The notes beneath the pieces are model-generated. The model searched no databases and was not told the origin of the DNA. It saw only the letters and a list, made by a program, of their open reading frames with translations. Source: Dictyophora rubrovolvata (taxonomy: Eukaryota > Basidiomycota > Agaricomycetes > Phallales > Phallaceae). Taken from it: 64,000 nt of DNA. How positions within the stretch are numbered: the stretch's first letter is position 1; the number at the start of each line of letters is the position of its first letter. Both the position numbers and the translations under genes were made by a program. The stretch lies in contig CP114126.1 in assembly GCA_029959195.1 (NCBI GenBank), positions 62,001-126,000 on the forward strand. Direction: 5' to 3'. Positions 1 to 64,000 of this stretch are shown piece after piece.

Positions 1-1854
1 CAATGCCTTCGAGAACGCCAGACACTACAAGACGCAGTAACTGCGCAAGCCTTGTGGGACGTTTTGAGGACAACTGCGGAACCTCTTTGGTTGAACCTTG
101 GCCGGTGGTTAAAGGACGGCGTCCCTATCGATCTCGGATTAGAAGAAGGAGAGTCCAAATCAACTCCTACTTGGAATGTCGAGGAAATGTTTATCCGCAT
201 CAACCCACTGATTGATGCTGCCGCACCTGACTTTTGGGAAGCTAAATATACCTTGAAAAGGATCCCAGCACATGCCCAAAATGCAGAAGACCCTGTCCCA
301 TTATTCCTCACCAGTCTTGCCAATGACATTTTGGCGGCTGGAAAAGCCGTAGGACTCATCCGTGCTATGGGGTTATACCATTTCTTGGAATCCCACTGGA
401 TTCAATCTTGGAATACATTCGAGGTAATAACAAATGGGATTTCGAGCCTCGAGGTGGATTTTCACCTGAGGGAAAAACTTTCCGAGATACTCACAACGCC
501 TTGTCAACGAGCTCAATCTACCCTTTCTCGAGTTTTAATTCACGAGATTCACTTATGGAAACACCTTCAAAATATGGAAACTATTTGTCTGACTGCGAAA
601 GGAGACCTGATGGATCAGTTTGCTGAACAACTATTCAGTAAAGTATGTTTTCATTCCGTTAGTTAATGCCTTCTTTTCCTTATTTTTGTAGATGGACTCG
701 CCACGCTTTGTCTGGCATGACTATCACTTTATGAATGCTGCTTTTCGAAGCGTAGCAAAGACGGATCAACTTCTTAACCCTTCATTAGTAACGTTCAACT
801 ATAAAGCAGCCAGAGACCGGAAATCAGACCGCACTGTCGAGGCTATAGAAGGTCTCACAGTCGAATATGCTGTTCCTTTTCCTCTCGTTTATCTTTTCGG
901 ATCAGAAAGTAGCATGTGCTATTCCCAGCTTTTTTGTTTTTTGTTACAAATCCGACGCTCGAAATTTGTTCTGGACCAAATTTCTTTGAACAAAGTCAAC
1001 GTTCAATTCTCAAAACAGAGGCCTTTTTTGGTGACGTTTTATCTCATCAGGTGGAAATTATCGTGGTTCATCAAGTAAATGTTTACCCCACCTTTCCTCC
1101 AAATTTCGGCATAATAATAATACGTAATGGTTTTCTCTAGCGTTCTCTCATCCTTCATTAAGATGCATGTAAGGTGCTTACAATATTCCCAAAGCGCCAA
1201 CTGATGGTCGTGTCTTGTGTCTAAAGGTCATCGACGTTGCTATTCGAGAATTGCACGAGTCTCTTCTTGCCGCTACCTCGTTGGATGAAATGATAAGTCT
1301 TCATCAAATGCATCTTGAACACCTTTTACATCGCTTATTTCTTCGAGAAAATGTAAGCAAAACGTCGGGCTTGCAGTCATTGGTTTTATTAATCTATTGT
1401 CAATATATGGACATAGACATCTGCTCTTCGTCTAGCCATACTTGCAGTTTTGGACCTTGCCTTACGTCTCAACGACTGTTTAGTGTCTCATAAGGCTAAC
1501 GAAAAGGACTTTATCCGCTCTTCAGACCTTTTCAAAAGTTCTTTATCACGACGTTCGTTTCGTCCTAACCGAAAAAAACTAGACGTCATAGGCTTCGTTG
1601 AGAGTCTTCAAGGAAACACAACTGACGGGGACGAATCGGAGGAGGACGAGAATAGGCTCGAAGAAACTGGTTTGGATAACTCTGAGTTGATCAACGATGA
1701 AAGCAATATTCTCGAGCAATTGGAGTATATCAGCACGGGAACGGTCAAGTTGATAGGTTTTGTACGACGCGAAGTGCAAATTCTAGCCAGCGGTGTTACG
1801 GACGCTTCCGACACTTTTGGAATATTGGCATTTTTATTGGAAGGAGAAACGTGA
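1..1854 (+). CDS. Gamma-tubulin complex component (GCP5/Mod21-like), 5' end missing
   Basis: Spc97/Spc98-family protein, expected to help build gamma-tubulin ring complexes that nucleate microtubules at the spindle pole body. The frame is open from base 1, so the N-terminal part lies outside the window. Visible family features are a segment PLWLNLGRWLKDG, then VPFPLVYLFG and a helix FCFLLQIRRSKFVLDQ, then a late helix ELHESLLAATSLDEMISLHQ followed by HLLHRLFLRE. The exon 1-149 region continues the conserved N-terminal GRIP half. Introns include 643-691 (GTATG..TAG), one after FYLIRWKLSWFI, and one before VIDVAIRELHE. The join near 1350-1445 did not close in frame by eye with standard sites. 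Assignment to GCP5 rather than GCP4 or GCP6 is inference; family membership is firm. The stop lies 270 bp from the convergent vWA gene. Confidence 0.8.
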
Positions 1855-2124
1855 TATAACAATTGACCGTAACGTATGATATAATAATAACTGATCAATA
1901 ATGAATGCATATATGCGCGATGAATAACACAGAAGTCTCGAGAGGGAAAGATACTGAGATATAACCTTGGAAGGACTCGGAACTTGATATCACCGGGGCT
2001 GGTAGATAGCGACCCATGGTTTTGCTTTTTTGGTGGGAGGCGTTTTTATTCTGGAAAGCATTATACAAACTACTACAAGATACAATACCTGCATATATAA
2101 CCGATAAATATGTAATTTATATGT

Positions 2125-3235
2125 TCAGTTTTCCCAAGTTATACGATCTACTCTCCGATTGATTCCTCCGAGAAGGATTTTCCCTAATAAATCGGGATTC
2201 ATAGCTCGACCTGTATAGAGGGTTGTATCGACCATATCACGAATGTTATACTCGGTACTGAGATCATTGTCCATCTCCCTCAGTGCTTCTGTTGCCCGCG
2301 GATCAGCACCCAACTGAACGAATTGAATGCCTACTTGGGACTATGTACGCGTGTATTATTTAAGATAAGTGGAATGCATATCATCTAATAGAGAGCACTC
2401 ACTAGAGGGGCGTGTTGGGCATCTAATCTTTTGGCTGCAGTTACGATGACGCTTAGAGGATCATCGGCTTACAAAAAGGTGGGTTAAGTTTTGTCGCTGA
2501 ACCGTGAAAAGTGACGAATCCTTACTAGGTGCACCATCGGTTAATATCAAAAAGTTGACCGGTTTAGGCTTTGGTGTGGATTCTTCATATCTGGATAGAT
2601 ACTCTAAAAGCAGTTCTTCAAGTTTCTCTCCGGTCGGTGTAATTCCTTGAGGCTGCACAGAATCAAATATTTGTTCAACTTCGGCTGCGCTCTTCTCTTC
2701 AATCAGCAGGAAGAAAATGCAGTAAAAACTGTAAATATATTCTCACTCTCAGGTTTGTTCCCACCGTCCTCGAATTCAAGAAATGGATATCAAGGCCATT
2801 AGTGTCGTATTGAGCGGCTAGAGCCGCAATTCCGGCTAAAGCATATTTAGCTTCGAACCACAAAGCCCCTTCCATCGAGCTGGAATCGTCTACTACAATA
2901 ACCGTATCAAATTTTCGAAGGAGCTGAAGTTGATCTTCTCGGTCGGATGACGACACCGAGTTGTTGCGGTGCGTTCGCCTAATTGTCGTTTGAGGGCTTT
3001 GAGATTGACGTGTAGAAGAGCGATACAAATTTGGTGATGATTCACCAGAAGTCTCAATAGGTGAAGCGAGTTGCGTGCCATGATAACGCTGACTTGAGAC
3101 TGAGAGCCGACTAGGGCGTCGAGAGGGCGTCAAGGTCGTGTCACTATATATAGTATATGGGGGAGGTAGTTCGTTTTGGGTTGAGGAGAGAGGTTTCGGT
3201 CTCGATGAAGGGGTATGAGAAGGGGTATTTCCCAT
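2125..3235 (-). CDS. vWA-domain protein with a possible N-myristoylation signal
   Basis: Cytosolic von Willebrand factor A-domain protein. The first exon starts at 3235 and codes a Ser/Pro-rich disordered N-terminus, then RKFDTVIVVDDSSSM, which carries the DxSxS part of the MIDAS metal site, then a helix WFEAKYALAGIAALAAQYD and strand GLDIHFLNS. Later exons carry VNFLILTDGAPS, the TDG metal loop, and a C-terminal portion on LGADPRATEALREMDNDL that ends the Rossmann-like domain. The protein starts MGNTPS, which fits the Gly-2 and Ser-6 pattern for N-myristoylation, so membrane tethering is plausible. The family is common in basidiomycetes and its role is not known. It is divergent from CDT2 with 285 bp between starts. 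Intron ends in 2340-2460 and 2660-2750 are approximate. Confidence 0.8.
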
Positions 3236-3520
3236 TGCTTGTGTTTGAGGGAGGTAAAGGTGGAAATCAACGTGCGAAGGGGAAAATAGTGTTATTATAG
3301 GAGGATAACAAAGCGGTGTTCTCTTGAAAGTTTTGGCACTGGATTAGCATTGAGAATCACGACGCTGTAGCGGCTAGCCTGTGTAAGATGGCACGTGCAT
3401 GTACACGTACTGCGGGACCGAGTAGCGCCGAGTAATCTGCCATGGTGTCTTGTGGGCGAATGCGCCTACATATCAGCGCGTGACTATTACATAATGAACG
3501 CGTACCACGTCTTCCAACAC

Positions 3521-5515
3521 ATGTCTAATCCCTTACGACGCGCATTTTTCGACCGCACTAATGTCAACACAGAAATACAGAAACAAGTCCCATTGCGCAG
3601 GAAACTCGATGAAGACCCTTTAGGATCTAACAAACGCCTCAAACATGGCGACTCTGCAGTAGTACCCCCACCGAAGCGACGCTTTCAAGATATAACCAAC
3701 GTCACAAATTTCAGAAGGTTAAAACACAATAAGAAACAAGGTTTTCGCTCAACTCTAGCGTCACCGCCTCGTAATACTCCAATCATTCAAGCAATGCGCT
3801 GAACTGACGATTTCTGTGTAGTCTCTTCACGATCAATTTTAACATCCCTCGTATCATCACAAAAATCCGACAGGTACTGCCTTCATTTACGCGATGATAA
3901 CATTGCTCCTGCGATACCCTTCTCTTGCGCATTCTCTAAAGGTGTGCTTTGCGGATCTTAGTATTAAACCTGTCCCTATACTCTTTTCCAAGGTGCTAAA
4001 CGCGGGAAGTCATCTCTACTCTCAATAGGAACGCAGGACGGCACAGTTGAAATACTAGATGTCAAACCGAGGTTAGACTGGGAAGGAGGTCCGTTCACGA
4101 GTCTTCTTCAATACAGCCGTTTTTGATTTCATCACCACCAAATAGAACCCCAAAGATCTGTTTTACGAATCCATGATAGTGCAGTCTTCGCGCTGCAATA
4201 CCGATATGACGACGAATATATTGTATGATGTCAATTATTTTCTTCTTCTTCAGCCTACCTCGCTTACATCTATTAATGAGGCGACCGCATCTCACGATTC
4301 AACTTGTCGAATAACATCATTATCAACCCAGCAATGCACAGCCGTTCTGGCTGGACATGTCGGTCCTGTCAAAACAATAGACTGGGTTTCAAATCATAAC
4401 AGTACGAGGTTCCATTTGGCAGTTCGAACGATGTCCCAAAAATATTTTTAGGCTTACTATGTACCGGTGGGCGAGACGGGTCTGTCCTTGTATGGGATAT
4501 ACGGTGTACAGACGGCGGCTCTGACAGTAAGCACTTCATTCGCGACTGAGTTGCATGAAATGACAAGAAAGCTATCAGCTATATCACCCGCTTGCAAGAT
4601 ACATGACGCACATGCTGAGATTACGTCTACAGGGAAAAGGAAAAAGGTACCCCCAAATGTCGAAGCCCGTCGTGCTATCTCGAATGTCCTTTTTGATTTT
4701 TTCAGATAGTAAGCCTTAGAAGTATCACCTCCGTGGTATCTGTTCCCGGAACATCACAAGTAATTTCCAGCTCGTCGTTCGATGCGTAAGTTTATATCCC
4801 AATTAGAAGATAAATCCTGATTTTACTCCGGTCCTTTCTCAAGGAAGCTACACCATTGGGATTGTCGATTCATCAATGATAGTTCCTCGGTGATAGACCT
4901 TGGAGGAAGTCTAGATGATCCAACGCTTACTACCAGCTCCCGAAGTAGAGGGGTGTCTGGTTTAGCTCTAGGCTCCAGCCCAACCGCTGGCTATCTCTGG
5001 AGCATTGCGACAGATTCACGGTAAAGCATTCCAAACTTCCATAATTCCAAATGCTAATGTTCTTGGAAAGTATTCATAAGTATACAATCCCCCTCAGCGC
5101 ACCATCACTATACCAACCAAAGGCATTATCACATCCGAACCTGAAAGTCAGATCATTCCATGTTAAGTTGGCTGTGAGTCCGTGTGGCCGGTGGTTAGCC
5201 AGCGGCAGTTCTAATGGTGGGACATATGTTTGGGATGTAAATGACCCTTCATCATCAAACGCAGTGGAGCTAGTTTCATCGACAAAGGAGGTCGGACCAC
5301 TGGATTGGGGAAATGATATGGTGAGAGATCAATTTTTTGCCCCCTTCCGTTATGCCCGCTTCCAGACATGAAAGTTAAATAAAATAAATTAGCTCGCCAC
5401 ATGTTGCGATGATGGAATCGTGAGAATTTGGAGGCCCAATCTTGAGGTGGCATCTCAGTGTAAAGCCAACGCGGGGGAGGAGAGTTGGAATTGGTTTTGG
5501 AGTAAAGATTTATAG
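3521..5515 (+). CDS. CDT2: CDT2/DTL, WD40 substrate receptor of the CRL4 ubiquitin ligase
   Basis: Beta-propeller adaptor that, with Ddb1 and Cul4, directs ubiquitination of chromatin-bound replication proteins such as Cdt1. The strongest evidence is the blade LLCTGGRDGSVLVWDIRC, which matches the DTL signature closely, followed by HPNLKVRSFHVKLAVSPCGRWLASGSSNGGTYVWDV and a last blade LATCCDDGIVRIWRPN. Upstream blades read IGTQDGTVEILD and TAVLAGHVGPVKTIDWV. The intron at 4402-4451 joins SNHN to SLLCTGG. The N-terminal extension, about 90 residues before the propeller, is basic and holds two short related motifs, RRAFFDRTN and KRRFQDITN. The protein stops soon after the last blade, so it lacks the long C-terminal tail of animal DTL. 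I chose the ATG at 3521; an in-frame ATG at 3494 is an alternative. The 3' end lies 58 bp from that of ARL1. Confidence 0.85.
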
Positions 5516-5573
5516 GACAATACAAAATACAATACTTAGGCGGACGAGCATCAATAATGGACAAAGACGTTAA

Positions 5574-6666
5574 TCATTGTTTTTGTAGAACATTGGCTAT
5601 CCTGAGGGACACATACATACATATACTTGGTTAATAATGACAATGTTGGAAAGGCAAAAACTCTCCTTACCAGTCTAAACCTTCCTCTAGACCTTCACCT
5701 TTTATTGCGGAACATCCACGGATACTCCACTGTCGTGTCGTCTCGCCACCCGCCAATCCCAGTTCCTCGCTAATTTTGCTTGGACTTAAAGCTCCCGAAA
5801 CATCCTGTTTATTGCAGAGCACGAGTAGAGGGACTTCACGTAATTCCTCTTCGGCCAGAATTGTTAGGAGCTCTGCACGAGATGTGGACAATCGATCTTG
5901 GTCTGCTGAATCTATAACAAAAATGATGGCTGATGTTTGAGGGTAATAACAACGCCAGTAGGGTCTGAAAGCCGCAATATATTGAGCCACGCGAAATGAG
6001 CGCGAAAGCTAGAGCATCACCAACCGAATGCTTGACTGGCCTGAAAAGAAGGATGATGAGGACGTGTAGAGGGGGATTCACTTAAAAGGCAGGTTACCCC
6101 CTAAATCCCAGACTTGGAAAGAAAGGTTTTTGTACTACAGAAGCGAGAATAAGTTCGGTCATATCCTTGGTTTCAATCCCTGACTCGGCGTAAAATTCTC
6201 ACTTGAACAGTCTCCACGTTGAACCCAATTGCTAGAAAGGCAGCCATAAGGAAGGATAGACGTGTTATAACAAAGCGCTACTGACTTGGAATGGTTGATA
6301 TAACTTCACCGATCTTTGCAAAGAAGGCGAATAAGCTTTTAGCGGACCGGTTGGGATAAGGATGAAGTTACGAACTTGTAGCCGATACAAAATGGTTGTC
6401 TTCCCCGCAGCATCTCTAATACACGTTTAAGAACGTAAACAGTAATGTATAACGTTTACTGACAGGCCTGAGCAAGGGTGAGTAGAAAACGATAATGCAA
6501 TATTGAGACGCACGCACCCAGCATCAATATCCGCACATCTCGACCTAGAGATAATATTAATTAATTTTCTTTAGACAAGGTCTTCCTGCTAAATGTCTGC
6601 TAAACCTTTTCCCCATCCTGTTAGTGAAACTAATCTGTTGACGATTGAAGAGATAGTGAGACCCAT
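5574..6666 (-). CDS. ARL1: ARL1, Arf-like small GTPase of the trans-Golgi
   Basis: Small GTPase that recruits golgins and other effectors to the trans-Golgi. The model has ten exons and reads MGLTISSIVNRLVSLTGWGKG, then GRDVRILMLGLDAAGKTT (P-loop), IGEVISTIPTIGFNVETVQ (switch 1), YKNLSFQVWDLGGQ (switch 2), SSIRPYWRCYY, then VLCNKQD and GCSAIKG (guanine specificity). It ends LDWIANVLQKQ, about 180 residues, the usual length. Gly-2 fits N-myristoylation. The match to Arl1 (WRCYY, EEEELRE) is much closer than to Arf1. The exon that completes the P-loop is only 4 nt (6464-6467), between introns of 50 and 48 nt; see findings. All nine introns are short. It is head to head with TRS20 with 310 bp between starts and tail to tail with CDT2. 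Confidence 0.93.
6464..6467 (-). other. ARL1: Putative 4-nt micro-exon in ARL1
   Basis: On the minus strand the upstream exon ends ATG CTG G at 6518. A 50-nt intron (6468-6517, GTGCGT to CTCAG) is followed by the four bases GCCT, then a 48-nt intron (6416-6463, GTCAGT to TTAG), then AGATGCTGCG. Joining gives G-L-D-A-A-G-K-T, the usual Arl1 P-loop. Both flanking introns have the normal size and ends for this window. An alternative donor at 6513 would skip the four bases and give G-A-D-A-A-G-K-T in frame from one 98-nt intron. Confidence 0.65.
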
Positions 6667-6976
6667 GGGGTATAGAGATTAACGAGAGAAAAGAAAAACA
6701 CAGGCTCAAGTTGAAAGCTGTGATGCAGTTTGAAAGGGAATCCGAAAGCGCCCAGTCTCATTTTCTTTTTGGGCACTCAGAAACGCGACGTGACGCTGTA
6801 GTTCAGTTGAAAGACCAAATCATTGAATTTTGTCCCCAAAATAACAACTTAATTTTCAAGTGGCATGTACGACTTGTGACTAGTTTGCCAAGGAGTATTT
6901 CAACCCGCATTCAGCTTTTCGGAGATCTGGTCATGGACGCATGTGGGTCCAGACGATCTTCCAACTTGAAGATGGC

Positions 6977-7684
6977 ATGTCTGTCCATCTCTTTATCCTT
7001 TCGCCGGTGGATTCACCGCTGTACAATCTAACGGTTCCGTCATCGAAATCAGCCAGCCAGCAATTGCCTCTCTCATCGAATTTGCCGACATGGAGCACGT
7101 CGGCGTTCGCGGGAACGCTAACGGCACTTTCTGGAGCGTCGTCAGTCATACATCCCGGTGCGACAGCGGCAGGACAAAGGCAAATAGGCAGCGGAACGGA
7201 CCGTGCGGTGGTCCAGATGATTGCTAATGCGAGCTTGGACGCAGTCGAAGAAACAATGCGACTAAATAATGCCATGTGAGCCTGACGAGACTCGGCACTA
7301 CAAAACAGTGTAACTGACTGGCGACGAGGTATTTGAAAGCGGTGGACAAATTCAACGAGTGGACGGTGTCTGCGTTCGTAACGCCTGGAAGTAAGTTGTG
7401 CCACTCAAACTCATGAATCAATAACTGGAGCTTCAGTGAAGACATGAAATTTATTCTGCTGCATGAGGCCAAGAACGAAGATGGGATCCGGACCTTTTTT
7501 ATGGACGTGTGGGAGTTGTATGTCAAGGTCAGCCGCTGCTTTGATACGTAATAGACATATATATGGTCCACTAAAGGCTATGCATGCGCAGACGATGCTG
7601 AATCCGTTCCACACGGCGCACACCGCAATCAAGAGCTCCGTGTTTGATGTTCGGGTACGTGCGAGTGCCCGAAAACATTTGTAA
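6977..7684 (+). CDS. TRS20: TRAPP complex subunit TRAPPC2/sedlin (Trs20)
   Basis: Longin-fold core subunit of TRAPP complexes, which activate Rab GTPases in ER-Golgi and Golgi traffic. The start at 6977 gives [20 protein letters not shown], the first two strands of the family. After an insert comes [74 protein letters not shown], very close to animal TRAPPC2, and the end [12 protein letters not shown]. Introns are 7276-7328, one ending in AAG before NMKF, and one after LYVK. Compared with the roughly 140-residue family norm it has about 55 extra residues ([11 protein letters not shown] to GQRQIGSGT) between strand 2 and the first helix, Ser/Thr/Ala-rich and probably a surface loop. An upstream in-frame ATG at 6941 is less likely because it precedes the conserved start. 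Confidence 0.9.
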
Positions 7685-8152
7685 AAACAGTATATGTCAT
7701 AATAAAATAGATATACATATATCATAATTATAATTTAATAGCATTGAGAGCTTGACTGAGATATATGGTCCACTAGTAGTCCACGTATATTAGCGATGGC
7801 CCTGGTGATGGCTGTGGGCGTCTGCTGCTTTATTGTCCCACCAACCAACGGTCCACTTCTTTCTTTTCCTCCTCCCTCATCCTCTCATCCTCGTCTTTTC
7901 TTATTCTTCTTATTCTTCTTCCTCTCTCCCCGGCTCAACGCTACTCTCTCTAATTATTTCCTGTCTTATTCTCTTTTCGTCTCTTTTTCCCGACTCTTTT
8001 TTTCGCATCAAAGAAAATTAAAAGTCGTCACAATTCTCTTTTTTTTCCCATAGTCGCTCATCGTTGTCTTTCGTGTCTTTTTCTCTTTTATCTAGGTGTA
8101 TTTTTCTTTCAGAGTCCTGTTTTACCTACCATAACTTTTAATCGCGTTCTAA
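7685..8152 (+). promoter_or_regulatory. Intergenic region with long CT-rich tract before the poly-Gln gene
   Basis: From about 7850 to 8110 the plus strand is dominated by C and T, with runs such as tcttattcttcttattcttc, up to 45 bp before the next ATG at 8153. Pyrimidine-rich upstream strands are known in fungal core promoters and 5' leaders. No gene is seen here; the open frames are low-complexity shadows. Confidence 0.5.
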
Positions 8153-9630
8153 ATGGCCTCCTCCACCTCCAATCCGAGAGCATCTCTCCTCGCTGGTCTT
8201 CGCACCGGCGGTGTCCGCTCTGCTTCCCAGCCATTCCCCGCTTCGCACAGCACTGCCCCACTGAATGGTCAATTCAACATTCCTCGTGTTGTTTCTTCTG
8301 TCCATCCGTCCCATGCTTATCTCGATGAAGAGGAGGAAGTTGACCAACTCACAGAGATGACCTCTCAGTTTACCTTTGAGCCTTACAACGACCATCAGGC
8401 TCCCATGACAGCAAGCGCTATTGATTCCAACTTCCTCTTTCAACAACAACAGCAGCAGCAGCAACTACAACAACAGATGCTCTTGAATCATCTAGCTGCT
8501 CAACGCGCTGGTCTTGCCGGAAATGTTTACAATGCCAGTGGTCAACAGATTGATCTTAGGACCCAGATGATGCAAATGGAATTACTCAAGTACCAGGTGA
8601 GATAGAGAGACAGTTTCTACATCTCACAAAGCATAATAATGGTTTTTCTATGCAGGTCATGCAACAGCAATCCCAGTACCAGGCTGAATTCGCGGCTCAG
8701 GCACAAGCTCAGGTTCAACGCCAAATGCAGTCCACCCAATCCAACTATACTCGTAACCTCGAACCTGTAACCGCTGCTCCGAACGTTACATCCTTTGATC
8801 ATCGTGCCAATGCTATCGCACAACTTCGCGCCCGACAATTGGAAAGGTTATCAATCCCCATGAATGACGAGTTTATTTCGAGTCCTATTTCTGGTCCGAT
8901 GACCGCAAGCATCGACGGTAAATTTGGTTCTCGCGCTCTTAACCCTCACGCTGCTTCCTTTATGAGCCGGTTTGGTGACCAGGAAGGATCATTGCTTTCG
9001 CCGTTGCAGAGCTCGCACCCAAGTCGTACAACCGTGATTAGTGGTGGCACTTCTCTCGGATCCGCGGCTATAGCTTCTCCTATGACACCTTCCAAATCCG
9101 ATGCCGCTACCTCCTGGCGCAGAGGAGTGGTCTCGCCTGCTACGCCGTCACGTGCCTCCCCAGTAACAAATTCCGTGCTTAGGTCCTTACGGGGAGGTAT
9201 CTCCGAAGAAACTGGCAAGAATCGTCCACAGCCCTTGAATCTTCATCAGGACAATTTCGAAGTCACCTCTCACATCCAATGTGACACAGTGAACGAGGAC
9301 GATCCCACTTCAGGCTCCTCTAAAACAGGATCTCCCACATCCGCGAGCACTCCTGCTACACCACCCCCAGTCCAGCCTGTCTTGTCAACTGAGCCTAAGA
9401 AAAGCTATGAAAATCTGGGCGTTGGTCGACCCACCGTAGTTAATGTCGTCAACGCGCCGCGATTCGTAAGCCTTCCGAGCAGACAACCTAAAGGTCCCCC
9501 TTCTGGTGCGGATGAGCTGGGTCCTAGAAACTTTGCAAGTAGGATTAGGAGACAGGCGATCGGTGGTCTGGGAGCTCTCGTTAATGCTCGAGAACAACGA
9601 GAGTTGGCAGTGGAGGTACAAGCCTACTGA
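8153..9630 (+). CDS. Poly-Gln, Ser/Pro-rich protein of unknown function
   Basis: I do not recognise a named family. Two exons joined at intron 8597-8655 (CAG|GTGAG..GCAG|GTC) give about 470 residues. Near residue 100 lies a Gln tract (eight Q, then LQQQ), then a Gln/Ala-rich helix region YQAEFAAQAQAQVQRQMQ that could form a coiled coil. The middle is Ser/Pro/Thr-rich with several SP and TP sites, likely disordered. A basic C-terminus reads FASRIRRQAIGGLGALVNAREQRE; its order suggests a conserved helix and it is the best bait for a search. The start at 8153 follows a CT-rich leader and is the first ATG of the frame. A regulatory or RNA-binding role is only a guess from composition. Confidence 0.75.
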
Positions 9631-10576
9631 AAAGGAGGATTTTAACTTGACGTTTCCTTTTTTTCCAATTGTTATCTTTGCATTCAATGGCAACCTACCC
9701 TGACGGTTGCAAACGTCTATGCTTTCGTTCCCTCCTCCTTCAAAGCTTTATTCTCGAGTCGTTTCCTATCATTCCCATCGTTCACAATTTCCCTTTCGCG
9801 GTGCCGATGTTACGCCACATATGGAATGGAGAGACAGGTTCTTATTCTATTCTTTTTTCTTTCTTCCCTTCGTTCGAAATTTATAATCAAATCCCGCACG
9901 ACAAGTTGGATTATAAAAATATTATATCAATGGGATGTGAAGTATTCGATATTCAGTGAAATTTTTATTTTTCCTGATGAACTGTTCGAATCCCCCAGTT
10001 TGGAAACTGTAAACGCTGCTTCCTAAACGGACCCAGTATCGCTTTTCATCTTCTCTAACCCATAAATTCTCCTGCATCTCTACATTCATTCCTATCTGCT
10101 CTGTTCCCCCCCAATCTCTATAGGTGTTGGGTACTCGTTATTTGATTGGTAACCTTCCCTCTTTTCCCTCAGCACGGGAAGCTTCACTGCCTGTCATGCA
10201 CACTATGTGCTTTTGGTTTTGTTTCATCTTATTCCACCTCATCGTTGTTGTTCAATTCGACTTCAAACAATGTACCTTGGTATATAGCACCTCTGTTCAT
10301 ATTGAAATATATATATATATCATATTTGTGTATTATGTGTTATCGCTATTGCTATGAAAATTGAAAAAGGCACAAGTGTCAAGTTTTCGAATATTGAATA
10401 CATAATGCCCAAACTAATATAAATTCATCTAAATCGAATTATGCGACTACATAGGCCTGTTTTGTTGAAAAGTTGTCGCAGCGCAATCGCAGAGTCTTTG
10501 AACGTAGATTGGTTCCGCTGGCCAGCTATCGGAGTACGAATTCGCTCCATTCTCAGTCGCCATCCATACCTGAACA
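9631..10576. other. Intergenic region, 3' and 5' flanks, no gene seen
   Basis: AT-rich DNA between the poly-Gln gene and CWC21. It holds a short TA run near 10308-10320. Open frames here have no family features and no plausible intron links. It probably contains the 3' UTR of the upstream gene and the promoter of CWC21. Confidence 0.4.
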
Positions 10577-12002
10577 ATGTATAATGGAATTGGTTTAACA
10601 ACACCTCGTGGAAGGTGCGTCATATCTAGTTCATGATCGTTTTGAATTTTGTTTTACTAATTTATGCCGAAAACAGTGGAACGAGTGGATATGTCGTTCG
10701 CAATCTTTCGCATCTTCGACATCACGAAACTGCCATAGAGCGAGCTGCTGCTTTAGTTATTCATCCGCCGAGGCATCGAGAGCCTGACGCCGCCATTTTG
10801 GAACATGAACGTAAAAGAAAGGTTGAAATAAGGTGTTATGAACTCCAGGTTGAACTAGAGGATAAAGGGTATGATTGGATGTTTTTTTTTCAAAACGATT
10901 GTCTTAAATTGCCTGCCCTTTTTTTATGTACAGGATGGATGAAGATGCTATTAATCAAGAAGTTGATGAACTACGAGAGCGTCTTTTAAAAAACTTGTCT
11001 AGCTTGGACTCTTCGGCAAAGCAACTCAAGCTGACTGACACGCATGGACGTGCAGCGGCAAAAAAAACGGAACTTGACAAAATGGCGCGTGCATTGGGTA
11101 CAAGAAGCGATTATACCGAAGGGGAGGCATTCGATCGCGATAAGCAAGAAGAGTACAGACAACAACGTGCGATTGAGCGTGCAGAAAGAGATCGAAGGCG
11201 GGATGAAGAACGCGAGAAACGGGAGAAGGAGAAAGAGAAATGGGAGGCGATGAGGAAAGAAAGAGAGCGGTTACGTCGTAGACAAGAAGATCAGGCTCGA
11301 CAAGCGAGGGAAGAAGCTAGGAATAAAGACAGGGATTTGCCCCCTAATGTTCCTACTGGTCCTCGAAGGAGGGAGCCCAGTCCACCGCGCTATCCTTCTC
11401 GACGATCCCAGACACGTAGCCCTCCACCTGCCCCAACCAGTCGACGCTCATCGCCAGGCAGATTTCGAAGTCCTCCCCGACACAAATCAACGGGTGTTAC
11501 GGGTGTTAATCGGCGATCGCGCAGCCCTCCACCGTATCGTCGGGGGACCCGTAGTCCGCCTCCAGTCAGTCGTCGTAGCCGTGACCGTAGCCGTAGCCGC
11601 AGCCATAGCACCACACGGCACGAATTACGTCGTTCTAGATCGCCTCGACGTCCGCCTACTTACGCAGGGAACGGTTATAGACGTCGTCTTTCCCCCGTGC
11701 GGAGTATTTCTCGTGAACGGCGATCTGTAACTCCGCCCCCTCCCTCCCGTCGCCTATCATCACGTTCACCTCCCCATCGTCATATCTCGCCCTCTCCACC
11801 TCGACGTCGTGACAGGTCAAGGACGCCGCCGCCACGGCGTGGAACAGGGTTTGGAGAAAGAATCGTTGACGATAGATCGCCTACTCCTGAAGAATCGTCT
11901 ATGAATGGACGTTCTCGATCTCCTCCAATTAAGTCAGGGAAACGTTCAGTTTCTCGAGGTAGCTCCGGTTCGGAAATGTCCGTTTCAGGATCTGAGGGCT
12001 GA
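10577..12002 (+). CDS. CWC21: CWC21, spliceosomal cwf21-domain protein with long RS tail
   Basis: Component of the active spliceosome, near Prp8 and Snu114; the animal counterpart is SRRM2. The first exon reads [23 protein letters not shown], the hallmark N-terminus, after intron 10615-10676. A second intron (10869-10933) falls inside the cwf21 motif, giving YELQVELEDKGMDEDAINQEVDELRERLL. A charged coiled-coil segment (RDKQEEYRQQRAIERAERDRRRDEEREK) follows from about residue 145, then about 200 residues of RS/SPP repeats ending SGSEMSVSGSEG. Budding-yeast Cwc21 is short and has no such tail, so this one lies between it and SRRM2 in design. The RS part is likely phosphorylated by SR kinases. 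Confidence 0.92.
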
Positions 12003-12240
12003 AAGAAAGAAAAAGTCACTATTTTTTACGTTCTTTCGTGTTCTTATGTACAGAAAAATAATAATGTATTGACTACCATTTACGAGTAAATATTCAATAT
12101 CGGATGAACAAGGCCATTGTAACCCAAGTAAGCGAGTCGCGCTGTTTACATGAATCGCATTAGGGTTGTTTTCCTTTCAAAAGCACATAAAAGCACACAC
12201 CCTACTGCCTGCCAGCTGGCATTCGTTCTTGTCCTTTTCC

Positions 12241-13991
12241 ATGAGCTTTAGATCGCTCTCGCGCCTTATATCAAAGACTTTGTCGACGACCGGCAGTGGA
12301 ATACGATGTGCATCGACTGTATGACCAGGATTTGGCTCTCGCCCATCTTTTTCTCCAGCTGCTTACCCGTTTTAAATTAGAAACCCTGCGATCTATATTT
12401 GACAGCGACGCATGTTTCTTCCAAAAACGTTCCGAAAGAACAGACCGAGTTGCTCAAAAATGCTGAGAAGAGTCTTCTTCCTGTCTACGCTCGTCCCGAA
12501 GAAATCGTCCTTAGTCATGGCAAAGGGTGCTATGTGTTTTCCGTTAGCGGACAGAAATACTTGGATTTTTGTGCAGGAATCGCCGTTAACTCTCTAGGGC
12601 ACGGGGATGAGGAATTTGTGAAGGTAGAATTTATCAACTTTTTTCTGAGATAATACTTCAAATGGAAAGCTGCCCTGCGTACTAGGCTCTCACGAACCAA
12701 GCAAGTAAATTGATACATTCAAGCAATGTTTATCACAATGAGTAAGTAATTTTTATATTGGTTTTCCCAATGCTACGATTGGGGAGCTTGATTTACAACA
12801 CCGGCTTTGTTATAGGCACGCTGCAAAGCTAGCCACTCTCTTGATAGAGCTTACCAAACGAGATGGCGGCCTAGGCTGGAAGGCCGGCGCAAACGAAAAT
12901 CATGATGACAGCAAGGGAGCAAAAGTATTTTTCAGTAATTCGGGTACGGAGGCCAATGAGGGAGCACTGAAGATCGCTCGGATGGCAGGGAAGATGCGCT
13001 GGTCTGCAAAAACCGGACAAGCCTGGGATTCGCCTCATTCAATATGCGACAAATATGAAATTGTATGCTTTGAACGCTCATTTCATGGTCGGAGTATGGG
13101 GGCATTGAGTATCACTAATACTCGCAAATACCAAGCGCCGTTCGAACCGCTTTTACCGGGCGTAAAGATCGGACGAATCAATGACCTGGCTTCTGTGGAC
13201 GCCTTAGTGACCGATAAAACCTGTGCTGTAATCGTGGAACCGATTCAAGGCGAAGGTGGGATAAATGCCTGCGAAGAGAACTGGCTGCGAAGATTGCGAG
13301 AACGATGCGACGAGACGGATGCGGTATTAATATTCGACGAAATCCAGGCGAGTAATATGACAGTCATTATTTGCAGAATTTCGCTTACCGGAATTGTGGT
13401 CTAATAGTGCGGACTATACAGGACCGGATCGTTGTGGGCTCATAGCCAATATGAAATAGGATGTCACCCTGACATGATAACAATGGCAAAGCCATTGGCC
13501 AACGGCTATCCAATCGGTGCTATTATGATGCGCGATACAATCGGCCAGTACATGACTGCAGGTGAGACTTCTCTTATACTCAAATGTTAGTAGTCTCATC
13601 ACTCGGATCAACAGGAACTCATGGGACAACTTTTGGCGGTTCGCCTCTTGCTTGTGCATTGGGGACACACGTCCTGTCGAGGCTCTCTCACCCCGAATTC
13701 ATGGAGAAAGTACGTGAGACTGGCGAATATTTAGACCAACGTTTACGGAGACTTCCCGAGTGGTTTCCTCATATTCTGCACAGGGAAGTTCGAGGACGAG
13801 GATTAATTAGAGGGCTTGGTTTTCTCGAGGGGAAATCCCCTGCCAAACTGGTTGAGCTTGCTCGACGAAGGGGGTTGCTCCTGTTGACTGGAGGGGCAGA
13901 TGCTGTTAGAGTTGTGCCTAGTCTGACCATTGCAAGAGACGAGGTCGACAAGGCGGTGGATGTCATTGAAAGCTGTCTCATGATTATGTAA
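12241..13991 (+). CDS. ARG8: Acetylornithine aminotransferase, mitochondrial (arginine synthesis)
   Basis: PLP enzyme of the mitochondrial matrix that converts N-acetylglutamate semialdehyde to N-acetylornithine. The first exon (MSFRSLSRLISKTLSTTGSGI) is an Arg/Ser-rich targeting peptide. Later exons read KNAEKSLLPVYARPEEIVLSHGKGCYV, ALTNQASKLIHSSNVYHNE, FFSNSGTEANEGALKIAR (PLP phosphate loop), SFHGRSMGALS, LIFDEIQCGLYRTG and TMAKPLANGYPIGA, with the Schiff-base lysine, then THGTTFGGSPLACA. Class III aminotransferase features are all present. The first intron end is uncertain; a donor at CGAT|GTGCATC or GGCA|GTGGAA keeps the frame. The intron at 13348-13407 has GC-AG ends. The next gene, HEM1, starts 163 bp after the stop. 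Confidence 0.93.
13348..13407 (+). other. ARG8: GC-AG intron in ARG8
   Basis: The exon ends GAA ATC CAG and the next starts TGC GGA CTA TAC, giving E-I-Q-C-G-L-Y-R-T-G, a conserved stretch of class III aminotransferases. The 60 bases between begin GCGAGT and end TAATAG. No GT donor nearby keeps the frame. Apart from the second base, the donor CAG|GCGAGT fits the usual consensus, as expected of a GC donor. Confidence 0.85.
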
Positions 13992-14063
13992 TTACATTTT
14001 AGACGTTCGCCCAATCGGAACGCGTTGCATTGTAATGTCGGCGGCTAATTGATGATTATTGAC

Positions 14064-14077
14064 TGACTCTTATATAA
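14064..14077 (+). promoter_or_regulatory. HEM1: TGACTC element next to a TATA box, HEM1 promoter
   Basis: TGACTC at 14064-14069 is the core Gcn4/bZIP site. It is followed at once by TATATAA at 14071-14077, 78 bp before the HEM1 ATG. The whole HEM1 upstream region is only 163 bp because ARG8 ends at 13991. Use of these sites is inference from sequence match and position. Confidence 0.5.
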
Positions 14078-14154
14078 GACTGTCCCCTCACCTCAAGTCC
14101 TGCAACGGCCTTTTTTCCCATCTTGCCCTTCAATATTCTTTTCTCTTACTCGCC

Positions 14155-16198
14155 ATGATTGACAAACTTTCTTCTCTTGCCAAATTCAAGCGTGCTTGCC
14201 CCTTCTTGGGGCGCACGAAGATGAGTACGCTCAGGACGCTCGCCACGTCTACCTCGTCTCGAACACCCTCTATATCTCGTCTGACTGAGAAGGCAACCGG
14301 ATGCCCCGTCATGGGTCCGGCTCTTGCCCTTCGTTCTTCTCAACTTGCTCATTCCACTAGGAATTATGCGAGCGTAGCTTCTAATCATCACCACCAAGAT
14401 GGCTTTTCTATCCCCCCGCAGGGTGTTTGCCCTCACGCCAAAGCTGGTCAAGAAGCTGCTCAAAAAGCCGAAGCCCTTGCACAACTTGTTAGTTCCAATC
14501 GTGCTGCCAAAGTTTCTTCCGTCCCAACTTTTGACTACGAAATGTTCTACGACGCCGAACTTGACAAGAAGCACAAGGACAAGAGCTATCGCTATTTCAA
14601 CAACATTAATCGACTTGCCGCCAAGTTTCCTGTGGCCCATACTACTAACTTCAAAGATGAAGTCGATGTCTGGTGCTCAAACGATTATCTCGGCATGAGC
14701 AAGAATCCAGTTGTCCTGGATACTATGCAGTAAGTAGCTCTGGTCATATTCTGGAGCTCGAGTCTCACTTGACTTGCCCCCTCAGCCGCACTTTGAACAA
14801 ATACGGCGCCGGAGCGGGAGGAACTCGCAACATCGCTGGCAATGGTGCTACTCACCTTGCCCTTGAAAAAGAGCTTGCAGCACTGCACAGAAAGCACGCT
14901 GCTCTTGTTTTCTCTTCTTGCTACGTAGCGAACGATGCAACTCTTTCCACTTTGGGATCCAAGCTGCCTGGATGCGTGATTTTCTCCGATAATATGAATC
15001 ACGCTTCTATGATTCAAGGCATCAGAAACTCCCGTGCCGCCAAAGTCATTTTTAAGCATAACGATATGCAGGACCTCGAAGCGAAGCTGAAACAATATCC
15101 CAAGGATACCCCAAAGATAATTGCCTTTGAAAGTGTTTACTCTATGTGCGGTAGCATAGGTCCTATTGCCGAAATATGTGATTTAGCCGAAGAATATGGT
15201 GCTATTACTTTCCTTGACGAGGTAGGCTTATTTTTATCCGAGTCAAATTTGTGTATTTCCGTGAATTAATCCTTGAATGGTATTTTTTAAAGGTTCATGC
15301 TGTTGGCATGTATGGTCCACGTGGCGCTGGTGTTGCTGAACATCTCGATTTCGAAACGCACCTCCGTGCTGGGCAAAGCGCCGAGCCAATCAAAGGTACT
15401 GTAATGGACAGAGTCGATATTATCACCGGTACTCTTGGAAAAGCTTATGGTATTGTCGGAGGCTACATCGCTGGTTCTACTAACTTGGTTGATATGGTCC
15501 GCTCTTACGCTCCCGGTTTTATCTTTACGACTTCCCTCCCTCCCGTCATTGCTGCTGGTGCTCAAGCTAGTATTGCGTATCAAATGCGTTACATGGGTGA
15601 CCGTAGACTGCAACACTTGAACACCCGTGAGCTCAAACGCCGATTTGAAACCATGGATATACCAGTCGTTCCCGGTCCTTCTCACATTGTCCCCGTTTTA
15701 GTTGGAGATGCTGCCTTAGCAAAAGCTGCCTCTGATTCTCTCCTTGCAGATCATGGTATTTACGTTCAAAGCATCAACTACCCTACGGTTGCCGTCGGTG
15801 AAGAGCGTCTCAGGATTACACCTACCCCCGGTCATACTGCAGAACAATTGTCTAAGATTATCAATGCTGTCGATGAAGTTTTCACTCGGCTCGGTATTCG
15901 TCGTAAAAGCGAATGGGTGCAGCTTGGTGGACGCGCTGGTGTGGGAATAGGCAAAGATGTTGTTGAACCCATGTGGACTGATGAGCAACTCGGCTTAAAC
16001 GACAATACTGCTCCAATTATCCTTTCTCAAGGTGCAAAGGCTGTCGTGGATATTAAAGCGGTGAAACAGGCCCAAGATATCATAGACAAGCTTCTGGGTA
16101 CCGCAGTCAAGACCAACCATCATCTTGGCCAAACTAGCACTGGATTATTCAATCCGACTGCGATGCATGCCCCCAAGCCTGTAGTTACCTTAGCTTGA
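14155..16198 (+). CDS. HEM1: 5-aminolevulinate synthase, mitochondrial (first step of haem synthesis)
   Basis: PLP enzyme joining glycine and succinyl-CoA in the mitochondrial matrix. The presequence contains Cys-Pro haem regulatory motifs: ACPF near residue 14, GCPV near 45 and VCPH near 90. The catalytic core begins [17 protein letters not shown], with [40 protein letters not shown]-type loop ([12 protein letters not shown]), [18 protein letters not shown] and [14 protein letters not shown], with the PLP lysine. Two introns, 14730-14785 and 15222-15292, keep the frame. The start at 14155 follows CTCGCC; an in-frame ATG at 14059 would overlap the promoter elements and is unlikely. Length, about 640 residues, fits fungal enzymes. 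The CP motifs suggest haem feedback on import, as known for animal ALAS. Confidence 0.96.
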
Positions 16199-16467
16199 CA
16201 AGTAGTATTTTGTTATTCTTGAATATTTTTATGTTGTAGTTATTGGTTCCATTATTACAAATACTACACGACCACGCTTGTTCTATCTGCGTCAAATTCT
16301 GTGCCATACCACCGTGACATTAGCGCGCGTGTCATCATTCCCTCTGCCTTAAATGGTAACCCTGAACAGCTGCTCATCGCCTTAGATCGAAACTTGAGTC
16401 TTTAAAACCTCTGCTTAACAGCTTTCATTGTTTTACGAAACATTTTTTACTTTCTTCTCCGTACATT

Positions 16468-18878
16468 ATGACATCTTTATCTCCTGAGATTGGTACGCTC
16501 ATTGTAGTTGTTCTTAAAGCGGTACGTTCGTTTTCGTTTGGCGTCACAGGCCTTTGCAATAAAACTCGATCTAGAAAAACCTTCCGAATAAAAGGCACAT
16601 AGGAAAACAAGATCCTTATTGTACACTTCGCCATGGTGAAAGTACTAAACGAACCAAGGCTTTGAAGCGCGGTGGTCAACATCCAGAGTGGGATGAAGAA
16701 CTGCGATTCACAATTTACGGAGATTTAGAGGACGACTGGGCAAAACTTACAGAAACCGCAGATGATCAACCTCCGCCGCCACCTCCTAAAGATAAGAGAA
16801 AGAAACGGAAGATCAGGGGAGGACTGAAAATGCTTGTAACATGTTTTGCGGATGACCCTAGAGAACCGGTGTATATTGGAGAAACGACCGTGGATCTTCA
16901 TGAGGCACTAACAAAGGGCGAAACGGATGGTGAGATATCAGCAAATTTGATTCGAGTGAGATCTCCTTTTGCTTATGTTTTTATTACTAGAATGGTTTAC
17001 TCTCACGAACAAAGAGAAGTATTGCGGAGAGGTGTACCTTGAGCTTACGTTTTGGTCCAATGTACGTCTTGTTTAGTGATGTCTTAAATGATCAATATTC
17101 ATGCTTTTAATATAGGAAAAACCACCAGAAAAGAAAGCCAAACGGCCTTCTACCTCCAATCCGCAGTACGGAGGTCCTGGCTCCTTCACTCCTTCGTCAT
17201 CGGATGGAACATCTCTATCTACCAATGGCGGAAGTCCTGCTCATGCAGACAGCTCTTCCATTTCCTCGCTGAAAACTTCAGGCTCTATAGCCTCAGTGAA
17301 CCTGTATCAACCTCCGTACGAGCGACAATCCCGTCATAGTGATGTCGATCAGTTAGCGAGCCGCGTCGCCGATCTTGCCGTTGACTCCAATTCGCGAAGA
17401 GAGAGTCTTCCAGTAAGTCTTCTCACTTGTGTGGCACTTTTTTTCCCCTTATAAATTTACCTTCGTAGCCACCTAATAACGCTGGTCCCTCCGAGTTCGG
17501 TTACGCTGACTCGCCATCTCGGATCAACGGAACTTATACTAGCACACTTTCTTCGTCTGGTTCCATTTCTTCGGTGCATAGCATACACAGTGTACCCCCC
17601 TCTCTCAGTCCGCATCATCGAAACACTCTCTCTACACGTCCAGAAGCATCCCATTCTCCGAATGGTTCGGCGACGCCGTTAAGGATTCCCTCTACGTCGT
17701 ATCATTCGCCTCACTCGCCCCATCGGTATGACACCACACCAGCGGACAACTATTCATCATCATCTTCAGGCTTTTTTTATACCGCGGCATTTCCTGAGCC
17801 AGAAATACCTACACCTTCACCGGTTTCATATCCTTCCTACGACCCCACGCCTCCACCACCGCTCTCAGTCGCACCATCTGGATTCGTGCTACCGCAGCCA
17901 ACCGCAGCAAGTTCGGATTATACTTCCTCAATAACACACTCCAGTTTCCCTTACCAATCACAGCCTTCCCATTTACCTTATCAACCTCCGCCGGTCGCTC
18001 CTCCAGCTCCCCAAACCCCGCAGCCTCTGCAGCCTCCTCAAACTCCATTCCAGCCTCTGCAAACGCCTCCACCCCCGCTGAATTCATATCCAGTTCAAAA
18101 TCACACATCATCTTCCCACCCTTCGGAAGACTATAGTGCTCAAGGCAGTTCGCCGGGTACAGCTGCTTCGACTTACAGGGATTCGCAAAGTCATACAACA
18201 TCCTCTCCCCAACTTCCACCTGTTAATGCGTTTCAACAACTCCAAGGTGTAGCTCCCCAAGGCTCACGTCCACTGCCCTTCCCTCAGGTGAAGTCCGAGC
18301 AAACAAGTTCATCGGGCTTTTCAACAGGCTCGCTACCAGGAGTGCCGTTTTCTGCTCCTGGACCACCCCCACCGCTTCCGCCGCCTCCACCACCGCCACC
18401 ACCTCCTCGGCATCGGCCTTCACTTCCTCCAACACCGTCCATGACGCCTTCTGCAAGCTATCCGTCTTCCGCTTTACCGTCCTATCCGAACAGCACATAC
18501 AATACACCACCGGCTCCTCCCTCGCAGTTTTACAATCACCCGTCGCCATCCCCAAGTCATCACACACAATCATCCTTTAATTCCCATTATTATAATACAC
18601 CCGAAACCCCTTCTAATATTGGATTGACGCGTCAACCTTACACATATGCTACCCCACCACAGCCGTCGCGGACACCAACATTGCCTTACCAGTCTCCCCC
18701 ACAGTGGCAGACGCCTCCATATTCTTCTGGATATGTGAGTACGCCCCCGCATCCAGCTCAGGGCTACTCATCGCCACCTCCACCTCCTCCGCCAGTGATG
18801 CCTACGCCTAATTTCTATGCAAACACCCCTGCAGCGCCACCGTACGGATACCCCCCATCCAATCAATACGGATGGTAA
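16468..18878 (+). CDS. C2-domain protein with long proline-rich tail, Fic1/Inn1-like
   Basis: An N-terminal C2 domain is built from several exons: MTSLSPEIGTLIVVVLKA, KNLPNKRHIGKQDPYCTLRHG, GGQHPEWDEELRFTIYG, IGETTVDLHEAL and EWFTLTNKEKYCGEVYLELTFW. An acidic and basic insert (DDQPPPPPPKDKRKKRK) splits the sandwich. Introns lie near 16519-16573, 16933-16990, 17060-17116 and 17413-17468. The rest, about 500 residues, is Ser/Pro/Tyr/Thr-rich with many PxxP motifs and a Pro run PPPPLPPPPPPPPPPRHRPS. An N-terminal C2 followed by a PxxP tail is the architecture of S. pombe Fic1 and budding-yeast Inn1, which bind SH3 proteins at the division ring. Orthology is inferred from architecture, not proven. 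The end is tail to tail with a small membrane-protein gene. Confidence 0.75.
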
Positions 18879-19019
18879 TGGATGGAGACACGTGCTGAAC
18901 TTTTCTTGGAATTCGTGCAACTGCACAAATCTATTCTTTTAATTTCTCCCGGGTGTTCACACATATTTGTGCAGCCGATTTTAAATTATATAATTAATAC
19001 GGAATCTTCTCATAGGTAT

Positions 19020-19669
19020 CTAATCATCGACTGCATCCTGCTTTCTTTTGGATAACTCTGCTTCTTCTCTCTGCGTCATCCAGTGGGCAATTTCGGGTTC
19101 TGTGCCAATTTTGCCTTGCCTGGCAAGCTGAATACGAGCTTCCCGTCGTAGTCGATCGTCAAGGACCCTTTGATCCACTTCGTGTCGTAATAATGCCGTA
19201 TCTGCTCCGACCATTAACCCAAAGATTGTACCTATAGAAGGACGATGGAATCTTAATAATAAATCTTAGCAATGAACACGAAACGGTGTGTATGTACATG
19301 TAGACACTAGAAACCCTTTGAAAGCCAAAGTTTGCCGTCTTGCTCGCTTGAATAAACGCGAATGGCGAAGAATGCATTAATAGACTCGTACCGGAACAAA
19401 GGCCATGTGTGGTGAACGAGAATAACTGCTGTTAATCCTAGAGCCGTTGCCTTAAGAGCCCCCTGCGCAATCTTGCGATGAGTCCACTACTTTCAAAACT
19501 ACTTCTGAAAACCGGCGACTTTACATATGTTCCCGACTTTATTTGAAGTTCATGGGCTTTATCGGCTTGCAATTTCCTCCTCTCGCGGTCCATTTGGGCT
19601 TGCTTTGCGGTTTGCCGGTGGTTTATATAGTGCTAGTGAGGTGTGATGTCACGTCTGTAGTACCTTCAT
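19020..19669 (-). CDS. Small, probably two-span membrane protein, unknown
   Basis: I do not recognise the family with confidence. The best model starts at 19669 (MK, an intron, then HYINHRQTAKQAQMDRERRKLQADKAHELQIK), with an alternative ATG at 19593. It continues WTHRKIAQGALKATALGLTAVILVHHTWPLFR, a likely membrane helix, EQDGKLWLSKG, then GTIFGLMVGADTALLRHEVDQR, a second amphipathic or membrane segment, and a charged tail RRLEARIQLARQG-like region ending KQDAVDD. About 150 residues. The topology and size recall HIG1-type mitochondrial proteins, but that is a weak analogy. One intron in this model would be only 38 nt, so that join is doubtful. The head-to-head neighbour starts 9 bp away. Confidence 0.55.
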
Positions 19670-19678
19670 TTTTGATTG

Positions 19679-21247
19679 ATGCCAGCATTTCCAGGGTCGT
19701 CAAACGGGGACTCTGACGAACTCTACACTACATCTTCAATACCGATTCCTTCAGAAAGCACCTTAAATGACCAAAAAATTAAAACCTTCATTTTACAACA
19801 AAAAAAAAAGCTGTTGTTGAGCGGCAAGTTTGTCGCACCGGGACACGAAATATTGTAAGTATAGATTCAATTGTACGATTGAATATTATATTGAACATAA
19901 GACTTGTGCTTCCAATTTGAAAGGAAAAATGAACTGGTCCTTCGCTGGTCGGTGTCATTACATTATGAACTCAGCGGGGCCGATATTCACTTTTTTTTAA
20001 TAGGAGGACTAGCAGTACCTTTAATTCAATTAAAAACCCCATATATATTTCGGATTCCGAAGAAGAATTGAAATCGGGCAGGATTTCGCCTGACCAGTCC
20101 GATGTCTGTATTGACAGAGTAATTAATATTGCTCTCAATAACACTATACCTCGAGACTACTGTAGACGGGTCGTTGTTAGCAGCGATACCATCTACACAG
20201 TATCAATGTTTGGAGACCTCCAAACAGTTGATCTAAAAAGGTAGCCCATTTGACTTCTTCGCTTCTAGACTGACCTTACAATGTTACGGTGAGAATTTAG
20301 ATCCACGACGAAAACGATCAAAGAAGGCGCAAAACAGACAAACGTCCAAGACGCTATGTTTATAGACAACTCCCTTGTTTATGCAAGCAAGGATAGTCTC
20401 TCGGTATTTAACGTTCTTCAGGTTGAGTTTGCCCCATAGACTACAGTTCCCGAAAGTTGATATAGATTACAGGGAGAAGAGGTTGAATATCCTACGAAAC
20501 TCAAAATTACCTGTCTGGTACCCTTCGCGGTCGGAGGGGATCTGAGTTTGGTCGCGGGCACGGAATGTGGCCTCGGCTACTGGCTAATTTCCAACGATAA
20601 AGCTAAATATAAAAAGCTTGATAATTCAAAGACGAGAATAAATGCTATAGCACTTCAAAATGAAGGGATGGCGATATCGTCATCGGGACGAAAACTGAGG
20701 ATATTCGATATCACGGAGAATAAGAACGTTACCGAAGGGGTCATGTCCAGTTTTGTTAATCAGTTAAAAATCAATTCTGATTCTCCCAATCTTCTTGCTA
20801 TGGAGGTATCTGATTCTTCTATTGTATGGCCCTTATCTTAAGACGTCGCAGGTGTCGCATTTGGATCGACAGATCCATATACTTGATCTTCGGACTCCTC
20901 TATTCACGAAGCCGCCCGTCATAGAGATGGGATACCGAATCCCAGACATTAGTCAATACAAAAATTCACGTTTCGTCAAGGGCGACATGCTTCAAAATTT
21001 ATATGTCAGGGGGTACGAAGATGGTACCATCAACCTCTTTGACCTTCGCAGACCCGACGTGAGTGAGGCTGCGAGTGTATTATGGTGTTCCCACAGAGAT
21101 TAACATGAATAATAACTCCAGAGGGTGGCCACCATCACTCTAGCCCAACGAACGTCGCCAGTTGTGCACTGCATTTTATGCAATGCCAATTTGGCTTATG
21201 CCGTTGGCAAGAACACGTTTTCGTTTATTGATTTCAGTCTTAGCTAG
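19679..21247 (+). CDS. WD40-like beta-propeller protein, unknown
   Basis: Multi-exon gene whose pieces resemble degenerate propeller blades: VVVSSDTIYTVSMFGDLQTVDLKR, AMFIDNSLVYASKDSLSVFNVLQ, CLVPFAVGGDLSLVAGTECGLGYWLI, INAIALQNEGMAISSSGRKLRIFDI, RQIHILDLRT and YVRGYEDGTINLFDLRRPD, then VVHCILCNANLAYAVGKNTFSFIDF. The N-terminus (MPAFPGSSNGDSDELYTTSS) is acidic and disordered. Introns include one of about 146 nt after GHEIL and one that joins DLKR to STTKTIKEGA. No GH-dipeptide or canonical WD ends are present, so it is divergent. I cannot name an orthologue. It is convergent with the M28 peptidase, 131 bp apart. Confidence 0.65.
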
Positions 21248-21378
21248 GGGGGAGCCGGGTATGAACGCCAACTGAAACCGAAATTCATTATATAGACATT
21301 TAGATAATACCTGGACGTTATACCCTTAGACTATACAATCTAATTCCACCATGTAGCATACAGATATATTAAATTCGT

Positions 21379-23257
21379 TTAATCCTCCAATTCGCCAAGC
21401 TCAATGGCAAAGGCTGCCGCTAATTTAGAGAACTGAAGCATATGGTTGAAACTAAATTCAGGGGAGATGTCGATTTTACTGAGAAAACAGTGAGAAACAT
21501 TTATCAGTAAGAGAGCTGTGCAGACGTACTCATTTCCACTATGAATATAAGGGTTCATGTTCTCAAAAGTACCCTCGCTTATTCAAATGAGCATCGATGA
21601 GGGGATATTATCCTAGAGTGACTTACAAGGCTGAGCAACTCGGGAAGCCAGCTTTAGTCCAGCTGGCGCTGATGAACAATGAATTAAGGTTCTCATGTAT
21701 CCAGACCGAATCATAACCTACTGATCTGAACAACCATACCCACACTCAGTGGGGACGAATGGCAGGTCGGTATAAGCTTGAACAAGCTTTTTCAGTATCT
21801 TGGTAAGTCTAAGCAGGTACGATCGAAATTGAATCCTAGCTCGAAAGACGACAGGGAGGGTGACAGTACTTACGCGGGGTCGACGTAGTCACTCAGGATG
21901 CCTACGTAGCTGAGATAAAAAACAAATGAAAAGGAACGATATTGAACCATACCGATTTCTTCGTTGGTGCCTTTCTTGACCCAAGCAGTCATATCCAACT
22001 TAAACAAAACTCAACACAAAACAAAATGAGAGAGCATCCGCTTGATGTGTCATTACCTGAATCATGGCTACTACATTTACTCGCTCTCGGCTATAACTTT
22101 GAGCAATAGCTTGGGAACCTAAGAGACCACCCTCCTGTGAATCAAACCAATTCAAATCCACGCATGCGGCTCAAAGGAATATGTTGACACACCTCAGCTG
22201 AATACCAATGGAACTGGAGTCGCTTCTTCGGTCTGATGCCATTGGCAATGAGGCCCCGATAGGCTTCCAAAATGGTCACCGTTCCAGAACCATCATCGTC
22301 AGCTCCAGGTGCCTGCAAGAAAGGGAAGGTGTGTGCACTGTACCCGATCTTGAGTACTCAAACCGCTATGCGTAGAGAATGCGAGTTACATACCTATCTT
22401 GATGAGCGGCAATGATGACGGTCTCATTGTCGGCAGATCCACCCGCTATGCTCAAGACTATGGACTTTTGAGCCCATGGATGGTCGAATTCCTTGATAGA
22501 AATGAATTCGCGCATTTCAGGAGTAGCGAATTCATTGGTAATCTACAGGTGGCATGTCATGCTTGAAATGGCAATGACTTGAAAAAAACGGACCTCGTTG
22601 ATACGGTTAAGGAGCCAGATTTGACTCTGTCTACCGGTCTGGAATTCCTTTTTTTCAAAAAAGGCGAAAACTGCGCAGCAGGCTAAATTGACTCACATTG
22701 GCTCTGTAGTCTAAGACATTGATTAGACTGAGTAAGGCGAGTAAAATAACTTACATCTATTATAAAAGCTTGTGAATTCCTTCAAATTTGCCTTGGGACC
22801 CTCAGTGGACAGCGTCTTTGTAACCCGGGTAACAGTGTCATTATACTTCAATGAAGTGATTGTCGCTAGTTAAGAGCGGTCAACTGCAATCCATTTCCGT
22901 GATACTTGACGATATGAGTACTAACGGGCGGAAGTAAAAGGACGAGTTGACCCAAGATCCTGGGTTTCGGTACTATATAGCATTTATTTCAACAGATATA
23001 GAGAATACCGTTGAAGTGGAATAAACATACATATCGAAAAACCTCACCCCTTGGGCCTTGAGCTGTATTTTTTCCAGCTCGGTTGTCCAAGTTCTGGCGC
23101 CGTCTTCGAATTCCAGTAGTCTCTTTTCATTCACGGCATACTCTGGTGGGAATTGGGAAGCGTCAAGTAGGGTATCCTGAAGAACGATCTGTCCAGCGGG
23201 ACTAGAAAATGTTCGCAGCACCAGCGTGAGTGCAACTAACGAAACGCTGATTTTCAT
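21379..23257 (-). CDS. Secreted M28-family leucine aminopeptidase
   Basis: Di-zinc exopeptidase that removes N-terminal residues from peptides outside the cell. The start at 23257 gives the signal peptide [19 protein letters not shown]. Prodomain-like sequence is followed by VRFFDITETQDLG, then the catalytic domain: [21 protein letters not shown] (metal His and bridging Asp), [18 protein letters not shown] (catalytic and metal Glu), VVAMIQLDMTAW (metal Asp), [18 protein letters not shown] with a likely disulfide, and NPYIHSG (second metal His). All metal ligands of the M28E type are visible. It is split into about ten small exons. A longer in-frame reading upstream (MTVSRDGLRRS) lacks a proper signal peptide at its start. 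It is divergent from uL11m, 120 bp apart. Confidence 0.9.
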
Positions 23258-23377
23258 CTTTAAGGTATATGAAAAGCAGCAAACAGACAATAATGAACGA
23301 CGTAAGCCGTCACGCGAGACGGTCAAGAGATGGTTACGGTTACGGTGTGACTTGAAGTTGTGTCACATAACTTTGAG

Positions 23378-23880
23378 ATGTCAAAGGCCGCAGCGGCGGG
23401 AAGAGCCCAATTAGTCGTAAGTTACTTACTCTTCTGGGATTTTTAGAGTGCTAAATCAGAATACCGAAATAGCGCTTGCTCCTATCTGCTGGCAAAGCAA
23501 CGCCCAGCCCACCAATCGGTCCAGCTTTGGGGGCTCGTGGTGTCAAAGCCATTGACTTTTGCAAGGAATTCAACGCAAGAACAGCACATATTCAGCCGGG
23601 TGTTCCAGTTCCCACTTTGATAAATGTTCAACCCGATCGATCATTTAGTTTTATTATCAAAACACCACCCGTAGCGTACTTCTTGAAACAAACTGCCGGA
23701 ATCGAACTGGGTGCTGCTAAACCTGGTCATCAAGTTACGGGAACGATTAGTCTAAAGCATATCTACGAGATAGCCAAAATTAAGAAAACCGATGAACATA
23801 TGAATCATCTTCCATTGGAGTCTATTGCGAGAATGGTCGTGGGTAGCGCCAGATCCCTTGGCATCCAGGTTGTACCATAG
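23378..23880 (+). CDS. MRPL19: Mitochondrial ribosomal protein uL11m
   Basis: Large-subunit protein of the GTPase-associated centre of the mitoribosome. Two exons joined at 23417-23472 give MSKAAAAGRAQLV, then RLLLSAGKATPSPPIGPALGARG, FCKEFNARTAHI, DRSFSFIIKTPPVAYFLKQTAGI and ARSLGIQVV. The proline-rich SPPIGPALG loop and the KTPPVA helix cap are diagnostic of bacterial-type L11, so this is the mitochondrial rather than the cytosolic protein. About 148 residues, as expected. No cleavable presequence is obvious. The symbol is that of the budding-yeast counterpart. Confidence 0.93.
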
Positions 23881-24406
23881 CACCGACCTCACCTGTAAGT
23901 AACTTCAGTGTCAGATGAAATCCTAAACAATCATTGACAGAATGTATATGCATGCAACATCACCGTCATCACTCAAAAAATATGTGTCCTTTGATCCCTC
24001 GGTCCACATTTGTGCCTTAATCACCTTGTAGTCTCAAAAGTCGGTTTGTCTCGTTACCTTTGTGCGTTTCTTTAATATTGAAGTAAACGTGTTCTATACC
24101 TTTCAACAAATTCACAGCATCATTACATATTTATATAGAATCCATACTTTCTTTAAAAGGACCGCCTTCACGACTCAAGGCCTGTCTACGGACCATAATC
24201 AATCATGCGTTGCAAACCCTTCGTCGTGCTATTTCCGGATGTGAAAATTTTAAGTTCACAAGCTCAATGTATATGCAAAGTGTTTGGACGTTACTGCTTC
24301 CCCTACACCCTCTTGGAACTGTCTCATATAAAAAGCCTCAAAATGTATTTCTTTCATTTTTTTTTAGATATAATGATATATTCCTTCCAGGGATGTCCAA
24401 ACTTTC
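23881..24406. other. Intergenic region between convergent genes
   Basis: AT-rich 3' flanks of uL11m and the AhpD-like gene. I see no coding potential beyond short random frames and no repeats of note. Confidence 0.4.
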
Positions 24407-25507
24407 TTAAAGCTTGGCTTTGAATTCAGGATCGACAGCACTGCGAGCAACATCGCCAATTTGGTCAATAGACTCAATAACCCATTCGACACCTTCATCA
24501 CTAGCAAGCCACCGATCCCCTTCAGCCACTTTTTCTCCTTCGTACTCATCCACGTTGGATTTTAGCAGACCAAATACATGGCTCGTCAGCTGAGGCCCTA
24601 CGCCAGTTTCTGTGCGGAGACAGGCGACCCCCACAATGGAGCCAACAGTCCGACTGAGATTGCCGGGGCCATAGCCTGGATCACCTTTGAACCAGGGACT
24701 GAATACAACACCATAACTAGTAGTGATAAAAGCTGGTAAAAAAACGTTAAAAAATAGGATGACTCATTTCAAATATTGAACATACCCATGAAGTCGGGGT
24801 GGTAGCTCGCAAGCTTCTCCGCTAACCTGACGTCATGTGGAGCATAAATGTTTTTCCATAATGCCCGACCACGACGAGAGAATTCTTCGATGTTCTCGAC
24901 ATTAGCAACTCTAAATGATTTCAAGAGATGTGATTGATGAACCAGAGGCAACTTATATTCGTTTCACTCGCCTCAAAGGCACCTTACGGAGGGAGGTTTT
25001 GACGTCATCCTCTAGAGCTGTCGAAAGGCCTTCAAGACTTAATATAACCTGATTTCATATATCTAATGTTAGTTAATTAAAGAAAAGGATATTAGTATAT
25101 TAAACTTACACGAGGCACACCAACGAATATCGTAGATTTTACAGCGGCTTCTCTCATCAAAGCTGCCTGCGCCGCCCTTTCTTCCGTTGAAAGGAGACTT
25201 GCTGCGCTGTCAGATAAAGGTTCGCGACGAGATACATAACGGTATAAATGGGCTACTGCAGATGGAACATTTGCAGTCAAAAGAGTGGACGTCTAATACA
25301 ACAGCCAGGAGGCGACTCAATTTCGACAAGAGTAGTACAGTTTCTAACACATACCGCCAGTGCGAGCCAGCCATCACGAGCATTGTGCTGTTCAGCCTTT
25401 CGCAAAGTAAGTGTAAATACGCCATGCAATTTCTCCCAAGACGGGGACGGATTTGCTTGCGGCCTACGCAATGTCAACAATTGCTTGACTGCGGCAGGCA
25501 ACTTCAT
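24407..25507 (-). CDS. AhpD-like (carboxymuconolactone-decarboxylase fold) protein
   Basis: All-helical protein of about 260 residues. The start at 25507 gives MKLPAAVKQLLTLRRPQANPS, then FTLTLRKAEQHNARDGWLALA, TANVPSAVAHLYRYVS, TEERAAQAALMREAAVKSTIFVGVPR and later RRGRALWKNIYAPHDVRLAEKLASYHPDFM, RTETGVGPQLTSHVFGLLKS and GVEWVIESIDQIGDVARSAVD. The helix pattern with MREAAVKSTIFVGVPR is that of AhpD-like fungal proteins. The CxxC of catalytic AhpD is not visible, so peroxidase activity is doubtful. Four or five short introns are implied; their exact ends were not all resolved. Fold assignment is from memory of the family, and the role in the cell is unknown. Confidence 0.7.
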
Positions 25508-25802
25508 GTCAAAATGCAAAGTCAGAATAAAATTTCAAAATTCACCCCGTCAGGTATGTCACATGATACTGCATCCACTTTGGGAAAAAATTACTCAGAA
25601 ACGTATATCCGAGGAGACCCAAGCTCTCATACTATGTTGTCTAGGTAATCATCTAACTAGTAGACCAAAAAAAAAAGGAAAAAAAAAAGATGAAGGATGC
25701 CATCGATCCCACACGAAAGGGTATAGAGGATTTCAAACCCGCTTTAATTGAGGAAAAAGATAAAGATAAACATGAAGACTTGTGCAATCAGCCCACTCAG
25801 AG

Positions 25803-27233
25803 CTATGGGAAATAGGTCATTGCGAGTTGGTTAGGACTGCCATCGGGGTTCATCAAACCGTTGTCCGGATTAACATCCCCGAGATCTGTCATTATACCTG
25901 AAAATTTTTTTAATAAAAGGGTCAGTTTTGGCGTTAATTTTATTAGACGACATACCAAAAGGAGCGTATGCCGCGATATAGTCTGTGGTTTTGAAGAATG
26001 AAGTCATTGTGGTGGCAAAAGTCTGAACCTGCTCTGGGTCGCATTGCGACTGACCCCCAACGAAACTCTGTATTAAAATGCTTTAGATGATAGTACGTTT
26101 AAACAGTAAGGCGATGAGTAACCTGGCATGCGAATTCCGATATCATCATTTGCATCGGGAATTGCTTTTGCATCTCCTGAATCCAGGTTATGAAATCTCC
26201 TGCGTCAGTGCCATAATAGTGCAGATCCATAAAATTACACTAAAGACCGCACATTAAAACGGGCATCAGATATTCTAAATCTGAAAAAACTTACTCCACA
26301 ATTTTCGTGCCCGTTGTTACAGGACGAAAAAAACTCGCTGAGCCACTTTGGTCCACCGGGATCTGAAGTTATCGATGGACACGCGACCAGACTGCCTCTT
26401 TCAACTACGGGTAATACATTCGCATTCCAGAAAGCGGCGGCGTCTGTTGGAGACATATTGCATTGCGAGGAGATTTCGCATCTACAGATAAAGGAGCGTG
26501 ATTTCAAGCCAGCACAATATAGAACGAGAGGATACTTACTCGTTGTACGTCTTGACTATTTGTGGCGCTTCCTTGGCATTCACGACGTTAGATTGCCATG
26601 AGGCTTGGTTTTTGTTACCCCAGAGCGTCGCAATAAACATGGGCCCTCCTGGACCGGTGGGTTCTACGTCCCAGTTATAGTAGCTAGAGGTATTGGTTGA
26701 GAGCTGCGTTAAAGTTATTAGGCAAAAACCTACGCGTCTACTGTATTTTTCCACTCTGGCAACTGAGCGGGTGAACCGCCGAAACCACCAAAGTACTTGC
26801 GAGGGAAGATATCTTTCAACCGCTGAGCGACGCTGGAGGAGGAAGTCGACTGGGGTTGAGGGGGTGCTGGAGAAGACGGTTTGGATTGAGGTGAGGGAGA
26901 GGGAGAAGGAGGCGGGGGAGCAGGTGCGGCCGATGACTGTTTTGCGGGAGCGGGGGAGGAGCCTGTGGCAGCAGCAGCACCTTTATTTGAAGATGCCGGG
27001 GGAGCAGGAGAAGAGGCAGGAACCGGAGCAGACGAAGGAGTGGGACGCGACTTGCAACGTTTTTGATTAGTCGAGCGCTTTTTAGCGAGAAGATCATGAT
27101 GATGCAAGCTACGGGCATAATGTTGATGGCGTTCCAGGGAGAGAGCGTTGACTGGGGTGGATTCGAAGGATGCAAGGACGAGTGCGAGAGAAAGGAGGGA
27201 AAAAAGCGAGAAAAGATGCTTGTGAACAGCCAT
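25803..27233 (-). CDS. Secreted GH128 beta-glucanase with Pro/Ser-rich linker
   Basis: Cell-wall beta-1,3-glucan hydrolase. The start at 27233 gives the signal peptide MAVHKHLFSLFSLLSLALVLASF. A KR-rich segment, then about 90 residues of Ala/Pro/Ser linker, precede the catalytic domain from about residue 150: SSYYNWDVEPTGPGG, MFIATLWGNKNQASW, a TYNECEISSQCNMSP stretch whose Glu matches the acid/base of the GxNEPD motif, DAAAFWNANVLPVV, CNFMDLHYYGTD and MMISEFACQ, whose Glu is the expected nucleophile. Note NEC in place of the usual NEPD. The overall order fits the fungal Asl1 group. Introns split the catalytic half. It is divergent from the RRM gene. Confidence 0.88.
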
Positions 27234-27353
27234 GACGATGGCGTGGTGTATCTTTTTTTGCAAAAGAGTGTGGCAGAGAAAAGATTGGACGGGGACGGGG
27301 ATAGAAGAAAAGAGAAGAGTCGCGATTGCCGTCCCTGGTTACCCATCTCCATG

Positions 27354-27363
27354 CCTTTTTATA
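27354..27363 (-). promoter_or_regulatory. TATA box of the GH128 gene
   Basis: TATAAAAAGG on the minus strand, 121 bp upstream of the ATG at 27233. A good consensus TATA at a normal distance for a regulated, secreted-enzyme gene. Confidence 0.55.
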
Positions 27364-27578
27364 CGACGACCTGATTTTTTCATGATTTAGACTCCGCGCT
27401 TAACTCAGCGGGCGCCTCCGAGCTATTTAGAGAGGAGCGCGCGCGGAGGCAACTTCTTTTTTCTCTCCTTCTCCTTTAACCCATCAAAAGTTTTTTCCAA
27501 GCACACAAAAGAAAAAAACCTCCGGTTCATTTCCACTCGCGTTCATCTGCCCAGCGTCCATTTCGCTCGCTCCCCATA

Positions 27579-28800
27579 ATGTCTGACGCTCCTCCTTCCG
27601 TCACACAAAACGGCGCCACTCAAGTCGAAGAGGCTCCCGGCCACAAGGTACGAAACCAGTCTGATGGTTGTCTTGAACGTGGCAGAAGTTGGACTGATTG
27701 TTGATGATGCGTCTTTTTTTTTTTTCGTCTCCGCGCTGTTTCACAGGTCTTCACCGGTAATCTTGCCTACTCTACTACCGAGAGTGGTCTCAAAGAGCTT
27801 TTCCAACCCTTTGCCTCTGATGTGTAAGAAACATTTCGTCGTTAACCCCCTTTCTTTCTATATACTTGATGCTGGTTATATTGCGTCTGTCTCTAGTGTC
27901 TCTGTTCAGGTCATTCATCGTGGTAGTCGCTCTGCTGGTTATGGTTTCGTAGCCTTCTCTTCTCTCGAGGCTGCTGAAAAAGCGGTTACCGCTCTCAACA
28001 AGAAGGAGCTCGAAGGCCGCACTATTATTGTCGAAATTGCCAAGCCTACCGAACAGAAGGACAAGGACAGGTCCCAAAAAAGGACCAAGAGAAGGGTCGG
28101 CAGACGCGGTGCTAAAGCTCCTCCCGGCGAGGTCACCGAGGCCGAGGCCAACGGCGACTCTGACAAACCTGAAGGCGCTGCCGCCCCTACTGACACCACG
28201 GCATCCAACAAACCTAGGAAGAGGCGGTTCTTCGTGAGTTTTCATTCCTTTTCGACCTCCATCCCTTTCTTTTACGTGACTATATGCTAACGTTTTCCCG
28301 TTTTTATCCCTTCGGTCTCACAGAGACGGAACCCAAGGAAGTCTGCCAAGGACTCCGCCACCGGTGATGATGCTCCCGCTACTTCCCCAACGAACAACGA
28401 GGAAGATGCTGCCCCCAGAAAACCACCCCGTCAACCTCGTAGGCGTCCTACCCGTGCCTCAGGTGAGCCCCCAGTTGGCGAACCTTCCACAAGCGTTCTT
28501 TTCGTCGCCAACCTTGGATTCGATGTTGATGATGAAGGCTTGTCTACTATCTTTACTTCCAACGGGATCAACGTTGTTTCGGCTCATGTTGTCAAGAGGA
28601 GATGGGGCAAACCCAGGAAAAGCAAAGGCTATGGTTTCGTCGACGTAGGTTCAGAGGAAGAACAGAAGAAAGCCATGGCTGCTCTTCAAGGCAAGGAATT
28701 CAACGGGCGTGAAGTTGCTGTGAAAATCGCCGTCAACGCACAGGATAAAGAAGATGATGCGGAAGGCGAGAAGGTCGAAAATGGTGATGCTACTGCATGA
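27579..28800 (+). CDS. Two-RRM RNA-binding protein
   Basis: MSDAPPSVTQNGATQVEEAPGHK leads into RRM1: VFTGNLAYSTTESGLKELF (RNP2), SAGYGFVAFSSLEAAEKAV (RNP1) and GRTIIVEIAKP. A basic, Ala/Pro linker with KRTKRRVGRRG and RRNPRKSAK follows, then RRM2: LFVANLGFDVDDEGLSTIF, KSKGYGFVDVGSEEEQKKAM and GREVAVKIAVN, with an acidic end. Three introns are seen, including one with donor GT|GTAAGA that restores SDVVSVQVIHRG. The layout, two RRMs with a basic linker, recalls yeast Sbp1 and Rnp1, but orthology is uncertain. The start at 27579 follows CCATA. The product likely binds mRNA or rRNA. Confidence 0.88.
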
Positions 28801-29332
28801 AAAAAAAAAACAACGAAAACAATTTGATCCCTTTTTCTCTCTTCGAATATGCACCATCCCATTTTCTTTCGAAGAGTAAAAACGTTTTTTTCGCGGTTCC
28901 TACCCCTTTTCGTTTTTTCTTTGCTCCACCAACGCTTATTCACGGGACGGTTTCAACTTGTAGTAATCTCTAATGTTTCTCTTTCTCTCAGTGATTTCGG
29001 CGGATTGCCTTTTTTCTTATTTCTGCTCCACGAATTGGCTCCACACAGTTCCTGTTATCTCTCGATTCTAACTGCTGATGTCACTTGAGTGTGATGAAGT
29101 TTGTTTCTTCTTACTCCGTCCTAACGTGTTTTTGACGTCTTTTTTAAACCTATTTATATCCTGTAGGGTTATTTCACAACATGAGCACTAGGAATTCATA
29201 TTTTCGATATTTTGGGTGGAATTCCAACCAGTGTCTTTTGTTCAATTGTTAGGTTCATAAGTAAAAAGCATGATACCTTGATGATGATACCCCTTCACAA
29301 GTTGATTACATAAGCGGCTTTGATCACGAAAC
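28801..29332. other. Intergenic region, 3' UTR and promoter
   Basis: T-rich 3' flank of the RRM gene, starting with a 10-base A run directly after the stop, and the upstream region of the G-patch gene. No gene seen. Confidence 0.4.
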
Positions 29333-30693
29333 ATGTCTGGTGCGGAAGACGATGACTATCTCTCTGATAAGTTTATTGTTGCGGACACAGCAGCAGCTTC
29401 AGCTTCAACGACCTCTTTGGATCAGTCCGCGACATATACTGAACGCCGACGTCAAGCGTTGCGAGCTTCTGAACTGAAGAGTGTCCAGAATCGGAAAAAG
29501 AGCAAACGGCAATTGGAAGAAGAATCTCTCAAGGAAGGAATGGGCAAGAGTCTTTTTGAGAGGGCCGCTGAGAATGCGAGCTCTCAGAATGGGAATGGCA
29601 ATAAAGCAATGAATATGATGTTCAAGGTTGTTCTCATCTCATATTTGTGCGCACTGGTTGTCGTTCTTATGTTTTGGGTTGTGTCCAGATGGGTTTCAAA
29701 CCTGGTCAATCACTTGGTGTCGCAGACAAGAGCAAGGAAGATGAAACTCCTATTCCCGCTGCTGCTCAGAATACTACCGAAACGCAACCGTCTCGAGGCC
29801 GACCGGGACACCTTGTTGAGCCCATACGTGTCGAAATATGGTCAGGTAAGCTGCCCTTGGACGCCTGACGAGGTCTCAAATCTCGAATTTTTCAATTCGT
29901 TCAAGGTCGAGAGGGAGTTGGAAAACGGAAACGCAACGTTTCACCAGCCGTAGCTGCTAAACTTGCTAAACTAGTGCAGAATTCTGCCGAAGAGCAAATG
30001 CGAGGGTCTTACCGCGAACGAGCGAGAGCGGAATACGAAGAAAAACGTGCTGGAGGACGTCTTCGTGCTGCTAGATTGACATGTATTACTCTAGACGAAG
30101 AAGCCGGGAAAAAGGTATGCATAAATGCGCACGCGCGTATGTGTGGGTACAACTAGATTTCTCCTTTCTAGTTCAATGTGTATTGGCTAGATCCACAAGA
30201 CCCCGAAACGTTTCCTCCAGACTTGTTGGAAATCCTGACTTCCCATCCATCACTCTTACTACAGAGTTCGGGTGGATCTATCATATCACAAGAAGAACGG
30301 TTAAGAAGACAAATGCGGGTTGATGCGCTACAGTCCCCGCCCTCGATCACCGGTCTAGGAGAAGAAGACGACGAAGCGGCGGAGAATGTTGTCATAATAG
30401 ATGAATTACCAACGGTGCGGGTAGCCGAATGGCCGGAACACGTTGTGCAAGAAGTGAAGTCGTATATATCAGCCGACGTCAGTCATCTCGTTCCGAACGA
30501 TTATTATTATTAAATTCTTGATTTCTTTTCTTTCATTTTACATGAGATTCTTTAGGCACGCGCGCGATTGAAGATGACTCTCGAGTACTTGCGATCGACG
30601 CACTTGTACTGCTTCTGGTGCGGAACGAAATATGAAGATGCCCAGGATCTTGAAACGAATTGTCCGGGTTTGGAGGAGGAAGACCACGACTAA
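29333..30693 (+). CDS. GPATCH11: G-patch protein, GPATCH11 type (DUF4187)
   Basis: Protein of the GPATCH11/CENP-Y family, expected to act with a DEAH helicase in RNA processing. It begins with an acidic region, MSGAEDDDYLSDKFIV, then QLEEESLKEGMGKSLFE. The G-patch is MMFKMGFKPGQSLG.., ending PIRVEIWSGREGVGKRKR after an intron. A charged helix SYRERARAEYEEKRAGGRL follows. The DUF4187 end reads TLEYLRSTHLYCFWCGTKYEDAQDLETNCPG..DHD, with the CxxC..C set that is typical. Introns: after MMFK, inside SG|REG, after EEAGKK and after ISAD. The symbol is that of the animal counterpart. Length, about 320 residues, fits. Confidence 0.9.
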
Positions 30694-30926
30694 TTATCGC
30701 TCGTTGTGCTGTGGTGTGAAAGAAAGAAAAAACTTGTATATTTGATTGGCTGTTGCTACAAAAAAGGAAAAGAAAGGAAACAAGTACAAATGGAAAAAGA
30801 GCGAAGGACGAAAAAGAGTGAAGGAAAGGCAACGAGGTTTGTCAAAGCACAAATGGTGAAGAAAAGTTGAAGAGGGTTATATATGATGAGATGGGGAAAG
30901 AAGGTGGGGATGAATCAATTACACTT

Positions 30927-32100
30927 TCAAAGACATGGCGTGCCAATCGTCGACCTCGATCTGGATATGTAAAAAGAACGATAGGAAGACAATCGGAGAC
31001 CATGTTGTCGGACAACACGTGGACCGCCATCTGTAGCTGTCAATGTAGCAACGGTTTCACAGAGGACGTTTTCTGAGTCGGAAGAGCCGACTGAAGGAAG
31101 ACCTGGAAGGAGTTTAGGGAGTAGGACAGGTGAGAAGGATGGGAAACGTCTTCTTTGACGGAAGTCGGTCAACGTCGGTGATGATTGAGGAGTTTTCCGG
31201 CGGGCGAATGATGAAATGGGCACATCCGGTCGGTTCTCTATGTCGATGGGCACGAGTTTCTGCGGAGTGGGAGGAGGAGGAGGAGACTGTGGGAGCGGAG
31301 AAAGGGAAGGCGACGGAGACGGAGACGGAGACGGCTTATCAACGACGATATTGGTATCTATGTCTCCGAGCTGGAGTTCGGAGGTCAGCAGTCGAGGGGA
31401 TACAGTTGATGGCTGCACGTATGTGAGATGTTTTGTATCATATCTTAATCGCGATGGACCTACTCGATCTGGTAATTCTAATTCAGGTGTAGGTTTGGCT
31501 GTATCCTGCAAGTCGTCCGGTAAACTACATCTGCGAATATGAACCTAAACGTCAAATGAATTAAAATTATAGAAACAAGCAAACAAAAACTCAGGGTTCA
31601 CAGATTTAGAAGCGCCTGAATAAGGAGTGAATCTCTTGATTGAGCGTGTTGAATGCCTTGTCAGTCTGATATGAATGTTGGCTGCTTCTCCGGAGTCGGT
31701 GATGCCAGTGTCGAATGAGGGTATCGAATTATCAGGTGTGCAATGGTCATTGGTGACGATGATGGAAGGTGAGCTTGAAGGAAAGTGTTTGACTGATGCA
31801 GAGGATGAAAGTGAAGATGAGGACGATATGCAGCGAATGTGTCTTGTAGGGGACCGTGCCAGTGGTGACGCGGAGGACGACGCCGGCGGGTTCAAGTTGG
31901 CAGTGTTAATTGCCAGGGGACACTGTGCCCGTGCCTCGAGTATTAAATCTGGCTCTGCACTGATGACCGGCGAGTCTGCATTGCTGAGATGCAACGAGGC
32001 AAGACTGTACGGTCATATGAATTAACAATGACATATATATAATATGAAAGTGCTCCAGACATACAGCTCAGAAAACGTCGGGAGAGTCATGCAGTAGTAG
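30927..32100 (-). CDS. Ser/Pro-rich protein, unknown, lineage-specific
   Basis: Three exons join in frame: MTLPTFSEL from 32100, an intron with GTATGT..ACAG, then LASLHLSNADSPVISAEPDL and a long Ser-rich stretch ([21 protein letters not shown]), then an intron GTGAAC..TTTAG to VHIRRCSLPDDLQDTAKPTPE. The tail has a Pro/Ser repeat, KPSPSPSPSPSLSPLPQSPPPPP, and a basic end. About 330 residues, low complexity, probably disordered. The N-terminal LPTFSELLASLHL pattern looks like a short linear motif. No known domain. The clean joins over two introns are the main support that it is a gene. Confidence 0.6.
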
Positions 32101-32383
32101 AGCGGCGAACAAGACAGTAAAAAAAAGAGAGCGAAAACATAGAAAAAGGCCTGGAAAAGGGCACCATGGCAGGGTGATTAAATATATATCCAGAAACGAC
32201 AACCATTTATTTCAGTAGAACGGACGACGTTGTTACCCGGTCGTCTCAGTTACCATGTGCGCAACCAACTGGCAACTGGCGTACACACGACTCGGACTCG
32301 GACTCGGACATCACTAGTGGTGCTAGCATTTGCTATGCAAAATATACTATATATACAAGTAAAGCCTGGCAACCCGAATTCTA

Positions 32384-33237
32384 TCACCAGCGGCCCATCG
32401 ACAACACCCAGCGATGCAGGAGACAGGTCAATACGACCTATATATGAAAGTTGTAGTAGTACTAGTAACTCTGATGCCGTGGTGCTGTGGTTACTAACCT
32501 GATCTAGTATACCCTGTCCACGATCTGCAACCACCAATTCCAAACTGTGGTCGTCGTAACTCGCGACAACGCGTTTTCTCCAGTCAAAGCACTGCACAAG
32601 CGTAAATTAATACGTATAGTATTACACACACCTTCAGCTAATATAAACTCACCCGAAGAGTATTATTGCCATCATGCTTCCATTTGTATTCAACGCTGTT
32701 CCAACGGAACCTGCGGGATCTATATGATGTGGTGGTACATGGGCTAATTTAAGCAAATATGTAATGTATTTCGGCCCCTGCAATGAGCCACGCTATTAAA
32801 CGACTTACCGGCTGGTGGCACTCTTCGACCGTCGCAAGTCCGAGATTGGTACCTGACGACAACCGTCATTTTCAGGTCTAATATTTAAATAAAATAGAAA
32901 ACGGGTGCCTACACGCAAGGCTCCGAAGGTAACCACTCCGTTCATTTCTCCTCGCCACTCGATACTCCCCGCTACCTCGTATCGGTGAGTGAATTTATTA
33001 TATCGAGTGAATTCTGTTGCCGTTGTGTTGCCAGCTGTGAATGTCTGTATCTACATTAAATAATATTCGTTTCCGCGATATGTACATCAATTATCCCGTC
33101 GTCTGATAGTTACCGGGACTCACACTCACCTGCATGATCTCAAGTATTTCTCCATCTGCCTGAACTTCAATAACACTGCACGTACGCAGACCACTGTCCC
33201 CTGTTGAATTTGAACGCGTGAACTGAAGACGAATCAT
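32384..33237 (-). CDS. DUF6593-family protein
   Basis: Member of a beta-rich family common in Agaricomycetes, function unknown. From the start at 33237: MIRLQFTRSNSTGDSGLRTCSVIEVQADGEILEIMQ, then TEFTRYNKFTHRYEVAGSIEWRGEMNGVVTFGA, RTNLGLATVEECHQP, then FRWNSVEYKWKHDGNNTLRCFDWRKRVVASY, HSLELVVADRGQGILDQ and, after an intron, VVLTCLLHRWVLSM. The pattern IEW, R.F..-YKWK, ASY, ILDQVVLT is that of DUF6593. The first exon could instead begin at an upstream ATG near 33317 (MEEQAQEMFEFDTDKTHT) if a further intron is used. Several exons are under 80 nt. Confidence 0.7.
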
Positions 33238-33605
33238 AATTCTATCAACTTGGGACGAACCGTGTGAGTTTTGTCTGTATCAAATTCAAACATCTCTTGA
33301 GCTTGTTCTTCCATTTTTGGTTCTTCTGTGAATGCACAGTGAATGAAATCAAATCTCATGACGAACAAGGTCCACGGCTGCAATTAATGATGCTTGCACA
33401 GGCATCCCCTGCCCGAGACTATTACGTGATGTCGTTTTGGTCAGCAAAACTAGCATTGGTAGGAACGAGTGTTTGTAAGCTCGAGTACCAATTCGCTAGC
33501 TCTGTCTTTTTTATATGTCGGAAACCCGAAAACGAACGAGAAGTGTTTCTGGAGAATTGGTATCACTATAATCTCTTTTTTAATCTGGTCGTTTTGTGGT
33601 TGCTG

Positions 33606-35478
33606 ATGATACATACTATTGATGCTTACCAGGAATCTGATGGTGATTATGAGGACGACAACCATACAATACCGGAGGACAGTGCCTCCCAGGCTAATCG
33701 AACGGGGAGAAAGAGAAAATCCAAGTAAAAACCCTTATTTATTCATTTTCTGATTAACACTCTTGCCAACAATTCAGTGATAGCTCCCAGGCTGCGAGAA
33801 GAGACCAGAACCGCATAGCACAAAGAGAGTTCCGGCTTCGAAAACAACAGCGGGTTCGTATCTGATTTCGATACCCCTGTAGTTATCGTCATGTAACTTT
33901 AGTTCTTTTTCTTGCCTAGATCCGTGATCTCGAAGCTCGCGTTGAGCTTCTTTCCGGGAGCAAAGACGAGACGTATCTTCAAATGCGTGACATCATTCGA
34001 GGTCCCATATAAACCATTCCTTTTTAACTGTTGCCAAGTTCACTGACATTTCTATAGAGCTGATTTCAGAAAATTATACTCTTCGCAGTCTTGTCCGCAA
34101 CCTCAGCAATTTCATCGGCGAAGGCGCTGGCGGTGTGCTTCCTACTTTAGGATGGACACTAGAGGAATTTGACTCATTCATCAAGAAAGCTGACACCGAT
34201 ACTGCTTTTGAAGCGTTCATGAAACATAGGAAAACTAATATGGCCGGACTGAAGTCTCGCTTACTTCAAGCTGATGACAATCATGTCGAACACGACCAGA
34301 ACCGGAACCAACAAGCCTCAAGTTCTTCTTCTAATCCCACCCAGGTTGATAGACCCAGACAGAATGATAGTCTGCCCAATAGCACTCTTAACTATCCAAC
34401 AAGTTATACTTCCTCGCCGGCGTATTCTCCGCAAACACTGTCCATCCTATCCGGTATGCGAGCGTCTTTCAATTCGGGATTCGTAAATGGGCTTCCAGGT
34501 CATAGTACCTCTCCAACCAATGGCTATCCCAGCCCATCCTTTGACTTTCCTCCCCAACCTGCATCTCAATCTCAACCTCAACCTCAACCTCGAAATCTTT
34601 CACCATCACAACCAACGCAACCAACGCAACCACAACCGTCATTGAGAATCCCCGACAGCCGAAGGAGTATATCCTCATTTCCACCTCCAACCCCTTCGCC
34701 CTCACATCACGTAACAGACTCCTTGTCTGGCGTATCCTTCCAATCCCCAAATGATACAGACAACATAGCAAACCATGCTTTCGGTGCTCCAGCTGTTCAG
34801 GATGCATGCAAACTTATCTCGTTAGTGTTTGTTTGTTTGTTTTTTCTTCATCAAAAAGACAGTAACGTGTAATGTTACCCTCTTCTCAACCGAACGGACA
34901 GATATCATTTGGATAATTTCCGCCGCAATTCGGCGTATTGCTTACCCCTGTCTCTTCGACCTACTCTTGTTCAGCGGACGGTAGATCATGGTACGTTTTT
35001 CTTCAGATGCATTTTGAATTTTGGTTTAAGTCTCCATTCGCTGTGTCTAGACAGAATCATTGACGGTATTCCCCATCCCGAGATACGGAATCGTATGATC
35101 TTATTCAAAGGTAAATATCGCTCTGTGTCCTTTTCTTTCCCTCCTTCCGAAGAGAATGATTCATCGTTAATAAATTCCAATCAAGACCGATTCAACTTGA
35201 TAGGTTGCGTTCAAAAGTATTTAAAATGCACTGACATTCACGGGGACGATGTTTTGGATCATATCAATTGGGAAATCCACGATATCTGGTTAAAAGAATT
35301 CGGGCATGTTCATTTCTTTCATGTCAGTCATAGGGTATTTTTTTTAAAAAGGAATTATGTTTCTTTTTTTAGGTTTCTTGTCGATCCGTTTACCCTTGCG
35401 ATTGTGAATCGGTGGCGCAAGGAACGTGGCGAGCGCGAGGTAACGATGGCAGAAACATGTCCGAGTGGGCACATGTAA
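33606..35478 (+). CDS. bZIP transcription factor with DUF3425 domain
   Basis: Nuclear regulator. The N-terminus is acidic (ESDGDYEDDNHTIPEDS) then basic KRKS, followed after an intron by the fungal bZIP basic region ARRDQNRIAQREFRLRKQQR (N..AQ..FR pattern) and a zipper IRDLEARVELLSGSKDETYLQMRDIIRELISENYTLRSLV. A long Ser/Pro/Gln region (about residues 190-400) follows, then DUF3425: LRPTLVQRTVDHDRIIDGIPHPEIRNRMILFKDRFNLIGCV, DIHGDDVLDHINWEIHDIWLKEFGFLVDPFTLAIVNRWRKERG. The join at 35304-35372 is a GC-AG intron. The start is unsure; 33429 is an in-frame alternative. The family includes stress regulators; the target genes are unknown. Confidence 0.85.
35304..35372 (+). other. GC-AG intron in the bZIP/DUF3425 gene
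   Basis: The exon ends GAA TTC GG and the next starts G TTT CTT GTC GAT, giving E-F-G-F-L-V-D, the expected W-L-x-x-F/Y-x-F-L-V-D of DUF3425. The 69 bases between begin GCATGT and end TTTTTTTAG. The donors GTTCAT, GTCAGT and GTATTT nearby do not keep the frame. GCATGT is the common GTATGT donor with C at position 2. Confidence 0.75.
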
Positions 35479-35691
35479 TGTATTGGAGCTACTGGACATG
35501 TGCTCAGGAAATTTATTGCCGTTCCACTAATGGCCGTTTATATATATATATATATACTACTAATATATGTCCTGTATCTGTATTACGCATTTGTGCTGTT
35601 AAGGTCACTGTTCGTCGGCAAGTACGTTGATAGTGCATCACAGAGACTACTCGCATCTCCCAACCATTTTTTACAGTGATATGCGTGGCTA

Positions 35692-36168
35692 TCACCAAGA
35701 TGCTTTTCGAACGCCAGGTAACTCGTTGTTTAGTGCTTTTAGTCGGAACTGGAACTAGAAGACGGGAGAGAGTTAGGGAAGAATGGAAAATAAGAAAAGA
35801 TGGACAAAACTTACACGACATAACCCAAATTCGCTGATAATACCTCTTCCACGACCGGATTCAGTACATCGGTTTTTAACCGTCGTTGGACGAGTATATC
35901 GACCGAATGTGTTCAGTTGTAATTGAGCCTGGTACCGGACTTGAGCGGGTAATGACTCGTTTCTGGCAACGAAAAGATACGCTCTCCGTAGGATTTCATT
36001 TTCGGCTACCCCTTTACGGGCTTTCATGTCTCTGAGGATACGTATTTTCGTCATGGTGTGTGATTGAAAGGGTTTTCGCCGGATTATGGGTCGTTGAGCG
36101 GAGTTTGAATAATGTTGGTATCCGCTTTCTTCATCCGTCATCCCGTTTATCAGTTGGAATGGGTCCAT
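35692..36168 (-). CDS. MRP2: Mitochondrial ribosomal protein uS14m
   Basis: Small-subunit mitoribosome protein. The core reads TKIRILRDMKARKGVAENEILRRAYLFVARNESLPAQVRYQAQLQLN, then TTVKNRCTESGRGRGIISEFGLCR and, after one intron, FRLKALNNELPGVRKASW. NRC..SGRGRG, CR and GVRKASW are diagnostic of uS14. The upstream ATG at 36168 adds about 38 residues (MDPFQLINGMTDEE) that look unlike a targeting peptide. The internal ATG at 36054 (MTKIRI) may be the true start. The symbol is from budding yeast. It is convergent with the bZIP gene and divergent from a small membrane-protein gene. Confidence 0.9.
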
Positions 36169-36316
36169 GGTAGGTTAATTTGCCTCTGTCGTAGATGTTT
36201 GTCGAGGGTATCAACGTTGAACTGTGAGCAGATCACATACCCAGCTCAATTAGAAAGAAAGCAAAAAAAAGGCGAAGCAAAAAACGAGCAGACAGTATTA
36301 TACCAACAAAAAGGAC

Positions 36317-36643
36317 ATGCCTTCACTTTGGCAGTTCCGGGTCACGACACGGCAACAGCGTTCATTGGTAACCTCTTTATTCGGAGTAACTTTTTTGGCC
36401 TCGATAGTAACAGTTGTCGCGTCGACGATCATTCCATGTCCTGCCCGACAAAATAATAGAGGTCGTTGGCTCGAATTCGCCGATGGAAGGAGTAGTAGTG
36501 TTTCCTCGGCCGCTGATGTTTCTCTTCCAAAGAAGCCGAGGAAGTGGATAGAGGAGAAATTACCACAGTCATCATCGATGTCGTTGTCGTTGTCGTCGTC
36601 GTCGTCGTCATCATCACCATCAAATAGATCGTTCACACCTTGA
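36317..36643 (+). CDS. Small single-span membrane protein, unknown
   Basis: One exon of 108 residues. MPSLWQFRVTTRQQRSL, then a hydrophobic helix VTSLFGVTFLASIVTVVASTIIPCP, then RGRWLEFADG and KKPRKWIEEKLP, and a Ser-rich tail coded by TCG/TCA repeats. The basic N-terminus before one membrane helix would suit the mitochondrial inner membrane, and the short motifs RWLEFAD and RKWIEE look conserved rather than random. An opposite-strand open frame here is mostly an Asp-run shadow of the Ser codons. I cannot name the family. It starts 148 bp from uS14m, head to head. Confidence 0.55.
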   Translation: MPSLWQFRVTTRQQRSLVTSLFGVTFLASIVTVVASTIIPCPARQNNRGRWLEFADGRSSSVSSAADVSLPKKPRKWIEEKLPQSSSMSLSLSSSSSSSSPSNRSFTP

Positions 36644-38601
36644 TATGATAAGGAAAAAATAAATTAATCGCAATACCCCTCATCAACCCGAAAGATCTAC
36701 ATGCCGTTCTGGCATTATCGTGGAAAGATGCGACTTGGAGTTTTTCTTTCTTCTTCTCTGCATTCATTGATCTTTGGGGAAAGGTTTATCTTTTTTTGGG
36801 ACCGTGGTTATGAGAAGCGGTTCAAGATTCCACATATAATAAGCACTCTTCTACGAATAGTTTAAAAGTTTAACCAGGCAATCAATAATAATCTGGCACC
36901 TGCGCTATTCGTCTTCTTGAAACATGCCGGATATGGATGGTGGAAGCGAACTCTCGACCCCGTTTACGTGTTCTATTTTTATGCAACCTTGAACTCGACG
37001 GTGTTAGGGTTTGAGTTATGTATATATAAGATTTAGCGCGTATGTATGGAGTTATACAACAGGGGCAAAAGATCCATTTCAAGGAACGAAGGGAAGATGC
37101 TACCAGTAATGTACAAGTTCGTATCAGATTTAGTTACGGATGTCATATATAAACTAGGGGCTAGCATCCGAGCCGTTTTGAGGATCGGGACCGGGTACCC
37201 CTCACGCCAACGAGATTTATTTCTTCTTTCTTCGAATTCAAAATTTGGACCAGTTTGATGAGGTCTGATGATGATGTTATATGGTTTTTCATTTGTAGAC
37301 GGTTAGAATGTATTTCTCATGATCAAAAGAAGTGTGGTACCCCCGTCACAGTGGTGTTTGTGCTTTGTAATGAGAAAATCCCGCAATGTGGTATGTGCTA
37401 ATAAGGGAGATGATACCATGGGCCTCGTGTTCATAAGAAATAAATTTAAATTTTTTTAAATTTATGACGGAAATGATGACAACCACTTGAAATGGTGGAA
37501 CATTCCGGATATAACAAAGTTGATGATTACTATTAAAAATATATACGTGCAACATGAGCCAAGTATGTACTCTTAATCACCTAAAGTTGCTATAGGACGT
37601 AATCGAATTGCATAGCGCGTTCAACCTTTTGGGTGAAACAGTTCCAATTGAAGTTAATTCGTTCGCTCAAAGGGGAGGTGTTCTCGGAGTTGACACGTTG
37701 ACGTTGCTTGCTTGCTTCTCTGGTTTTGTTTGAGAGGGCAACTGAGTTAAAACGCATATTGACTGTCACATGTCACATGTCACATGCATCGCAACCCCAT
37801 CAAAATGGCCAATTTTTGCAACAAAGCAACCGATTCGGAGCGCTGTGAAAAATCTACTGCAGCTGGACACGGGGATCGACTTGATATTTCGTGACAACAG
37901 ACTTTTGGGATTCAAGGTATGAGGTGCATGAACAGAAACAGTTTAGTTTAGAATAAACTACATGTATTGTCTTTTTTCACGAATATTGGCAGCTGTGGCG
38001 TTTGATCCGTATAATTATTGGGTAGTTAGTTAGTTAGTCGTTGTTTACGTTTTTAATAAATGAACATATACTAAGCCTATTTGGCGATCCAGGAGCCATG
38101 TCATTCAAGCACCGCCGTGGTGCAAGGATATTATTATAGCTCTAAGTACTAAGAATGTTTTCTCAGGAAAAAAGCAAAAAGAAAAAAGAAAGGAAAAGTA
38201 AAAACAGATCCGCCCAGGCGAGTGTTGGTTTGTGCGCAGAGTATGTGGGCTGACGACAGCCTACAAACACCCATGCGACAACATAAAGGAAGAGGGCTCC
38301 AATTGCTTAGTCAGCGTGCCTGGTAACAGGAAACAACAAGAACAAAGCTAATAATTCTTTTCCATCCCATCCTCGCTCTCACTGGCTTTGACCAAAGGTT
38401 GAGTCTACGGCGACGAACGGGCACGCAAGCTCTTCAAGTGCTTTTTCTTCTTTTTCTCTTCTTTTCCGTTTCTTACTTTCTCTTAGTCACGCTTTGCTTT
38501 GCTTTGCTCCCTTTTTTTCTGTCTCTCTCTTTCTCTCTGACCAGCATTCATTGGCTCGTTTATCTCTCGCGTCTCTCTCTCTTTTCACCTTCCTATTGTC
38601 C
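36644..38601. other. Intergenic region upstream of the AGC kinase
   Basis: About 1.96 kb with no convincing gene. It holds three exact tandem copies of TGTCACA at 37764-37784, a TTAG run near 38023-38037, and a CT-rich leader of about 160 bp (38430-38600) just before the kinase start. The open frame MSLRRRTGTQ near 38399 begins at a TTG and lies in this leader. Confidence 0.4.
37764..37784. repeat. Three tandem copies of a 7-mer, TGTCACA
   Basis: Three exact head-to-tail copies, followed by TG, creating three CACATG sites spaced 7 bp. It lies about 820 bp before the kinase ATG. It may be a regulatory cluster or chance. Confidence 0.7.
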
Positions 38602-41475
38602 ATGCCTGCAAATACCATTTCACAAGTGTACACCATGTCTCCCATCACACCAGTATCCCCAACACCCTCTTGGAGAAACATCTTCAAAGCTTCTTCCAAA
38701 AAGTCGAGCCGGCCCCAGACTGTTGTCGATCCGCGCCAACATCTTACTCTAGAGACCCACCACGATGACTATATCGCCACGTTCGATATTCACGCCGAAT
38801 CCAATGCCATTCATCCTCCTCTCACACCAGCATCAAGCAATCGATATTCTTATAATTCATCGGATACGCGTTCTAGTGATTCTAATGGCGGTGGCGGAGG
38901 AAGGCAAAACGCTAGCTCGTTCGGACTGGCTGGTGACACCACCAGATCGAATTCCCCGACCCACATAAACCCTTCCGTCTCTTCTCAGTCCATCCTCTCA
39001 GTCCGTTCGCGTTCGCAATTAAATCCGGCAGCAGTTAGCAGCAGTAGGGGAAAGAAGCCCGGAAAGTCTCAGCCCTCGCATCAACATCGTGATCAGGCGC
39101 CTGCGAGCTCGTCACAGCAGTCCCTCAAGATTAACAACGGCAATGGCAATACCCTCTCCTCCCGCGGTAATTTAATGGGTCCTCTGTCTCCTCGAAGCAT
39201 GTCTGCAAGCGCGTCTCGATTCATTCGTCGCGTTGCTTCCGCTCCGAGCACTAAATATTTGTTTGCCAAAGATGCGCGGCAGTCTCCGGCTCACGGGGGG
39301 TTCAAGAATGGTTTTCTCTCACCCTCCTCGGAAAGGCACATGCCTCCCCCTCCACCAGTTCCCGAAACACCCACTCGTCATCGCCACAGTCCCCCGCGTT
39401 ACCCATTCGACCAATATAACAGACTAGCAGACAACACTAATCCTCCACCGTCTCCGAAACTATCCTCTCGATCCCGTGCGCATACCACCCAGTTCAACAA
39501 ATCTACACCCATATTGGAATCTCCTCCGGCACCACCACCACAAAGGATTACTCCTCGGCGAACATATTCCAGTAATTCCATCAAAGTTTCGCAGGCAAGT
39601 GTCTACCCTGCACACACGGTCACTTTTTTATTAAAAAAAAACCTTTTTATCGTTTTTAAGGTTGAGGTGGGACCAAATAGTTTTCAAAAGATCAAGTTAT
39701 TGGGTCGAGGCGATGTTGGCAAAGTATATCTAGTCCGTGAGAAAAGAAGTGACAAGCTGTTTGCGATGAAAGGTAGATTTTGAAAAATCTTCGCCATTGA
39801 ACTTTTTTTATTTATTTATTTTAAACCTTTTAACGCGGGTATCTAGTCTTGTCCAAAAAGGAAATGATTGCACGAAAAAAGATCAAGCGGGCATTGGCTG
39901 AGCAAGAGATTTTGGCAACAGCGAATCATCCATTCATTGTAACATTATACCACTCGTTTCAGTCAGAGGAATACCTCTACTTTTGCATGGAATATTGCAT
40001 GGGAGGGGAGTTTTTCCGAACGTTACAATCACGCCCCGGCAAATGCCTTGCGGAGGATGACGCTCGGTTTTACGCGGCAGAAGTGACAGCTGCCCTGGAG
40101 TATTTGCACCTGATGGGATTCATATATCGTGACCTCAAACCGGAAAGTGAGCATCTAGACTCGTATTTTTTTGAATACGCATATTCTGACAAGGGCGTTT
40201 TCTCCCATATTAATCAAAAAACTTTTTTTTTTTCGCTGTTCAGATATCCTGCTTCATCAGTCTGGTCATATCATGCTGTCAGATTTTGATCTTGCAAAAC
40301 AGTCTGATAGTGTGGCGCAGCCAACAGTGATCACACGTCCTGGGACGGATGCCAATGGCGTAAGTGTTGCAACCGTGACTGCAATTTAATATGATAAGAG
40401 GGGATCGTTGACTTCTACGACTTTTTTTTTTTGGCAGACGCCTGTCGTGGTTGTTGATACTAAAACCTGCACAGCCAACTTTCGAACAAACTCATTTGTT
40501 GGAACAGAAGGTGAGTTAGGGGTCAGATGAGACGTGTACGGTTGTCGAAAGTGAGGGACGATCACTGACTAAACTGGGTTTGATAGAGTACATCGCCCCA
40601 GAAGTGCTTAACAATAATGGACATACTTCTGCCGTAGATTGGTGGACATTGGGCATCCTCGTATATGAGATGATTGTAAGTCGCAGTTGAATTGGTTGAT
40701 TTTTGGACTGAGCGCGAGTGAAATTCGTTTCGTTTTCATAGTTTGCTACCACGCCTTTCAAGGGACATACAAAGAGCGATACATTCGCTAATGTGCTCGT
40801 CTTGGATGTGCCGTTTCCAGAGAGTCCCAAAGTTACGCCGTGAGTGAATTTCTGACAGGATATGTTATGGTTATGTGTTATGTTATCTTTTTTTTTGTTC
40901 GTTCTTTCGGCAAAGCTCAGTTCAGCCACTGATCTGATGTCGTATGCGCGCTGTTTGAGTCTGTGGCGGTGTGGTGTTTATGTTTACTCACTTGATTTTG
41001 TTTGGTGTTATGGGTTTAGTTTTGTTGTTCCATTTTAAGCTGACTTTTTTTTGCACTGGGTTTTACAGAGCATGCAAGGACATCATCACAAGATTACTGG
41101 AAAAGAATGAAAGGCGAAGATTAGGCAGTGAAACTGGGGCGAGTGAGGTGAAGTCGCATCGATGGTTTGGCAAGGTAAACTGGGGATTACTGCGACATAC
41201 ACGGCCTCCGGTAAGGCGACATTTTTTTTTTGTCGTGGGTACCCATGGCGGGTAATGATATAATGATAAAATTACAGATTATACCTGCAGCAGGAAATGG
41301 GCTAGGAGGGGCGGGACACTTCCGACCGCCAAAAGACTCATCGTCGCTGGACTTGGAACGGCAAACAGTGAGTGCTACTGGTGGGAACGGGCCGGGGGTT
41401 ACCGGGTATGAGACGGACATGGATTTGTTTGAAGGATTTTCGTCTGTGACGCTAAAGTACGACGGGGATGAATGA
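38602..41475 (+). CDS. FPK1: AGC protein kinase, FPK1/KIN82/NRC-2 type
   Basis: Ser/Thr kinase of the group that activates lipid flippases. A Ser-rich N-terminus of about 330 residues leads to the kinase: [18 protein letters not shown] (Gly loop), LFAMKVLSKKEM (catalytic Lys), [77 protein letters not shown], then an insert of about 45 residues, [32 protein letters not shown] and [14 protein letters not shown], ending [20 protein letters not shown] in place of DFG is normal for this subgroup. The C-terminal tail contains [17 protein letters not shown], a hydrophobic-motif region. At least seven introns. The start at 38602; ATG at 38632 is a possible alternative. Confidence 0.9.
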
Positions 41476-42196
41476 AGGAAAGGGGGGAGATCACACATTT
41501 AAAAAACACCCTTGTACAATTATATTCTATATTTTTTTAGACAAAAAACAACAACTGGAATTAAGAGGAGGAGAAGGAGGAGGGCCAGGACGCGATTAAT
41601 TGATTACAGTGGATTTCCATATATATTTTTTTTTATATTACGGGAGTATATTTTTTTAAAAAATTGTCTGTTTGTTTGTTTGTTTGTTGTTTGTTTGCTC
41701 GTTTGTTTGTTTGTTTGTTTGGCTGGCTGGTTTTTTGTGAAGAAATCATGAATAAAATAAAATAAAAATATAAAAATAAAAAGGATATTTCTGATTTTGA
41801 TAATTGATGCCGGATGGAGGGTGCCGTAGAATGGCTGATGTCGTGTCGGTTATTGATACCATGTGGACGAACGCTGGGTGAGAAGGGTGGGATCCAAAAG
41901 AGGGAATTTCCTTTTTTTGAAAATAGAATTTGCTTCCGTCGCACACCGAGGTTAGCGCCAAGCTGTCGGGCTGATTCCCCAGGCTGGTCGAGTTCCCGCC
42001 CATTTAACCTCTCCGCTCCCTTCCAACCATCCCTCTATTTACTTCGTCGTCTCCTCGTCATTTCCCTTCTTCCTCTTCTTACCCTCTCTCCCCCTCTTCC
42101 TCTTCCTCCTCCTCCTCCTCCCTCCTCGTCACTTCTTTCTTTTCTTCTTCTTCATATCCCCTCACCTTTCCTTTTCTCTCTTTCTTCCTCATCCCC
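41476..42196 (+). other. Intergenic region: TTTG repeat and CT-rich leader of the HSF-type gene
   Basis: Contains the TTTG microsatellite at about 41666-41720 and a strong pyrimidine tract from about 42003 to 42196, with long CTC and TCC runs, right up to the ATG. No gene seen. Confidence 0.5.
41666..41720. repeat. TTTG microsatellite
   Basis: Repeats of TTTG, interrupted twice (TTGTTG and GCTCG), then TGGCTGGCTGG. Confidence 0.85.
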
Positions 42197-44643
42197 ATGG
42201 ATCCTCAACGCTCGCAGTATTACCCCCACCAGCAGTACAACAACATCGTCTACCCCCAGCTCCTCTCTAATCCGCAACAGGACACTGCTCACCCTCCTCT
42301 CCTTCATGACCGCGATCCCTCTCAAAAGCAGCACCAGCCAGATCCTCCTCCAAAATCCGAGTCCAAGCCGCAGGCCACTTTCCTCACCAAACTTTACGCG
42401 TATGTTTTCGCGTTTCATCCCCCGTGCCACACGTTTTAATCCTTATTTTGACCGCTCCTCTCCCCGAAAAGTCTTTTAGAACGTCCCGAAAATCACCATA
42501 TGATTCGCTGGGATGCCGCAGGTGACCATATCATCGTAGAGAAGCCAGAACAACTGGCCCTTCACGTTCTCCCAAGCATATATCGTCAATCCCGCTTCGC
42601 GAGCTTCTCAAGACAACTCAATGTGCGTATTTTTCTTTCTTAATGCCCATCTCCCCAAATGTCGCATGTGTCTATGTGTGTTTTCGTCGGGCGTTTATTC
42701 AGATCGGGCTATTTTAGATCTATGGCTTCATGCGAAAAGTTAATCTGCGTAATGTCGATCCTGCAATAGACGATCCTGACGCGAGCACCTGGTGTAAGTA
42801 CCGATCAATTTCAATATACATACTCTTCGCTTTATACTATATCTCTCTTTTGTACTAAAATACTGATTACTTTTTATTATCATCATCATCATCATCATCA
42901 TCATTATTATTATTATTCTCATTCAGCTCATCCCACTCTCAATCGTCATTCCCCCCCGGAGGTTGTCGCCAATTTCAAACGTCGTGTTCCCCCTCGTCTC
43001 CCAAAAACCCGTAGTAAACGCCCCGAGGAAATGTCCGGTTTGGTCGCTCCCCGCAGCGCTGTCGGTCTCGCCCCTGTCTCTCTCACCGTCCCTTCGTCCA
43101 TGCCCGCCATTCGCGGTAGAGCCCGCGGTTTCTCTGCACCCAGCACTTTTGTTAGTGGTCAAGTCCCTCAGCCTCATTGGAATAGTCAGTACAGTCGAAC
43201 CCCTCTCCCCCCACTCACTGTACCTTCTGATGCGGGCGCGGCAGCTGCCGGTGTTCTCGCTCCTTATGGCCATCCTTCTACTCATCTTGCTTCCCCTACC
43301 GACGACTCATCTTCTCATTCGGGTTATTCATCAGGCTATCCAACTACCGTTCGTGAACCCGCTGGCGGACTCTATTTAGGTTCTTCCGCGTATGCGAACA
43401 CCCCTCCATCCTCGCAATCTTCGAATAACTGGGAGTTCCCTCCTTTGAATACATCAGGTATGACGTCGTCCACCACGACTCACCCGGGTCCCAGTTTGTC
43501 TTCATTACTAAACCACCCTTCCGGCGGTACCACCCCGGGCGGGGGTAATGGTGGCAATGCGAATGGTACTGGCGGCTACGGATCTCGTTTGTCTATCTCG
43601 ACAAGCCAGGTTCAGCCTTTTAATAGCCTGAGCATGCCGAGCTCATCTTCATCGCTTTCTCCAGATAGTCGTCCGACTACGGGCTATTCTGGCACTTCAT
43701 CCATGTCGTCCCTTCCTTATGAACCTCCTTCTCCGTCGGACCCGAATGGGCGCGACTATGATCATCCCCATTCGCACCACTCGGTACATCATCACCACCC
43801 AGACAGCCGACCTCTAACTCCCGGTGGGTCGCTTTCACGACCTCACTCGGCAAATAAAGGAGGGCTAGGTGGTCCTCCCTCATATGGCGGCGGTGGTGGT
43901 GGAAGTAATGGAAATGCAGGGAGCGATGGTTTACTTGGATTGCGACAACGTGCGCGAAGACATAGTCAAGCTGTTAGTCCATATCCTAGTCCATACGAGT
44001 CCGACACCCGACCACTTAGTGCACCTGATGCGTCAAACTTACCGCGGACAAAGAGTTTGATGGCGTTGTCTGATAATAGCTACTACCTTCCTCCTGCTCA
44101 GGCAGAGTTTGCTTATTCCCCCGCGCCTACTGGTCCTGATCATCATCATGGACATCCAGGAGTGCATGGAACGGCAATGGATACATCGGGAACGCCAACA
44201 AGTGGGCATTGGAATGGAGTGACGACGAATCGAATTCGGCCGTCGACTTCACAATCGTCACTGTCGGCTGCATCGCACAGCTCGTCATCGGCCGCGAATA
44301 CTCCCCCGACGACTATGGAGTCGTCATATCCAGATACAACGGATATGCATCGCTGTGAGTATGATACCCACCCTCCTCGTTCTTCTTCGCCTTCTTTTCA
44401 TCATAATCATCATCATCATCCTCATCATCCCCATCACCACCATCATCATCATCACCCGCCTTCTTCGTCTTCGCGAAATAATATTATTGCACCACTGTCG
44501 TCGATGCTCACTCTTACACCTGCTTGCTGATAGTCTTGAATGATCATCCTCAGGCTCATCATCCGGGTCCGTCACGCCCGACTTCCACTGGCCAATTATA
44601 AATGACAACGACAACGACGGTCACAACCACAACGGGGAGGGGC

Positions 44644-44677
<34 letters not shown>

Positions 44678-44891
44678 CCAACAACAATCACACCGGTTGC
44701 ACCATGATTCTCTTTCTGTATTACCACCGATTCCGCTTCTATCCTCGCAACCCGCACCCGCTCCCTCGCTGCATCATCATCATCTGCCTTCCCTTCTGCC
44801 TATCGATACTCTGTTTCCGAACTCGATGACTCCGACGACTAACGCTACGAATGCCCACGTTTTCTACAAGTCCGACGGCGTTTGTGTGTGA
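42197..44891 (+). CDS. HSF-type DNA-binding transcription factor with Gln-rich tail
   Basis: Nuclear protein. After a Gln/Pro N-terminus, exons 1-4 code the HSF winged helix: ATFLTKLYALLERPENHHMIRWDAAGDHIIVEKPEQLALHVLPSIYRQSRFASFSRQLNIYGFMRKV, then DDPDASTWSHPTLNRHSPPEVVANFKRR. Introns follow LYA, RQLN and STW; the last has a CAT/ATT microsatellite near 42880-42916. No HR-A/B leucine-zipper region is visible after the domain, so this is not a canonical Hsf1. The rest is Ser/Gly/Pro/His-rich. With intron 44355-44553 removed, MHRC continues SSSGSVTPDFHWPIIND, a run of twelve Gln, and an end KSDGVCV at 44891. If it is kept, the protein ends in a His-rich tail at 44530. Confidence 0.85.
44355..44553 (+). 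other. Retainable 199-nt intron in the HSF-type gene
   Basis: Begins GTGAGTATG after ATG CAT CGC T and ends ATCCTCAG before GCTCATC. Removal joins C-S-S-S-G in frame. The intron itself is open for 59 codons from the upstream frame and contains CATCATCAC repeats that would code His runs. Confidence 0.7.
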
Positions 44892-46092
44892 GAGCACGTT
44901 TGCAAAAAGTCTTAAAAAATCTTTTTTTTTGAGGTTTTTCCCCCCATCTGGAAGAAGAATAAAAAAACAACGCCTAGATACCACATTCTTTTGAAGATAT
45001 CTCTTTTATTTTCCCTTTTTTGTGTCCAAGATTTTTTGTCTTTCCCTGTTTTTCCCTGCTCGTTGTCGTTTGGTTTTTTTTTCTTTCTTTTTCCTTTTTT
45101 TTTTTTCACTCATCCCTTTTATGGGAATGTATAACAGCAATTTGAATCCAAAGCTATGGGAGGTGTCCCTTCTTTCTCCTTCTCTCTCTCTTTCACTCGA
45201 AAAAGTCCTGTCCTTTTCATTTCCTTTCTTTTGTTTTGTTTCGTTGCTCTCGCAAACCAGTGCTGTGTGGACATACGGACCTTTTAAACCTCCCAAAGCG
45301 AAATTTATTCCTCTGTTCCCCCCCCCCGCGCTTACTCAAGTTCTTCTCTTTCCAGGCTTGTTTCCTCCCTCCAAATCTGTTTCAATTAGAGACTTTTTTC
45401 TTCTTTTCTCTCTCTCTCTCATATTCCCGTTTGGGGGCTACTCTCATCTCTTTTTCTTCCTAGCCTGTCTCTCTCTCTATCGCGTTTCAAACTGTTGTGG
45501 CACTTACCCCGTGTGTGTGAATATTAGAAGTTGCATCAAGTAACAACCAAAATAAGAGTTTTTTTTTTCCGAAGAACCCAAAAAAAGTTAAACAAAAATT
45601 ATATATCATATATTTCCCTGACCCTGAACGCACGCACGCCTTGATTATGTATTATGTATAACAAAAATTTTGCAAATTGAAATCAAAGTTGTTATCCGCT
45701 GGATTTTCGATTGATGAATTTTTCCGACGTTTTTTGACTGATTTAGATATGCCATGCAACAAAAAAATAGATATGTTCTATTTACACTTGTTTACCCTAG
45801 TGATGTGTGTGTATTATGATTCCGTACCCCGCGTTTTTCCAAAGGCAAGGCGTCTATTTGAAAATGGCTGGTTCTCTCTCTCCCGAGTTATGTTATGTCA
45901 TTGTTTTTTTTTTATATTTTTTGATTTTTAGGAGACTTTGTTGCGCGCGTCTATAATATTAGCGAGCGTGTTTTTTTTTTCCGGGTTTCATGTCATGTCA
46001 TTCAAGTTGAACGGCGCCGCATAATCTTTGAAGCATATTGTATTGTTCAGAGCCTAGAATTTGGGTGAGTCCTTTTTGCCGGGATGTACATG

Positions 46093-46157
46093 CATACATA
46101 CATACATACATACATAGCGCTCTTGTTTGTTCGGAAGGAAGGAAGGAAGGAAGGAAA
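46093..46157. repeat. CATA and GGAA microsatellites
   Basis: About six CATA units (46093-46116), then after 16 bp about six GGAA units (46133-46154) that degrade to AAGAAGGG. Confidence 0.85.
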
Positions 46158-46698
46158 GAAGGGAGAAACCCGAAAAGGCTTGTATGTATGTTACCCCGCG
46201 TAACAGTGGAAGTGGGACTCACTGGAGAGGGTGTCTGATGATGTGTACTGTTATGGGTGTCCCGCCCAGTAATTACATATTATACGCGCGCGTGTGTGTC
46301 TGCGTGTGTTCAAGTCGGATGCCATGTAATTAAACGGTTTAAATGAACGAAATCAATACAATTTCGGGAGGATGAGGAAAGAAGGGATTGTGTATGTATG
46401 TATGTGTCACGCCATCAACAATTTAATTGTTCGGATGGAATGGCGTGGCGTGAAAGTAAAAGTAAAGTGAAAGCGAAAAAGTGAAAAAGTTGTTTGGCTT
46501 CAAGCCGGGCGTTTCAATTACTGTACTACTCGGAATTGGTCTTGTCATGGGGAGGTGCGGCACACTGCCCACCCGCAGTCGAATTTATTTATTCAAATTT
46601 GTATATGTGACCATCTTTTGACCCAACGTTTGTCTTTTTTTTTTTCTTTGCCAAAATCACAAGTAGCCATGCACCACTGGCATGGCTCATAACTCATG

Positions 46699-46699
<1 letters not shown>

Positions 46700-46734
<35 letters not shown>
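46700..46734. repeat. AC dinucleotide microsatellite
   Basis: About 17 uninterrupted CA units. Confidence 0.95.
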
Positions 46735-46739
<5 letters not shown>

Positions 46740-47697
46740 GAGAGATAGGAGAAGCTGTTCCCCGTGTATTGTACACTCCTTTACCAGAACCATCATAAAT
46801 GAAGAATTACCATGTAATTCATAGAGAGCCAGGCATCAATCTAACAAATCCAAATACTATATATATTTGTACAGTGCTGTACCACTGAACCAGAGAGAAG
46901 TTTAGGATTACCACAGAGTTGCGCGCATGCAATCAAACATCTAGATCTGATGTTTTGATCTTTGATTATCTGGTGAAGCAGCAACTGGAGGAACTAGGGG
47001 CTGTGTTTATTTATCTCGCCTTGCAATTGCCAGCGATCAGTTGAAAAGGCTGTGTTCAGCGGTGTAACATACAACGTAAATATATGTATGTATTCCGAAG
47101 ATAAAGAGCGCTATTAATAGGCTAAATAATCCCGACTCGAGTAAAACTCCTTGTCTAGACTTGATCGAGGAAATCTGCATAGCCCTGTCTCGGTGGCAAG
47201 ATTTACGAATTCAATAAGGCTGTCATCATGGCAATGTGTGCAAAATAGATGCGGTACGATTAGATATAATATATATTCCGTAGTGATATGTATTAGTACA
47301 TGCCCACAAATTGTGTCTAAATAGTAAATTTTTGAAGCAGGAAAAAAAAAATCGGCTAAAGAAAAAAAAAAAAAAAAAAAGAAATATACAAATGTTTGTC
47401 CTAGAGATAACTTGTCCCTTATAGATCCCTAATCCGTATATGCGTTGTTCCTGCAAAATTACTCCGGTGCATTCGTCGAGAAAGAAATGAATTCCAAAGG
47501 GGGAGCCGACATGGATGCCGGTGGGTTAGGAGGAGAGAGGGGCATTGAAAAAAGTGAGGGGATGATAACCTTATACATGAGATCATGACATAACCAATAA
47601 TATCAAAACCGAAAAAAAAAAAAAAGAGCGAGAGAGGAGAAAGAAGGGTGTGCATCTTTTCCATTTCCGTTTATCACGAATGAACGTTCTCTATGTA

Positions 47698-48999
47698 TTA
47701 AGTCTCAAAGTCGACTTGGCGCATGGACATTTCATCCTCGTCCAGTAGCCGCACACGCGATTCTTGAGCCTGAGGAAGCTGTATAAAGCTGCGTGTCGAT
47801 CTGTGGTGAGTATATGATGTTCGGGATAACGATGTGTGCCTCGAGTTTGTACGAGAATGGGGCGAGTGTGGGCGAGAAAGGGATTGAGTCTGGTGGGAGG
47901 GACGGGATGATCGAGCCCCGGAACGGGGTAGTGACGGTACTGAAGATGTTCGGATATGGTCTCGACCGCGACTTCCTCCTTCAAGGTGCCCGAGATGTCC
48001 GCGGTAATCCTCATCGTCATTGTCTAGTTCATCATTTACGGCACGCCGAGCGACGTAAGTCAGATATAGGAATATCGCTACGCATAGGACAATCCCTGAA
48101 ATGGTATAAATCGTTGATAGCGTATCATCGTCGTCGCCGGCGTTATTACTCCCGCCTGCTTCTTCTTTCTGAGCGTGATCTTTCAAATGATGAGCAGCAA
48201 ACGAATGGATGCCCGCTCCGATACTGGTATGAATGACGACTTTGCACAAGGACAGTGCGGTGCACCAAAGGTATGTTGTAAAAGACAAAGTGTGAGAGGC
48301 CGCAAGAAGGACGTTCATTAAATTGTATGGGTATGGAGCGATGCGGATGAGAAGTAGAAGCTGCGGTTTCCGTTCTATTGCTCTGACTGCCCGTCTAAGA
48401 GATGTGGTATGCGTGAGAAGATGAGACATGGTTTCCCGAAAATAGTGCCTTGAGAACAGAAAAACAATGACGGCGCCGGACAGGGCGGCGGTGTATGACA
48501 CGAAGGCACCTGGCCAAGTGCCGAAGGTGTACCCTGACAACACGATCAAAGTTGAATATAGAGGAAAAGGAGCTATGTATGTATGTATGTATGTATGTAT
48601 GTAGGAGGCAGAGACGCATATTAAAAAGACAGTGACAGTGACAAACGACAGCGAATAATGATGTTAGATCAAAAACTCTTGTAAAAGAAAAGAAGAGAAC
48701 GACTTCTTACGGATAGTAGTCACGAAAATCATCAAGTAAATGATGCCGTACCCGTACATACCCTCGTTTTGCAGATAATGCGACAAATCGTCCAGAGCGG
48801 TGAACAGCTCATTTTTCCAGAACGCGATTGCGAGGAGAAAGCCGATACTAGTTATGACCCACGATCCTATTCCGAGCCAGGGTTTTAGCTTGTCGGGTAT
48901 TGAGCAGCAGGGGGATGATAGGTCTGTCGAATAGTCGCTGTCGTAAGGCGGGATACGACTCGGAGGCAACGGTGGGTATTGATCGTCTGGCAGCGCCAT
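47698..48999 (-). CDS. VTT-domain (TVP38/DedA) membrane protein
   Basis: Multi-span protein of the Golgi or endomembranes. From 48999: MALPDDQYPPLPPSR, a helix LGIGSWVITSIGFLLAIAFW, a second MYGYGIIYLMIFVTTI, then after an intron PPFPLYSTLIVLSGYTFGTWPGAFVSYTAALSGAVIVFLFSRHYF, the VTT signature with PFPL, GYTFG, and the reentrant-loop pattern. RIAPYPYNLMNVLLAAS follows, then helices in LWCTALSLCKVVIHTSIGAG and TIYTISGIVLCVAIFLYLTYVA. The C-terminal 110 residues are Ser/Arg/His-rich and cytosolic. The intron at 48573-48710 ends in a CATA repeat directly before the 3' AG. The upstream neighbour is divergent. Confidence 0.88.
48574..48603 (-). repeat. GTAT/CATA microsatellite at an intron 3' end
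   Basis: Seven GTAT units on the plus strand. On the coding strand they read (CATA)n and run directly into the AG of the VTT-gene intron. Confidence 0.9.
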
Positions 49000-49328
49000 G
49001 TCGGGCGGGATGAGGAGCGATGGGGAGGAAAGAGGACGGGGAAAGAGAAAGAGAGAACGTCCACGTCGCACTCAGTTCTTGACAAGCAATTTTAATTGGG
49101 TATCGGTGTATTGGTTTCGTCGACCAAAACTGCAAGGCACAGCTTGCAATAGCTGCACATGGCCTGGGTCCTGTCACATGGTCACCCATCTCATATGGCC
49201 TGTCACACATTGGCTCTCCGACGACCTTGTACTCCTTGGCTAAAACAAACAAGTTCCCAAGGGACGTCCCGAAAAGAAAAAACAGCTCTCATGAAGTTTC
49301 CCATTACTGCGATTGGGAGGAAGAGGAG

Positions 49329-49700
49329 ATGGAATTCCACCTCGACTCGTCGCAGCCCCCATGCGGAATGGTATTCTCAAATTTTACCCTCCATGATCCC
49401 AATCACGCTTCTCGGTTCAACCTGCTATATGGTGAGCCTATGGCGTCCAAGGCGTTTTTTGTTTGCAACATGCCAACCATCTTTGCTAATGTTTGTACGC
49501 GATTAAAGATGCTCCACCTAATTCAAACCCACCTAGCTGCTGAAAAGCGCGCAGATCAATACAAAGAACGAATCGCTTCTTTAGAGGATGAGTTAGAATC
49601 ATTGCGTCGATACTCTAGCTCCAACTCCAACTCCAACTCCAACTCCACTGCGCCACCGTCCCGTCACTCGTTGTTCTCATTCTTACAGTGGTGGAAATAA
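49329..49700 (+). CDS. Small hypothetical protein with coiled coil
   Basis: Unrecognised. From 49329: MEFHLDSSQPPCGMVFSNF, HDPNHASRFNLLYG, then a helix AAEKRADQYKERIASLEDELESLRRY likely to be a coiled coil, then an (NS) repeat and end FSFLQWWK. A possible intron from GTGAGC at about 49432, with a GCTAAT branch-like site, to CACCTAG would join LLYG to AAEKRADQ and shorten the protein. The unspliced frame is also open. The true start may be upstream in the 330 bp shared with the VTT gene. Coding status is uncertain. Confidence 0.4.
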   Translation: MEFHLDSSQPPCGMVFSNFTLHDPNHASRFNLLYGEPMASKAFFVCNMPTIFANVCTRLKMLHLIQTHLAAEKRADQYKERIASLEDELESLRRYSSSNSNSNSNSTAPPSRHSLFSFLQWWK

Positions 49701-49868
49701 ATATGAAAAAAAATAAAATAAAATAGCAAATTGATATTGATTCCCAAGAAAAAGAACAAGAACTGCGGACAACAATTTGAAAACAGAATCGAGTATACTT
49801 GAAAAGGTAACACGAGATATGATAGGAAATCAAAGGAAGAACGGTATGTGTGTGCGGGTGCGTGTTTA

Positions 49869-51659
49869 TTATGACGTCGATACGGCTTTCATCAATATGG
49901 TTCTATGGCGATCATATAACTTCACCGAACTGCCCGCCCCATGACGACGACTCAGCAGCAGATTCCAGATCCCAGATTAACCGCGAACACTCACCTCAAA
50001 ATAGCCGACATCAATCCTGATATGGGCATGACTGCACGTCTTCCTCGCTGAAGTTTAAAGCATTCATAACCTATAATACCGCAAGTTAACAGTTTTGCTT
50101 GGAAACTCATGCAACTGCGCGGTGTCACTCACTGACGAAAATAAGGTCCAAAATTAATTTGGCTCGGGATACCCGAAGCCAGAAATACTGCTTCCGAACT
50201 CTATCCAGCTCCTTCTCCAGCTCCTGTATATGAACGTTATTTGTTGAACCTGTCATAATAGGTTGTCCATCTGCCCCGAAAGTCGCAGCGAATAACCTTG
50301 CTTCAGCTTTTGAAAGAATTACTCAGTCAATTCCGCTTTCAGCCCCCCTTTTTTTTTTTTCTTTTTTTTTGTCGGGTTTCGGTTTCACGCACCTTCGTCC
50401 ATCAGATTTTTAACCATGCCCTGTTCAACTCCAACCTCGACTAGACCAACCAATGTCGCACTAAACCAGCACCAGTCAGCTAGTCTAGCGGCTTTAGTAC
50501 CAACCCGTTGTCCAATTAGACCAAGGCGCGAAAATGTCGCAATGTCATCTGCTAAACCATTTAACATGTCCAATAAAAGCGGTGGAGGGGCATGAAGGAA
50601 TGTGTGCAAGAGCGGTGGCTTTGGTAGTTTCTTGCCCCCGGATGTCGAAGCGGTAAAGGGTATTCGTTGAGGAGCCGTTATGGTTATATAGGGTGTTAGC
50701 CAGTTGAACATTATTAAACATTTTCTGAGATAAAAGCGGGGCATGTTAGTTATATGTGTTATGTGTGCGCGCTGTTTATGCCGATCCGTACCTCGCAAGT
50801 GAAAGTCCTGAAGTGGTTTTGTCCAACCTTTCCAACACATTAGTTTCCCAGAACGGTCGAGATTGTCTCGTCCAACGGGAGCGTAAACTGGTGTGAAAAA
50901 AGAGATAAACTTTGATAGTATACTGAATTAATTTCTGAAAAAGAAAAGAGATTAAGAAGCGAAGAATGAAACGATGACGATAGTACACACCAAGGCTTTA
51001 TCACGTCCTGTACTACTCGCCAACATCTCTCTCCATATTTCTTCTTTTCTGACCTTTTTACCTGCTCGTTGTTCGAGGATTTCTTCGTCTACGTCGTCAT
51101 CGTCGTCGTCGCCTTCAAAATCTGGTTCATCCTTCTCACGAGCGAATTCACCGGAGCCAGCCCCAATGCGACCCGTAATATTGCTATTATTATTGCTATA
51201 AGTATTGTTGTTATTGCCATGGCCATTGTTGACGGTCGAGACACTGGCACTCAAGCCAGCGCCGAATCCAGGAGATGCAGAGGCGTATCCAAACTGGGAG
51301 TTCATTCCCATTCCCATCCCGACATTCATCATACTCATGCTCATATTGGCTCCTTGACTTGGACCACCCATAATGGATGTGCGAGGCGTTCTTGGTGGGT
51401 GTGCTGAGAGAGGGTTCATTTGGAAGGAGGATGTCGAGGCAGAGGGATCGTACGAAGGTGGGTAGAATGCTATACCGCTGCTTGACAAACTCTGAGTGTG
51501 GTTACGACCGGATCCATTAGAGCTGTGGCTGACAAGGACGCCGTGTTCATCGACACTGCTGTCGTCCAAGCTGCTCGAGCGTTTGTGAAGATGACTCCCA
51601 AAGCCACCACCATCGTTAGAGGTCGGACTGTGTGCGTTCGGAAAGGATATCGTTGACAT
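49869..51659 (-). CDS. PEX11: PEX11-family peroxisome proliferation protein, long N-terminal extension
   Basis: Membrane-shaping protein of peroxisomes. The N-terminal 240 residues are Ser/Asn/Gly/Met-rich, with SMSMMNVGMGMGMN and an acidic run GDDDDDDVDEE, then EIWREMLASSTGRDKAL. The PEX11 core follows after an intron: KLIQYTIKVYLFFHTSLRSRW, RPFWETNVLERLDKTTSGLSLARKCLIMFNWLTP, PPLLLDMLNGLADDIATFSRLGLIG, AARLADWCWFSATLVGLVEVGV, IQELEKELDRVRKQYFWLRVSRAKLILDLIFV and GLMSAIL. A last intron (GTGAGT..GGGCAG) would add SSVKLYDRHRTILMKAVSTS; without it the protein ends ILR at 49972. The core pattern fits; the extension is unusual for PEX11. Confidence 0.8.
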
Positions 51660-51666
51660 TTCCTGG

Positions 51667-51700
51667 ATATATATATATATATATGTGTGTGTGCGTGTGT
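51667..51700. repeat. TA/TG microsatellite upstream of the PEX11-like gene
   Basis: About nine AT units then GT/GC units, ending within 10 bp of the PEX11-like ATG on the minus strand. Confidence 0.85.
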
Positions 51701-51941
51701 TTGTTTGAGATAGATAATACGATAATGCGAGTTTCAAGTTTTTAATTTCCCTTCTCTTTTTTTCAATCAAAACTGCTGGTTGGAGGAACGACGCATGCAG
51801 TTCAGAGAAGGCTGTTTTTCGCGTTCTGGGCGCCTCTCAGTGACCAAACAAAGCCAAACAGATTCACGTAGGTTCCCCCTTGCAGGCCACACAATTTTGT
51901 CATTTGAAAGTGTTTTACGCTACGCACAAGAAGAATTTATT

Positions 51942-51964
51942 ACTTTTACTTTTACTTTTACTTT
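51942..51964 (+). repeat. ACTTTT hexamer repeat before the Tctex1 gene
   Basis: Nearly four tandem ACTTTT units ending 5 bp before the ATG at 51969, so in the 5' leader. Confidence 0.8.
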
Positions 51965-51968
51965 GTCA

Positions 51969-52971
51969 ATGGCCACGAGCACGAGCACCACTATGTACAA
52001 CGGAGTCATCGTGAACTCAACCTTAGCACTGCCGTCGTCGTCGGCCATTCCAGCTCTGCGAACTCATCTCCAATCTCGACATGTTTCGAATAATTCATCG
52101 CCCGTTCCCAACTCAAATGGTTCCAATGCTTCGCGTTCCTCAGCACCTTCGCCATCTGCTTCGCCTACTCGTCCTAAATTTGATGGGCTGCTTCTCAAAA
52201 CGTATATGAAAAAATTGCTGGCGTCGACGCTCGGTTCGTCTACTTGGCCGGATGTCAAAGACAAGGATCGTGTCAAAATGTGGTGTCGTGAGGTGGGTGA
52301 GAGGATCAAAGAGAGAGCTGTTGGTGCGTTTCTTTCGGTTTTGTGAGCAATTACACCTTGAATAATATGCCTGATGTTACTACTCCTCTCAAAGAGATCG
52401 AACCAAGGGGCTTGTAAGTCTGTTTTTATTTCGTGCTTATTATGCCCATTGTCATCTTCTTCTTTTTTCCCAACCAGTAAATACATGGTTACTACGCAGA
52501 TTAACGAGAATCTCGGTCAAGGTGGCCGAGCGGACCTCGTTTGTCACTGGGAAGACTCAGATACAGTCATACAAGAGGTATACGCAAACGTACGTGGACA
52601 TATTTCTGACGTGTCAACCATGAACCCAGTTAAACCCATTCATATTTTCAAAGGACTCATTAATATGTGTTTGCATTGTATTCGCGGTTCGGACTGTATA
52701 ATATTGATCGTGACAAGTCATTCACCCATTCCAATCTTTTTAACGACCTCTCATGAACCATATCATTCCCCTTCCGCCTCCATACCCAGAACCCAAGTTT
52801 GTTCTACCCTTACTGTATTAATAAATCACTACGAAATTGCACTTTTCCTTTAAAAATATCTTCTCGCTCTCCCTTTCCGGCCGTTCATTCTATCTAAAAT
52901 CCATTCCGCTTCGTCTAACCGGTATATCAATTATCTCCTTTAAGACCGCTCTTTGCGATTCCGTCGCCTGA
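51969..52971 (+). CDS. Tctex1-family dynein light chain
   Basis: Light chain likely bound to cytoplasmic dynein. The first exon has a Ser/Asn-rich N-terminus (MATSTSTTMYNGVIVN) and then FDGLLLKTYMKKLLASTLGSSTWPDVKDKDRVKMWCREVGERIKERAV. Introns join this to EIEPRGFKYMVTTQINENLGQGGRADLVCHWEDSDTVIQEVYAN, the core strands of Tctex1. The last exon is uncertain. A donor GTACGT at 52591 with an acceptor TTTAAG at 52944 gives N-TALCDSVA and a stop at 52971, which resembles the short final strand of the family but needs a 354-nt intron. Otherwise the frame runs on to 52853 with non-family sequence. The N-terminal extension before the fold is about 65 residues. Confidence 0.8.
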
Positions 52972-55900
52972 CCACTTGGGACTGGTTAACACCCCTGGAG
53001 GCGAAATGTATCCATTTCCTCGACTTCAATATGGACGCGCGGCGGCACACCCAGATGCCGACCACACATAACGTTTGTCGGCTTCATTTTATCAATTGAC
53101 CTTGTCATTTCCAATAAATATACATACATAGGTACGGGTTTCCTTCGCTTAACCTCATCTATCTGAAAACAGATACATAGTATGTTGTTATATCCATTTT
53201 TGACCTTGTGCGATAAAATGATGTCGCAAGTCTCTTAGTATAACTGGAAGCTTTATAATGACTAATTATACTTTTTAAGAAAGAGAGAAGGAGTCACTTG
53301 GCTCGCTCGCTAGAAAAATCCGGTGCGCGTATGAACTGCTGTCCTTTATGATAGAAAAAGGATATCGTAAGAGACGATTGGATTTAGTAATGACACCGAA
53401 ATTCATTAACACAGCGGTATTCAATTCAAATTCAAATTCAAGAGTTCCGTTCGGAAGGCCGAATCGTATACATACACATAATGATAATATATCACCATCT
53501 GGTTGTCCGCCACAAATCAAATCAAATAATTATCCGCGACAATACAGAGTACAGCGCTTCACTGATCTGTGTCTACGCATACTTTCTTTATCTAGATAAA
53601 TGGACATCTTGATTCTTTGGAGAAGCAGGTTAACCTTAAATTCCTTCCTTCGAACGCTTGGCCCGTCCTGCATCTAAGATCGCGACACATTTTGACCTCA
53701 AATGGCTTCAAAGTTCCTTCGGGTCCCTAAAGCTATGTCTTTCAAATCTGATCGGTCAAATCGTGTTGGCATGCAAAGCCTGTTTTTCTTTCGAAAACCC
53801 CCCTAACGCCAAGCTGTCAATTTATCTCGACATTGACGTGTATTTCATTTCAACATTAAATTTAAATTTCTCACTCCGTCGCCACCTCAAATATTGAACG
53901 TGCCTCCCCAATTCCGTAGACTGGCAATTCAAAAATGAAGAATGAAATATGCACGCTGACCATCAAACAGTGCGGCATCTCATACCAATGGCACTGGCAA
54001 ATTTTCTATTGATGTCGATGCCAATGTCTATTACTGGCGTGGTACATCACTTTGAGGACAAATAATCGAAATTGGAGCCTCTTTCCATTTTCGTTGGGTG
54101 AGCGCTGATCATTTAACAACTTGCACTTGTCAAGTCTTCTGTTGTAACGGAGTATATTTTAAATTACATATACACACATAGTATATGAAGGTGCCCGTGA
54201 TCTTTTCGACTAGCTTCACACTCCGCATTGATGCACGATGCAATTGTAATGGTAAAGGCATGAAACTTCAAGTTACAAATTGCAAAATCTCTGCCATGGC
54301 CAGGGGCCGCACCGAGTGAGTGCCAGTTAGACTTGCGGGCTCCAAAGCTTTCCGAGTATTTTTGATTCCGTATGGATGACTGACAGGACCTGACATGGAC
54401 AAACAAACATCTGTAAATTAGTACTTATCATTGATGTGATTCCAAGTAATAAATTTGAGGGTGAGTACCTTATTTATTTCAGATGGCTCGGGGACTCCCG
54501 TAAGTTATGGTGACCTTTCGAACTAGTACGTGGATCCAGAAATAAAAATTGACAGTGCTCTCCCCCAAGTCGTTGCCCGCCATATGCATTCTTTCAAGGG
54601 GAACGTCCGGCCTATCAAAGAAAAAAAATAGCCACGCAGACCACCTGAATTGCAAAACCCGTCTGGTTTTCTATGTATAATGATGGTATATGTATTAGTT
54701 ATCTCTTATAACTCCGGAATCAATTTCCGAATTGAATACGAGCCTGGCTAGTTAATTAAACCCTCTCGTAATTGTAACTGTATGGCTTGATTTGCTGATC
54801 CTGAAGTTCAACAGACTGTATTTAAAACCGGTGACTAATAGACGTTTTTGAAGACTTGAAAGTGCCCGCAAAAGAGGGGTTAATACTTTAGTACCAGTTG
54901 CTCCAACTTCAACTACATCACATAAGTATCAAATCCCAATTACAAAACGGATCCGATGACTTCTAGTTTACTGAGATATTGCGCACTTCCCCACGTGGAC
55001 TTGAAAAGAAAATTTTAGTGCTACTGGGAAGTCGTTCATCGTACTTCTGCACTTCCAAATTCTGATTCGTAGAAGGATAATAGAATTTGCTTTGTAAGTA
55101 TCGTGGGTTGTGGTACAGACACTTGCTATCTATCAAAGTCCACCTGATCATGTCATTCGAGAGTTTGAGGTGGTGGATCATGCGAATCCTGGTTTTATTC
55201 AATTAACTCTAAGCGGTCCGTCCGCGTGTGATCACAGTTTGGGGGGGTTGGGGTATCCGGATATTACTAGTAGTTTCGGGTTAACGCATGACGAGCTGGT
55301 ATGACGAATGGGTATTTTTATATATATAGAGCAGTGAGTAGCTTTCAAAAATTCCACATGCGGTTCACTGATTGGCATGTACTATGTATGTATGCACGCA
55401 CGTAGTAAAAATTCCCTCCAATCATAGTCGGTTCCCTCATCGATTGACCTAAGTTTATTAAGTATACTTAAGCAGTATCTGAAAAAAAGAACCCGACACG
55501 GTATTGTATATACAAGCTCTGCGGTCAATTATTTAACACATTCCACCAGTGTGGCGCTACTTGCGAGAAAAAGTTTTTCAGGAGCTACATAGGGGGTGTC
55601 GGACATTTTCACGACCAATCGAGTTGACTGTTTGTAAATTCAAAACGAGCTGTCAATCCATTCAGAGCCACGTTAGAATTGATTATTGTCTTATCTCGTG
55701 GTCGGATCCGGAACCTCCTTCCCCGAGTAATACAAATCTACTGATTTCAATTTATGTATGCCTAACCGAGTTATTTTTATTGCATTTCTACTGTCTGACA
55801 GCCTCCATCTAAACATGCGAGTGAAGTTTGAATGCATTTTGGACTATGGAGGATATACACATGCGACGAGCCTGTGACGCACATATTTTTAAAAAAGGTT

Positions 55901-58239
55901 CACTCCGATATTGTGAGGCTTTGCAATGCAAATTCCGTGTCCCAGTGATTTGAATTTTTGATGGCCCATAAAAAATGAACTAGTTCGCATTCATCCGTAT
56001 GGGCCAAAAATAGAATCAGGGTGCGCGACAAGTCTGGAGTCTAGCCGATAACTATGTACATAATAGGATAGGACATATGCGTGTCGATAAGTTCAAGTTG
56101 AAAGTGAGATACAATTAAGACACAACTCACACATCATTATTACTCACGACGTTTCGTCTGACAAAAAACAACAAAAACTACTTGGTTTCAAATGTACATT
56201 TGATGCCATTCCGATAAATTCCGTCACTTCACCGTGACTTTCCCTCTTTTCTTTAATTCGGTAGGTAAAAGCCAAAGAGTGTCCGACTGTCCGTCGTAAC
56301 CTGCCTAATTAGTTGTCGCTCCCCTGTTCGGCTAATACCTATAATTATATCTTGGCCCTTTGTGTACGCGCGCATTATGTGTACAGGTATTCCTGTAACG
56401 GCGTTCAAGTGTCGTCGGACGGGAAACGAGAAAAATTGTCCGAGTCGCGGTGTCATTTGAAATGATGAGCCTTTTCGAGCTTCCATCACAAACGACGTTG
56501 TGAAATTTAGGACCGCCAATAGGTCAGCACACGCATAAAAAATGAATTCCGATATTTGTAGTTGTTTGTCAAGTAGTCGTCACCGCCTTCCGAGTCGAGT
56601 TTTGAAGCTGAAGCGCTAAACCTTTTTTTTCTGTGAGCCCAGAACGGGTTGGGGGACCCCACCCATAAGTCACATATTTCAAAAAAAAAACTCAAATTAT
56701 AACAGCGACTCGAACTCGGCGGATAAATATTGGATCTCGAAAGTAATCACTGGCGTGGAACTTGAAGTGGAGGTTGCCTAGCATGTGGCACTGGAAATGG
56801 GTAATTGAACGTTGTTAAATTCTCCATGCTTGTTTGTGTCTCTTAAAGGCTTGTATATATGCACGTGTGTATTGATGTCAGTCGAAACGTCTAGATTGTT
56901 GAATGGCACGACTTGCGTAAGGCTAGGAATGGATAACCTCTCTTTGTTAAGGTTACAGCGCCAGCCGGAGGCAGTCCTTTTCCGTGATGAACTCTATGAC
57001 TCGGTTGTCTGTGGAAAGGGGATGGCTTCTTGCTCGAGTCCGTCAGGATATATTACTAAGTCCGGCCCCCGCACGGTAGAACAGTAATTTGATTTCCCTG
57101 CAGCCGAGAATTAATGCTTATTAGTTTATAAGAGGTCTTGCGATGCCATACGCACGTACATGTGTGATTTTTGAACTTATCGACGGGAGTCTGAGTTTGC
57201 CAAGAGGCATCAAACTCTCGATTCACTCCGAATTTGAATCCCCCGCATACGATGCCTTCCCATGACATACCGTTCCGATGACTCGTACCACAGGGCTTTT
57301 GTTAGACGAGACCAGAATTGGCACCAAGGGATGCTAAATGACATGCACAGTGCATGAACCAGCTCCTAACGACTGTGCCAGAACGGCTGCGGAATCATCA
57401 TTCCTGGTGCTTCAAGAAAACAGCCATCCAACGTATATAGATACTTGCGCGAGACCGTGTTGGGGTTAAGGCAATGTGGGAACATGTATTACCCAAGTCG
57501 AACTGATAGGCTCGGCTTTGCTCTCAAATTCGCCCGATTCAAAGTCTTCTCTAATTGATTATCTCGTCTTCGGGTTCGGGTCCCTCGTTTGAGAAATACG
57601 AGCACCCAAAAATATGAAGAGCGAAGGAAGCAAAGCTGAGCTTCGGCAATTTCCCCAACACCTGCAAGGAAATCCAGGCCATTTTCCCCCTCCCTGAAGC
57701 AAACATAGAAAATGCCTGTGCACGCACTATGAGAACGACACGATGTGGCCAATTGGGAACCAATTATTATAATTCGGCGGAGATATTAGAACTCGAACCG
57801 TGAGTAAAAATGTCTGATTTGAAATTCGTTCCACTTTCCGGAGAGTCTAAAAACTCTGTTAGAGTAAACATGTAGCGAATAAATAAGTTGAAACAAGGTC
57901 CAGGTTTTAAGATAACGATAACGTCTTCGCGCGCGGATGATTATCCTACTACCCTCAAAAAGGAATTAGCCTTTGCTTCTCTTCTTCCACTAGAGCAGAT
58001 CAGATGCTGTCCGCAGGATCCACGGACAATGCCTTCAATCGGAAGTTCTCTGACAACGACACCGAAGCAGGAAGGTTTCCGAAGGACGGTTCATTAGTCA
58101 AACCTTCGATCAAGGAAGTCACTGGCATTTCAGGGATGATCAGTAAAGCCTTAAGCATTAGTGTCACATCTTTACTATCTGGAACATATGTCATTAAGGA
58201 AGTTCGTATATATACTTTTCCTATAAGAAACGATATCAT
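52972..58239. other. 5.3 kb block without a convincing gene
   Basis: The longest gene-free stretch in the window. The base composition is AT-richer than the coding parts, with no long simple repeats apart from short runs such as tatatata near 55319. All open frames are under 105 codons and show no family motif or splice chaining that I could follow on either strand. No terminal repeats, poly-A-tailed LINE or tRNA-like SINE was noticed by eye. It could be an old decayed element, a noncoding-RNA locus, or simple spacer. Confidence 0.5.
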
Positions 58240-60987
58240 TCATTCATCTAGGATCTCTTCACTGCCGTCCTTAGCCTGTCGAAAAAATTATATATCAGCA
58301 GAGTACTTGTGAATAGAGATTAACATTCGACCTTCTGCAGTAACTTGTTTCTCTTTTCTCTCGCCTTACGCAAGACATTCACAATTTTGCTAATCGGCGT
58401 TTCGTTGAGTTTGCGATGAAGCTCGCGTTCCCAATCTTTCACCTTGTCCAGGTCCCGAGGGGCAAATTGCACCTTCCTTCTCGCGTCATCAACAGACATG
58501 GCAGTTTCATTCATCCGTTCTAGCACAGTTTTGGCGGAGGTGACCTGTTTCGTAGCCTTCGAATTCTTGATGTTCTTTTTCAAAACAATACCAATCGGAA
58601 TCGTGATTTCCGGAAATGCAATACTTGCTTGGATATGAGGAAGAGCTAACCACTCAGCAAGAACATATGTTGCTTCTTCGGACAGCGTTTCTGCATAGAT
58701 CCGTGTTTTCAAATACGGCGCCGGGGCTCGGATGGACGTTTCCAGCGGTAGTGGGCGGAGAGTTGATGTTTTACCAGATGTCGACGGCGACATACTGTAC
58801 TCAATAATTGGGAGAATTTGTGGTACTAGAGGAATATACGTTCCGGTATGCTTGGAAAGATGTATTAGTGACCGGATTATATGGAGATGGTAAGGATATG
58901 ACCGTCCGGCCGAAATTAACCTGACAAGTTACATTTAGCAAAACGTGCATTTAGGTTTCATGTACGACCCATATAGGCTGACTGACTGTATAGTACCAAT
59001 GGAGACTTGAACAAGAGGGTATATGAGAGATCGCAGCTCGCTCTCTCGACCAGCAGCTTGCGCAGCTTCTTCGCTGCAAGCCCGGGCAAGGACTAGGCAC
59101 CAAAAATCGATCGAATGTACATATTGCCAGTTGTAGACTTGCTTGTAAGCCTCCTTTAAGGGCAATGTCAGACAGGATGTCACATATGAGTCGTGGCTCA
59201 ATAGGCCTACCTTCGTTTTACTTTTCATTCCAGCTCTCAATAAAACCGCCAACTGACGAATATAACCAAAAGCATGCTGATATGCCACCCTATCATAACC
59301 GGAAGCGCAATATAATTCGGATGCTGAATTTTTCATCATGGTGATTTGCGGCAAAGTATGAGATGTCGTGATTCTCGAGGATCGAACAAGAGTCAAGTAA
59401 GTATTCTATGAAGAAGAAGCTCAGCACGGGAGAAACAGCGCTAGAAGACGTGTTGCGTACCTTAAGTACCAAGTCTAGAATACCATCATCAGTTGAACAG
59501 GTCAACCGCCTCATTGACAGAAAAGCTGCAATCCGAACGTCGTCATCGGCCGAAGACCATAGATCCAGGCATGTCTATGTAAACATATACAACCCGTTTC
59601 CAGAGATAAACATGTCAGAAAGATGTACCTTAAGGTAAACCTTTACAGCTTTCCTGCTCCCCACAACGTATGGCAATAGTTTAGCGCTTTCGGTAAGTCC
59701 CAAAGTGACCAACTCGATATTGTTTCCGGAGTCCTTTTCATCCTGAGATAGAGAATGTTTAGGTAAGGACTCAATGACGTGTAGAATATTGTGGAAATGA
59801 GACAAAAGGAGCTTCGTCAATCCAGCGAGTTTCTTGGAAGCTGGGGGTTGCTTGCTAGGAAAAAAGAGTGAAAACCAAGTTCACAGGGTACTTGAGAAGA
59901 GTATCGTACAATTTGCCATTGGGCAGTGTTTTATATGGAATATGGTGATCCAAAACGACAGGGGTATAACGCAAAGCAGTGACAATTAATTTCTTGTACA
60001 CTAACGAAAGAACCACGATGATGAGATAGATTTCGATACTGGAGCAACCATATTACCTGTCTGATTGTCCAATCGCCATGCCAAATGAGTCTGGCTCTTT
60101 GAATCGTCTTGGATGTGAGCAGCAGAACGAAATGCGATTAGAAGTCTCCGTAACGCTCGGATAGAACGATGCTAACGCGGTGAAAAGGGATACGACAATG
60201 GGCAGAGATTCAAAGGCTTACTTCTAAAAGAGCTCTTTGCCAGGCCATAAGCGTCTCTTTTGTAAGAATGGGTATCGTATCCCTCATTTCATCCGCCTCC
60301 GGCGACTCGTCGACCTTCAGTGCGTTAGGATCAAACTCTAAAAGTTCTTTATCGTTTTCTTGAAGATACTTGTAAAACTCTGGATCCTTTTCGGCCAATT
60401 TTGATAACTCCTGGATATGAGCCTCGCCCTCATCTACCGAACGTTTATTTGTTTTTTTTCTTTCAAGTAAGATTAAGTAACAGTACCTGATAGTTCATCT
60501 ACCGACGCGAATGAAGCACCATCGTTGTCCTCGTCCTCGTCCTCATCTTCATCCTCATCGCTGTCTTCGTGTAAGCTTTTAGAAACCTCTGATAAACTTC
60601 CCTGTCAATTCAAAGATATACATTAGGCCACTGAATATGACTTGTAAGTCATGGTGGAGACCTACATCCAACTCATCATCATCTTCCATAAAAGCTCCGT
60701 TCAAGATATCGTCCACGGACATCCCCTTGGAACTTTTGCGCATTATTATTGATTTTAAGATAACTCCTTAGTAAACTATCATACCTTTTTCGATTGACAA
60801 CCTCATCCTCCTCGTCGCCAACTTCGGAACCGTCCTCAGGATGAGAGTTGACCGTACCAGGTTTCTTATTCTTCCTTCTATCGATTTGCTTTTTGATTTT
60901 TTGACGCTTATGCCTTTCTTGAATTTGTCGTTTTATCCCTCCCTTGACAGCTAATTTTCTCGATGCTTTGGGAGCTTTCTTGCCCAT
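58240..60987 (-). CDS. NOC2: NOC2, ribosome-biogenesis protein
   Basis: Nucleolar factor that pairs with Noc1 or Noc3 during 60S assembly. From 60987: [39 protein letters not shown], a basic nucleolar signal, [24 protein letters not shown], a run of Asp/Glu, then [29 protein letters not shown], a NOC2 hallmark. Later come [45 protein letters not shown], a [37 protein letters not shown].., [31 protein letters not shown] and [31 protein letters not shown]. The last intron joins KLLQK to [11 protein letters not shown], with the stop at 58240. About nine exons. It is divergent from the DUF1748 gene, 72 bp apart. Confidence 0.93.
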
Positions 60988-61059
60988 GGCTTACTGAGAT
61001 TACATAATTTTGATTATTAATACTATCCACCCCTTATTCAGATACCTTTGCAGTGGAGA

Positions 61060-61460
61060 ATGTTTCCAAGTTTAATTCACTTAGGTATGTGTTCTTGCAC
61101 AATGTTTCATGAAATAATTTAACTATTTTTCGCAGCTATTGATGCATTCCTTATTTCGGCCTTTTTAGCCGGCATGAAACGTTCGACGGGACTAACGTGA
61201 GTTGTACAGTGACGGTTCCATTGGCAGTCGGACGTCACCAAATTGGACTGTTGAATATTTGTGTGCAGACCTGCTCTGGCTCGTGTCCCTAACAAAGACT
61301 TGCGTCAACTATTGCGATCATATCTTGAAATGGGCGAATATGCATTTGATTTTGCGGTTGTCATTCTTGGTGTATGTCGTTCCCTTCCGATCACGCTCTT
61401 GTTTAGCTGCAGCTTTCTTTTTTCCAACAGCGTTCGTCCTTTTTCGAAAGAACACGGTAA
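61060..61460 (+). CDS. DUF1748-family small protein
   Basis: Four exons give about 75 residues: MFPSLIHL, then AIDAFLISAFLAGMKRSTGL, then PALARVPNKDLRQLLRSYLEMGEYAFDFAVVILG, then RSSFFERTR. The pattern H..DA.LIS..LAG.KRSTGLT, YL..GE..FD and S.FFER is that of DUF1748, a fungal family of small proteins of unknown role. All three introns (61085-61135; GTGAGT..TGCAG; GTATGT..AACAG) keep the frame. The first exon is only 25 nt of coding sequence. Confidence 0.85.
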
Positions 61461-61559
61461 AGAAATACGGTCATGTCCAATAACTTTTTAAGAACATGAC
61501 AACTGTATATTTTGCGTATAATCAATAATTATAAACCTCCCCACCATTTTGGATTCAAT

Positions 61560-62031
61560 TCATCCCAGGAAGTTAAATACGAAAAAATGAAGGCAAATTG
61601 AACCCAAAGCAAAATCCGCAAAGGCCCTATGAACATAAGAGGGAGATAACGCATGCTAAATTCGGTGGCATACCTTTCTGGGGAGACGTCTTTGAAATTG
61701 GTCCGGTTGGTTGGATTAACTTGAGAGCGCAGGGAGGCAGTTAGAACGAATTGCCCAACAGCACTGGAAAATCTGGGATGAAAAATGTTTAAGAAGCAGC
61801 GCTTGTTAATTCGATAGAGTATTTCCCTTACCCTGCGAGGAATGCATTGAAAGGAAAGTTGGTAACGAGAATACAGTACAAGAACTGAAATGCTCCGGAT
61901 AGCATGATAAAGACGAGATAGGCGTCGATCATTTTCAGACGATTGGGTGTGTCGTCATTGTACGCTTTCCATAAAGCTTCGACTGGAGAGAGTGAAGAGC
62001 GTTTTGCGTTGCTTGAGCCTTTCGCTGCCAT
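61560..62031 (-). CDS. OST2: OST2/DAD1, oligosaccharyltransferase subunit
   Basis: Small ER-membrane subunit of the N-glycosylation oligosaccharyltransferase. From 62031: MAAKGSSNAKRSSLSPVEAL, then NDDTPNRLKMIDAYLVFIMLSGAFQFLYCILVTNFPFNAFLAG, FSSAVGQFVLTASLRSQVN, FKDVSPERAFADFALGSICLHFFVFNFLG. The three membrane helices, NFPFNAFLAG and C-terminal FNFLG match DAD1. Two introns. It is convergent with the DUF1748 gene and divergent from mS42/43. Confidence 0.95.
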
Positions 62032-62190
62032 GCTCGGAGGTGGCGACTTGGTTGTATTAAGTTTATTACGTAATCACACGCCCAGCTTCTTTCGTCTCGC
62101 TGTTTTTTCTTTTCTTTCTCTCCTCTGTTTCTTTTGCCGAGCACCCCGGTGGGAAGGGAGGCCAAGCGGAAAAAGCTTGCAAATATTCGA

Positions 62191-63289
62191 ATGCAAGCGA
62201 CTTGTAGAAACCAGTACTTGCGACGATTATGTTCTCAAAAACGGATTCCGAAGCCTGGATTCCAAAATCATCGATGCGTGCACCAACTTCGACAATTGCC
62301 ATATGATATTGAACAAGGACTTGGTGACTTTTTGACTCCAAAAGGTTTAAGACTCATCGCTGTAGACTTTCAGCAAGGTCTGTTGACGCGCCTAAACGAG
62401 CAACTAAGAGGTCGGGTTTGTCCTTTTTTTGCAAAGGAGTGAAAATGTGAAACCTGAACTTGATTTTAGGGACAGATTTAGCTACCAAAAGTGTTGTAGA
62501 TGCGGTCATTGCTACCGCATCAGATCCAAAAGCGGTCCTCGCATTTAATTACGCGAGTCAAGCACTAAATAACAGTTTTTTCTTGGAATGTTTGGTATGT
62601 TTATTACAAGCTAAGTAAGGTCAAACCTTTCACTGATCATAATCCGGTAGCAACCCCCGCCTCCAGTTCCTTCAACTGTTGAAGATAATCTAAGTATGCA
62701 CCTGCACAATGCCATTAATCTCAACTTCCATGACTTGAATCATTTCAAATCTACCTTTTCGGCTGCCGCTCTTGGAATGATAAATTCGGGCTGGGTCTGG
62801 TTAGTCGCCGACGAAAAAAGAAACTTAGAGGTCGTGGCAACATTCGGTGCCGGGACTTTATTGGTTCGATCAAGATCTCACATGAAGTCTGGGACTCTCC
62901 CAATAGTCGGAGAATCCATTTATTCTCGATATGAGGGTAATTCACCCCGACCTGCCCGGCCCATAAGTCGAGCTCCTCCCAGCTATGCGCCGCAGTCCAC
63001 AGCTTCTCCCCAGACTGATTCCTTACCAAATGTCTACAATCGAGCACCGACTACCATCAGTAGTCAAGCAGAAGCTCTTGCAGCTGGATTATCCTTGTCC
63101 GGGAATCATTTCGAGGGGATTGGTGATGTCTTAACGCCTTTATTATGTGTTTCTGTTCAGGAGCACGCATGGGTTGGCACTGGATATGGTGTATGGGGAA
63201 AAGAAGAGTATCTAAAACGATTTTGGTCAGTAGTCAACTGGCAAACTGTCTCCCAGATATTCGAACGCATACCGCGATTAAATATCTAG
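62191..63289 (+). CDS. Mitochondrial small-subunit ribosomal protein mS42/mS43 (SOD-like fold)
   Basis: Mitoribosome protein derived from Fe/Mn superoxide dismutase. From 62191: MQATCRNQYLRRLCSQKRI (targeting), LRQLPYDIEQGLGDFLTPKGLRLI, then AFNYASQALNNSFFLECL, LHNAINLNFHDLNHFKSTFSAAALGMINSGWVWLV, a long Ser/Pro insert (SPRPARPISRAPPSYAPQ), then LTPLLCVSVQEHAWVGTGYGVWGKEEYLKRFWSVVNWQTVSQIF. SGWVWLV and VQEHAWV..YG are the SOD-type motifs, with the metal ligands not preserved as in the enzyme, as known for these ribosomal proteins. Whether mS42 (Rsm26) or mS43 (Mrp1) I cannot decide. Two introns. Confidence 0.87.
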
Positions 63290-63475
63290 TTAGAAATATA
63301 ATATAACATCCATATCCATATCAATGTAATTATACACAGTTTTGCTGTATAGTCTGATTTTCGGCTGTTCGGAATTAGCCGTCCGTCCTGGGCCCATTAC
63401 GCGTACACAGGCTCTTTCAGAAGCGACCACCGTTATACTAGACGCGTCACCCTAGAGCTCATATCCTCTGTCATT

Positions 63476-64000
63476 ATGGTTTGTTTCGTTTTCCCACTTC
63501 CTGACAAAATAACATATTACCATATTACTTTCTAATAGTTCAGAAACACTTACGATTCCGACAATACTGTATTCTCTCCACAAGGTCGTCTGCACCAGGT
63601 TGAATATGCGCTAGAAGCCGTAAAACAAGGCTCAGCAGCTGTGGGTTTACGATCCAAAACTCATGCAGTCTTGCTTGCTTTGAAGGTGTGATTATTCTTG
63701 CTACTGGTATACTTTTACAGCCTTCTTATTCCACCTGCTTTTTAAGCGTTCGACTGGAGAATTGGCATCCTACCAACAAAAGATGTTCCGTATAGACGAT
63801 CATGTTGGAATTGCTATTGCGGGTTTAACATCAGATGCACGAGTTCTAAGGTGATATCAAGGTCATAAAATGTCTCTCAATCATATTCTCAACTGGTCTA
63901 TAGTAATTTCATGCGACAACAAGCAATGGCCTCACGGATGACTTTCAATAGACCTATCCCTGTGAACAGACTTGTAAATTCGATAGCTGATAGTAAGCTT
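63476..64000 (+). CDS. PRE5: 20S proteasome alpha6 subunit (PRE5/PSMA1), 3' end missing
   Basis: Alpha-ring subunit of the proteasome. The coding part of exon 1 is the ATG alone (63476-63478), followed by an intron at 63479-63538, then [49 protein letters not shown], the alpha-subunit signature with YD..V..FSP.GR..QVEYA. Then [34 protein letters not shown], and after another intron [29 protein letters not shown]. The match is to alpha6 (RNxYD, GSAxVGLxSKTHAV). The rest lies beyond the window; the last bases may be an intron donor. Confidence 0.95.

Follow-up and report, generated by a model that had tools for sequence, protein, structure and literature searches.

Very short exons have been described from several fungal and plant genes, and a number of these systems bear on the locus treated here. 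CYP621A P450 genes of Fusarium carry a 1-nt exon, reported for 20 orthologues (24 genes) with RNA reads from two species (PMC12940212). Like the four-base exon described below, it is ultra-short, lies between two fungal introns and mends an otherwise broken conserved motif; it was also found by protein conservation, and the gene models had missed it (PMC12940212). It differs in being a single base, in an ascomycete, with RNA support, whereas the exon in ARL1 has four bases, belongs to another gene family and was read from a single genome. In Phanerochaete chrysosporium, P450 genes contain micro-exons of which the shortest is given as 6 bp (PMC1184071), and an 8-nt case from that species is quoted in PMC12940212. 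That fungus is likewise a basidiomycete with frequent small introns (theirs 45-55 bp) and tiny coding exons, some of them in conserved motifs; the difference is that ARL1 encodes a GTPase and that its exon has 4 nt against their shortest of 6 bp (PMC1184071).

The conserved micro-exons of plants measure 1-15 nt, and RECQ3 has a 4-nt cluster (PMC8831610). These too are tiny coding exons of conserved genes and are often misannotated, but unlike the ARL1 case they come with cross-species conservation and RNA support (PMC8831610); the term 'GTPase' has 0 matches in the main text of that paper. A micro-exon of Trichoderma virens Xlr2 is a regulated switch between two proteins (PMC11121469). Xlr2 and ARL1 have in common a fungal micro-exon that can be left out, the regulated two-protein switch being described for Xlr2.

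Two further kinds of splicing resemble parts of the locus. Tandem donors of the form GYNNGY, 4 nt apart, are reported in human and mouse to be primarily noise, with a regulated minority (PMC4267661). ARL1 also has two donors 4 nt apart, in GTGCGTGCGT; by itself such a shift changes the reading frame, whereas in ARL1 it is cancelled when the 4-nt exon is skipped. Fungal stwintrons, like the ARL1 arrangement, put two adjacent intron units at one place, but no exon lies between the units, whereas in ARL1 four coding bases remain. For detection, a Ganoderma study reports that long reads do worse than short ones on very short exons (PMC11590231). PMC3990503 names micro-exons just as an option for read mapping, and PMC8042270 concerns Drosophila. 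Among the matches listed for the open-licence literature, judged by titles and the starts of abstracts, none described a micro-exon for ARL1 or for any small GTPase of a fungus. Fungal micro-exons down to 1 nt have already been published.

The window is a 64,000-nt stretch of contig CP114126.1 of the basidiomycete Dictyophora rubrovolvata. We conclude that four of its bases, GCCT, very probably (at a rough probability of 0.9) form a constitutive coding micro-exon of 4 nt, within an ARL1 gene dense in introns.

MATERIALS AND METHODS

Splice combinations. All paths from exon 2 to exon 4 of the gene with either one or two introns were enumerated. Donors could be GT or GC, acceptors had to be AG, and the minimum intron length was 35 nt.

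Protein-to-DNA alignment. A splice-aware aligner was seeded with a generic, hand-set splice consensus and given human ARL1 as query for this gene. It takes GT donors only, for the other micro-exons as well; the enumeration for ARL1 took in GC donors. Alignment score cut-offs were 150 (passed by all 38 loci), 110 (passed by 6 of 10 stretches), 200 (for micro-exon margins and controls) and 300 (for the training set and the gene count). A tyrosinase locus was left out of the counts.

Splice-site matrices. Weight matrices were built from 156 introns of the other small-GTPase genes of the genome, using alignments that scored at least 300, with duplicates and ARL1 itself removed. The training set includes some introns that were later doubted (L021, L036).

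Shuffles. The interior of the 102-nt gap was shuffled 20,000 times with dinucleotides preserved and the ends kept, both introns being required to have at least 42 nt.

Paralogue count. The count of Arf-family paralogues excludes L044, L045 and L046, which gave no alignment, and two weaker Arf matches on C9 and C2. By their motifs L044 and L046 look like G-alpha genes and L045 like a GTPase of another kind, and all three were rejected as Arf paralogues.

RESULTS

The gene lies on the minus strand of the window, from an ATG at 6666 to a stop ending at 5574, and many short introns cut it. Its 187-residue product has a Pfam Arf domain (8.5e-71, 237.4 bits); the closest PDB chain is 1moz, an ARL1 (1.7e-69), and the top six PDB chains are all ARL1, followed by ARF1. 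By this Arf-family domain, and with ARL1 as the nearest solved relative, the gene is ARL1 (Arf-like GTPase 1). Family membership suggests a role at the Golgi and N-myristoylation, and a Gly2 read in exon 1 matches the expectation for the latter. The genome has one ARL1-type gene among the Arf matches modelled, so that no spare copy is in sight. The features of the gene, with a slash at each splice boundary, are as follows.

6606..6666, minus strand: exon 1, beginning with the ATG at 6666 (MGLTISSIVNRLVSLTGWGK); read from the sequence, 3′ boundary putative
6518..6544, minus strand: exon 2, 27 nt, ending in GRDVRILML and base 1 of the P-loop Gly codon (enumeration, alignment)
6468..6517, minus strand: intron, 50 nt, GTGCGT...CTCAG (donor TGG/GTGCGT, acceptor CTCAG/G)
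6464..6467, minus strand: probable micro-exon GCCT, completing Gly (G/GC) and starting Leu (CT/A) of G-L-D-A-A-G-K-T
6416..6463, minus strand: intron, 48 nt, GTCAGT...TTAG (donor CCT/GTCAGT, acceptor TATTAG/A)
6416..6513, minus strand: competing intron, 98 nt (donor TGC/GTGCGT), product G-A-D-A-A-G-K-T
6376..6415, minus strand: exon 4, 40 nt, remainder of the P-loop (DAAGKTTILYRLQ), its first base ending the Leu codon
6313-6286, 6231-6203, 6134-6098, 6040-6025, 5964-5671 and 5601-5574 (with the stop), minus strand: further exons (alignment)

The aligner missed exon 1 because the N-terminus is poorly conserved. Among the further exons, the one at 6040-6025 has 16 nt (GCCAGTCAAGCATTCG), lies in the switch II region and scores 10.9 bits above its best alternative.

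Enumeration between exons 2 and 4 gave 218 splice combinations, 69 with a single intron and 149 with two, and 29 of them run free of stops into A-A-G-K-T-T-I-L-Y-R-L. Only one of the 218, the micro-exon model, yields R-D-V-R-I-L-M-L-G-L-D-A-A-G-K-T; one other yields G-L-D but without the preceding strand, and a 104-nt intron (6517-6414) stays in frame and keeps L-D while deleting the P-loop Gly. Queried with human ARL1 and given no hint, the aligner picked the micro-exon model. Taking a micro-exon to be an internal exon of at most 15 nt, we find these four bases flanked by AG and GT and by introns of usual size, and required both for the frame and for the conserved protein sequence. The earlier note on this DNA had placed GCCT between introns of 50 and 48 nt with normal ends and had stated that inclusion gives G-L-D-A-A-G-K-T; both statements hold, the bases lying at 6467-6464 and the product being the sole correct one in the enumeration.

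Chance would seldom supply such a filler. The pattern AG-N4-GT arose in 518 of the 20,000 shuffles, four bases that complete Gly-Leu in 8, and a Gly-Leu filler with a combined splice score at least equal to the real one in 0.

Training introns (n=156) have a median length of 58 nt, with 5th and 95th percentiles of 49 and 96.75 nt, and the shortest intron in the aligned small-GTPase loci has 42 nt. The two ARL1 introns are thus short but within the usual span, the 48-nt one just under the 5th percentile, while a length of 98 nt is just over the 95th and is reached or exceeded by 8 of the 156. The first intron has a donor at 6517 of 7.5 bits (61st percentile) and an acceptor before 6467 of 6.6 bits (75th percentile). 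Both sites of the second are weak: the donor at 6463 has 4.0 bits (14th percentile) and the acceptor before 6415 has 3.0 bits (8th percentile). A loose branch-site match is present in both introns (CTCAC, TTTAC), as in 123 of the 156 training introns; the strict motif CTRAY, found in 39 of the 156, is absent from both.

With an intron cost of 12 bits, the micro-exon model leads the best model without the exon by 4.1 bits, or by 9.8 bits when a term for intron length is included. Without the length term it stays ahead for costs of 5-16 bits and loses to the rival from 18 bits upward, a setting in which the model drops to only 6 introns in ARL1; with the length term it leads at every cost tried (5-20 bits). 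The margin of 4.1 bits is the smallest among the accepted micro-exons (no length term), because here the rival is also in frame.

Leucine is the residue expected at this place. All seven readable Arf-family paralogues (L001, L003, L004, L005, L006, L042 and L043) have a Gly-Leu P-loop. The five aligned PDB chains, every one an ARL1, also carry Leu here, as do two Arf-like loci of other collections (L040 and L041), in agreement with the near-invariance asserted in the earlier note. Its choice of the micro-exon as the main form likewise agrees with the enumeration, the unprompted alignment, the site scores, the shuffles and the 4.1- or 9.8-bit advantage. On the sequence evidence, the micro-exon form would be the predominant one, with little of the Ala form made.

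The rival donor at 6513 arises from GTGCGTGCGT. It had been proposed that this site keeps the frame through a 98-nt intron and gives G-A-D-A-A-G-K-T, all of which is correct, and that it lies 5 nt downstream of the first donor, where the actual distance is 4 nt. A GT at +4 is found in 79 of the 156 training donors and is commonplace because the donor consensus itself ends in GT; the rival donor is in this respect partly a by-product of the GTNNGT consensus. A +4 donor as strong as 6513 (4.5 bits, 16th percentile) is uncommon (5/156 introns). Four junction combinations follow from the two donors. Two of them yield all 187 residues, donor 6517 with the micro-exon (Leu) and donor 6513 without it (Ala); donor 6517 with skipping ends at a stop after 72 residues, and donor 6513 with inclusion shifts the frame and stops after 47. 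The Ala form therefore needs two coupled departures, one of which is to skip a strong near acceptor, and should be rare.

It is very unlikely that the single 98-nt intron from 6513 to 6416 is the true one, with GCCT a chance resemblance and ARL1 carrying G-A-D-A-A-G-K-T. Such an intron is in frame, saves one splice and begins with GTGCGT, and its product still scores 233.3 bits against Pfam Arf, the change from Leu to Ala costing 4.1 bits (237.4 to 233.3). The fold should tolerate Ala, since this residue stands at the matching position in human Ras (GAGGVGKS) and in the apparent G-alpha gene L044 (GAGESGKS). Against this, the filler would have to be a 0.04% coincidence (8/20,000 shuffles), the splice would have to use a donor that scores 3 bits below its neighbour 4 nt upstream, an acceptor at the 75th percentile would be passed in favour of one at the 8th, and Ala would stand where 7/7 Arf-family paralogues have Leu. 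The reading in which both forms are substantial, perhaps regulated, so that one gene makes two P-loop variants, is even harder to credit. Both forms are in frame, the 4-nt donor shift cancelling the 4-nt exon skip, but Ala requires the downstream donor together with the skipped acceptor, either of which alone gives a frameshifted product of 47 or 72 residues, and tandem donors 4 nt apart are judged primarily noise (PMC4267661). Folds of 6544-6376 and 6467-6416 were no better than those of shuffled sequences (z 0.83 and -0.15, respectively), and RNA structure was rejected as a cause of inclusion or skipping.

Least probable of all is that the locus is misspliced, through an assembly error or as a decaying gene, or that it uses some other junction such as the 104-nt intron. 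In favour stand the weak sites of the second intron and the place of the 104-nt intron among the 29 stop-free combinations; yet the 187-residue frame is full-length with an intact Arf domain, a second ARL1-type gene is absent among the Arf matches modelled, and the 104-nt intron needs an acceptor of 0.7 bits (1st percentile) and gives a product without a glycine of the nucleotide-binding motif. A stwintron of nested introns was rejected because Gly followed by Leu is obtained only if the four bases stay: removal of the whole stretch leaves G-A-D, the loss of Gly or a frameshift. A bolder proposal is that the four-base exon and the donor exactly four bases downstream form a built-in Leu/Ala switch of the P-loop, with exons of 2-9 nt recurring in the nucleotide-binding and switch regions of small GTPases. 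We regard it as highly improbable; if true, one splicing choice would swap Leu for Ala with the frame kept, switching nucleotide handling in a Golgi GTPase.

Other very short exons were found in the small-GTPase genes of the genome, with the following margins.

L012 (G000:C3, plus strand) and L013 (G000:C7, minus strand): 2-nt exon AG in each, Ras paralogues, switch I; 25.1 and 20.1 bits more than the best model lacking it, probable
L049, G000:C4, minus strand: 6-nt exon TCCCTC, Rab5-type gene; 11.9 bits, probable
L033, G000:C11, minus strand: 7-nt exon CACCCAA, Rho-type gene, switch I, coding for H-P and the beginning of T; 9.5 bits above its best alternative, probable
L043, G000:C4, plus strand: 9-nt exon (TGTTATTCG), ARL8-type gene; 18.6 bits, probable

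The Ras exons are smaller than that of ARL1 and have stronger support. Their flanking introns (69/83 nt in L012 and 81/99 nt in L013) have diverged by insertions and substitutions, and the 2-nt exon is retained in both copies. When the length term is used, 32 GTPase genes have 139 internal exons, of which 7 are of at most 9 nt (one, in L036, is disbelieved). The earlier view that exons as small as the ARL1 one are rare does not fit this genome, where they are not so rare, with probable exons of 2, 6, 7 and 9 nt.

Several candidates were discarded: L049 has a 2-nt candidate and L014 a 14-nt one, with margins of 0.6 and 0.7 bits, neither of which was believed, and a 7-nt one in L036 breaks a conserved motif. 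A 15-nt candidate in L021, in spite of 19.6 bits, has a +1 frame that points instead to a GC-donor intron. This Rho-type gene (minus strand, G000:C1) has its P-loop cut after G-K, probably by such an intron; the predicted junctions are GGCAAG/GCGTGT...AAGTAG/ACCTGC, which an aligner limited to GT donors misreads.

As a control, in 22 alignments of ubiquitin-conjugating enzymes and phosphatases, some of them poor, the support for any candidate exon of up to 10 nt never exceeded 1.9 bits among 111 aligned internal exons, the smallest clearly supported exon having 12 nt (19.7 bits). Since several of these alignments are poor, no enrichment in GTPases is claimed. Because micro-exons show up solely in conserved stretches of protein, the G motifs are favoured.

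DISCUSSION

Where fungal introns measure about 50 nt, the established view is that splice sites pair across the intron (intron definition). On this basis the micro-exon of ARL1 may be produced by intron definition from two ordinary short introns that lie four bases apart within the Gly and Leu codons of the P-loop. The two splices would be successive, since four bases leave no room for the complex at the first acceptor and the one at the next donor at the same time. The 50-nt intron would probably be removed first, having the stronger donor and acceptor; GCCT would then close an exon of 31 nt, and the donor of this exon would pair with the weak acceptor before 6415. Donor 6513 may be used as noise, and most of that use should join the near, strong acceptor, with a frameshift and a stop after 47 residues, so that the in-frame Ala form should be rare. 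As folding is no better than that of shuffled sequence, no structural control is seen.

Gene callers can easily overlook an exon of four bases in the most conserved motif of a GTPase, and an annotation pipeline would probably give the 98-nt intron with a false P-loop or else a truncated gene. The presence of several tiny exons in 32 small-GTPase genes suggests that other protein models of this genome are wrong at such places, and the same may be true of intron-dense fungi generally. The ARL1 micro-exon also offers a clean test case of how an intron-definition spliceosome deals with exons too short for both neighbouring complexes.

As regards the origin of the exon, introns at either of the two ARL1 positions, placed by hand between human references, occur in 0/7 Arf-family paralogues; in ARL2, by the same hand placement, an intron lies two bases upstream of the first position. 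The exon may stem either from two separate insertions or from the loss of a base followed by capture of a filler, as has been proposed for CYP621A (PMC12940212). A single scan of each of the viral_contigs and genome_contigs collections, queried with the ARL1 protein, yielded one Arf-like locus apiece, L040 and L041, and both match human ARF1 more closely than ARL1. The first (3001-3480 of IMGVR_UViG_3300025637_000016, 58 kb, listed as viral) is an intronless Arf-like GTPase with an intact P-loop. The second (2931-3472 of JAADDM010000085.1, filed as a gammaproteobacterial MAG) is a eukaryotic ARF1-like gene that has introns, one of them within the P-loop, and its presence on that contig is probably contamination.
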